Shown here one piece after another: positions 1 to 37,257 of a stretch of 37,257 bases of DNA (its first letter is position 1; the number at the start of each line of letters is the position of its first letter). The position numbers and the translations under genes are program-made. The notes under the pieces were generated by a model. That model was not told where the DNA came from. It was given only the letters and a program-made list of their open reading frames with translations, and ran no database searches. Source of the stretch: a virus; IMG/VR virus record IMGVR_UViG_3300044633_000137, positions 1 to 37,257 of that record, one strand, 5' to 3'.

Positions 1-127
1 GACATGGCACGAGCTTGTTCAGATTGTTGCACTTGTGCAATTCTGTACTGCTCTGCTCTTATAGCTTGGAGTTGTTCTTTCCTTTCAGAAAGTTCAGCAA
101 CTTTAACTGCATAGCCTATAGGGTCGT
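1..127. repeat. Left copy of 127-bp terminal direct repeat (assembly overlap)
   Basis: This stretch is identical, base for base, to 37131-37257. It lies inside the scaffolding-protein gene, whose reading frame runs through the junction without a break when one copy is removed. 127 is a common maximum k-mer size in short-read assembly, so this is best read as proof of a circular contig, not as the physical terminal repeat of the virion DNA. Confidence 0.95.
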
Positions 128-629
128 TTTCCTTTAGAGAATTTAAATCCTCTTGTGGTGACTGAGCTACGATAAATTCCTCAATAGCTTGTAAGCGTTG
201 AGCATATGTATCACGAGCATACTTTGCTTCTTCAATAGCTTGACGTTCAGCTTCAACAGCCTTGCGTTGTTCTGCTACTTCAGTAGTCTTTTTAGTGTAA
301 TCAGCACCAAGTTGATAACCTTTAACCAATTCATCAAGGGTGACTTCCTTTTCTTCGCCAGCAGCTTTTACCTTGTAGCGAGGTTGTTCCTCTTCTTCAG
401 TTTCAGTTTCTTCTTGTTCTTCAGAATCATCTTCAGTTTCAACTTCTTCAGTTTCTTCTGCTTCTGGCTCTGCTTCTTGAGCCTCTGCTTCTACTTGTTC
501 TTGAACTTCACCCTCTGATTGCTCCTTAGAGTTCGCTGGTGTATTCATTAAACCTTCAAATGCATTGGCTGCTGTACTTACTGTAAGCTCGCCATTCCCA
601 TCTTCTGGGGTCATGGTAGTTTCACTCAT
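1..629 (-). CDS. Capsid scaffolding protein, N-terminal part (gene crosses the circle junction)
   Basis: The gene starts at ATG 629 behind AGGA and reads leftward off the window. On the circle it continues from 37130 down to a stop at 36761, giving 999 nt and 332 aa in one frame. After about 20 residues the N-terminal third is extremely acidic (long Glu/Gln runs). Then comes PRYKVKAAGEEKEVTLDELV, a GYQLGADYTKKT motif and a long Lys/Glu/Gln coiled coil. This pattern is typical of scaffolding proteins of T7-like and SU10-like podoviruses. These line the procapsid interior and leave before packaging. Its place between the portal side (679-2998) and the major capsid gene (35801-36751) fits that job. 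The assignment rests on composition, motif and synteny. Confidence 0.8.
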   Translation of the reverse strand, partial: MSETTMTPEDGNGELTVSTAANAFEGLMNTPANSKEQSEGEVQEQVEAEAQEAEPEAEETEEVETEDDSEEQEETETEEEEQPRYKVKAAGEEKEVTLDELVKGYQLGADYTKKTTEVAEQRKAVEAERQAIEEAKYARDTYAQRLQAIEEFIVAQSPQEDLNSLKENDPIGYAVKVAELSERKEQLQAIRAEQYRIAQVQQSEQARAM

Positions 630-665
630 TTAATTTTCCTATGTTTCCACTAGGGGTGGTTACCC

Positions 666-685
666 ATTTTAGAAATCTCTAAAAT
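666..685 (-). other. Perfect 8-bp inverted repeat at end of the 77-aa gene
   Basis: ATTTTAGA, a 4-nt loop and TCTAAAAT span the TAG stop (679-681) of the small gene before the scaffold. No U-run follows on either strand, so it is not a standard terminator. It could be an mRNA processing or stability hairpin between the portal and scaffold genes. Confidence 0.35.
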
Positions 686-912
686 ATCTTCCATGCTTTA
701 CTTTTAATTTCGCTAGTCTTAGCGACTGATTCAAAGTGAGCCATGAGTTCGTTATAGCAAGAGATGCGTTGATATGCCTGTTCTCTTACTTCTGTTTGTT
801 CTGGATTAGAGTAAACGATGCGTTGCATTTGGTTGTCCACTAATTCCTTGACTGCATCTTGAAAATGCACGTCATTTAAAATATTTGCAATGGCCTGTGA
901 TTTATCAGACAT
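679..912 (-). CDS. Small hypothetical protein between portal and scaffold (77 aa)
   Basis: Starts at ATG 912, overlapping the end of the portal gene by 8 nt, so it is probably translationally coupled. The protein begins MSDKSQAIANILNDVHFQDA, looks mostly helical with no membrane segment, and has a basic end (KSKAWKIF). No family is recognised. The location, in the head-assembly block between portal and scaffold, suggests a head-morphogenesis accessory, but that is inference from synteny only. Confidence 0.7.
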   Translation of the reverse strand: MSDKSQAIANILNDVHFQDAVKELVDNQMQRIVYSNPEQTEVREQAYQRISCYNELMAHFESVAKTSEIKSKAWKIF

Positions 913-2998
913 TCATACTACCTTTTGCAATGTCATTGATCTTAGTAATAGAATCCATTACTGTTTTAGTTTGATTGTTCTTAGCTGTTTCAGTCATGTT
1001 AGCTGCATCTAGTTTTAGTTGCATTTCTTTCAACGCTAACTCAGCTGTCTGTACAAGTTCTTTTTGTTGTAACTCTAAAGACTTGCGTTGATTCTCTAAC
1101 TGCATTTGTTCACGATCTAGTTGGAGCTTAGCAGCTTCTGTTTGTGCTCTTAGTTGAGCCTTCTCACGTTCTACCTGAGCTAAGATTTCAGCTGCTTGTG
1201 TATTAGGATCAGCCTTTTCTTGTGATGCTTGTTGCATTACTTGCTGTTCAATCTCTGGGGTAATCTCATTCATGAATGCTGTAGCATCTTTGAATCCAGC
1301 CATGTGTACAAACTTAGCCAATGTATCTCTGTATTGTTTAATTGAGATGAGTGGATTGTTTACACCATAAGCCTGTAAGATTTGTTCTTGCTTACCTAAG
1401 ATCATTTGCATAGTAGCAAGTTGTTCTTGACGTGAGCCAGTACCTAAACCTACGTTGATAGTTACATTGTATTCTGTATCCCATTCACGAGGATCAAAAG
1501 GAACAAACTTACCATTAATACGAAGCGTTCTTACTGTATCTTGATACTTGCATAGTAATTGTAAGATACCTTTGAATAGTGATTTAACACCTGTTTCTGC
1601 AAAGATACGAGCAATCAACTCTAACTTACCATAAGATGCATTAGACATTGTAGCTACTGCTGCAGCTGTAACGTTTTGCAATACATCTGGACTTAAACCT
1701 TGTTGAGCATCGCTAACACCTGTACGTTTAGCTTGAACTCCATCTAAATACTCTAGCATTGGGAATGATTGTGCAGCACTTGACTGTACTGTTAATGGTA
1801 CGATTGCACCTGCATTCTTAACACGAATCACACCACCTGCTGTAGATGTTAATAAGTCATCTAAGTTTACTTGGCCTTCAACTGCTGCAATGCGTGAGTT
1901 GTTAGTTAAGTATAAGTTATCTAACATCTGACGAGTTACAGTAGACTTAATTAATTGAATATCTAATGTACGATCAGCTAATGATTGGCCATAGAATTTA
2001 TGTGGAATTGGTATTGGGCAGATAGAATGGAATGGTACATAATCGCACTCCATATCTTCTAAGATCTCATTAGATGCATATACAATGCGTCTTAGTTCTG
2101 CAATGCCATCTTCGTTGTAATCTACTTTAATGAAACATTCATACACTTCTACTAATTCCATAGAAATATCTTGAGTGCCCATGCTGTTAGGTTGTTCACC
2201 ACGAGAGTAACGAGCAATTCTTTCTGGGCTAAACTCTAATGTATCGCCAGACGCTAATGACTCTACCATATCTTTATCAAAACCCATCGCCACTAGTTCA
2301 GAACGAGTAAGCATCCTACGATGTGCTACGAATGGTGAATCTTGAATTGTCTTAGCACGCTTAGATATTAAGAACTCTTCTGGCGGTACATTTTCTACAA
2401 TGATCTTACCTTTGTTCTTGCTGCGTTTTAATGTAACGTTGTTTGATTTGCTGTATGTTGTTTGGCCAGTCATCTCATCAATGGATGATTCTTCAATGAT
2501 TTCTTGTGATGCTAGTTCTATCTCTGGATCTTGCATGAGCATCATTAGCTCATCATCTGATAGGCCTTCATACTTTTCTTTAGTAACATCTGTATCATCA
2601 TTCCAGTATGCTTTAACTACACCAGTCTTTTGTAGTAACGCATCTTTGAACCAGTTATGAAGTATTAAGAAGCCATCGTTATCTTTATAGAATACATGAT
2701 TAACTAATTGTGTGGCCTGCTCAGCATTTTGTTCGTCACCTTCTTTAGCTGGTGCAAACTCAACTACGTTATCACTAGAAGTAAATACACGAATGAGTTG
2801 TGGCAATGCACCATCAACTGCTTCAGCAACTTCACCTGTAACGATTGTAGACTTACCCTCAACTTCATTACCATATGGCTCACGAAGATAATACTCAAGG
2901 GCTTGTTGACGTTCATCTGTGGTATCTGTTTCTAGATAACCTAATGAGTCATCTATCTCAGCCTCAATAATCGTCTTTAATTTGTTAATATCAATCAT
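905..2998 (-). CDS. Portal protein (P22/podovirus-type head-tail connector)
   Basis: The dodecameric portal forms the DNA channel at one capsid vertex and is the docking site for the terminase and the tail. The protein is 697 aa. The N-terminal half has the pattern of P22-like portals, with REPYGNEVEGKSTIVTGEVA near residue 40 followed by LPQLIRVFTSSDNVVEFAP. The last ~110 residues are a long Gln/Glu/Lys/Ala helix, matching the C-terminal barrel of P22-type portals. It starts at ATG 2998, immediately after the TerL stop (no spacer), and overlaps the next gene by 8 nt. Family length and order (TerS-TerL-portal-scaffold-capsid) agree. Confidence 0.9.
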   Translation of the reverse strand: MIDINKLKTIIEAEIDDSLGYLETDTTDERQQALEYYLREPYGNEVEGKSTIVTGEVAEAVDGALPQLIRVFTSSDNVVEFAPAKEGDEQNAEQATQLVNHVFYKDNDGFLILHNWFKDALLQKTGVVKAYWNDDTDVTKEKYEGLSDDELMMLMQDPEIELASQEIIEESSIDEMTGQTTYSKSNNVTLKRSKNKGKIIVENVPPEEFLISKRAKTIQDSPFVAHRRMLTRSELVAMGFDKDMVESLASGDTLEFSPERIARYSRGEQPNSMGTQDISMELVEVYECFIKVDYNEDGIAELRRIVYASNEILEDMECDYVPFHSICPIPIPHKFYGQSLADRTLDIQLIKSTVTRQMLDNLYLTNNSRIAAVEGQVNLDDLLTSTAGGVIRVKNAGAIVPLTVQSSAAQSFPMLEYLDGVQAKRTGVSDAQQGLSPDVLQNVTAAAVATMSNASYGKLELIARIFAETGVKSLFKGILQLLCKYQDTVRTLRINGKFVPFDPREWDTEYNVTINVGLGTGSRQEQLATMQMILGKQEQILQAYGVNNPLISIKQYRDTLAKFVHMAGFKDATAFMNEITPEIEQQVMQQASQEKADPNTQAAEILAQVEREKAQLRAQTEAAKLQLDREQMQLENQRKSLELQQKELVQTAELALKEMQLKLDAANMTETAKNNQTKTVMDSITKINDIAKGSMNV

Positions 2999-4273
2999 CT
3001 ATACAATCCATTTATTATTAATGTTGAGAGGTTGACCCCAATCAGAGCCACTTTCATCTAAGCCTACCGCTAAATATCTAAATGCGTCAGCAGCATGAGA
3101 GCACCAATCATGTAGTGGTGTGTCAAAGAATACGTTACGCTTCTCATCATATGTTCTACGATAGTTTCGTAATGCATCTATACCTTGCTTAACGTCTTTA
3201 TCAAACCAGCATCTAGGAAGTAATCTGCGTACTGCTTGAATTCCATCTGCAACTGGTAATTTCTTTACTACTGTAATCTCTAGTCCTGCATCTTGTAACA
3301 TCTCTTTACGAGATTTACCTGTACCTAATTCTCTTACCTCTACATCATGAGGTAACAACTGTACAGCATTATCCCAACCATTATCACGCAACCAAGCAAC
3401 ATAAGTATCCAATCCTTGTCCATGATTTTCATAAAAATCTACAAGTCTTATTTCCTTACCTACTACTTGTGCTACCCAAATTGCTGTGCTATCTGATATA
3501 CCTAAGTCCCATGCACAATATGTCTTTGCTAGTTCTTCTCTAGGTATAGATGTTATCTTATTATTCTTTTCTAAATCATTAATGATCTGGCCATAGTATG
3601 AACCTTCTACCGCTGCATTAAATGAGCATTCAAATTCTTGGTTATACTTATCTTCACCCATCTCATTTTTAGCTGAGGCTAATTCATTTGCATCTATCAA
3701 CTGTGTTTGTGATGCTTTAAACTCTAGTAATTTCCATTGATCGTCACCTTTGTCAGCACGATCCCTTAAATCTTTAAAGTGATTATTGCCTTTAGGTGTA
3801 CCAATAAACATTGCCCAACCTAAACGATCAGATAATGCTGGTCTAACAACTTCACTAAATATACTTGGGTTTACGTCACCAATCTCATCAATCACTACAC
3901 CATCTAAATAGATGCCACGAAGTGAGTCTGGTGAATCTGCTCCGTATAATGAAATACGTCTGCCCATGAAATCAACTCTTAACTCTGCTATGTTAGCAAT
4001 AGCACCTAATGGCCTTGTATAGTTAAGTAAGTAATCCCATGCAATACGTTTACATTGTGAGTATGTTGGAGCAATGTATGCAAATCTTGGATTAGGTTTA
4101 TCACACAGTAGTGATGAATGTATCAACTGATTTATGGCTGATACCGTCTTGCCCATACGTCTATGAGCTACCACTACTGTGAACCTGTTGTCCTTCACCA
4201 TTTGGTGAATCAACTTCTGTGGTTCTCTGGGCTGATACCCAGTATTTAGAACGTCATTCAATTCCTGTAACAA
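2999..4273 (-). CDS. terL: Terminase large subunit
   Basis: ATP-driven packaging motor and headful or end-cutting nuclease. The ATPase domain shows Walker A AHRRMGKT (residues 36-43), Walker B GVVIDE (D129 E130) and the coupling motif GTPKGNN (about 159-165). The RNase H-like nuclease has WDLGISDSTA (D256), LPHDVEVREL (D310) and HDWCSHAADAF (D396), giving three acidic metal ligands. The start is uncertain: 4273 is TTG, another TTG lies at 4261, and the first ATG is at residue 25. The TTGs overlap the end of the small-subunit gene, and coupling is likely. The 424-aa length is typical for podovirus terminases of this type. Confidence 0.93.
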   Translation of the reverse strand: MLQELNDVLNTGYQPREPQKLIHQMVKDNRFTVVVAHRRMGKTVSAINQLIHSSLLCDKPNPRFAYIAPTYSQCKRIAWDYLLNYTRPLGAIANIAELRVDFMGRRISLYGADSPDSLRGIYLDGVVIDEIGDVNPSIFSEVVRPALSDRLGWAMFIGTPKGNNHFKDLRDRADKGDDQWKLLEFKASQTQLIDANELASAKNEMGEDKYNQEFECSFNAAVEGSYYGQIINDLEKNNKITSIPREELAKTYCAWDLGISDSTAIWVAQVVGKEIRLVDFYENHGQGLDTYVAWLRDNGWDNAVQLLPHDVEVRELGTGKSRKEMLQDAGLEITVVKKLPVADGIQAVRRLLPRCWFDKDVKQGIDALRNYRRTYDEKRNVFFDTPLHDWCSHAADAFRYLAVGLDESGSDWGQPLNINNKWIV

Positions 4274-4556
4274 TCTTAATAATAACTGGTTCTTCTGAAT
4301 CGCCAGTCAGTTTGTTTTCTTGTAATGATTTACCGTCTACTCTATCACCTAATTCTTTGATGGCAGATACATCACCACTTGCTGCTTTTTCTATTAATGC
4401 TTCAGCAATTGCTCTAATCTTTTGGCCATCTGCTTGTATAAGTGCCCTCTTCAGCGTTTCTGCCCATAACCTATTGTTTTTACTAGAGAAGTTATTTCCC
4501 TTACTTACCTCAGCAGCCTTCTCTCTAGCTAATGCTAATTGTTCTTCTTTGTCCAT
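4254..4556 (-). CDS. terS: Terminase small subunit (putative)
   Basis: A 100-aa protein with the pattern GNNFSSKNNRLWAETLKRAL, then AIAEALIEKAASGDVSAIKE and LGDRVDGKSLQ. This resembles a common phage family found just upstream of TerL and annotated as small terminase or DNA-packaging protein; it recognises phage DNA and regulates TerL. It starts at ATG 4556 behind GGAG with good spacing. Its 3' end overlaps the TerL frame by up to 20 nt. The assignment rests on the residue pattern plus position. Confidence 0.75.
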   Translation of the reverse strand: MDKEEQLALAREKAAEVSKGNNFSSKNNRLWAETLKRALIQADGQKIRAIAEALIEKAASGDVSAIKELGDRVDGKSLQENKLTGDSEEPVIIKIVTGIE

Positions 4557-4599
4557 GTTGTAACTCCATTACTGGGTCATTACCTTAGTTGTTAATTAA

Positions 4600-4851
4600 T
4601 TACCACTTTACCTTATTCGCCCAATAGGCCGCACTCATCTTACCTTTAGCTATATTATCAGAATGTCTTGCCTTAAATGACTTAGATCTTGCTGTATCTT
4701 TTTTATCACCACTAACACCTTGTTGACCAAAGCGTATTAGTTTTTCTTTATCGCCTACCTTTGCCAATACTGCATGGCTTTTAGTAGGATGGTCTGGAGT
4801 TCTCTTAGGCTTATTAACACCAGAGAATGTTTCTTTACCCTTCTTAATCAT
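4600..4851 (-). CDS. Conserved small basic phage protein (83 aa)
   Basis: Contains HPTKSHAVLAKVGDKEKLIRFGQQGVSGDKK and ends NIAKGKMSAAYWANKVKW; the long span is cited by its ends (about residues 21-51 and 67-83). This layout is widespread in podoviruses next to the terminase genes, but I know of no proven function. It is strongly basic, which would fit nucleic-acid binding. ATG 4851 overlaps the previous stop as ATGA. Confidence 0.75.
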   Translation of the reverse strand: MIKKGKETFSGVNKPKRTPDHPTKSHAVLAKVGDKEKLIRFGQQGVSGDKKDTARSKSFKARHSDNIAKGKMSAAYWANKVKW

Positions 4852-4976
4852 TTCTTTTTATTTGTTTTAGGTTTTACAACCATTTTTTTACCTGATTTTG
4901 CAGACGCTTTTTTAGCTGCTGCTACACCAGCCTTACTGTAGCTGTAAGTTTTTCCGTTTACCATTGGCATGATCAT
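4848..4976 (-). CDS. Tiny basic protein (42 aa)
   Basis: Begins MIMPMVNGKTYSYSKAG, continues with an Ala/Lys stretch and ends TNKKK. Similar MPMVNGKxY...AAKKA mini-proteins occur in phage packaging regions; function unknown. The start at 4976 is chosen because it forms an ATGA overlap with the previous gene; an in-frame ATG at 4970 is also possible. It ends in an ATGA overlap with the next gene, so it sits in a tightly coupled cluster. Confidence 0.65.
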   Translation of the reverse strand: MIMPMVNGKTYSYSKAGVAAAKKASAKSGKKMVVKPKTNKKK

Positions 4977-5125
4977 TTACCTTTCTTAGCTGTCTTAGCT
5001 GCCTGTTTAAATTGTTTTGCTGTTGGTGCATTCTTGCTGCCAACCTTGTTCATCTTTTCGTCTGAACCTGCTTTAATTCTTGCACGCTTAGCATGAATGT
5101 TAGCATATAATCCTTGTTTAGCCAT
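4973..5125 (-). CDS. Tiny conserved basic protein (50 aa)
   Basis: Starts MAKQGLYANIHAKRARIKAG and continues KMNKVGSKNAPTAKQFKQAA. This small Lys/Arg-rich protein type recurs in many podoviruses; its function is not established. The start ATG shares its A with the upstream stop (TAATG) and the stop overlaps the next start (ATGA). The net charge is strongly positive, so DNA binding or packaging help is possible but unproven. Confidence 0.7.
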   Translation of the reverse strand: MAKQGLYANIHAKRARIKAGSDEKMNKVGSKNAPTAKQFKQAAKTAKKGK

Positions 5126-5454
5126 TATCTGCCTAGCATTCTTAGTAATGAATTTAAATCCAAACCTCTTGGAAGCATTTGGTTTTGCATTGGCATAGTA
5201 TTTTGCATAGACATACCGCCAGCATAAGGAGGAATGTTTTGCATTGTGTTAGCTTGTGGATTATATCCTCTTAGAAAGTCTACATCTGAAGGTGTGCCTT
5301 GTGTGTAAACATCACCCATTTGTCTTAACCTTGACATTTCATCCATCTGAGCTTTCATTTGTGCAAACTTTAATGCTGCTAATTCAGCTTCAGTCATAGT
5401 ACCTGTAGGTGATTTACTGTTAGAGCCGCCTAATAATCCTGCTAATCTATCCAT
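5125..5454 (-). CDS. Met/Gln/Asn-rich hypothetical protein (109 aa)
   Basis: ATG 5454 has AAGGA six bases upstream. The N-terminal half is helical and charged (TEAELAALKFAQMKAQMDEM). The C-terminal half is low-complexity Met/Asn/Gln/Gly (MSMQNTMPMQNQMLP). No family is recognised. The composition resembles small virion-associated proteins such as 25455-25853, so a structural role is conceivable. It couples to the next gene by TAATG. Confidence 0.6.
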   Translation of the reverse strand: MDRLAGLLGGSNSKSPTGTMTEAELAALKFAQMKAQMDEMSRLRQMGDVYTQGTPSDVDFLRGYNPQANTMQNIPPYAGGMSMQNTMPMQNQMLPRGLDLNSLLRMLGR

Positions 5455-5463
5455 GATGTGTCC

Positions 5464-5637
5464 TTATTTTTTCTTTTTCTTGCTCATGCCTGCTTCGCTT
5501 AAAGCGATTGCAATACCTTGAGCTTTAGATTTAACTACCTTGCCACCCTTACCAGAGTGCAATGTACCAGCTTTATACTCACCCATCACTTTTGCTACCT
5601 TCTTCAACTTCCCTGCTTTTGATGTGGGTTTCTTCAT
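5464..5637 (-). CDS. DUF6496-like small basic protein (57 aa)
   Basis: The sequence contains KVAKVMGEYKAGTLHSGKGG followed by KVVKSKAQGIAIALSEAG, matching a small family with VMxEYKxGxLxSG and SxxQAIAIALSEA signatures (DUF6496 as I recall it). Members are common in phage genomes; function unknown. ATG 5637 has AAGGA at ideal spacing. Its 5' part overlaps the upstream zinc-ribbon gene by 59 nt in another frame. Confidence 0.7.
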   Translation of the reverse strand: MKKPTSKAGKLKKVAKVMGEYKAGTLHSGKGGKVVKSKAQGIAIALSEAGMSKKKKK

Positions 5638-5752
5638 CTGGTTTCCTTAATTTAAAATGTGTTAGGTTTCTACAGTCTTGACATATAGAAGATCCTGTGT
5701 CATCTGAATCGTATGGTTCACCACACTCTTGACATATTTGCAATTGGATCAT
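5579..5752 (-). CDS. Small zinc-ribbon protein, first gene of the late operon (57 aa)
   Basis: Two Cys pairs, ICQECGEPYDSDD and ICQDC (C7/C10 and C24/C27 from the chosen start), form a likely zinc ribbon, followed by a charged tail. I chose ATG 5752 (MIQLQICQ) over an upstream in-frame TTG at 5794, because that TTG lies in the stem of an intrinsic terminator. It is the first gene after the promoter-terminator element at 5765-5872. Function unknown; the zinc ribbon suggests nucleic-acid or protein binding. Confidence 0.55.
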   Translation of the reverse strand: MIQLQICQECGEPYDSDDTGSSICQDCRNLTHFKLRKPDEETHIKSREVEEGSKSDG

Positions 5753-5764
5753 CTTATTCAAACT

Positions 5765-5791
5765 AAAAAAAAAGCCTGCTTTTAAACAGGC
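5765..5791 (-). terminator. Intrinsic terminator before the late operon (tR'-like)
   Basis: On the - strand GCCTG, an 8-nt loop and CAGGC are followed directly by nine T (5773-5765). This is a canonical intrinsic terminator for leftward transcription. It would stop both read-through from the replication operon and the short transcript from the promoter at 5843-5872, unless antiterminated. Confidence 0.8.
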
Positions 5792-5842
5792 CAAGTATGG
5801 AGTGCTATGAAAGTGATAGATACACTTATCCCAGCACCAGCG

Positions 5843-5872
5843 ATTATATCATACATACATGGCTGCTGTCAA
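5843..5872 (-). promoter_or_regulatory. Consensus sigma70 promoter, late promoter candidate (pR'-like)
   Basis: On the - strand TTGACA (5872-5867), 18 nt, then TATAAT (5848-5843) preceded by TGA, so an extended -10 (TGnTATAAT) is present. Both hexamers match the consensus exactly. The expected start is near 5836, giving a leader of about 70 nt through the terminator. The -35 lies 3 nt beyond the stop of the Q-like gene. The leader holds an inverted repeat AAGTG...CACTT (5811-5827). TAGCACT occurs both beside the -35 (5872-5878) and in the leader (5801-5807). Confidence 0.85.
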
Positions 5873-5875
5873 GTG

Positions 5876-6199
5876 CTAATTGGGTATTCTGCGTGTTGAT
5901 ATAGTTAATAGGTTATCATAGGCCATGTTCATGTGGTAATCTTGCAACACTTCAGCCCTTGATCCTGTGTACTTATGATACACAGCATTCTGTTGACGTT
6001 CTGGAAGTGAATCTATAATTGCTTGTATAGTTTTAATGTGGTCTGCCTCCATTGACTCATACATCTCATCAAACGATGTACTATTGCCACCAGTACTCAT
6101 CCCTAAACTGCGACTAGGAAAGCCAAGCCTACTACTACCACTATGCTTAAGACTTCTTGACCATGCTTTTAATAGATCCTGCAGCCTTTCCATTGTCAT
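5876..6199 (-). CDS. Q-like late antitermination protein (putative)
   Basis: A 107-aa protein with LQDLLKAWSRSLKH, SSRLGFPSRSLG and IIDSLPERQQNAVYHKYTG. This ordering (W near the start, LG-[YF]-PS-x-S, then L-P-x-[RK]-Q-x-x-A-[VL] and an aromatic/Tyr pair) resembles the phage antitermination protein Q family (PF06530), which loads onto RNA polymerase paused at the late promoter. The start at 6199 is preferred over ATG 6250 because a GGAGG sits seven bases before it and the upstream gene stops at 6201. It is followed at once by a consensus promoter and a terminator, just where a Q gene belongs. Family match is by eye. Confidence 0.6.
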   Translation of the reverse strand: MTMERLQDLLKAWSRSLKHSGSSRLGFPSRSLGMSTGGNSTSFDEMYESMEADHIKTIQAIIDSLPERQQNAVYHKYTGSRAEVLQDYHMNMAYDNLLTISTRRIPN

Positions 6200-6200
6200 A

Positions 6201-6605
6201 CTAATCCTCCAGAGAATATATTGAGCTAACATTACTGGACTCAGCCCCATGCCCAGACTTTAAATTATGCTTTGCATGAGCTTCTTTATAAACTGTACCA
6301 GTCATATCTTCATATCCAGATGGCAATGGCCTAAGTATATTCTGAAGTAAACATGGGCTATCTTTAAAATACAATGTATGACTCTTGCATCCACTAGCAT
6401 TTAAATAACGATAGGCCACCATGTTTGCAATAGCACTTACAATTTGTTTGTAGTTAGCATTAATACGTCTAGCTATTTCAGTAGATGAAATTCTTTCGTC
6501 ACCTACAGCTTCAATAATTAATTCTCTTAATTTTGCAATGGTAATTTCTTCACCATTAACTTTATATATTTTTTGAGATTTAGCTTCGTTATTTTGTGAG
6601 TTCAT
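6201..6605 (-). CDS. Winged-helix-like DNA-binding protein (putative regulator)
   Basis: A 134-aa protein. Residues about 20-70 (TIAKLRELIIEAVGDERISS, TEIARRINANYKQIVSAIAN, MVAYRYLN) read as a helix-turn-helix with a following wing, as in small winged-helix regulators. The C-terminal half holds two Cys (GCKSH, SPCLL) and a His/Ser-rich tail. It sits just upstream of the Q-like gene and overlaps the preceding gene by 17 nt. A role in early/late switching is inference. Confidence 0.55.
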   Translation of the reverse strand: MNSQNNEAKSQKIYKVNGEEITIAKLRELIIEAVGDERISSTEIARRINANYKQIVSAIANMVAYRYLNASGCKSHTLYFKDSPCLLQNILRPLPSGYEDMTGTVYKEAHAKHNLKSGHGAESSNVSSIYSLED

Positions 6606-7071
6606 AATGTTTAATTGTTTTCATGTCTTTAAAAGGAACTAGCGTTATTCTATCTTTTTTGTTTGGCCTTTGGTGAATAATATAAATTCCACTTCCAGTT
6701 TTATAATTATTATCTTTTAACTTTTGCATTGTCATATCTAACAATTCTTTTCTACTAACAATAAACCATATCTCTTCTTTTTCAAATACAATGTAATCAG
6801 CATCGCCTTTAATCCATCCATGATCACCCATAACGTTTGTACCTTCTACCCATGTACATTCGTCTTGGTTTGGAAATTTAATTACATTTTTAATTGCCTT
6901 AACATCAAACTTTAATTCTTGATTATTTATCATTGGCAATATTCCTTTGACATCCCAATGCTCAATCATGTCTTGTTCTTTTGTTGACCAAACAACATTA
7001 CTTAAATGAGATGCAAATCTTTTTTCAGCATCTGATCCTACCGCATATTGTTCTTCAGTAAAATGCTTCAA
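6589..7071 (-). CDS. PD-(D/E)XK-like nuclease candidate
   Basis: The core reads WDVKG, ELKFDVKAIKN, GWIKGDADYIVFE and EIWFIVSRKELLDM. The D-V-K on a predicted beta strand (KFDVKA), with acidic residues before and after, resembles the restriction-endonuclease fold. The start is uncertain. TTG 7071 overlaps the upstream stop (TTGA) and gives 160 aa beginning KHFTEEQYAVGSD. ATG 7140 would give 183 aa but a 73-nt overlap and no well-spaced ribosome site. It lies next to a second nuclease-like gene. No exact family recognised. Confidence 0.5.
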   Translation of the reverse strand: MKHFTEEQYAVGSDAEKRFASHLSNVVWSTKEQDMIEHWDVKGILPMINNQELKFDVKAIKNVIKFPNQDECTWVEGTNVMGDHGWIKGDADYIVFEKEEIWFIVSRKELLDMTMQKLKDNNYKTGSGIYIIHQRPNKKDRITLVPFKDMKTIKHYELTK

Positions 7072-7388
7072 CTTACATCTACTTCTTTTATTTGCCAACG
7101 ATTGTTTTGTTTGTATGTACCCCACACAAGTATCTTCCATCCTGCTTTGCGTACATACTTAACTGATTCACTATCAGCTATCTTTTTTATGCGTGCACCC
7201 ATGTTACTCTTTGATGTGACCTGCACCGCTACTACTTGACCTTCTTCAGTTATAGCAAGGATGTCAATAAACGTAAACAAATCTTTGCGTACACCAGCAT
7301 GGAAATTAAACGTTTCCACTATCTGTACTAGTGGGTAATTTTCCTTCTTCATTCTCGCTAGGGCTACTTGCGTAGGTGACATTGCCAT
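7068..7388 (-). CDS. VRR-NUC-like / Holliday-resolvase-type nuclease (106 aa)
   Basis: Pattern: IVETFNF (E25), RKDLFTFIDILAI (D42) and VVAVQVTSKSN (Q56-V-T), then GWKILVWGTYKQNNRW and a C-terminal EVDVS. This is the layout of a small phage family with a restriction-endonuclease fold related to VRR-NUC and archaeal Hjc nucleases. The usual E-x-K is here Q-V-T-S-K, so catalysis is uncertain. ATG 7388 has GAGGA upstream. The first 83 nt overlap the upstream gene in another frame. Confidence 0.6.
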   Translation of the reverse strand: MAMSPTQVALARMKKENYPLVQIVETFNFHAGVRKDLFTFIDILAITEEGQVVAVQVTSKSNMGARIKKIADSESVKYVRKAGWKILVWGTYKQNNRWQIKEVDVS

Positions 7389-7557
7389 TAAATTGTTCCT
7401 CGTTAGGTTTACTTGTTCCGTCTAAAAATCTTTTTTCAACTTCACCTGTGCTTTTGTTGCATTGGTATTCATAATCTTTTTTAAAAATTCTACTCCAATT
7501 ATCTTCTGCCTCTTGCTCAGATATTAATAGTGGCCTTCTTCCAGAACCTTTACCCAT
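7306..7557 (-). CDS. Hypothetical protein (83 aa)
   Basis: Start chosen at the third of three consecutive ATGs (7557) because GGAGG lies six bases before it. The protein begins MGKGSGRRPLLISEQEAEDN, then WSRIFKKDYEYQC. This Gly/Arg/Pro start followed by NW..IF is common among phage replication-region proteins of unknown function. The C-terminal third is Ser/Asn/Glu-rich and probably disordered, and is the part that overlaps the next gene. Confidence 0.6.
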   Translation of the reverse strand: MGKGSGRRPLLISEQEAEDNWSRIFKKDYEYQCNKSTGEVEKRFLDGTSKPNEEQFNGNVTYASSPSENEEGKLPTSTDSGNV

Positions 7558-7672
7558 CATCATCCTCCATGATATGAACTTTAATATATTTATAAGCTGC
7601 TTCAATTGCTACAAATGGAATTAAGAATGGCACTAACATAAATCCAATAATACCTACAATAAATCTAAGCAT
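7550..7672 (-). CDS. Tiny membrane protein (40 aa)
   Basis: Begins MLRFIVGIIGFMLVPFLIPF, one clear transmembrane segment, then a short tail EAAYKYIKVHIMEDDDG. The GGAGG that serves the next gene is written in its last codons, and the two genes overlap by 8 nt. It overlaps the Ref-like gene end by 8 nt. Function unknown; an inner-membrane location is likely from the hydrophobic segment. Confidence 0.6.
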   Translation of the reverse strand: MLRFIVGIIGFMLVPFLIPFVAIEAAYKYIKVHIMEDDDG

Positions 7673-7949
7673 TTATTCTACTCAATGTATCAGCAAGCAA
7701 CTCTTCTTCTGTACCAAATTTACTTTCAAATGTTTCTTGTCCTGCGTGTAATGCAATACCATGACCACCATGCTGGTGATGATTAGGGCACAATGGAATT
7801 GCGTTCATAAAATTATTACGCATACCCATTCCCATACCATGACGAATATGATGTATGTGTGGAGGTGAATGACCCCACCCCTCTCTTAAACATACAATAC
7901 ATCCAAGCTGTGACAGTTTATCATAGTGCTGCTTCTCTGCTTTTGTCAA
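7665..7949 (-). CDS. Ref-like RecA-dependent HNH nuclease
   Basis: A 94-aa protein with paired Cys (GCIVC, 17/20), IHHIRHG (H33/H34), IPLCPNHHQHGGHG (C54, H57, H58) and LHAGQETFESKFGTE. This matches the Ref family of phage P1, an HNH nuclease that cuts at RecA-formed D-loops (PF16786). Such genes commonly sit beside NinB-type genes. The start is TTG at 7949, supported by AGGA seven bases upstream and a 29-nt overlap with the upstream gene. Confidence 0.8.
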   Translation of the reverse strand: MTKAEKQHYDKLSQLGCIVCLREGWGHSPPHIHHIRHGMGMGMRNNFMNAIPLCPNHHQHGGHGIALHAGQETFESKFGTEEELLADTLSRINA

Positions 7950-8286
7950 AATGAAATCCTAACTCTATTGCGAAACGTTGAATGTCTTGAATATAATTTT
8001 TGAACTCGTCTACATTTAAAGATGTCGTACTCTTTATAGCATATATTTCAGATCCTGCAACTGTCTTTTTTTCTGAAAGATATTTAAAGCGAAACATATC
8101 ATGCAACTCTTCTTCAGAATAACCACAGTAGTCACCAATCTCTTTTAACATTGCCCAGTATAAATCATTCTGTGAGTTAGATCTTTTTGATTTAAACTTA
8201 TCTAATTCAAGATCACCATCTTTTTGAAAGTCATGGCCATTAATTTTTGCTATCGCCATTTCCTTGTTGTGTTTCGTTATCCTCAT
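7921..8286 (-). CDS. NinB-like recombination protein
   Basis: A 121-aa protein with KRSNSQNDLYWAMLKEIGDY, then EEELHDMFRFKYLS and STTSLNVDEFKNYIQDIQRF. The R-S-x-x-Q-N-x-x-x-W motif with this C-terminal helix pattern is that of NinB/Orf-like proteins (PF05772), which bind ssDNA and help RecA or annealing proteins load. The start at 8286 is used because GGAG lies eight bases upstream; a longer form from 8325 would overlap the previous gene by 86 nt. It is followed by the Ref-like nuclease, a usual pairing. Confidence 0.7.
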   Translation of the reverse strand: MRITKHNKEMAIAKINGHDFQKDGDLELDKFKSKRSNSQNDLYWAMLKEIGDYCGYSEEELHDMFRFKYLSEKKTVAGSEIYAIKSTTSLNVDEFKNYIQDIQRFAIELGFHFDKSREAAL

Positions 8287-8419
8287 ACGCTTTGCTCCAT
8301 TTACTAGATTTATAAACCATTCCATTTTTTAATGTTACCTTCCATTCAGTAGGTGATAAAAGTTTGCCTTCTTCGTCAACGTCAAAACATTTAAACCATT
8401 CAGTTGTTTTGTAGTTCAT
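8240..8419 (-). CDS. Hypothetical protein (59 aa)
   Basis: Begins MNYKTTEWFKCFDVDEEGKL, continues with SPTEWKVTLKNGMVYKSSKW and ends in a polar tail. ATG 8419 overlaps the helicase stop (ATGA), which supports it being translated. It may form a small beta-rich domain with several Trp. No family recognised. It overlaps the NinB-like gene by 47 nt. Confidence 0.6.
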   Translation of the reverse strand: MNYKTTEWFKCFDVDEEGKLLSPTEWKVTLKNGMVYKSSKWSKAYEDNETQQGNGDSKN

Positions 8420-9327
8420 ATTGGTTTATCTCTATAACGTAATGACTTAGGTTGAAACCACAATGGTACTGATCCTTCCCATTCAAAATGCCTTTGTTTA
8501 TTTACAGCCATAAATCCATCTGGAACTATTTTAGCATCTTCTTCAGAAAGTTTACCATCCATTATGTCTTTTTCTTTTTTCTTATTACGATATACTGAAA
8601 CACAATTATCAGCAAGATTGGTAATTGTCGCAGAACCTGCCACGTCAAACTTACTTGGTGTATGTGAAGTTTCATCTATAGTTTTTCTACTATGAGCCAC
8701 TAGATGAATATGAATATTTAGATCTCGTGCTGCAATACATAGCTGGTCAACAAATTTCTTCTGGCCATTATAATCATCTTCGTTAATAGAGCACTTCATT
8801 AAACTGTCTACCACGAAATGCTGGCAACCCATTTGCTCTGCTGCGTAATAGATAACTGATAATACAGACGTTGGGTTAGTAGATCCTAATTGATCGTACA
8901 AAAACAGCTGGCCTGTGCTGCTATTACAAAACTCAGTAATGGCTGACTCTGTTGGTTCGCTAGTGCCTACAGACTGACGAATATACCTAGCTAATGTACT
9001 ACGACAAGACATCTCAAAAGAACATATTAAAACTTTATAATTCTCTATGAGCTTCAGCGTAATATAACTGAGTAGCATACTCTTACCATGACCGCTATAG
9101 CCAGACCAAATAGTTGTTTCGCCTAAACGAAGTCTGAAATTTTCTGCCTTATCAAACGGAAGATACGCACCACTTTGTATCTCACCAGAGAAATATCCAA
9201 TAGTAGATTCAATAAAAGTATCTGGACTCTTAATTTTACGATATTCATCTGTATCCCTTTTAAAAAAATAGTTCTTAATCTTATCCTCATTAATTATGAG
9301 GTTCTGCATTTTCTCTTCTAATGACAT
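8416..9327 (-). CDS. DnaB-type replicative helicase (RecA-fold ATPase)
   Basis: A 303-aa protein carrying only the RecA-like motor. Walker A is GYSGHGKS (76-83), the catalytic Glu is in SFEMS (E105), Walker B is HFVVDSL (D174), HLVAHSRKT (209-217) is the sensor/H-loop, and FDVAGSATITNLADNCV (228-244) is the arginine-finger region typical of DnaB and T7 gp4 helicases. The N-terminal ~70 residues are short compared with full DnaB. It would unwind the fork with the adjacent primase zinc-finger protein, overlapping that gene by 10 nt. Confidence 0.88.
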   Translation of the reverse strand: MSLEEKMQNLIINEDKIKNYFFKRDTDEYRKIKSPDTFIESTIGYFSGEIQSGAYLPFDKAENFRLRLGETTIWSGYSGHGKSMLLSYITLKLIENYKVLICSFEMSCRSTLARYIRQSVGTSEPTESAITEFCNSSTGQLFLYDQLGSTNPTSVLSVIYYAAEQMGCQHFVVDSLMKCSINEDDYNGQKKFVDQLCIAARDLNIHIHLVAHSRKTIDETSHTPSKFDVAGSATITNLADNCVSVYRNKKKEKDIMDGKLSEEDAKIVPDGFMAVNKQRHFEWEGSVPLWFQPKSLRYRDKPI

Positions 9328-9728
9328 AAGTCGTAAGCCTTTCTCAATCTTTCAGCTGCAATTAACAATCTATCTTTATCTTCTAGTGGGAGTTCTTTCC
9401 CATTGCCAATCTCTATAGCTGCTAATGCCACTAGCAATGTTTCATTAGAAATAGATTTTAATATTGAGTATGGATTAAAAGGTTTTGAAACTGGCTTGAA
9501 GTCACCTATACGCTGAGGCACAATATCATCAAACGTTAATCCAACTGCACCAAGTATATCATTAGCTGCACAGCCTGCAAAGCAATTTATAAGAATTCTT
9601 CCATCTGGCATCTGTTTAACTCCTAGCGAGGCTGTTCTATCGTCATGAGCTGGGCATAAACATTGATATTCATCTTTACCAGACTTGTAAGATTTTTCAA
9701 AGTGACCTATGAATTCATAAATATTCAT
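9318..9728 (-). CDS. Primase zinc-binding (CHC2-type) protein without a polymerase domain
   Basis: A 136-aa protein. Residues 23-53 (YQCLCPAHDDRTASLGV and RILINCFAGC) supply C25, H28, C49 and C53 of a CHC2-type zinc finger, with C23 close by. This is the template-recognition domain of DnaG and T7-like primases. No TOPRIM or RNA-polymerase domain follows; the rest is a short helical tail. It may act with the helicase gene next to it as a split primase-helicase that recruits host DnaG, or be a priming regulator. ATG 9728 overlaps the previous stop as ATGA. Confidence 0.8.
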   Translation of the reverse strand: MNIYEFIGHFEKSYKSGKDEYQCLCPAHDDRTASLGVKQMPDGRILINCFAGCAANDILGAVGLTFDDIVPQRIGDFKPVSKPFNPYSILKSISNETLLVALAAIEIGNGKELPLEDKDRLLIAAERLRKAYDLCH

Positions 9729-10132
9729 GAGATGTCCTTAATAAAAGATCTCTTCTTCTCTTCTATCTTCTTCTCTTTTCTTATATCATCTTCTCTCATA
9801 TCTTCTTCTCTTCTCTTCTCTCTAGCATAGGTTGTATACTCGTTGAATATAGAATTGTCTGAGTCGCCCTCAAACCAAGCGTTTAGAGAGATTAACATAT
9901 CCTTTACAAACTCTTTATCCTTATGCAGTCTAAAACATAGTTTTTTAAGATCTGGAAGCTCACCATTCTTTTCTGAAGCCAAACACCAAAGCTCAAAAAG
10001 TGTGGCCTTTTGATCTGAACTTAACTCATGCCAGTCTGGATCGTTAATAATATCCCTGCCATATACCTTGAACCAGACCATAGATGCCTTGTTCTTAAAG
10101 TGCTGAAACTTACCCCAATTGCGTACTCTCAT
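9725..10132 (-). CDS. Replication initiator / helicase-loader-like protein
   Basis: A 135-aa protein beginning MRVRNWGKFQHFKNK and continuing with VWFKVYGRDIINDPDWHELS, SDQKATLFELWCLASE. This matches the N-terminal winged-helix of phage replisome-organiser proteins. The last ~35 residues are an unbroken run of Arg/Lys/Glu/Asp, encoded by a purine-rich (GAAGAGAA) tract. ATG 10132 is chosen because GGAGGA precedes it; the in-frame extension to 10243 runs through the promoter spacer. First gene of the leftward early operon. Confidence 0.65.
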   Translation of the reverse strand: MRVRNWGKFQHFKNKASMVWFKVYGRDIINDPDWHELSSDQKATLFELWCLASEKNGELPDLKKLCFRLHKDKEFVKDMLISLNAWFEGDSDNSIFNEYTTYAREKRREEDMREDDIRKEKKIEEKKRSFIKDIS

Positions 10133-10281
10133 AAATCCTCCATAGTTAAACTGCCAAAAAAGCGTATCATAAGTAAAAAGCAATTGCAATATATTTTTTA
10201 TATAAATTGTATATAAATACTTGACATTGTTTTTAATAGGCATAATATAACCATATCAACAATAACTATGGAGTTAAAAAG
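10133..10281. promoter_or_regulatory. AT-rich divergent control region (possible replication origin)
   Basis: This 149-bp spacer separates the leftward and rightward early operons. It is very AT-rich and contains a TATATA-AATTG-TATATA near-palindrome (about 10200-10216) and GCAATTGC (10180-10187). A rightward promoter is visible (10221-10250). The leftward promoter is less clear; TTGCAA/TACGCT-like elements at 10189-10161 are a weak candidate. The repeats could be operators or a DNA-unwinding element near an initiator gene. Confidence 0.5.
10221..10251 (+). promoter_or_regulatory. Rightward early promoter candidate
   Basis: A perfect -35 (TTGACA, 10221-10226) is followed by AT-rich sequence with TAATAT at 16-nt spacing (10243-10248) or TATAAC at 19 nt (10246-10251). 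It lies about 40 nt before the first rightward gene, whose ATG has a GGAG nine bases upstream. Confidence 0.6.
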
Positions 10282-10488
10282 ATGGAAAATACAGTAGAAA
10301 ATATAGTATCTTATGTTAATGGCCTTAAAGATTTTGATTGGTACTATAAGTATTCAGATGATCATAGGGCATGGGAAAGTGCTACTAAAGCTAGGAATAC
10401 TTTACTTTATAGTCAAAAAATACTTGACCCTAACTATGAAATATGGAATTCTATAGCACCAGATAACTTTCATAATGGAGCATATTAA
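10282..10488 (+). CDS. Early hypothetical protein (68 aa)
   Basis: First gene of the rightward operon, ATG 10282 with GGAG upstream. Acidic and rich in aromatic residues (KDFDWYYKYSDDHRAWESAT). No membrane segment, no recognised family. First genes of phage early operons often encode small host-takeover proteins, but nothing here proves that. Confidence 0.65.
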   Translation: MENTVENIVSYVNGLKDFDWYYKYSDDHRAWESATKARNTLLYSQKILDPNYEIWNSIAPDNFHNGAY

Positions 10489-10489
10489 T

Positions 10490-10702
10490 ATGGATAAATT
10501 TGAATGGAGTCGTGATAAACAGCATACTTGGTATAACCAATGGGACTTTAAGACCCCAAGATCATACAAAGAACGTTATGGTGTTGACTATAACAGGGAT
10601 GGTAATTATGCTTATGACGAAGAAAAATTTACACACAAGTTAATAATTGTAGTATTATGTGTACTTGCATTATGTTATACAGGAGTTATAAATTGGATTT
10701 AG
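10490..10702 (+). CDS. Early protein with C-terminal membrane anchor (70 aa)
   Basis: Begins MDKFEWSRDKQHTWYNQW, charged and aromatic-rich for ~48 residues, then one C-terminal transmembrane segment (KLIIVVLCVLALCYTGVINW). ATG 10490 is preferred over ATG 10475, which lies in the end of the previous gene, because GGAG (10477-10480) has correct spacing to it. Probably tail-anchored in the inner membrane with its soluble part in the cytoplasm. Function unknown. Confidence 0.65.
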   Translation: MDKFEWSRDKQHTWYNQWDFKTPRSYKERYGVDYNRDGNYAYDEEKFTHKLIIVVLCVLALCYTGVINWI

Positions 10703-10851
10703 ATCAAATCATTAAATTATTAAAAGAATCAGCAGATGATCTTAAAGCTGACAATGATAAGGCGGAGGCTAAAGAAAATGGATCAGCAAATGTTTTACGA
10801 TCAAGTGATGGCAGAATTACACCAACAACAGATGAAGGAGCAAGAGAATGA
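10693..10851 (+). CDS. Small acidic hypothetical protein (52 aa)
   Basis: Start taken as TTG 10693, which has AGGAG seven bases upstream and overlaps the previous stop. The product (DLDQIIKLLKESADDLKADN then a Glu/Lys/Ser/Thr-rich tail) looks like a short helix plus a disordered end. It ends in an ATGA overlap with the annealing-protein gene, so it belongs to that operon. No family recognised. Confidence 0.55.
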   Translation: MDLDQIIKLLKESADDLKADNDKAEAKENGSANVLRSSDGRITPTTDEGARE

Positions 10852-11378
10852 GCAAGTACTTAGAACTACGCAAGATTGATGTTTCAGAACATATTGAAAA
10901 GAAAAATAATCTTTCATATTTATCATGGGCATGGGCTGTAGATACATTGCTTCAGCAAGATCCAGCAGCTACATGGGAATATAAAGAGCCAGCAAAATTT
11001 GGCGAAACACTTATGGTGTTTTGTTCTGTAAGTGCCTTTGGCAAAACAATGACAGCACAATTACCTGTAATGGATTATCGTAACAAAGCTATTATTAATC
11101 CAGATGCTTTTGCAGTTAATACAGCTATGCAACGTTGTTTAGCTAAAGCTATTGCATTACATGGAATTGGCCTATACATATATTCTGGTGAAGATATAGC
11201 TCCAGATGTTACTGTAAAAGAAGTTGAGCCTATTACAGATGATGATGTTGAAGTGGCTAAAGGCCAACTTGTATTAGCAAAAGAAGCTGGTGAACTAAAA
11301 GAAAAGTTCTTTAAGTTTAGCCCACAGATGCAAGAAAGACTTCGTGAGTTTGCTAATGAATTAAAGAAAGTTGCATGA
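10848..11378 (+). CDS. Single-strand annealing protein (DUF1071 / Sak3-like)
   Basis: A 176-aa protein. LSYLSWAWAVDTLLQQDPAA near residue 22, LPVMDYRNKAI, NPDAFAVNTAMQRCLAKAIA and LHGIGLYIYSGEDI are hallmarks of the DUF1071 (Sak3-type, Rad52-like) recombinases, which coat ssDNA and anneal complementary strands. It overlaps the exonuclease gene by ATGA, so exonuclease and annealing protein form a lambda Red-like pair. The C-terminal ~45 residues are a charged helix, probably for partner contact. Confidence 0.82.
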   Translation: MSKYLELRKIDVSEHIEKKNNLSYLSWAWAVDTLLQQDPAATWEYKEPAKFGETLMVFCSVSAFGKTMTAQLPVMDYRNKAIINPDAFAVNTAMQRCLAKAIALHGIGLYIYSGEDIAPDVTVKEVEPITDDDVEVAKGQLVLAKEAGELKEKFFKFSPQMQERLREFANELKKVA

Positions 11379-11923
11379 GTCATTTAAGGGACAGTAGGAG
11401 GCACAACGTCATTACCGCTAGTAATTCATATGCAGCAGTATATGAGAGGCAGAAATTATGGAGGCAGATGACTTTGCGTGAGCCTCCATTTGAAGGTAAT
11501 GAGATGACTGAATGGGGTGTCTTAAATGAACCTATAGCATTAAGTACGCTAGAAAAAGAACTTGATGATATAGTGGAGGCTGGTAACAAATTTGTTATGC
11601 ATAAGGAACTACCTTTTGGTGCTAGTCCAGATGGTTATTATAATGGGTCTGTAATTGAAATTAAGTGCCCTTACACGCAAGAAGTATATCCATCTATACC
11701 AGACAGGTACTATTTTCAAATGCAGCTCCAGATGGAAGTATGTGACGTTGATAGTGCATATTTTTATATCTGGACACCAAACGAAACAAAACTAGAAATA
11801 GTTGAAAGAAGTAAGTCATGGCTTGAATGGTATATGCCATTAGCACTAGAGTTTATGAAATATGTTGAAGATGACATAGAACCTAAACGCTGGACTAAGA
11901 AACCAATTTTTGTTAAGGAGTAA
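11375..11923 (+). CDS. YqaJ/lambda-type recombination exonuclease
   Basis: A 182-aa protein with ITASN (13-17), TEWGVLNEPIAL (E52), FGASPDGYYNGSVIEIKCPY (D86, E95-x-K97) and RYYFQMQLQMEV (Q115 region). These are the motifs of YqaJ viral recombinases (PF09588), which digest one strand of a duplex to expose ssDNA for the annealing protein encoded just upstream. The size is near the family minimum. The catalytic set looks complete. Confidence 0.88.
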   Translation: MSHLRDSRRHNVITASNSYAAVYERQKLWRQMTLREPPFEGNEMTEWGVLNEPIALSTLEKELDDIVEAGNKFVMHKELPFGASPDGYYNGSVIEIKCPYTQEVYPSIPDRYYFQMQLQMEVCDVDSAYFYIWTPNETKLEIVERSKSWLEWYMPLALEFMKYVEDDIEPKRWTKKPIFVKE

Positions 11924-11926
11924 CGT

Positions 11927-12151
11927 ATGGCAGAGTATGATAATACAAATAGTTTTGCACTATTTAAAAACGATAAGGGTGATAATCCTAAACGACCAGA
12001 CTACACAGGTAATTTAAATGTAGATGGTATTGAGTTTAGAGTTAGTGGCTGGATTCGTGAAGGTGCTAAAGGTAAGTTTATTTCTGGATCTGTGCAGTTA
12101 AAAGAAGTAACTACATCTAACGCTACAAATGAGGAAGATGCTCCCTTTTAG
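11927..12151 (+). CDS. SSB-like small protein with acidic C-terminal tip (74 aa)
   Basis: Begins MAEYDNTNSFALFKNDKGDN and continues with beta-rich sequence (DGIEFRVSGWIREGAKGKFI). It ends EEDAPF, like the acidic tip (DDDIPF) by which bacterial SSBs bind partner proteins. This small phage family usually accompanies annealing-protein and exonuclease genes. A role in ssDNA binding during recombination and replication is likely but not proven. GGAG lies before ATG 11927. The stop lies in the loop of a hairpin. Confidence 0.6.
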   Translation: MAEYDNTNSFALFKNDKGDNPKRPDYTGNLNVDGIEFRVSGWIREGAKGKFISGSVQLKEVTTSNATNEEDAPF

Positions 12152-12157
12152 GAGCAT
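12138..12157. terminator. 7-bp hairpin between the SSB-like gene and pqqA
   Basis: ATGCTCC (12138-12144), a 6-nt loop and GGAGCAT (12151-12157). It sits at the 3' ends of two converging genes, the SSB-like gene (+) and pqqA (-). A run of only three T follows on the + strand and none on the - strand, so termination, if any, would be partial. Confidence 0.45.
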
Positions 12158-12176
12158 TTCCCATCACTTATACAAA

Positions 12177-12248
12177 CTATTTATTCATGACGTACATAGT
12201 CACTTCAAAGCCAAAACGCATTTCAGTAGCAGCTGGAGTTGTCCACAT
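12177..12248 (-). CDS. pqqA: PqqA, peptide precursor of pyrroloquinoline quinone
   Basis: A 23-codon gene (ATG 12248, TAG 12177-12179). It begins MWTTPAAT and continues EMRFGFEVTMYVMNK. PqqA peptides have a conserved Glu and Tyr spaced E-x3-Y inside GFEVTMY. Here they are E15 and Y19, the positions known for 23-residue PqqA. In PQQ synthesis PqqD presents the peptide, PqqE crosslinks Glu to Tyr, and the pair is cut out and oxidised to the cofactor. AAGGA lies eight bases before the ATG and a promoter lies upstream. The gene runs opposite to its neighbours. No other pqq gene is present, so host PqqB-E would do the chemistry. The match is full length. Chance is very unlikely. Confidence 0.93.
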   Translation of the reverse strand: MWTTPAATEMRFGFEVTMYVMNK

Positions 12249-12292
12249 AATAATATTCCTTAAAAGGTTTCTGGCTTATGCCATTAAGCGTA

Positions 12293-12321
12293 ATTATACA
12301 CCTTTTATAACGTCTTATAAA
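12293..12321 (-). promoter_or_regulatory. Promoter of pqqA
   Basis: On the - strand TTTATA (12321-12316), 17 nt, then a perfect TATAAT (12298-12293). The expected start near 12286 gives a leader of about 38 nt before the pqqA ATG. Because the flanking genes read rightward, this promoter serves pqqA alone. Confidence 0.75.
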
Positions 12322-12345
12322 TAGAGAAAACCATGACAAAAGACT

Positions 12346-12630
12346 ATGCAAAAAGTTGAACTAAGAGAATCTACAGTAAATGAATTATCCACTACACCAG
12401 AGGCAAGATTATTGCAGGCTATATTGCTTAAGGCTGTTGACGATGCAATGAATGGATATTCTACTGAACAAAAATCTGCATTATTTTTTTTATGGTCTAA
12501 GTCAAATCAACTAAGAGATTTATGTTTGTTATTTTCTAATTATGATATAGACTATGTTAAGAAAATGATTTACAGTAAAGTTAAAGATAAAGACTTAATT
12601 AAATTTATAGATTTAAATTATGGACATTAA
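12346..12630 (+). CDS. Hypothetical protein (94 aa)
   Basis: ATG 12346 begins MQKVELRESTVNELSTTPEA; no good ribosome site is visible, so the start is tentative. Mostly helical by composition (ARLLQAILLKAVDDAMNGYS, YVKKMIYSKVKDKDLIKFID). No family recognised. It overlaps the SleB-type gene by 11 nt and is probably the first gene after the pqqA island. Confidence 0.6.
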   Translation: MQKVELRESTVNELSTTPEARLLQAILLKAVDDAMNGYSTEQKSALFFLWSKSNQLRDLCLLFSNYDIDYVKKMIYSKVKDKDLIKFIDLNYGH

Positions 12631-12991
12631 TACACTAGACTTACACATGAGCTGTTACGCACACGCTGCATACCATGAGGCAGGAACGCAGCAGGAAATT
12701 ATTGCTGTGATGAACGTCATACGTCAACGCATTAAAGCAGGCTATGGCAAGGACTCGTGTGAGGTGGCTTACGCTGCAGGCCAGTTTCAGGGCATAACAG
12801 ATCCATCTCATGATGAGGTTGATAAGAAACGTTATCTTGAAATTAAGTCATTAGCTGTTGATGCAATAGTGTTTAATAAACATAAAAATCCTGTGCCTAA
12901 AAAATTACATTTTTATGATGATAGTATTGATACACCAGCTGGATGGAAAAATTGTAACATTAAAATAGGAAGGCTTGTATTCTGTGACTAA
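12620..12991 (+). CDS. SleB-type cell-wall hydrolase (Hydrolase_2)
   Basis: A 123-aa protein with CYAHAAYHEAGTQQEIIAVM, NVIRQRI, SCEVAYAAGQFQGI and PKKLHFYDDSIDTPAGWK. The H-E-A at the end of the first helix, the R-Q-R-I/V segment and C-x-V-x-x-x-x-Q-F are the core of the SleB/CwlJ family (PF07486), lytic enzymes for peptidoglycan; the Glu of HEA would be catalytic. No signal peptide is visible. It is in the early operon, far from the late lysis genes, so it may not be the main endolysin. Confidence 0.78.
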   Translation: MDINTLDLHMSCYAHAAYHEAGTQQEIIAVMNVIRQRIKAGYGKDSCEVAYAAGQFQGITDPSHDEVDKKRYLEIKSLAVDAIVFNKHKNPVPKKLHFYDDSIDTPAGWKNCNIKIGRLVFCD

Positions 12992-13217
12992 ACCAATTGC
13001 ATTTTTAGTGGAGGAGTTTGACAGTACAGGTAAACTTGTATGGTCTGGACTTATGACTTCAGAGCCAACGTCTTTAGAAATTTCTCAAGATATAAAAAAC
13101 AAATTACATAATTGGACTATCACACCATTGCTCCCAGATACAAAGAATATTATTAAAGTAACTAACATCAAAAAGTACGACTCAAAAAAACTTGTGGAGG
13201 CTCATCTTGGCAACTAA
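12984..13217 (+). CDS. Hypothetical protein (77 aa)
   Basis: Start taken as GTG 12984 (overlapping the previous stop region, AAGG ten bases upstream); TTG 12975 is an alternative. Begins VTKPIAFLVEEFDSTGKLVW, a beta-rich segment, then a polar helical part. Related short proteins with KPIAxLVExxDxxG starts occur in many phages, without known function. It overlaps the glycosyltransferase gene by 11 nt. Confidence 0.6.
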   Translation: MTKPIAFLVEEFDSTGKLVWSGLMTSEPTSLEISQDIKNKLHNWTITPLLPDTKNIIKVTNIKKYDSKKLVEAHLGN

Positions 13218-13944
13218 AACAAATCTATTTATTGCAACACCTATGTATGGTGGTTTATGTTATGGCACTTATCTTGAGTCTATGCTTAAGCTGCAGGCAT
13301 GGCTTAATGCTAAAGACATAGAGGCATACTTTTCATTTCTTTATAATGAAAGTCTTATCACTAGAGGCCGCAATACTTTAGTGAATGACTTTTTAAAAGG
13401 TGACGCTACACATTTAATGTTTATTGATGCTGACATACAATTTGAAGCACAGCACTTATTAAAGATGATTGATGCAGACGTAGAAATTATATGTGGCCTG
13501 TACCCTAAAAAAGAAATTAACTGGGGTGGTGTGGCTTATGCTATTGAAAAGAAAGTTCCACAGGATCAACTTAAATACTTTACTGGCGAGTATGTAGTAA
13601 ATATGGTTGGCGATGCTAAGCAGCAACTTGTGCCATTAGATAAGCCATTTGAGATTAAACATGGCGGTACTGGGTTTATGTTAATTAAACGTGAAGTGTT
13701 TGAAAAGTTAAAAGATAAATGTCCATCATACACACACAATATGAGTGATGTAAATGATAACTCTGATTTAGGTGACAAGATAACAGAATACTTTGCCACT
13801 AGTATAGATGATCAAAATCATTTATTAAGTGAAGATTATCATTTCTGTAAACTAGCTCGTGATAATGGTATCAAGGTATGGGGTGCAGCATGGGCACAAT
13901 TAGGCCACACAGGAACTTATCAGTTTAGTGGCAGGCTTGTATGA
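13207..13944 (+). CDS. GT-A fold glycosyltransferase (GT2-like)
   Basis: A 245-aa protein. LFIATPMYGG begins the nucleotide-sugar domain, RGRNTLVNDFLKGD precedes HLMFIDADIQF with the metal-binding D74-A-D76, and GGTGFMLIKREVFEK lies in the acceptor half. SEDYHFCKLARDNGIKVWG matches the ED.dfc.R region of GT2-like enzymes. TTG 13207 is chosen because GGAGG lies six bases upstream. It overlaps the methyltransferase gene by ATGA. It probably decorates a host or virion glycan; the substrate is unknown. Confidence 0.78.
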   Translation: MATKTNLFIATPMYGGLCYGTYLESMLKLQAWLNAKDIEAYFSFLYNESLITRGRNTLVNDFLKGDATHLMFIDADIQFEAQHLLKMIDADVEIICGLYPKKEINWGGVAYAIEKKVPQDQLKYFTGEYVVNMVGDAKQQLVPLDKPFEIKHGGTGFMLIKREVFEKLKDKCPSYTHNMSDVNDNSDLGDKITEYFATSIDDQNHLLSEDYHFCKLARDNGIKVWGAAWAQLGHTGTYQFSGRLV

Positions 13945-14534
13945 TTATTCCTAATAACATGATTAGTCATGTAGGAAAAATATTTCAAGGTGAATATGCT
14001 ATTGGTGCTATGAAAGAACCATACATTATAGATATTGGTGCTAACGTAGGTGGATTTGCAGTCTGGGCACATGAGTACTTTGAACGACCAAAGATAGATT
14101 GTTATGAGCCTATAAAAGAAAACTTTAACTTGCTTAGACAAAATACAGCAGGTACTGATATAGCCATTAGGAACTTTGCCATAGGTAAAGAAGATGGTGA
14201 ACGTCAGATGTATTATGGCCTTCATAACTGTGGTGAGGCTAGTATGTTTGCAGGTGAGGAACAGGCCAAAGAAGGTGAGATAGTTAAGGTAATGTCAGCC
14301 AAACATCTTCCAGCGTGTGACATCATTAAAATTGATACAGAGGGTGCAGAGATTGAGATACTTGAAAACTTAGTGCATTTTCCTGTAGTGTTTCTTATAG
14401 AGTTTCATAGTGCATACAATCGTAGACGTATAGATGAATTACTACTTGACTATACGCTAATTGAGTGTACAATGCGTGGTTATAATTATGGTATTTTAAA
14501 ATATATTAGGAGTGAACTGTGTACACCAAATTAG
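13941..14534 (+). CDS. FkbM-family SAM-dependent methyltransferase
   Basis: A 197-aa protein with motif I YIIDIGANVGGFAVWA (29-43), CYEPIKENF (E56 binds the SAM ribose) and DIIKIDTEGAEIEIL (127-141), the signature of FkbM methyltransferases (PF05050). These typically O-methylate sugars. It is coupled to the glycosyltransferase by a 4-nt overlap, so the two probably modify the same glycan. The family match is strong; the substrate is inference. Confidence 0.88.
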   Translation: MIIPNNMISHVGKIFQGEYAIGAMKEPYIIDIGANVGGFAVWAHEYFERPKIDCYEPIKENFNLLRQNTAGTDIAIRNFAIGKEDGERQMYYGLHNCGEASMFAGEEQAKEGEIVKVMSAKHLPACDIIKIDTEGAEIEILENLVHFPVVFLIEFHSAYNRRRIDELLLDYTLIECTMRGYNYGILKYIRSELCTPN

Positions 14535-14767
14535 ACGATCAAAGACAAGCTAAGTTTATTGTCAATTATATACAAAACAATAAAGATTGCAGCATTAAAG
14601 ACATCATTCAAGGGTGTGCCACTAATAGGACTAGATTGAAATACTTGGAAAGTCAAGGATATTTTACTTTGCCAAAGTGGACTTATAGTAACGAATTAGA
14701 TAAACGATTTAAGAATAGAACTTATGTATCTGTTAAAGTTGGCAGGGAATATGGTAAATGGATTTGA
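14519..14767 (+). CDS. Winged-helix-like hypothetical protein (82 aa)
   Basis: GTG 14519 has AGGAG six bases upstream and overlaps the methyltransferase end by 16 nt. NKDCSIKDIIQGCATNRTRL followed by KYLESQGYFTLP looks like helix-turn-helix plus wing. The C-terminus is basic and aromatic. DNA binding is plausible; target unknown. Confidence 0.55.
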   Translation: MYTKLDDQRQAKFIVNYIQNNKDCSIKDIIQGCATNRTRLKYLESQGYFTLPKWTYSNELDKRFKNRTYVSVKVGREYGKWI

Positions 14768-14874
14768 TGGGAAAAGTAATTGATTGGGTAGTATGGGCAA
14801 TAGTCATAGGTAGCATATTTTGGATGGCATATGGTACATATGAAATGATTAATTTAATTTTTTTAAGGAGTTAA
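14767..14874 (+). CDS. Tiny membrane protein (35 aa)
   Basis: Start ATG shares its A with the previous stop (TGATG). Begins MGKVIDWVVWAIVIGSIFW, one transmembrane helix, and ends INLIFLRS. The AGGAG in its last codons is the ribosome site of the next gene. Function unknown; the coupling at both ends supports real translation. Confidence 0.6.
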   Translation: MGKVIDWVVWAIVIGSIFWMAYGTYEMINLIFLRS

Positions 14875-14875
14875 T

Positions 14876-15151
14876 ATGTCAGACAATGTAAATCACCCAA
14901 AACACTATAATATTAAGGGCTTGGAAACAATAGATATTATTGAGTCTAGACTTACTGATGAAGAGTTTGTAGGGTACTTAAAAGGTAGTAAGATGAAGTA
15001 TGACTTGCGTTACCCATTTAAAGGAAACGTAGAAGAGGATCTTGCTAAATCAGAATGGTTTAAAAATAAATTGGTTGCAGTTTTGAGAGAAGTGGAAGCT
15101 GTTAATCCACCTGAGATTGAAGCTCAACTTCAAAGGTTTGATGACGAATAA
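14876..15151 (+). CDS. DUF3310 family protein (91 aa)
   Basis: Contains NHPKHYNIKGLETIDIIESR, VGYLKGSKMKYDLRYPFKG and EDLAKSEWFKNKL, the conserved pattern of DUF3310 (HPxHY...ID...FxxGNxxKYxxR), here with a KMKYDLRYPFKG variant. These small proteins are frequent in phage replication regions and are sometimes fused to nucleotide-metabolism enzymes; no activity is established. AGGAG is five bases before ATG. Confidence 0.82.
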   Translation: MSDNVNHPKHYNIKGLETIDIIESRLTDEEFVGYLKGSKMKYDLRYPFKGNVEEDLAKSEWFKNKLVAVLREVEAVNPPEIEAQLQRFDDE

Positions 15152-15351
15152 TGTCACCTATTGTAAATACTGAAGTGAAGATGCCTCAGCATATGCTTGA
15201 GGCTCTTACATTACATGAAACATATTGTGTAATGTCTAATATTACAAAGGTAAATGAAACTGAAGTTCGTCAATGGCTATTAGATAATTTTAATCAACAT
15301 ATGTCAGATGATTTTAGTTCTGATTATTTATTTAATACCCAAGTTTCTTAA
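15151..15351 (+). CDS. Last gene of the rightward operon, hypothetical (66 aa)
   Basis: Start overlaps the previous stop (TAATG). MSPIVNTEVKMPQHMLEALT, then a small acidic helical protein ending NTQVS. No family recognised. Its last 20 nt overlap the end of the leftward virion gene on the other strand, so the two operons collide with no spacer. Confidence 0.6.
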   Translation: MSPIVNTEVKMPQHMLEALTLHETYCVMSNITKVNETEVRQWLLDNFNQHMSDDFSSDYLFNTQVS

Positions 15352-16561
15352 GAAGATCTGAAGTAATAATTCCAGCATAAGGTTTCATTTGCAATGCCCT
15401 TATATCTGTCTGAGATGGATTTAATGGATCTAGTATTTGTCTTTGTGCTGCTACCTGTGGCAATAATTCAAATATACTATGTTGCTTTTCTAATCTACCA
15501 ATACCTTCACCAGCAATACCTCTAGGATATGATGGATGGCCAGAGTTCATAATGACTGGTTGATCTGCATATATCTTACCAATATTCATAATGCCAGCAT
15601 CTGGTGCTGTAAGTTGTTTTGGATCAGCTACAGATAATCTTGCTTCGCCTAAGCCAATACCACCCTTATCTCTAAATTCAACGTCTAGGAGGCCTTTTAA
15701 TTGCTTTCTAACAGCATCTGGAGCTGCCCTGTACTGGTCAATAGATTCTGGATTACTAACACCTTTCCAATTAGGAATAAGTTTGTTAATAAGTTTATCC
15801 ATTTGTTTCTTGTCTGTTTTGCCTAATGATGCGTCAGCATAAGATAGCATTGTTTCACCAGTCATGTGTGCAAAATCACCACCACTTGGTGCCATCCTCC
15901 AAGCCATATACAATGGATCTTGGCCTGTAATCTGTTTAATGGTTTGAGCATTATTCATTATTTGTTTAACAGGTGCTTGGCCAGATGCCCATACTTGACC
16001 AGCATTATTAAACATATAGTCTTGACCACCTTTAAGATCAATAGGCCTATTAAGCATGATGTCATTAATACCCACTAATCTACCACCAGCAGCTGTTCTG
16101 TCTGACATAGAAGTAATAAATGGTTTACCTTCAAAGTCAGCTAGTGATACATTAGGAATATCTTGCCTGCCTGTTGGCTCAACAATAGTCTTAAGGTTTT
16201 GTAGTTTTAATTGTTCTTTAGCACGAGGATCAAAACGAGGATCAAATCCTTTTTCACCTACCTTAGTTTCAAGTAACCCTTTAGATAAACCTTTTAATTT
16301 AGTTGTACCTAAAAAATTCATAGGATCTTTTAGTGATGCTTCAAGTTGATAGTTTAATTCTTTGGCATAGTCATTAGCACTTACTTGTTCGCCACGCAAT
16401 TGTCTTGCAAGTGGTATATTTGACTGCTTCCATCTTGAATATGCTTGCTCTATAGGAGTGCCCATAGAAAAACTTGGAGTAACAGTATTAGTTGCAGATA
16501 ATCCACCTCTGGATGGATCTTGCAAATATACATTGCCAGATAAAATATCTTCTAACGTCAT
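15332..16561 (-). CDS. Large hypothetical protein, likely ejected/internal virion protein (409 aa)
   Basis: Contains PFITSMSDRTAAGGRLVGIN, LNRPIDLKGGQDYMF, FAHMTGETMLSYAD and MNSGHPSYPRGIAGEGIGRL. This pattern recurs in phage proteins that also appear as domains of very large polyvalent proteins; such proteins are often packaged and ejected with DNA. No catalytic motif is certain. AAGGA lies five bases before ATG 16561. It is the last gene of the late operon. Confidence 0.6.
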   Translation of the reverse strand: MTLEDILSGNVYLQDPSRGGLSATNTVTPSFSMGTPIEQAYSRWKQSNIPLARQLRGEQVSANDYAKELNYQLEASLKDPMNFLGTTKLKGLSKGLLETKVGEKGFDPRFDPRAKEQLKLQNLKTIVEPTGRQDIPNVSLADFEGKPFITSMSDRTAAGGRLVGINDIMLNRPIDLKGGQDYMFNNAGQVWASGQAPVKQIMNNAQTIKQITGQDPLYMAWRMAPSGGDFAHMTGETMLSYADASLGKTDKKQMDKLINKLIPNWKGVSNPESIDQYRAAPDAVRKQLKGLLDVEFRDKGGIGLGEARLSVADPKQLTAPDAGIMNIGKIYADQPVIMNSGHPSYPRGIAGEGIGRLEKQHSIFELLPQVAAQRQILDPLNPSQTDIRALQMKPYAGIITSDLLKKLGY

Positions 16562-16569
16562 CTTAATCC

Positions 16570-16743
16570 TTAGTCATCTAGTTCTTGAAATTCTGTGTAC
16601 ACATCTAAATTATCGCCAGATATTTCCACTAGACTGCCATCATCAAACTCAAGATAAATAGTTTGAGATTCAAAATCTACTTCGCAACTGACAATAGTTT
16701 TACCTACAATTTTGTTACATAGTGCTTGAATATCGCCAGACAT
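16570..16743 (-). CDS. Small acidic hypothetical protein (57 aa)
   Basis: ATG 16743 with AAGGA five bases upstream. MSGDIQALCNKIVGKTIVSC, then alternating beta-type sequence (TIYLEFDDGSLVEISGDNLD). It resembles small all-beta phage proteins with a K-I-x-x-V...F-x-D-G-S pattern; no function known. It lies between the exonuclease and the 409-aa gene in the late operon. Confidence 0.65.
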   Translation of the reverse strand: MSGDIQALCNKIVGKTIVSCEVDFESQTIYLEFDDGSLVEISGDNLDVYTEFQELDD

Positions 16744-16751
16744 ACGAGTCC

Positions 16752-17489
16752 TTAAATGTTAATAAGAGATTCTTTACTTATTTTTTGCGATATGTTTGAT
16801 CTTGACCATGCACCACATCCTTGACATTGATACCTCTGGAATATGGATGTTCTAGACCTTACTTCGCCACGCTTGTGTAATTTGCGTGAGCTGCAATTTG
16901 GACACACAATATTTGCGTTATAAGCATTATGGTTAGGATGTTGTTTAATCCATCCCTTGAGCCTGTTATATAATTTTTCAAGCAATACTACATCGTTCTT
17001 ATTATATTCTTCCATACGTTTCCATGCTGCACGATCATTATTCATAACCTTGAGCCATAGTTCGTGGCCTTCATGTGCAGTCTTTTTACCAAGACCTAAA
17101 CGCTGAGAAACATAATCTAATTTATTAGATACAAATCTAAAATTACTTTTTACTACTCTTAACAAATCAATGTGTTTTACTGGGCTTGGTGGATGCATAC
17201 CAGCTTCTAAAAATTCTTTGTTTAGCATTGGTATGTCAAATCTTAAACCATTATAGTGAACAATTACGTCAGCTTCTTCCATGAGTGCATGAATGCTTTT
17301 TAACATTGTCTTACGATCTGTTTTATATATGGAGTCAAACATGATCTTTGATTCACCATACCACTTAGCTGCATAACATAATGTGTATGATGATTCAAGA
17401 AGTTGATTCAATGCTACGTTCTGCTGCCAGATACCCCATACTGTTGCTAAATTAGGAGCACATTCAATATCAAGTAAAAGTATTTTCAT
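16752..17489 (-). CDS. DEDDy 3'-5' exonuclease with C-terminal zinc ribbon
   Basis: A 245-aa protein. LLLDIE (D7, E9), VHYNGLRFDIPML (N80, D85), HIDLL (D108) and YNKNDV (Y162-x3-D166) form the DEDDy set of the RNase H-like exonuclease superfamily (proofreading-type fold). The C-terminus has CPNC...CQGC (C196, C199, C222, C225), a zinc ribbon like those of transposase-related proteins, which suggests DNA binding. The phage has no DNA polymerase of its own. The gene sits in the late operon, just after the lysozyme. Substrate unknown. Confidence 0.82.
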   Translation of the reverse strand: MKILLLDIECAPNLATVWGIWQQNVALNQLLESSYTLCYAAKWYGESKIMFDSIYKTDRKTMLKSIHALMEEADVIVHYNGLRFDIPMLNKEFLEAGMHPPSPVKHIDLLRVVKSNFRFVSNKLDYVSQRLGLGKKTAHEGHELWLKVMNNDRAAWKRMEEYNKNDVVLLEKLYNRLKGWIKQHPNHNAYNANIVCPNCSSRKLHKRGEVRSRTSIFQRYQCQGCGAWSRSNISQKISKESLINI

Positions 17490-17517
17490 AAGTATTCTCT
17501 AGTGTTGAGATTACTTA

Positions 17518-17967
17518 TTATAACCCTTCAAAGAGCCTTCTTTCATCTTTACGTCTGTTCTCAAGGCCACGCAAAATCTTGCCTCCAGCCCTACAGTACT
17601 TCATTAGCGATTCCATAGCCTGTTCTTTATCGCCTCGTAATAATGCTTGACGAATGGTGCTACGCTGAAAGCATCCCAAGCCAAGATTAAAACAAAAACT
17701 AACAAGAGCATCAAACTCATGCTGTTTAAGTTGCACGTTAGGTAGCATCTTAGATATTCCCAGCTCAAAGCGACTGAGGTCTGATTTAAGAATTCCATCT
17801 ATTTCCTCGTTAGTAAAAGTTCTGTTCCATGATGCTGGCAATGTTTTACCATCACCTATTAAATGACCAATTCCTACTGTCCACAGTTTTGCTGGGCATT
17901 GGTATGGTTTGTTTCTTACACCTTCATGATGACGTATTAACTTAATTGCTTCTTTAGACGCTTTCAC
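17518..17967 (-). CDS. Endolysin, T4-type lysozyme (GH24)
   Basis: Cuts the MurNAc-GlcNAc bond of peptidoglycan at lysis. Start taken as GTG 17967 (149 aa), with GGGAAAAG just upstream and a 14-nt overlap with the holin gene. The catalytic triad is E15, x8, C24, x5, T30 in HHEGVRNKPYQC and LWTVGIGH: the E-8-[D/C]-5-T rule with Cys instead of Asp, a known variant. FDALVSFCFNLG and GLENRRKDERRLF are standard GH24 C-terminal motifs. No signal or SAR segment is seen, so it depends on the holin. Confidence 0.92.
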   Translation of the reverse strand: MKASKEAIKLIRHHEGVRNKPYQCPAKLWTVGIGHLIGDGKTLPASWNRTFTNEEIDGILKSDLSRFELGISKMLPNVQLKQHEFDALVSFCFNLGLGCFQRSTIRQALLRGDKEQAMESLMKYCRAGGKILRGLENRRKDERRLFEGL

Positions 17968-18454
17968 GTTTCTTTTCCCAAGTTCTAGAACCAAAGTAGA
18001 AACCAATAATAGAAGCTACAATTGACATCTCATCGCTAGAGAATATGGCATCCATAGACTCTGGAGTAAATCCACCAGTAGACTTAACAGCCCATATGAA
18101 TCCAGCTACATCAACGAATACAAGTAAGCCTACAAAAGTAAATGCAACAAATGGTCTAACACAAGCATTTAAAGTCTTTACCCATTGTGATGCACCTTCT
18201 ACAAGTTTAGTGTCATGTGCATATAATGCTTCACGTTCTTGAGCGTACGTTTCTGCGTACGTTCCTTCTAATTCAATTGCTGCAATCTTTTCTTGAGATA
18301 CAAAACCTTTTTCAGCCATAAGCAATGCTTGTTGATTTTGCAGCATGGCCATTTCACGTTCATGCTTTTGATCACCTTTTTGCTGAAAAAATCCTAATAG
18401 ACTTGGAAGCCCACTAGTAGCAAAACCTAATATACCTGAAATAATACTAAACAT
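17954..18454 (-). CDS. Holin (GTA-type 3TM holin family)
   Basis: A 166-aa protein. N-terminal hydrophobic segment (ISGILGFATSGLPSLLGFF), a charged helix (KGDQKHEREMAMLQNQQALL), then two more membrane segments (PFVAFTFVGLLVFVDVAGF and SIVASIIGFYFGSRTWEKK). The W-V-K-T-L-N-A-C-V-R-P and GFYFGSRxWEKK motifs match the 3TM holin family first seen in gene transfer agents (PF11351). Directly followed by the lysozyme. AAAGGAG precedes the ATG. Confidence 0.85.
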   Translation of the reverse strand: MFSIISGILGFATSGLPSLLGFFQQKGDQKHEREMAMLQNQQALLMAEKGFVSQEKIAAIELEGTYAETYAQEREALYAHDTKLVEGASQWVKTLNACVRPFVAFTFVGLLVFVDVAGFIWAVKSTGGFTPESMDAIFSSDEMSIVASIIGFYFGSRTWEKKRESV

Positions 18455-18820
18455 TTATAACTCCTTTGGGTCAAAGCCAAATTCTTTGGCTACTTTATTT
18501 TGCATTCTTTTAAACTCACCAGTATGAGATAAATATTTTTTAGAGTTTGGCTCATTAATATATATACCCATATGGATCAACTCGTGTAACATTGTCTTAC
18601 ATACTGTATCTAAAAATGTACATCTTCCAGTAGAAATCATTATCTCGTGTTTAGAGTTAAATTCTTTTTCTTCTGGCTTATATTCACCATAAGCCTCTGG
18701 AGTATTTTTAATGGTAAATTTTACTTTGCTTGATGCTGGATATTTTGCGTAATTTTTAAATGTTGGTGATGATACAAATCCTTCATATAGCTTACATATA
18801 AAGTCTTTTGTAATAAACAT
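18455..18820 (-). CDS. SprT-like zinc metallopeptidase
   Basis: A 121-aa protein with TMLHELIHMGIY (H79-E80-x2-H83) and a third likely ligand in SHTGEF (H99), the layout of SprT-like minimal peptidases. The stop abuts the holin start. It could process a virion or lysis protein or a host protein. Substrate unknown. Confidence 0.7.
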   Translation of the reverse strand: MFITKDFICKLYEGFVSSPTFKNYAKYPASSKVKFTIKNTPEAYGEYKPEEKEFNSKHEIMISTGRCTFLDTVCKTMLHELIHMGIYINEPNSKKYLSHTGEFKRMQNKVAKEFGFDPKEL

Positions 18821-19227
18821 TATTTTGATAGTGGATTCATAGTTGAACGTTTAACTGTATTTAGTTTGTCATCCATAGCGTTTACAGTAGCTTCTAATTC
18901 TTTTCTTAATCCACTTACCATAGCTGCAGTTTCACGAGAGTTAGCAATAGCATCTGAAGATTTCTCACTAGCTTTCATAATAGACTCAGATAGTTGGTAT
19001 TGTCTTTCGTTAATAGCTTTAACCTGTATTTCTAAACCATTTAATTTAGATTCTATAGGAGCTAAATCTAAACTGTCAACAGCTTCAATTGCCGTAACCA
19101 TCTTGTTGTAAAAAGTTATGCCTGCGTATGCTCCTCCAGCTACTATTGGCAGAACCAATAAAAGCATCTTGAGGAGTTGAGAGCTGGAGAAGTTCAAGTT
19201 TAAAGTTTTCGTTTTTTCCAAAGTCAT
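18820..19227 (-). CDS. Membrane-anchored coiled-coil protein (135 aa), spanin-like topology
   Basis: Start at 19227 chosen for AGGA eight bases upstream. One N-terminal membrane segment (LLKMLLLVLPIVAGGAYAGI) is followed by ~90 residues of heptad-rich helix (LNGLEIQVKAINERQYQLSE). This is inner-membrane spanin topology, but no sequence match is claimed. Its 5' 143 nt overlap the end of the secreted Pro-rich gene in another frame. It could also be an internal virion protein. Confidence 0.6.
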   Translation of the reverse strand: MTLEKTKTLNLNFSSSQLLKMLLLVLPIVAGGAYAGITFYNKMVTAIEAVDSLDLAPIESKLNGLEIQVKAINERQYQLSESIMKASEKSSDAIANSRETAAMVSGLRKELEATVNAMDDKLNTVKRSTMNPLSK

Positions 19228-20152
19228 TATTAAGTTCCTGATCAAATTTAAAAGCGTCTGTTAGTTCAATTTGGTTTATAATAGGTCTGTTAAGTATTTC
19301 TAGTGAAAGTACTATTCCAAATCCATGCACAAGTTCCTTACCCTTTGGTACGTCAAGTTTAGGACTTTCTTTGCTCTCACTTTTTTGTTCTGTTTTTGGT
19401 GTATCTTTTGGGCTATCTTCTTTTGCCTTTGGCTCACTTTTACTTTCTTGCTTTGGCTGTTCAACCTTAGGAGGGCTAGATAAAACAGGCTCACTAGGGC
19501 TATTTGCAGGTAGCCCAGCAGGGGGTGGTGGAGCTGCAATAGGTGGTGGGTTATTTATAGGGTTAAGTGGACTACTAGGACTAACAGGTGAAGCTACGTT
19601 AGTAACGTTTGTAGCACTCTTAACACATGAATTAGCTGTTTCTATCCAAATACCCCATATAGATGGGTTATAAGGATCTGGACAAGATGACATTCTTGTT
19701 TCTGTAACAGAACCTACATAGTCTGCTTGACAGGCTAGTTGTCTAGTTTCAACGCTTGTTTGGCACGTTGGAGGATCTTGTGTGCAATTGTTGCTAGTTT
19801 CTGTCCAAGCTGACCAAGAGTTTGTAGAACAACTAAAGTTCCTGCTTTGGTTAATAGCACCGCTATAATGAGGCAACGTGCAAGCTGTGGTTTGATTTTC
19901 AACCAAGTCTGAGCAAGCAGGAGCTTGATACGCACCACATATTGGGTCACTTGGGTTATAAGATACGCACCAATAATCTTTAATTGCAATGATTGGATCA
20001 ATGCCATTACATACGAGAGAACCTTGAAGCATATAGCCTTCAGGTGTTGGAGTATAGTTGCAATACCAAGCATAAGCATTATTTGCCTTTGTTAGTGATA
20101 GAAGTAGTAATAGGCTCGTCAAGAACAAGCGGTATCGTGTATGTATCGCCAT
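19085..20152 (-). CDS. Secreted Cys- and Pro-rich protein with thrombospondin-like segments (355 aa)
   Basis: Start at 20152 gives a signal peptide (RYRLFLTSLLLLLSLTKANN, cut after AYA). The middle part has regularly spaced Cys and two W-x(2-3)-W-x-E-T segments (STNSWSAWTETSNNC, PSIWGIWIETANSC) that recall thrombospondin type-1 repeats. Next is a Pro/Ser spacer (NPPPIAAPPPPAG), a Lys/Glu/Ser-rich stretch, and a final ~80-residue domain. The signal peptide places it in the periplasm or outer membrane. It is in the lysis block, overlapping genes on both sides. Function unknown. Confidence 0.65.
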   Translation of the reverse strand: MAIHTRYRLFLTSLLLLLSLTKANNAYAWYCNYTPTPEGYMLQGSLVCNGIDPIIAIKDYWCVSYNPSDPICGAYQAPACSDLVENQTTACTLPHYSGAINQSRNFSCSTNSWSAWTETSNNCTQDPPTCQTSVETRQLACQADYVGSVTETRMSSCPDPYNPSIWGIWIETANSCVKSATNVTNVASPVSPSSPLNPINNPPPIAAPPPPAGLPANSPSEPVLSSPPKVEQPKQESKSEPKAKEDSPKDTPKTEQKSESKESPKLDVPKGKELVHGFGIVLSLEILNRPIINQIELTDAFKFDQELNNDFGKNENFKLELLQLSTPQDAFIGSANSSWRSIRRHNFLQQDGYGN

Positions 20153-20585
20153 ATAGTTTCTTAAATATAGAAGGGTTACGTTCATACCAGCCACGTTTAG
20201 CAGCATCACCAATAGAACCATTTATAGGACATGGTGAACCTGACTGTATCATAGCTTCAAATACTCTATCGTCTTGACAAAGGATAGATACTGCTGCAAC
20301 TTTAAGGCCTAAGTCATTAAGAGTTTTAGCTAATTTAATACGTTCACAGTTTAAGTCTTTATAGCCAGAGCCACCACTTATGCCAAACAATGTACTAGAT
20401 ACAGAACCACTAACAGGCACTAAACAAACGTCTTGGCTAAAAGCACTTATAGAAGGGCTAATGGCACTAGGTGGTGGTTGACCTTTATAGTTAATAGTAG
20501 TTGTATCAGCGTGTGCATTATGCACCATAAATAACACAAGTAAAACAATTAATGACCAACTTAATAGTTTATAAAATGTTTGCAT
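20079..20585 (-). CDS. Secreted conserved phage protein of the lysis region (168 aa)
   Basis: Signal peptide (LLSWSLIVLLVLFMVHNAHA, then DTTT). The mature part reads INYKGQPPPSAISPSISAFS, DVCLVPVSGSVS, YKDLNCERIKLAKTLNDLGL and KVAAVSILCQDDRVFEAM, with conserved Cys. Similar exported proteins lie near structural and lysis genes in many marine and freshwater podoviruses; no activity is known to me. It overlaps the next gene by 74 nt. Confidence 0.7.
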   Translation of the reverse strand: MQTFYKLLSWSLIVLLVLFMVHNAHADTTTINYKGQPPPSAISPSISAFSQDVCLVPVSGSVSSTLFGISGGSGYKDLNCERIKLAKTLNDLGLKVAAVSILCQDDRVFEAMIQSGSPCPINGSIGDAAKRGWYERNPSIFKKLYGDTYTIPLVLDEPITTSITNKGK

Positions 20586-20590
20586 AATAT

Positions 20591-20755
20591 TTACATAAAC
20601 CTATGAGTTAATAAAAATACAATTACAAATCCTGCTGTGCCTAAAAGTATTTGTTCTAATCTTTTAAGCCTAGCGTTTATTTGTTCATATCTTAATGCAC
20701 ATACTTCTTCATGCGTACTTAAACGTGCTTCTACGTCTGACTTTATCATGTCCAT
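20591..20755 (-). CDS. XhlA-like small membrane protein (54 aa)
   Basis: ATG 20755 (MDMIKSDVEARLSTHEEVCA). A coiled coil (RYEQINARLKRLEQIL) is followed by one C-terminal membrane segment (GTAGFVIVFLLTHRFM). This is the shape of XhlA/haemolysin-type accessory holin proteins. Its position next to secreted lysis-region proteins agrees. The family call is by topology and the HEEVCxxRYxxI motif. Confidence 0.65.
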   Translation of the reverse strand: MDMIKSDVEARLSTHEEVCALRYEQINARLKRLEQILLGTAGFVIVFLLTHRFM

Positions 20756-20757
20756 TC

Positions 20758-22329
20758 TTACCTTTGCTGTTCTTCTGGGTTAATCATATAGTCTGATAAT
20801 AGACCTTGAGGAATACCATACTGTGTACCAGTATTAATGAGATTTAAATTTCTAGGTTGAACGTTATATCTATTTGGCAAACCACTTCTCATAAACTTAG
20901 CCAAATCTATAATATTACTTTCACCCATTTTAGTTGCACCCATACGACCAAGAGTTGTAGCACCAGCAAATGCACCACCAGTAAGCATATCACCTGCACC
21001 AATAGCTATTGTTGGTAATGCAGACACAGTTGATGTTGGAGCAAATCTACCTACAAATTTAAGTGTTTGTTTTAAATCACTACCCTTAGCTGCTTCAATG
21101 ATTGCATCTTGTTCACCCTTAGAGAATAAACGCATACGCTTTTCATTTTTAGCAAGTTTTCTCATTTGTTGTGCCAATGAGTTTTCTGTGCCAGATTGTG
21201 TAAATTTAGTACGATCAAGCTGAGCTTCATCAAGCATATCTGTAAATATTTCAGACTTCTTAAATTTAGCATAACTATCACGAGCTTGCTGCCATATATT
21301 AAGTGCTTCTTTGTTACCAACCTTAATATCTCTTACAGGCATATTTGCCATGTAATCATCAAACTCATCTAGCAATCTTGTTGCAATACGTCTTTCATTT
21401 GGATTAGTAGATGCTTGTCCATTTTTAATCATGGTGCGTAATGATTGAATTTCAGTAAAGTCTACAGGTTGTTTACCAGATGTAAGTTCTTTAATTGCAG
21501 CATTAACGTCTGGGAAATTACCACTAGGAGTGTATCCTTCTTTTCTTAATCTTGCTGGCAAGTTTTGCATATTAGCTTGGAATACATTTTTCTTTAATGT
21601 AATGCCTTGACTTTGTGCTTGATTAAAAAGATTAGTAGCTTGTTGTTGAAAAAACTCTTGCTCTGGTACAGCACCTAAGTTTACTTTTGATTCTTTAAAT
21701 AATTTAGATGCAACTGTAGGAACATATAGCGGAGCTTTAGTAAATGGTAACTTAATTGGTGTAGCAGCAAACTCTAATGATTTTGGACTAGCACCAAATA
21801 ATGCTGTAGCAGGTATTTGTGAAGGTACATTTCCTACCATTGGAGTTGGAGCCAGTTTAGATGATTCTAAAAAGCTACCAATACCTTCAACAGCCTTTTG
21901 ACCAATTTCAGTTTGTGGTCTATATGCAGTTGTTTCCATACCCTTCATGATTGCTGCTTCAGCACTAGGAGCATATTGATTACCAGTAACACCACCAATA
22001 GCTTGTCTACCTAAACCATAATATGCACCTACAGGAGCAGTTACTAATGGAGTAGTAGCAGCTAATGCAGCATCAAATCCACCTACAGCTTCTCTAAGAA
22101 TAGGAATTCTATCAAGTGTTGTTTGTGGTTTTTGAACAGTAGGTTCAGCTGGCTTTACTCTTTGTTCTGGAGGAATTAATAAATCATAAGGAATACTCTT
22201 ATCGCTTGTATCAGCTGGTACACCAGACAATTGTCTTTGTAATTCAGCAAGGCCATCTGTAGATACTTTATCTAGCTTTTGTACTTTAAGGTATTCTAAG
22301 TCTTTAGTAGAAAACTTTGAAAAGTCCAT
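20758..22329 (-). CDS. Internal virion / DNA-ejection protein (523 aa)
   Basis: Begins MDFSKFSTKDLEYLKVQKLD, KVSTDGLAELQRQLSG. The central part has Pro-rich and Ala/Gly hydrophobic stretches (AALAATTPLVTAPVGAYYG); the C-terminal half is helical and Gln-rich, ending NPEEQQR. The F-[ST]-T-K-D-L-E start and the place in a row of four such genes match ejection proteins of podoviruses, which leave the capsid and build a channel through the cell envelope. No lytic motif seen. Confidence 0.65.
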   Translation of the reverse strand: MDFSKFSTKDLEYLKVQKLDKVSTDGLAELQRQLSGVPADTSDKSIPYDLLIPPEQRVKPAEPTVQKPQTTLDRIPILREAVGGFDAALAATTPLVTAPVGAYYGLGRQAIGGVTGNQYAPSAEAAIMKGMETTAYRPQTEIGQKAVEGIGSFLESSKLAPTPMVGNVPSQIPATALFGASPKSLEFAATPIKLPFTKAPLYVPTVASKLFKESKVNLGAVPEQEFFQQQATNLFNQAQSQGITLKKNVFQANMQNLPARLRKEGYTPSGNFPDVNAAIKELTSGKQPVDFTEIQSLRTMIKNGQASTNPNERRIATRLLDEFDDYMANMPVRDIKVGNKEALNIWQQARDSYAKFKKSEIFTDMLDEAQLDRTKFTQSGTENSLAQQMRKLAKNEKRMRLFSKGEQDAIIEAAKGSDLKQTLKFVGRFAPTSTVSALPTIAIGAGDMLTGGAFAGATTLGRMGATKMGESNIIDLAKFMRSGLPNRYNVQPRNLNLINTGTQYGIPQGLLSDYMINPEEQQR

Positions 22330-22331
22330 TA

Positions 22332-23528
22332 TTATTTACCTTTTCTTTTTTTAAGTTCATTTGATATAGCCTCAAGATCAAACATTACTCCACCACCTGC
22401 TGGTTTAGCACTTGGAGGATTTATTTTATTTGTATATAATTGAATGCCTGCATTATTACTTTGTTGAACTGCTTCAATTGCACCTAATAAAGCATCTGAG
22501 CTAAACCCACCCTTTATTAATGTAAGAAGTTGGTCTGGAGGTGGAAGTTGTTTCTGTAAGCGTGGCAAATCTTCTTTGTTAAGCACACCAAGTTCAGAAC
22601 CAATACGAAGTTTAGTTAATGCATCTTCATACAATGCTTGTTGCCTTGCACCAGTTGCACCAAAACCACCAATTTGCAATCCATTTTGTTTAATATCAGC
22701 TTTTAAAGTTTCTAGTGATGTATTGAATAAAATACCTGCATCAATTTTTTCTTTTGCTTTAGTAGCTTGTTGCTCTGTTAATGCAGTTGGTGCTTTAGTA
22801 ATGTTGCCAGCATCAGCAGTAGTAGTTGGAGTTGGAGTAGTAGTTGTTGCAGTTTGTTTTGTTGTTCCATCATAGCCATATATTGGAGGTAAAATATTTG
22901 GTGGTGGCGGAGCAGGTTTAATTTGTACAGGAATTTGTTTTGTAATACCAGTAACAGGATCTTGTACAGTTTGCATAACTGTTTTTGGCTCAAACACTTC
23001 ACGATATGCAACAGCATATTTAGGACTACTTCTTACTGCTGCAGAGTCAGCAGAACCATCATTACCTCTAAGAAGAATATTGTAAGATACACCTTCTACG
23101 CTAGATCCATAACCACCAGACTTACTACCAATAGCAGCGTCATAAGCACTAAGATATGGACTAGTAGGATCTTCTTTAGCTAATCTATTTCTGTTATAGA
23201 TAAGTTTATCTAAGTCAGTCATACCTTCCATTTCAATTTGCTTAGTAGTCTTAGCAACGTTAAGTGCATCAAGTACATTCTTAGTTCTAGTATCGTATAC
23301 ATTTTGAGCACCAGAAGTGCCAGCCAAATATGATCTAGCAGCGTAAGGAATAATTGATCCATATCCTTGATTCTTAGGCTGAGCTACAAAATTTACAAAC
23401 GTATTAAGAAGTCCAGATATGTTTGATTGTTGTTCTAGTTGTTTATATTTTTCAGCACCTAATAAACCTTGTAAATACTCTGGTTTTTGTGTTAAAAATA
23501 AATTTGGTAATTCATCAAATAAAGCCAT
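22332..23528 (-). CDS. Internal virion protein (398 aa)
   Basis: N-terminal third MALFDELPNLFLTQKPEYLQ, LLGAEKYKQLEQQ, SIIPYAARSYLAGTSGAQNV resembles a conserved virion protein of podoviruses. A Thr/Pro/Ala linker (residues about 225-250, TTTTPTPTTTADAG) joins it to a helical C-terminal domain. Spacing to the neighbours is 2 nt on each side, so it is co-expressed with the other ejection proteins. Confidence 0.6.
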   Translation of the reverse strand: MALFDELPNLFLTQKPEYLQGLLGAEKYKQLEQQSNISGLLNTFVNFVAQPKNQGYGSIIPYAARSYLAGTSGAQNVYDTRTKNVLDALNVAKTTKQIEMEGMTDLDKLIYNRNRLAKEDPTSPYLSAYDAAIGSKSGGYGSSVEGVSYNILLRGNDGSADSAAVRSSPKYAVAYREVFEPKTVMQTVQDPVTGITKQIPVQIKPAPPPPNILPPIYGYDGTTKQTATTTTPTPTTTADAGNITKAPTALTEQQATKAKEKIDAGILFNTSLETLKADIKQNGLQIGGFGATGARQQALYEDALTKLRIGSELGVLNKEDLPRLQKQLPPPDQLLTLIKGGFSSDALLGAIEAVQQSNNAGIQLYTNKINPPSAKPAGGGVMFDLEAISNELKKRKGK

Positions 23529-23530
23529 TA

Positions 23531-24337
23531 TTATCTTCCTCCAAATAAACTTGGATATAACTGAATGAGTTCTGGATGTCTTTGTACTACTGAATCAAGT
23601 GCAACTTGACCTGTCTTATTAGGCCTAACAGGAAGTATTGTAGGTGATACACCAGTTGCTGCAGGTGTAGGCATTTGAATACCAGCACCACCTTCAAATG
23701 AACCTTGTTTTACAGGTCTTTGCCCAGATGTGTCTACAGGTTTAGGTGGTTGATTAGCCAACTCAATACCTTTAAGTCCAATGTTACCAGCACTTAATGG
23801 ATTATCTTTTGCCCATGAATATGCATCTGTGCCAACACCTTGAATTTTTTCTAATGCTGTAGGAGGTGTATAATTAAATAACTTAGACATATTTGCACCA
23901 AGAACATTATTCCCAGCACCACCAGCTAAATCACCAGTAGACAATGGTATACCTCTAGCATATGCACCAGTAGCTGTAGTTGCAGGTAATGCACCTTGAC
24001 CAAGAAGGTATGATCCAGCTATATCGTCTACAGAACCAGCTGCACCACTTAAAACATTTTGGCCTAAATTTGATCCAAGATTTTGAATGCCCATAGATGG
24101 AATAGCTTGTTTTGCTAATTCACCAGTTGCTGCTGTAATGCCTTTAGAAGCACCACCTACAGCACTACCAAGAGAAGATTTTCCAAAAGCATCTGCAATT
24201 TTACCACCAAGCAAACTTTCAGATCCACCAAACACACCGCCAGTAGCACCGCCAAGCAATGCACCTGTAAATGGATTTTGACCTGTGGCAGCTGAAGTTA
24301 AAGCTCCAACACCTGCACCTATTAAAATTGGCTCCAT
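23531..24337 (-). CDS. Gly/Ala-rich internal virion protein (268 aa)
   Basis: Starts MEPILIGAGVGALTSAATGQ and has long Gly/Ala/Ser runs with small hydrophobics. It ends with a Pro-rich part and VVQRHPELIQLYPSLFGGR. Such glycine-rich, amphipathic proteins are found among podovirus ejection proteins (P22 gp20/gp16 type) that insert into membranes. No specific family is asserted. Confidence 0.55.
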   Translation of the reverse strand: MEPILIGAGVGALTSAATGQNPFTGALLGGATGGVFGGSESLLGGKIADAFGKSSLGSAVGGASKGITAATGELAKQAIPSMGIQNLGSNLGQNVLSGAAGSVDDIAGSYLLGQGALPATTATGAYARGIPLSTGDLAGGAGNNVLGANMSKLFNYTPPTALEKIQGVGTDAYSWAKDNPLSAGNIGLKGIELANQPPKPVDTSGQRPVKQGSFEGGAGIQMPTPAATGVSPTILPVRPNKTGQVALDSVVQRHPELIQLYPSLFGGR

Positions 24338-24339
24338 GA

Positions 24340-25452
24340 TTATCCTTGTAGTTTGCCTACTGCATAGCAGATTGGCTCAATGATTGCACGATAGATACGA
24401 CCTAGTGGATCTCTGCGTTTACCACGCATTTCTTTCCATAAGTCAGCTGTACGATGTCTAGCAATATGTTCTGAAATCTTACGAACAATCTTGCGAGTAA
24501 ATGTTTGTTTATCACTAAACGCAAATGCAACAACTGGCAAGAATAGTTTATGGTATCCTTTTTCAATTGTCTTAGCGTTAGGCATATTTGCTGAATGTTG
24601 TAACCAGATAGCTTGTCTGAATGATCCAAAGCCATATGCTTGATTCATTGCTGTACATACAATCTTACCACCACCAGATGATTGAGTTGTTGATACAGTA
24701 CCTGTAGGAGCACCATAAGCAGCACCAAGATAAGCAGATAGTTTTTGGTATGGTTTATTTTGTTCAAAGTTAAAGCGATCAATGTCAGCTTGTAATGCAG
24801 TTTGTTGATATTGTTCACCCATCTTACCTACGTTAGCAAGTTGTTGAATGTCACCATAATCAGCTTGTGCTAATGCTGGAGCAGCTAAAGAAGCAGCATC
24901 TTGTCTGCCACGTTCTGCACCATAGTTTTGATAAGCTAACTCACCATACTTGTTTGCTAGTGTATTAGCTAATGTAGTAGCAGCTCTATTTTGAATATCA
25001 GCAGATACACCAGAACCATAACGACCAGCTCTAGATGCAGTAGATTGTGCAGCCATAATAGCATCATTATAGTTTTGTGTAGCACCTTGTGCAGCACCAG
25101 CTAATGCTTGGTTAAAGTATGGATTGTTTTGTAAGTATTGGCCACCAATCACATCTTGCTGTTGTTGTTGTGCAGCAGGCAGTAGTGGATTGCCAGCTAA
25201 TGCACGATTTTGAGCAGCCTGTAATGCTGTTTGAGTTTGTGCAGATGGTGATATATAAGTTTGACCAGAATAATATGATGGGTTTGTTGTTTGATACAGA
25301 TTTTTAGCTTCGCCAAGACCATATTCTACAAATGGTCTAACTGTTGGGTCTAATTGATTTTGAGTTTGTGATGAACCACCACCACCGCCACCGCCCTTGT
25401 AAAATGTAAAATTGTCTACTAATTTAAATAGCCAGTTATTAAGATTAATCAT
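24340..25452 (-). CDS. Virion protein with conserved C-terminal CTAMN...YGFGSF domain (370 aa)
   Basis: N-terminus has a seven-Gly run (GGGGGGGSSQTQNQLDPTV) and an Ala/Gln-rich helical body (TALQAAQNRALAGNPLLPAA). The last ~100 residues (IVCTAMNQAYGFGSFRQAIW, KGYHKLFLPVVAFAF) form a distinct basic domain also seen in other podovirus virion proteins. It may join the ejection complex or the inner tail. Confidence 0.6.
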   Translation of the reverse strand: MINLNNWLFKLVDNFTFYKGGGGGGGSSQTQNQLDPTVRPFVEYGLGEAKNLYQTTNPSYYSGQTYISPSAQTQTALQAAQNRALAGNPLLPAAQQQQQDVIGGQYLQNNPYFNQALAGAAQGATQNYNDAIMAAQSTASRAGRYGSGVSADIQNRAATTLANTLANKYGELAYQNYGAERGRQDAASLAAPALAQADYGDIQQLANVGKMGEQYQQTALQADIDRFNFEQNKPYQKLSAYLGAAYGAPTGTVSTTQSSGGGKIVCTAMNQAYGFGSFRQAIWLQHSANMPNAKTIEKGYHKLFLPVVAFAFSDKQTFTRKIVRKISEHIARHRTADLWKEMRGKRRDPLGRIYRAIIEPICYAVGKLQG

Positions 25453-25454
25453 AT

Positions 25455-25853
25455 TTATTTACCTTGTGTGTTAGTTGTTGGTGTAAATGTGTAATTGCCT
25501 TGAGGTGATGAGCTCATCATATCATTGCCTATAAAACTAAAAATTGGATTATCAGATGATGATAAAAGACTGCCCATTTGATATATAGGGCTAAGTTCAA
25601 ATGCTGAAGGCCTGTATGAACTTTCATAGTTATTTTGCATCGTATTATTTGGTGCATTATAATTAATTGGACTAGATAGTGGATTGATAAACCTTCCAGC
25701 ACCTTGCATAGCACCTATAGGTCTTTGTTGCAATAAATTTGAATTTAAGTTTGGAAACATTGTATCAATGCTTGGGTATGGATTAACTGTGTTATCCACT
25801 TTAAATTTATCGTATTTTGACATTTCTGTAATGCCCAATGTTGGTATACCCAT
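25455..25853 (-). CDS. Hypothetical virion-region protein (132 aa)
   Basis: Asn/Ser/Pro/Met-rich, low-complexity sequence (PNNTMQNNYESSYRPSAFEL). No membrane or enzymatic motif. It lies between GNAT-like and ejection genes with 1-2 nt spacing and so belongs to the late operon; probably a small structural component. Confidence 0.55.
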   Translation of the reverse strand: MGIPTLGITEMSKYDKFKVDNTVNPYPSIDTMFPNLNSNLLQQRPIGAMQGAGRFINPLSSPINYNAPNNTMQNNYESSYRPSAFELSPIYQMGSLLSSSDNPIFSFIGNDMMSSSPQGNYTFTPTTNTQGK

Positions 25854-26260
25854 TATAATCTTCTTTCTACTATGATATATCTGTTTTCAAACCCATAAGC
25901 ACGTTTCCAAAGCCTTGCTACTGCTTCAAAAGCTGCTCCCTGTATTTTTGTTCCACCTTGTTCTTTTGCCCATACACAGAATTGGTCTACTGCATTGCGA
26001 CAAGTTTTACCGCCTATTGCTGTTATAAATGCAACTCTGTCATTAGGATAACTAATCCATTCCACAGTTAGTGCACATTTAATATTCATTGTTTCATCTG
26101 CCGCTACAAGAAGAACTTGTCTACCTTGCGTTAGCATAACCTTTAGGTGTTCTAATGTGTATTCACCACCAGAATGATCCATAGCATCACTTAACATTTT
26201 TTTTACTTTAGGCCATGTTTGTTGAACTTGGTGTGGTGGTATTGTGTATAAATTTAACAT
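25853..26260 (-). CDS. GNAT-fold phage protein, copy 2 (135 aa)
   Basis: Start taken at ATG 26260, inside the end of the previous gene (7-nt overlap). MLNLYTIPPHQVQQTWPKVK, then beta strands QVLLVAADETMNIKCALTVE and FEAVARLWKRAYGFENRYII. This is a known podovirus family with an acetyltransferase-like fold, encoded between tail and ejection genes. A clear acetyl-CoA P-loop is not visible, so catalysis is doubtful. Paralogue-like to the upstream gene. Confidence 0.6.
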   Translation of the reverse strand: MLNLYTIPPHQVQQTWPKVKKMLSDAMDHSGGEYTLEHLKVMLTQGRQVLLVAADETMNIKCALTVEWISYPNDRVAFITAIGGKTCRNAVDQFCVWAKEQGGTKIQGAAFEAVARLWKRAYGFENRYIIVERRL

Positions 26261-26643
26261 TTGAGTGACCAAGTCTGTGGTTCAAATCCTAACTTATAGG
26301 CCACCCTATTCCATCCCTTGCGATGAGAAGTAAATGTTATCTCATGTATATTGCTTGATTGTGCAATCTTCTTAACTTCATCTAAGCCAAATTGCATAAG
26401 GTTCTTATTCTTACCATATGCTGCCCAGATATGTATTTTGTTTTCAAATGCCTGTGTTATAATGTAACCTTGCCAAATATCATCTTGAAGTACTAAGAAA
26501 AGATTTGCCCTGTTTTCACGAATATCACAATATGCATCCTCTGGAATCCAAAGGTTTCCATGCTGTGACATTTCATCAAGGCTTGGTCTTATTTGAGGCC
26601 AAATTTGTTTAAGTTCTTGTGGTTTTATATAGTGTAGTTTCAT
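26254..26643 (-). CDS. GNAT-fold phage protein, copy 1 (129 aa)
   Basis: Begins MKLHYIKPQELKQIWPQIRP; EDAYCDIRENRANLFLVLQD and RKGWNRVAYKLGFEPQTW follow. Same layout as the next gene: a P-x-[EH]-[LV]-x-Q-x-WP start, beta core, and R-x-x-x-x-x-G-F-E end. The two are diverged tandem copies. Proteins of this kind sit beside tail genes in many podoviruses. Role unknown. Confidence 0.6.
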   Translation of the reverse strand: MKLHYIKPQELKQIWPQIRPSLDEMSQHGNLWIPEDAYCDIRENRANLFLVLQDDIWQGYIITQAFENKIHIWAAYGKNKNLMQFGLDEVKKIAQSSNIHEITFTSHRKGWNRVAYKLGFEPQTWSLKC

Positions 26644-26671
26644 GCTACGATTATATCATTTGGCTTTTATA

Positions 26672-27463
26672 TTAACCCAACACTAGATAGCCATATGTTT
26701 TATCAGCTGTGTTATTTGCAAAATGTTTAAGTGTTGCACTACCTTTAGTTCTGTCACTTACATATACATTAGTAGATGCTGAAGTTGATACATAACTCAT
26801 TGTAGTAATAACGCTTGGTGTAGCTGGTCTTGTTGGACTTGTACCTGCTGCATAATGTTCTATAGACACACCAGTATCAGATACTTTCCACATAAGTTCA
26901 ACATAGTCACCTGCTACTAATTCTACATAAAAGTTTAATGCACCAATAATATGACTTGGGTCAGTAGATGCTTTTCTTGCTGCTAAACCAAACCTACTGT
27001 TTGATGCTGCAATATCTGTGCCATTTTTTCTAAACCAAACTTCTGCGTCTTGAGAGTCGTTAGTTGTATTCTTAAGCTGTATAGAAAATTCTAAATTATA
27101 AAGACCAGTATTTCTTACATTAAGTCTAGAGCTATTTGACAAATACACACCGTTAGAAAAGTCAGTAGTGTTAAATGTAATTGCATAAGCTGCAGTTGTT
27201 GATGCAGCAGTCTGGTCAGTTGTATCTTGAAACGCACCATAAGGAACAGTATCACTACCAGCAGCAGCACTAATAGGTGTTAATAATATTATACTATTAA
27301 AGCCTATACGTTCATTATAAATAGTTGTAGTGGTAGCATTACCAGTAGCTAAAGTAATTTCGCCTGTGTTGTTAGACTTGCCTTCAATAATGTTGTTTAC
27401 AACTTCAGCTACCTCACGAGGTGTGCCACCAACCATTGGCAGTTTGCGATACATATCACGCAT
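26672..27463 (-). CDS. Tail-associated jelly-roll (C1q/TNF-like) protein (263 aa)
   Basis: N-terminal helix (RKLPMVGGTPREVAEVVNNI) then IEGKSNNTGEITLATGNATT and a beta-rich body with NTGLYNLEFSIQLKNTT, ALNFYVELVAGDYVELMWKV. The alternating strands with an F-x-[VL]-x-L-x-x-GD-x-V-x-L pattern resemble C1q/TNF-like jelly rolls used as receptor-binding or decoration domains. It couples to the gp10-like gene by a 1-nt overlap. Confidence 0.6.
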   Translation of the reverse strand: MRDMYRKLPMVGGTPREVAEVVNNIIEGKSNNTGEITLATGNATTTTIYNERIGFNSIILLTPISAAAGSDTVPYGAFQDTTDQTAASTTAAYAITFNTTDFSNGVYLSNSSRLNVRNTGLYNLEFSIQLKNTTNDSQDAEVWFRKNGTDIAASNSRFGLAARKASTDPSHIIGALNFYVELVAGDYVELMWKVSDTGVSIEHYAAGTSPTRPATPSVITTMSYVSTSASTNVYVSDRTKGSATLKHFANNTADKTYGYLVLG

Positions 27464-28884
27464 TATCTACCACCTTGAGGCTTAAAGTCCACATCCATTC
27501 CAATAGCATATATCCAGCTACCTGTTGGGGTAATTTGTATTCTATGATAACGACCAGCACTTCTTACAGATGCCCTACCTTCAGATGAAGCTGCAACAGA
27601 TGTTGAGTATGTGATAGCGTCATCTAATTCACGTCTAGAAGCTACAGAAACGCTTGCAGAGCCATTTTCTAATTGAGGTCTAACCAATGTAAGTACTGAA
27701 TTATAACCAGCCTCTATATCGCCTGTATTTAATGATGCAGTAGCGTTAGATCCTGTAAATGTAATGATCTTATTATCACGAGCACCAGCAAATAGTAACT
27801 TACCACCTACCCAAAGACGTGAGTCTAAAGATGTTGTTAAATCATCTAATAATCCAAACGCATCTAGATCTTCTAGCGTTACACCAGACGTTGTTACAGA
27901 TGATATATAGTCTACGTCAGTAGCAGCCTTTGACCATTTGTTTGTTTGCCAATTAAACATAATGAGTGAACGACCACCAGATGTGTTAGGGAAATTCCAT
28001 ACCACAATGTTTCTTACTGGGTCAACTGCTGTGCTACAAGTATTAATTTGACCTAAGTCACAGTTAGCAAAAAACCATTTGTCTACTTTTTCTGTGCCAA
28101 TGCCAACTAAGTTCACACCATTACATGAGTAGAATCCATCATCTGATAAGAAGTATGTAGTGTCAGCATATTGTGCAACTGTAGAGCCATCTGTACATCC
28201 TAATCCACGAGAGATTGTGTCAAACTGAAAGAATAATGGTGAGCCAACGTATGACATACGAACAACACCACGTTCAAGTAATACTAAGCCAAACTCGCCA
28301 CCTGTAATTCCTTGTATATTACCGCCATCGCTGATTATCTGATAATCGCTTTGTGAAGCACCACCAGAAGTCCAGTCAGTTTCATCATTGATGTCTGACC
28401 ATTGCACCTTATTAGGTGTACCACTAATATTAGCAGCTACTACAAAGTCACGAACTACTGTAATGTATTTAGCGATAGGTGCTGCAGCAGCTACATCTGC
28501 AAAAACAGTAGAAGTATTAACTGTCCATGCTTGAATCTTTTCAGCATTGTTAGATGCTAATAATACGTCACCAAACTGTGCAAAACTCCATCTATCTGCA
28601 CCACTATAACCACCAGCCTTAGATACGTTTGCTAAATTATTTGTACCAGATGTAAACTTAAATAGCTTTGTAGCACCACCAGCAAATAACTGTGTAATGG
28701 TACTAAATTTACCAGCATACACATTGTTAAGGTTTTCACTAGCAGCGTTAGAGTAATCTACAGCACTAGGAAATGGGCTATAACCTTGCACTAATGGCAC
28801 TACGTTGTTTACGTCAACTAACGCACCAGAAATTGATGGCTGATCTGGTAACCATTCTGCAAAATTTATTCGTTGGGTAGCCAT
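27463..28884 (-). CDS. P22 gp10-like tail/head-closure protein (473 aa)
   Basis: MATQRINFAEWLPDQPSISG, then NVVPLVQGYSPFPSA, DVLLASNNAEKIQAW, VQWSDINDETDWTSG and ISDGGNIQGITGGEFGLVLL. This order (W-x-P-D, P-L-x-x-Y-x-P-x-P, P-[NR]-x-V-x-W-S-D) is that of the P22 gp10-type packaged-DNA stabilisation / tail hub proteins, predicted beta-propellers that close the connector. The length fits. Confidence 0.78.
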   Translation of the reverse strand: MATQRINFAEWLPDQPSISGALVDVNNVVPLVQGYSPFPSAVDYSNAASENLNNVYAGKFSTITQLFAGGATKLFKFTSGTNNLANVSKAGGYSGADRWSFAQFGDVLLASNNAEKIQAWTVNTSTVFADVAAAAPIAKYITVVRDFVVAANISGTPNKVQWSDINDETDWTSGGASQSDYQIISDGGNIQGITGGEFGLVLLERGVVRMSYVGSPLFFQFDTISRGLGCTDGSTVAQYADTTYFLSDDGFYSCNGVNLVGIGTEKVDKWFFANCDLGQINTCSTAVDPVRNIVVWNFPNTSGGRSLIMFNWQTNKWSKAATDVDYISSVTTSGVTLEDLDAFGLLDDLTTSLDSRLWVGGKLLFAGARDNKIITFTGSNATASLNTGDIEAGYNSVLTLVRPQLENGSASVSVASRRELDDAITYSTSVAASSEGRASVRSAGRYHRIQITPTGSWIYAIGMDVDFKPQGGR

Positions 28885-29522
28885 GTATTAGAACTTCCTG
28901 TTATGTCTGTCCATGTTTCAGAACCAGTTGTTATGTTTGTCCATACTTCAGAGCCAGCAGCAATATTGCTCCACTCTTCACCTAATCTTCTTCCTAGTGC
29001 TGTAACTGCAGCATTAGCTGTAATTGCACCCTTACCTGACCATATAGCGTTAGGACTTGAAACAACTATAGCGTTAGCGTTAATACTTCCAAAGCCTTCG
29101 TAGAGTACACCACCATTAGCTACAACTGTAGCAGTAGCATTGATAGATCCTGTAGATGTTCTAAAGCGTATAGCGTCTGCAGCAACTGTACAATCACTAA
29201 ATATAGATCCAGTAGCAAAAGCATAAGAGAAAGGATTGTCTACATATAATGCAGCTGATCCAGATATGCTTGCACTAGCGTATGCCTCTGAATAACCATC
29301 TGCTGATACTAAGGCATTAGCGTTTATAGCACCACTAGCCAATGCAATAGAGTATCCATCTGCTGTGACAGTTGCATTAGCGTCTATAGCACCTGAGTTA
29401 AATCTTATACGATAAGCGTCAGCCGTTACTGTTGCGTTAGCATCTACCTGTGCTGTACCAAGTACTACACCACTAGCAAGAGAACTAAATGCTGTCTGTG
29501 CAAATGCACTTATGCCAAACAA
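28866..29522 (-). CDS. Repeat-built tail protein (218 aa)
   Basis: About eight copies of a ~21-residue unit with consensus G-[AS]-I-[ND]-A-N-A-x-V-x-A-D-[AG]-Y-x-I fill most of the protein (e.g. SGAIDANATVTADGYSIAL). A C-terminal run of shorter units follows (WSNIAAGSE, WTNITTGSE, WTDITGSSNT). Such repeats build beta-solenoid or fibrous tail structures and can vary by copy number. It overlaps the gp10-like gene by 19 nt. Confidence 0.65.
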   Translation of the reverse strand: MFGISAFAQTAFSSLASGVVLGTAQVDANATVTADAYRIRFNSGAIDANATVTADGYSIALASGAINANALVSADGYSEAYASASISGSAALYVDNPFSYAFATGSIFSDCTVAADAIRFRTSTGSINATATVVANGGVLYEGFGSINANAIVVSSPNAIWSGKGAITANAAVTALGRRLGEEWSNIAAGSEVWTNITTGSETWTDITGSSNTWLPNE

Positions 29523-29524
29523 GG

Positions 29525-29692
29525 TTACACCTCGTCAGCAGGTTGTGCAACGTTGCCTTCGCTTACCCATTTTAGGTAGGCTTGGTAGTCTGTGTTATCT
29601 TCATCCATAGGTATCCAAGCATTATCTGAACGCAATACAGTTGTTGAAACAGTTTTAGGTAAAATTGGATTTAATAGTTTATATGTATACAT
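29525..29692 (-). CDS. Tail-fibre-associated small protein (55 aa)
   Basis: Start at 29692 (MYTYKLLNP) is chosen because GGAG is seven bases upstream. DNAWIPMDEDNTDYQAYLKW and EGNVAQPADE match a common short phage protein/domain (I-P-x-D-x-x-N-x-D-Y-x-x-Y-L-x-W) linked to tail-fibre genes, possibly a fibre assembly partner. It is separated from the fibre gene by one base. Confidence 0.7.
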   Translation of the reverse strand: MYTYKLLNPILPKTVSTTVLRSDNAWIPMDEDNTDYQAYLKWVSEGNVAQPADEV

Positions 29693-29693
29693 T

Positions 29694-30704
29694 TTATAAC
29701 TCCGCAGAAGCTGTTGCACCAGCAATAATATAAGCATTACCACTCGCTTGTGCTGAGTATATAGAATCTATATCTGGTGACAGCCCGCCACTACCTCCAG
29801 TGTTTACAACTGTAGGTGCTGCTCTTTTTGTTACTTTAAAAAAGTAATAAGCTCTAGCATATCCATCTGTCATAGGTGTATTAAATACCCCATTCACTAC
29901 TTTTTCATAATACCTCTGACAATTAATAAGTTCTTGTCCGTACATTCTGCGTTCAAATGGTGTTGCTGTTGAGCCTACTTCTAGTTGGACACCTGTTATG
30001 TAGAAGGTAGCTCCGTTAGTGCCTACGACTGATGTAGCACCTGTTGCTGAATAAAAAGCAGAACCAGACCATGAGCCAGCAGTTCCGCTTAATGTTGAAC
30101 CTACGCCAAGACCTAAAATAACTTGAATACCAATTCCGTTTGTAGTTAGCCAAGTTCCGCTAGTATCACCAGCAATAGTTACACTTTTTTGTTCCCATGT
30201 ATTTGCAGAGGAAATTGTATAAGTAAATGGATATGTACGGTTTACGGCAGAATTTTGCAAAGCACCGCCAAAAGTTCCAGTTAGACTAGAACGCACCCAA
30301 AATGATAAAGTTACTGTTTTAGCTGAAGCAGTACCCCAAGCCAAGTCTGCAATATTAAAACCTTCAATTGGTTGTTGAATATTAAATAAATCACCGCTTG
30401 TTATTGAATATGCAGATAATGAAGTAACACCTAAATAATTTGTAAAACCAGCAGGTGGGGTAACACTTCCAGCATTTTGTTGAATGCTGTATTTAGAAGC
30501 CTGTGAAGCCGCACCAGCCCATCTATCTAAAGTATATTGACCACCTGTTGCAGGAATAGTAACACTAGAAGTACTATTTCTTTGAGAAATATCCATAGCA
30601 CCATTTATAATACGGTTCTTTAGCACATAAGGTGACGCTGCAGCTCCTTGTAGAGATGCGTCATTAAACGTGACTCCCGTATCGCCATTTAATTGTAAGC
30701 TCAT
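29694..30704 (-). CDS. Tail fibre / receptor-binding protein (336 aa)
   Basis: Begins MSLQLNGDTGVTFNDASLQG; then YVLKNRIINGAMDISQRNST, ATGGQYTLDRWAG, a lectin-like jelly-roll body (SFWVRSSLTGTFGGAL) and ITGVQLEVGSTATPFERR, QELINCQRYYEK. The N-R-I-I-N-G-x-M-x-I-x-Q-R and Q-L-E-x-G-x-x-A-T-P-F-E signatures are typical of phage tail-fibre receptor domains with a carbohydrate-binding fold. Likely host-range determinant. Confidence 0.78.
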   Translation of the reverse strand: MSLQLNGDTGVTFNDASLQGAAASPYVLKNRIINGAMDISQRNSTSSVTIPATGGQYTLDRWAGAASQASKYSIQQNAGSVTPPAGFTNYLGVTSLSAYSITSGDLFNIQQPIEGFNIADLAWGTASAKTVTLSFWVRSSLTGTFGGALQNSAVNRTYPFTYTISSANTWEQKSVTIAGDTSGTWLTTNGIGIQVILGLGVGSTLSGTAGSWSGSAFYSATGATSVVGTNGATFYITGVQLEVGSTATPFERRMYGQELINCQRYYEKVVNGVFNTPMTDGYARAYYFFKVTKRAAPTVVNTGGSGGLSPDIDSIYSAQASGNAYIIAGATASAEL

Positions 30705-31321
30705 AGTTCTATCCCTTCAAATGTATTTCTTTTAGACATATTTATAGATGCCAACTCAATCTTTAAGTTATTTGGAACATGAAGTCCTGATGCAAGTTTA
30801 GCATTTAATGGTATTACATGATCTACATGATATTTAATATGTCCAGCTAGAGTATTTAATCTATCTCGTAGCTTATAAATTCGTTTTGTCATTTCAATAT
30901 TGCTCCAAATTGGTGTTGCATTCTTTTGTTTGGTTCTTCTTTTAGAAGATATTGCAGCCACTTTGTGTGGGTTATTTTTAGCATACAGCCTAGATTTTAA
31001 CAATCTAGCTTCTTTATTTTCCAGTTCATAGTTTCTAGAATATGTTATGTATCTATCATAATGTTTTGTTCTAGACTTCTTTGTTGCTTCATTTGCTTTT
31101 TCAGGATTAGCCAAATATATAGCTTTGCTATTAGCTCTAATTTTTTCCCTATTTTTTTCTCTGTATCTTTTAGAACTTTCTTTCCAATACTTTTTGCTAT
31201 ATTCATAATCACAAGGTTTACATCTACTAGATACACCATATTTGCCATGTTGTTTTTTATGAAAATTTGTAGTGTCTTTTTCAGCTTTGCAAATTACGCA
31301 TTGCTTAAAGACCATTGTCAT
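30701..31321 (-). CDS. Free-standing HNH homing endonuclease
   Basis: A 206-aa protein. An N-terminal zinc cluster (C8, C11, C34, C37: QCVICKAEK, SRCKPCDYEYSKKYWKES) is followed by a highly basic Lys/Arg helix array and an HNH core YHVDHVIPLN (H165, D167, H168) with VPNNLKIELASINMSKRN. These selfish nucleases spread by cutting phage DNA lacking them. It sits between tail genes with only 1- and 4-nt overlaps, so insertion left the operon intact. Confidence 0.82.
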   Translation of the reverse strand: MTMVFKQCVICKAEKDTTNFHKKQHGKYGVSSRCKPCDYEYSKKYWKESSKRYREKNREKIRANSKAIYLANPEKANEATKKSRTKHYDRYITYSRNYELENKEARLLKSRLYAKNNPHKVAAISSKRRTKQKNATPIWSNIEMTKRIYKLRDRLNTLAGHIKYHVDHVIPLNAKLASGLHVPNNLKIELASINMSKRNTFEGIEL

Positions 31322-31584
31322 TATGCTGCTCCTAATTTAATTCTGTTAGCTTCTTCTTGTGCTTGGTATGCTGCAATGACTTCTGGTGTATGTGATACTT
31401 TGCATATATCTTGCACTTGTTGTTCTTGGGTAGAATAATCTTCGTTTGGTGCTATGCACCATCTATGAAATGTGCGAGAAATTTGGTTGCCATCTTCTGT
31501 AATAATAGTAGCTTGACGAACTTGCACAACCCCAGTTTCTACTACTTCTATTTTATCTATTTTTATTTGTTTTTCTAATAACAT
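31321..31584 (-). CDS. Tail-region hypothetical protein (87 aa)
   Basis: IKIDKIEVVETGVVQVRQAT, then IITEDGNQISRTFHRWCIAP and a helical end EVIAAYQAQEEANRIKLGA. This short protein type recurs beside phage tail fibres; it may be a fibre chaperone. No direct functional evidence. The stop overlaps the homing endonuclease start by one base. Confidence 0.6.
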   Translation of the reverse strand: MLLEKQIKIDKIEVVETGVVQVRQATIITEDGNQISRTFHRWCIAPNEDYSTQEQQVQDICKVSHTPEVIAAYQAQEEANRIKLGAA

Positions 31585-31599
31585 TTTTAATCCTTAAGA

Positions 31600-32196
31600 C
31601 TACGTTTGATAAGTAATTGAACCCCATATTTCAGAACTATTACTAAAGTTTGAATTAAATAAACTTGTAAAACCTGTTCCGCCATTATTTGCTCTTAAGT
31701 ATAAAGTAGAGTCACTAAATGCTATACAAAATAATCCATTAGGAAGTGAAACTCCACCCGCTTCAAAAGTATATGTGCCTGCTGGATATCCAATATTTGC
31801 AGTACCTGATGCAGCAAATGGTAAACCGCCCACATTAGCAGCACCTGTTGAACTCCCTTTGTTTGAAAGGGATACTCTAAACTGAACAAAAACACTTTTT
31901 CCAATTTTTATGTAACTTGCTTGTTGAACTCCATAAGTAACTCCAGCACTTGCACCGCCAAACAAAATCGTAGGTGTCCAAGACCCTTCCTCATAATCAT
32001 CTAAAGTATTAGCATCTGCACTAGCACTTTGCGTTGCTGGGAATTGAATACCATTAACAGATAAAATACCATTAGTATCTTTCGTAGTTATAGTCCCATT
32101 AGTAGTAGGCAACGTAAGTGTAGTTGTTCCTGCTACTGCTGGTGCGTCTAATGTAATAGTTCCTGACGTATTTCCTGCGATAATTACGCTAGACAT
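31600..32196 (-). CDS. Tail fibre protein (198 aa)
   Basis: MSSVIIAGNTSGTITLDAPA, VAGTTTLTLPTTNGTITTKD, then LDDYEEGSWTPTILFGGASA. The G-x-I-T-L-x-A-P-A-V-A-G-x-x-T-L-x-L-P start and D-Y-E-E-G-x-W-T-P are widespread in phage fibre proteins; the end is a small beta domain. Probably part of the receptor-binding apparatus. Confidence 0.72.
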   Translation of the reverse strand: MSSVIIAGNTSGTITLDAPAVAGTTTLTLPTTNGTITTKDTNGILSVNGIQFPATQSASADANTLDDYEEGSWTPTILFGGASAGVTYGVQQASYIKIGKSVFVQFRVSLSNKGSSTGAANVGGLPFAASGTANIGYPAGTYTFEAGGVSLPNGLFCIAFSDSTLYLRANNGGTGFTSLFNSNFSNSSEIWGSITYQT

Positions 32197-33068
32197 TATT
32201 TAGCCTCCAATGCTGTTACTCTTGCTTTTAGGTCGTTGATGATAGTTTGTTGTTCTTGGATTGCTGCGGTGAGCAAAGGAATAAGCTCTGTGTATCTTAC
32301 AGTTAAATATTTTGTTTCATCTTCTTCATTCATGGTAACTGCTTCTACAGCTTCAGGTACTACTGATTGAACAGATTGAGCTAAAATACCTACTTGTGGT
32401 TTATTTCCTGCATCTGATTTCCAAGTAAACTTAACAGGTTTTAATTCCATAACGCCACTTAAAGCATCTGAATAAGTACCTATAACATTTTTTAATCTTT
32501 CATCAGAGAAACTAGACCATGATGTGGCTCCCCAAGTAACTTGAACACCTGCCCCATTACTATTTTGTAAGATAAAATTATCAGCAGCACCTAAAGATAT
32601 TGCCCAATTCCCTGCATTACTTGTAACAGAAGTATTTTTAAAGGCTACTAAATCTGACCCTGCTTTAGATACGGCAAATAAACATCCAAAATTACTTGTA
32701 GTCCCAACCATTACATTACCACTAGAGTCTATACGCATACGTTCTGTGTTGGTTGTTCCAAATATTAAAGCGGTGTTTTCTCTGTTGAAAAGATACGCAT
32801 CATCATCATAAATAAGCTCAACACCATCTAAAGACCCAATACCAGATGTTGAATCTCCAAGTTTTATTCTTGCTGCCGTTGCGTTATAAATAGATAGTCC
32901 ACCTCCTGATGCAAATACAGGACTCGTAGTACCAATCCCTACATTCTGTGATGCGTTTACTGTAACCGCAGTAGTTCCAGCAGTTTGTATATTTAATATG
33001 CCAGTATTATCAGCAGTCGTTATAACTCCACCTGCTCCACTTGTGCTTGCGTCAATTGATGATGCCAT
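32196..33068 (-). CDS. Tail fibre with self-cleaving S74 chaperone domain (290 aa)
   Basis: The fibre part holds NVGIGTTSP, TERMRIDSSGNVMVGTTS. The C-terminal ~105 residues are a Peptidase_S74 intramolecular chaperone: SFSDERLKNVIGTY (cleavage expected just before S188), PVKFTWK, QVGILAQSVQSVVPEAV, RYTELIPLLTAAIQEQ, then a coiled coil. It guides trimer folding and is released by self-cleavage. Confidence 0.88.
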   Translation of the reverse strand: MASSIDASTSGAGGVITTADNTGILNIQTAGTTAVTVNASQNVGIGTTSPVFASGGGLSIYNATAARIKLGDSTSGIGSLDGVELIYDDDAYLFNRENTALIFGTTNTERMRIDSSGNVMVGTTSNFGCLFAVSKAGSDLVAFKNTSVTSNAGNWAISLGAADNFILQNSNGAGVQVTWGATSWSSFSDERLKNVIGTYSDALSGVMELKPVKFTWKSDAGNKPQVGILAQSVQSVVPEAVEAVTMNEEDETKYLTVRYTELIPLLTAAIQEQQTIINDLKARVTALEAK

Positions 33069-33078
33069 TTATTTCCCC

Positions 33079-33576
33079 TTATAATACTACCCAGCGTGAT
33101 CCGCTAGGAACTGTGACTGTTACACCACTATTAATTGTGATAGCCCCAACTGACATTGCATTTTTGCCTGCTGGGAAAGAATAACTTGTTGTGACTGTTG
33201 GTGAGTTTAAGTTAAATACTGTATCGCCACCTGCACCTGTTGCACCTCCACCTAGAGATGACCATGATGCACCATCGTAACCTTCATATGATCCTAATGT
33301 GCTATTATACCTTATTTTACCTGTAGCAGCAGTAGGTCTTTGTGCTGTTGTGCCTACTGGTAACTTAACTGATCCTGTACCTGTTACACTTAAATCACCT
33401 GCAACTGTTAAGTCATCACCAGATAAACCTGCTTGGAAGTTTTTAAGGTGCGACATAATAGCTCTGATCGCATTGTTTACGTCTGAAGGTAACATTCCCT
33501 CTGCAATGTTAATGCTTTGTACGTCTGTATTGCTAACAGCAGTACTTGAATATTCTGATATTTTTGTTTTTGGCAT
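33079..33576 (-). CDS. Tail fibre protein with shared C-terminal module (165 aa)
   Basis: Start at ATG 33576, sharing its base with the upstream stop (TAATG). MPKTKISEYSSTAVSNTDVQ, GMLPSDVNNAIRAIMSHLKN is a common fibre N-terminus; KIRYNSTLGSYEGYDGASW follows. The last ~30 residues (NAMSVGAITINSGVTVTVPS then GSRWVVL) nearly repeat those of the upstream gene. Confidence 0.7.
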   Translation of the reverse strand: MPKTKISEYSSTAVSNTDVQSINIAEGMLPSDVNNAIRAIMSHLKNFQAGLSGDDLTVAGDLSVTGTGSVKLPVGTTAQRPTAATGKIRYNSTLGSYEGYDGASWSSLGGGATGAGGDTVFNLNSPTVTTSYSFPAGKNAMSVGAITINSGVTVTVPSGSRWVVL

Positions 33577-34361
33577 TATAGAACCACCCATCTTGATCCA
33601 CTAGGAACAGTTACCGTTACACCACTTGCTACAGTTACAGCACCTACAGACATAGCACCATATCCACTAGGAATAGAATAACTTGTACCTATACTCATAT
33701 TATTGACTACAATACCGTTAGTAGCTCTTAATACAGTTCCTGATACTGAGGCAGGTGTTGTGCTACCAACTGTAGTGCCATCTATTGCACCACCTGTAAT
33801 TGCTACGCTAGAAGCAGCTTGTGTTGCTATAGTGCCTAAACCTAAATTAGATCTAGATGTAGTAGTGTTAGCTAAGTCTGATAGGTTGTTAGCACGATAT
33901 ACATAATTAGTATCAGCACCAGTAGCTGTTACACCTAAATTTGTTCTAGCAGTTGCAGTATTTGCAACATCTGATAAATTATTAGCTGGATTTAGTGGTG
34001 TGTAACCTAACCCAGTAGTAACGTCTGTGGATGTTAATACAGCAACGTCAGAACTATTTCTATATACACTTTTTTCTGCAGGGTATGTACAGAATACATC
34101 TTTAGTGCCAGCACTAAAATTAACAGCACTACCAGAGTTAGATGACTCTAGAATAGTATCTCTTGACAATGTTCCAGCACCAACTGTACCTAGACCTACC
34201 TCAAACTCTGCACCAATAACAATAGCGTAATAAGTTGTATTAGTATTGCCAATGGCTGTAGAGAATGTTTGAAAGCCATTAACTGCACCAGATAATGTAA
34301 GCGTGCCTGTACCTGTAGTGGTACTGTTCTCTCGTACCCTGTCTTTAACGACTAGAGCCAT
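33576..34361 (-). CDS. Tail fibre/adaptor protein (261 aa)
   Basis: MALVVKDRVRENSTTTGTGT, LTLSGAVNGFQTFSTAIG is a widespread phage fibre N-terminal domain that attaches fibres to the tail. Two N-N-L-S-D-[VL]-A-N-T-x-[TA]-[AS]-R-x-N-L-G units follow (NNLSDVANTATARTNLG and NNLSDLANTTTSRSNLG), and it ends in the GSRWVVL module shared with the next gene. Confidence 0.75.
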   Translation of the reverse strand: MALVVKDRVRENSTTTGTGTLTLSGAVNGFQTFSTAIGNTNTTYYAIVIGAEFEVGLGTVGAGTLSRDTILESSNSGSAVNFSAGTKDVFCTYPAEKSVYRNSSDVAVLTSTDVTTGLGYTPLNPANNLSDVANTATARTNLGVTATGADTNYVYRANNLSDLANTTTSRSNLGLGTIATQAASSVAITGGAIDGTTVGSTTPASVSGTVLRATNGIVVNNMSIGTSYSIPSGYGAMSVGAVTVASGVTVTVPSGSRWVVL

Positions 34362-34370
34362 GACTTATCC

Positions 34371-34757
34371 TTAAGCTAATGTTACTGTAAGTGAACCAGA
34401 AGCGATTTTAAATATATCGCCAGAGTCAATTGTTTTTGCTGTATCTAATGGTGTATGGAATAAAAGATTGCCAGATGAAAGGGCATCATTAATACCAATC
34501 CAGCCTACTGTACCCCATGAAGCTGTTGCTTGTGCAAATGTACAATCTGCATTAGATGTTGTTACACCATTGGAAGGTGCACCAAATGTAATAGCTGCTC
34601 TAGCGTATGAACCACCAGAAACTTCTGTACCAGATGCAGCGTCAGTAGGATCTGAAGTCCATAATGATACATAAACTGTAGTAGGTGATGTATACGTTGT
34701 GTTACGAAGAACTGCATTGATAAGTGCGTTCTCTAAATAATTACTAAATTCTGCCAT
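34371..34757 (-). CDS. Virion structural protein (128 aa)
   Basis: FSNYLENALINAVLRNTTYT, TTVYVSLWTSDPTDAASGTE, SGGSYARAAITFGAPSNG. The Y-x-E-N-x-[IL]...[VL]-x-L-[WF]-T-x-D-P-T-D-[AT]...GG-x-Y-x-R pattern is a common phage tail/virion family. The rest is beta-rich. Probably a small tail or fibre-base component. Confidence 0.72.
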   Translation of the reverse strand: MAEFSNYLENALINAVLRNTTYTSPTTVYVSLWTSDPTDAASGTEVSGGSYARAAITFGAPSNGVTTSNADCTFAQATASWGTVGWIGINDALSSGNLLFHTPLDTAKTIDSGDIFKIASGSLTVTLA

Positions 34758-34760
34758 GAT

Positions 34761-35381
34761 TTACCTCGTAGCTAAAGAAATTGATAAGGGACTACTTGCG
34801 AACTCGCCAGACTCGTCTGAAGATGATATTGAATCTATTCCACGTTGATACAATGATGCCCAAGTTTGTAATCTTTCGTCATTCATCAAGTATGGTTCAG
34901 CTTCGCCTAATGCTGCGTACAATAACAAGTCTGGGCAATTGGCCAAAAATGCATTTGATGAATTAGTTGAGCTTAAATATGTTGGTGATCCATAGTAAAG
35001 CATATGCAATGTGTAAACACCATCTGGTACAGGTGCAAATTTAAATTCTGTTGCTAATACTGTGTACATTGTTGGAATACCAGACTCTGTTGTTCTAGCA
35101 TTTCTAAAAAAGTTACTAGGAGTTTGATATTCAATTACACTTACTGGGTTTGTTTCAATGTGTAAATCACGCATTGCAAGAAAGTCACTAGGCAATGCTA
35201 CTGTACCATCACTTGCAACTGTGTTTGTTGTAACATACTTTAGCATTTGACGTATACGAAGATCACGTCTTAATCTATTTTCTGCTAATGTAATAAAGTC
35301 TGGGATCTGTGTTGTTAGATCATTGCGTGCTAAGTAATCAGCTACTGTAGACTTTAGTTCTGTATATGATGTAAATGCCAT
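34761..35381 (-). CDS. Head-tail adaptor protein (206 aa)
   Basis: MAFTSYTELKSTVADYLARN, TTQIPDFITLAENRLRRDLR, ALPSDFLAMRDLHIETNP, YYGSPTYLS and PDLLLYAALGEAEPYLMND. The I-x-x-F-I-x-L-A-E-x-R-[LI]-x-R-x-L-R-[IV]-R motif and the C-terminal L-L-Y-A-A-L-x-E-A match phage adaptor proteins (gp4/SU10-type) that sit between portal and tail. Confidence 0.75.
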   Translation of the reverse strand: MAFTSYTELKSTVADYLARNDLTTQIPDFITLAENRLRRDLRIRQMLKYVTTNTVASDGTVALPSDFLAMRDLHIETNPVSVIEYQTPSNFFRNARTTESGIPTMYTVLATEFKFAPVPDGVYTLHMLYYGSPTYLSSTNSSNAFLANCPDLLLYAALGEAEPYLMNDERLQTWASLYQRGIDSISSSDESGEFASSPLSISLATR

Positions 35382-35689
35382 TATACTGTGCCTTCTCGTG
35401 TGCGAAACACTTTGTTATCTGGGTCATTAAGAAATCTTCTAAATGCTTTATGGTCTATGACATGGAATCCACGCACAATACCTTTTTTGTTTAATTCGTC
35501 AAAGACAGTCATAGGAATACTTGCTATCTTGTTGTCAAATATATCATCACCCCAACGAGTGTGTTTATCTGTATATTTACGTTGATTGTTATTGTCCTCA
35601 ATAATATCTGTAATGTCTTGTCTAGTTTCAATAACTAAACCACTATCAGTATCATGGACAACGTTTGTTCTAAATGTTATAGGTTTCAT
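35381..35689 (-). CDS. Conserved hypothetical protein after the capsid gene (102 aa)
   Basis: ATG 35689 with AAGGA seven bases upstream. TRQDITDIIEDNNNQRKYTD, KHTRWGDDIFDNKIASIP, FHVIDHKAFRRFLNDPDNKV. A short family found between capsid and adaptor genes in podoviruses; function unknown, possibly head completion. The stop overlaps the adaptor start by one base. Confidence 0.7.
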   Translation of the reverse strand: MKPITFRTNVVHDTDSGLVIETRQDITDIIEDNNNQRKYTDKHTRWGDDIFDNKIASIPMTVFDELNKKGIVRGFHVIDHKAFRRFLNDPDNKVFRTREGTV

Positions 35690-35762
35690 TCATTTTTCCT
35701 TTGCCTGTGTTTTGAGTGAAAACCATTTTGACAGACAAACATTAAAATACTATTAGGTAGAA

Positions 35763-35786
35763 GAGGCCTACCACAAACGATAGGCC
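35763..35786 (-). other. Strong hairpin just after the capsid gene
   Basis: AGGCCTA, a 10-nt loop and TAGGCCT, starting 15 nt downstream of the capsid stop in the 111-nt spacer (35690-35800). No T-run follows on the - strand, so it may be a partial terminator or an mRNA-stabilising hairpin that raises capsid yield over downstream genes. The rest of the spacer shows only the next ribosome site. Confidence 0.55.
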
Positions 35787-35800
35787 TAATCTAATTACAA

Positions 35801-36751
35801 CTACTCTGCTAAGTCAGCAATAATTGCGTGAGCAGCTTGGTTCTTAACTTCTAATGTATATTCTACTAAAAGTTGAGTTACATCTGCGTCACCAGATTTA
35901 GCCAATTCATTTGTTTGGAATGGGCGTAAATATGCAACTGCTGCGTACTCTGGATCAAGAACAAATGCTTGTTCACCACTATCACCAGAATCTGCAGTCA
36001 TAAATCTGTTAGGAACAACAGATAATGTACCAAAGTCTGATAAGTAAATATCAGCTGCACCAATGATTGTAGTAGCTTTGTTGCTTGGAGCCATATAACG
36101 TTGAGCTGCAACACCTGTAAATGCAGATACATTTACTTTTTGTGTTGGAGTTGTCATAAGAATGGTTGGAGTACCACCATTAGTATATGCAGATTTAACT
36201 GCTGTTTTTAACATAGCTTCTGTGAAAGCTGCGTCTGTACCAGATACACGAGCTGTAGTGCCTAATGAACCAGCAGTACCGTTAGTGCCACCAACGTAGT
36301 TAGAATTTAACCATGTTTGTAGACCACCAAGTGTACGAGCTGTAGTAGCATTACCAGCTGCTGCAGCTGTGTTGCTTAAAAGTGCTTTTTCCATATCACG
36401 TTTAAGTTCAGCAGAAACTTTAGCTAATTGGTAAGCCTTTTCAGATTTACGACCAGCTTTGTTAATTGCTTCCATAGTACCAGAAATCTTAATTGTTTTT
36501 GAAGAGATCTGAGTTCTATTACCTACTCGTGTTGTTGGAGTTACTGTAATGTCAGAAGCTGTGTCACCTTCAACTACAGCATTAGATGCTGCTGCTGCGA
36601 GTGAGTCAGTTTGCCATTCGTGATATGTTGCTGTTGCCTTTGTCTTACCAATAGAACTCATAAATGGAGTTTCTGTAGGTGAAATGTTATAAATAACATC
36701 TGACAAATCTTCTCTATTACCAATAGAGGTATAGGTTTGATACGTTGCCAT
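35801..36751 (-). CDS. Major capsid protein (SU10-like, DUF5309)
   Basis: A 316-aa protein. MATYQTYTSIGNREDLSDVI, YNISPTETPFMSSIGKTKAT, YHEWQTDSLAAAASNAVVEG, VGNRTQISSKTIKISGTMEA and ELKRDMEKALLSN are hallmarks of the SU10-type major capsid family (DUF5309, PF17236), which has the HK97 fold. The later part has DIYLSDFGTLSVVPNRFM and AAVAYLRPFQTNELAKSGDA. It forms the shell; the scaffold gene is directly upstream. Confidence 0.9.
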   Translation of the reverse strand: MATYQTYTSIGNREDLSDVIYNISPTETPFMSSIGKTKATATYHEWQTDSLAAAASNAVVEGDTASDITVTPTTRVGNRTQISSKTIKISGTMEAINKAGRKSEKAYQLAKVSAELKRDMEKALLSNTAAAAGNATTARTLGGLQTWLNSNYVGGTNGTAGSLGTTARVSGTDAAFTEAMLKTAVKSAYTNGGTPTILMTTPTQKVNVSAFTGVAAQRYMAPSNKATTIIGAADIYLSDFGTLSVVPNRFMTADSGDSGEQAFVLDPEYAAVAYLRPFQTNELAKSGDADVTQLLVEYTLEVKNQAAHAIIADLAE

Positions 36752-36760
36752 GATTTTTCC

Positions 36761-37257
36761 TTAGATTAAATTTTCAAATAGAGCTGCAGCATCTCTGACT
36801 TTGCCAGAGCTACGCAACTGCTGTGATTGTTTCTTTACAGTTTCGCTATTACTTGCTTTAGTTTGTGCAGTACCAGATTTCAACATCTTTGGTGCGTCAG
36901 CAATCTTCTTTGTTAAGGCTGGTTTTGACTTTTGCAATTTGTCATACATCATTGCCTTATGCAATGTAACAACGTGCCTAGAATCATAGACAGAAGATAA
37001 CTCTTCCTCTGAGAATCCTAAGGCTTTGCCATAAGTACGAATCTCTTTTCTGAGGTTTTCGCCTTTGGTTGGATCTGAAAACTCTGGTAGGACTTGTGCT
37101 AGTTTAGATGCTTCCTGTGCAACTCTGTCAGACATGGCACGAGCTTGTTCAGATTGTTGCACTTGTGCAATTCTGTACTGCTCTGCTCTTATAGCTTGGA
37201 GTTGTTCTTTCCTTTCAGAAAGTTCAGCAACTTTAACTGCATAGCCTATAGGGTCGT
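36761..37257 (-). CDS. Capsid scaffolding protein, C-terminal part
   Basis: C-terminal portion of the gene that begins at 629. Bases 37131-37257 duplicate 1-127. It contains the end of the coiled coil (QVQQSEQARAMSDRVAQEA), a segment around VLPEFSDPTKGENLRKEI, and a basic Ser/Lys/Gln-rich tail ending AALFENLI. Scaffolding proteins commonly bind the capsid shell through a basic helix at the C-terminus, which is consistent with this tail. The major capsid gene follows 9 nt downstream. Confidence 0.8.
   Translation of the reverse strand, partial: DPIGYAVKVAELSERKEQLQAIRAEQYRIAQVQQSEQARAMSDRVAQEASKLAQVLPEFSDPTKGENLRKEIRTYGKALGFSEEELSSVYDSRHVVTLHKAMMYDKLQKSKPALTKKIADAPKMLKSGTAQTKASNSETVKKQSQQLRSSGKVRDAAALFENLI
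37131..37257. repeat. Right copy of 127-bp terminal direct repeat (assembly overlap)
   Basis: Exact second copy of bases 1-127. Collapsing the two gives a circular unit of 37,130 bp. The real virion ends cannot be read from this sequence; they depend on how the terminase cuts. Confidence 0.95.

Follow-up and report, generated by a model that had tools for sequence, protein, structure and literature searches.

A 23-codon pqqA gene in an SU10-like virus and its recurrence in phages of Methylophilales

Introduction

Why should a phage carry a reading frame of only 23 codons that resembles the precursor gene of a bacterial cofactor? The question is raised by a 37,257-base IMG/VR virus record (hereafter the window, meaning the whole stretch of DNA analysed), for which an earlier note, made from the letters alone, had proposed a phage-encoded PqqA. 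In PQQ synthesis, PqqE together with PqqD joins a Glu to a Tyr within PqqA, after which the cofactor is completed by proteolysis, PqqB and PqqC, so that each PQQ consumes one PqqA. Methanol oxidisers of the Methylophilales (OM43, LD28) abound in coastal seas and lakes. Here, we ask whether the frame is a true pqqA, whether phages keep it, and what it may do for them.

The reading frame and its product

The frame and the signals ahead of it are located as follows.

12177–12248, minus strand: pqqA, 23 codons plus TAG, encoding MWTTPAATEMRFGFEVTMYVMNK (based on translation, PF08042 and presence at the same site in relatives)
12257–12261, minus strand: Shine-Dalgarno sequence AAGGA, 8 bases ahead of the pqqA ATG
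12293–12321, minus strand: promoter-like TTTATA-17-TATAAT, sigma-70-like, 10/12 consensus positions

Read from 12248 to 12177, the ORF runs from ATG to TAG, and its translation contains W2, P5, R11, GFEVTMY, E15 and Y19, all as the earlier note had described them; the note gave no strand, which is minus. With 23 residues and E15/Y19, the product falls into the PqqA length class of 22–24 residues and possesses the E-x-x-x-Y pair that becomes cross-linked. A profile search of the window proteins matched it to the Pfam family PqqA (PF08042) with 39.2 bits (E = 6.5e-10), and a second Pfam scan gave 38.1 bits, compared with a curated cut-off of 21.1 bits; the same family had zero matches across 14 control genomes. 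Because the match lies above the cut-off and the family is absent from the controls, profile comparison confirms the predicted peptide as a true PqqA rather than a chance ORF, so that both the proposed identification and a similarity beyond chance hold up. A PDB search with the peptide returned no match, which is unsurprising given its length, and PHROGs contains no family matching PqqA. No further PQQ or methanol gene was detected in the window.

Near identity with PqqA from Methylophilales had been predicted. A scan of bacterial contigs with the motif EMRFGFEVTMY yielded at least 128 PqqA frames, mostly from Methylophilales, and among the matches listed the commonest peptide (46 of these frames, plus several longer readings of it) is exactly MWTTPAATEMRFGFEVTMYVMNK, corresponding to 100% protein identity, in a sample that is biased towards similarity because the motif was taken from the window peptide. 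The best host DNA match to pqqA shows 94% identity over 66 bases. Bacterial Methylophilales PqqA (PF08042) and the phage peptide are thus alike in length, W2, P5, R11, the GFE-V-T-M-Y residues and the Glu/Tyr pair, whereas the phage gene stands alone, with its own promoter-like site and no adjacent pqqBCDE. Phage PqqA might conceivably act as a decoy, a substrate mimic that titrates and overloads PqqD/E, thereby lowering PQQ and slowing host growth. However, a peptide identical to host PqqA, with the reactive residues E15 and Y19 intact, is expected to be processed like any other PqqA and not to inhibit, which makes such a decoy very unlikely. Given this identity, the phage peptide is instead very likely a PqqE/PqqD substrate that would give rise to PQQ.

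The carrier and the setting of pqqA

The following genes characterize the carrier and the surroundings of pqqA.

905–2998, minus strand: SU10-type portal protein (PF23899, E 1.5e-222), which marks the carrier as a phage
2999–4273, minus strand: terminase large subunit (phrog_2, E 5.1e-37)
10848–11378, plus strand: Sak-type single-strand annealing protein, part of the adjacent recombination module (PF06378, E 2.2e-38)
11375–11923, plus strand: YqaJ-type exonuclease of the same module (PF09588, E 6.2e-14)
11927–12151, plus strand: ssb-like gene, convergent with pqqA and used as synteny anchor (PHROG single strand DNA binding protein, E 1.8e-15)
12346–12630, plus strand: 94-aa ORF of unknown function, divergent from pqqA (no Pfam or PHROG match)
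35801–36751, minus strand: SU10-type major capsid protein (PF17236, E 3.6e-100)

The 37,257-base record is SU10-like, with portal, terminase and capsid genes all in the same record, and also encodes a phage lysozyme. Within its neighbourhood, pqqA is a lone minus-strand gene between the convergent ssb-like gene and the divergent 94-aa ORF. A search of 387 sequences gave no match to pqqB-E or host methanol dehydrogenases in the window or other viral loci, the sole pqq matches coming from a mislabelled Acinetobacter contig. The usual linkage of pqqA to pqqBCDE is therefore absent in the window and the other viral loci. This linkage is not a defining feature of PqqA, however, because most pqqA copies of Methylophilaceae lie away from the single pqqBCDE cluster (PMC4109929, PMC9851590). 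Judged by gene content, the record is a genuine phage genome in which pqqA is a metabolic gene of host origin. Elsewhere in the window, positions 13192–14534 contain a possible glycosyltransferase gene (weak Pfam matches only) followed by one for an FkbM-type methyltransferase, a pair that perhaps serves surface or virion glycan modification.

Conservation, selection and expression signals

To follow the locus in relatives, we used the ssb-like protein as an anchor independent of pqqA and considered the best 80 of 440 viral-contig relatives. In all 78 contigs of this set with enough downstream DNA, pqqA lies on the opposite strand just past the ssb-like gene, mostly at a spacing of 24–40 bases. 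A profile search with the anchor added 8 contigs, 7 of which contain pqqA, so that site and orientation are the same in 85/86 testable contigs (best 80 of 440 plus 8 more), covering relatives at ~70–100% anchor identity. The frame is thus conserved in related phages, as the earlier note had supposed. The one exception, L397 (IMGVR_UViG_3300032224_000087), has no PqqA match in its whole 34,955-base record, and its ssb-like gene (3001–3237) runs straight into the next gene; pqqA may have been lost naturally here, or the host may need it less. Since this phage has lost pqqA, not every lineage requires the gene.

Across 38 distinct pqqA sequences, pN/pS is 0.086 at a pS of 0.48, and 6, 5 and 16 of the 22 columns vary at codon positions 1, 2 and 3, respectively. 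As far as substitution patterns and synteny can tell, these values show that strong purifying selection maintains pqqA, that its site is fixed and that it is not a passenger. PqqA is admittedly so conserved that a recent capture would resemble old retention at the protein level, and a chance passenger or host contamination without phage function could be envisaged on these grounds. This reading is countered by the fixed position in 85 of the 86 relatives, by purifying selection and by the presence of pqqA in complete isolate genomes (see below); moreover, the viral loci lack adjacent pqqB-E, whereas pqqB is present in 29 of ~120 bacterial 8-kb pqqA loci among the matches listed. Its probability is practically negligible, and for the lineage of the window it is refuted.

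The same data bear on the idea that the stretch matters as DNA rather than as a coding sequence, for instance because its match to host pqqA makes it a site of attachment or recombination. Host pqqA genes are indeed multicopy and similar, with up to 94% identity to the phage gene. However, an att site needs identical DNA, whereas pqqA diverges freely at synonymous sites while the protein is kept; in addition, the Shine-Dalgarno sequence and start codon are retained in all relatives compared, and no integrase was found among the window proteins scanned (Pfam, PHROGs). Such a role is extremely unlikely, given the synonymous divergence, and we continue to regard pqqA as a coding gene.

The AAGGA motif eight bases before the ATG was found where the earlier note had placed it, at 12261–12257 on the minus strand. 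In relatives, a Shine-Dalgarno-like motif occurs in 44/44 distinct upstream regions (shuffle mean 0.7), and a TATAAT box lies 26–60 bases upstream of pqqA in 29/44 (shuffle mean 2.4), although these sequences are related and do not represent independent trials. The claim of a dedicated promoter stands in part: the TTTATA-17-TATAAT element is present and its TATAAT box recurs in relatives, but the number of promoter-like sites in the pqqA region (3 found versus 3.3 expected) is not above chance, so that the case for a promoter rests on this recurrence. A sister group (L258, L265, L286, L292 and similar) has a different region upstream of pqqA, with the near-palindrome AAGCAAATTGCTT or a close variant ~20–35 bases upstream of the gene, directly ahead of the Shine-Dalgarno sequence; it may be an operator.

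A hidden gene of isolated methylophages

A tblastn search of 50,697 phage records with the window peptide returned 12 matches: P19250A (100% identity), the Manatee Spring environmental podovirus (95.7%), MEP301 and Venkman (91.3%), MEP401 and MEP402 (82.6%), four Melnitz records (72.7%) and two contigs named 'Acinetobacter phage MD-2021a'. An alphaproteobacterial-type PqqA query, typed from general knowledge, gave only weak matches to the same phage records. Frames of 23–24 codons are present in 9/9 Methylophilales-host isolates found in the collection, which span siphovirus, podovirus and myovirus lineages; MEP431–434 and Venkman EXVC038S are taxonomy names without a record found in the collection and lie outside this count, and a literature search for MEP431 returned no paper. 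P19250A, Venkman, MEP301, MEP401/402 and Melnitz share the PqqA frame with the window while differing from it in phage lineage and gene neighbourhood. Apart from the mislabelled Acinetobacter contigs, none of the 50,697 records is a carrier with a non-methylotroph host. 'Acinetobacter phage MD-2021a' was excluded as a phage carrier, the record opened (CAKLQF020000010.1, L247) being bacterial chromosomal DNA with pqqBCDE, ppk and fur; the second record is CAKLQH020000055.1, and at least the first is thus bacterial. Within the phage records searched, these comparisons show the predicted gene to be near-universal in methylophages and confined to phages of methylotrophs.

The gene has largely escaped annotation. 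In P19250A, MEP301, Venkman, MEP401 and MEP402, an unannotated gap exists where pqqA lies, whereas in Melnitz EXVC044M and the Manatee Spring phage an opposite-strand 'hypothetical protein' is called over it, and the other three Melnitz records have a hypothetical protein annotated at pqqA. The calls at MW202481.1 2067–2195 and MZ577097.1 76100–76195 are spurious-looking ORFs antisense to pqqA, and the true gene is masked because the wrong strand was called. The suspicion that pqqA may be present unseen in many related phages is thus borne out by 9/9 isolates and at least 119 viral contigs, and none of the records inspected annotates the gene as pqqA. Its context varies: it lies beside a recombination module in the window, the Manatee Spring phage and Venkman, adjoins tRNA-Leu and baseplate genes in Melnitz, and precedes gp69 in MEP402. 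These differing contexts suggest that methylophages acquired pqqA more than once, the 69-base gene being too short for a deciding tree.

The earlier note had allowed that methylophage pqqA might already be known, and it was indeed reported in 2020 from Lake Baikal, in methylophage population VP_266; the same study found methanol dehydrogenase in VP_139 and VP_266 (PMC7678222). In 2026, pqqA was also listed among virus-encoded genes in reservoirs (PMC13188868). VP_266 resembles the window in carrying pqqA, with the same proposed role, and is predicted to infect Methylophilaceae. However, it is a single T4-like case that also carries methanol dehydrogenase, whereas the window represents an SU10-like podovirus with pqqA alone. 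P19250A was said to encode none of the auxiliary metabolic genes reported in that study (PMC7678222), a statement contradicted, for pqqA, by its 100% identical frame. A text search of the Melnitz and MEP401/402 papers found no mention of phage pqqA, and within an incomplete coverage of the literature we found no paper noting its near-universality. Thus, phage pqqA itself is not new; what is new is its hidden near-universality in methylophages.

A proposed role in precursor supply for methanol oxidation

Judging from these relatives, we infer that the host of the window phage belongs to the Methylophilales. All 60 Methylophilaceae genomes searched contain pqqA (1–12 copies, median 5, at least 2 copies in 58/60), and PqqE was above the cut-off in 3/3 genomes tested, in line with the report that Methylophilaceae have several pqqA copies and usually one set of the remaining pqq genes (PMC4109929). 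As hosts already hold several copies, it is not evident what the phage would gain from a further one. Each PQQ made costs one PqqA, whereas the enzymes stay in the cell and can be used again, which would explain why only pqqA is carried; a phage with pqqA alone also matches its hosts' amplification of pqqA alone. The phage would transcribe pqqA from its own promoter during infection, and its product would pass through the PqqD/PqqE, protease, PqqB and PqqC steps of the host to yield PQQ, which would keep PQQ-dependent methanol dehydrogenase charged. With host transcription shut down, the phage would rely on existing enzymes but have to renew the PqqA substrate. What the sequences show is the coding frame, its conservation, the selection on it and its host distribution; expression in infection, entry into the host pathway, a gain in PQQ and a benefit to the phage are inferred. 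The chain proposed in the earlier note, from more PQQ through more methanol oxidation to more phage, agrees with all of this sequence evidence.

PQQ has several uses, and one Methylophilus genome contains many matches to the PQQ alcohol dehydrogenase family beyond methanol dehydrogenase proper, so a true PqqA might instead benefit another PQQ-dependent dehydrogenase or redox protection in the infected cell. Against this view, wherever the host of a carrier is known, it is an obligate or near-obligate methylotroph, and in such bacteria methanol dehydrogenase is the central PQQ enzyme; the Baikal population encodes PqqA together with this enzyme (PMC7678222). We consider a benefit other than methanol oxidation unlikely. 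By comparison, there is good reason to believe that the phage ORF functions as pqqA and serves Methylophilales phages as an auxiliary metabolic gene that replenishes the PQQ precursor. The broader proposal, that pqqA is a hidden near-core gene of siphovirus, podovirus and myovirus lineages infecting Methylophilales because the stoichiometric precursor, rather than the enzymes, is needed for methanol oxidation, appears somewhat favoured.

The psbA gene of cyanophages is a familiar auxiliary metabolic gene. Another guild provides phage pmoC in methane oxidisers (PMC10904782). Like these genes, pqqA would supply one component of the host's energy machinery, but it encodes a 23-residue cofactor precursor (a RiPP substrate) rather than an enzyme or reaction-centre subunit. 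If its role is as proposed, the gene for such a precursor would rank among the commonest metabolic genes in phages of methylotrophs. If methylophages routinely supply the precursor, methanol oxidation would continue in infected cells, and the supply of cofactor would be one limit on infection. With nine isolated carriers available, this role is testable now. The case also exposes an annotation blind spot: a gene of <30 codons, absent from PHROGs and unannotated as pqqA in the published genomes inspected, can be near-universal in a phage guild.

Extent among viral contigs

A scan of IMG/VR viral contigs with a degenerate PqqA DNA pattern that required neither a start nor a stop codon returned at least 119 loci. 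Among the matches listed, 119/119 are true PqqA frames, with a start 1–3 codons before W and a stop 22–23 codons past the first base of W, while a reversed control pattern of like specificity gave 1 match. Nested subsamples (13 of 119, then 15 of 119; complete final scan 32) suggest about 2,000–2,300 pqqA-bearing contigs in IMG/VR, uncertain by ~2-fold. Some of these contigs could be host DNA; none contains pqqB-E, among the matches listed. Based on shared ORFs, ten groups hold most of the at least 119 loci, the rest forming ~twenty singletons, and the large ORFs of group representatives match portals, DNA polymerase, ribonucleotide reductase and a UvsX-like recombinase in PHROGs, several being without a match. 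Nine loci (L005, L014, L016, L022, L029, L033, L040, L049, L057) encode another PqqA type, IRLGFEVTMYF..., unlike that of Methylophilales; the hosts of these phages are probably other PQQ-making bacteria. Finally, pqqA is found on the very large viral records L037 (356 kb), L059 (166 kb) and L067 (148 kb), and is therefore not limited to small podo- and siphoviruses.
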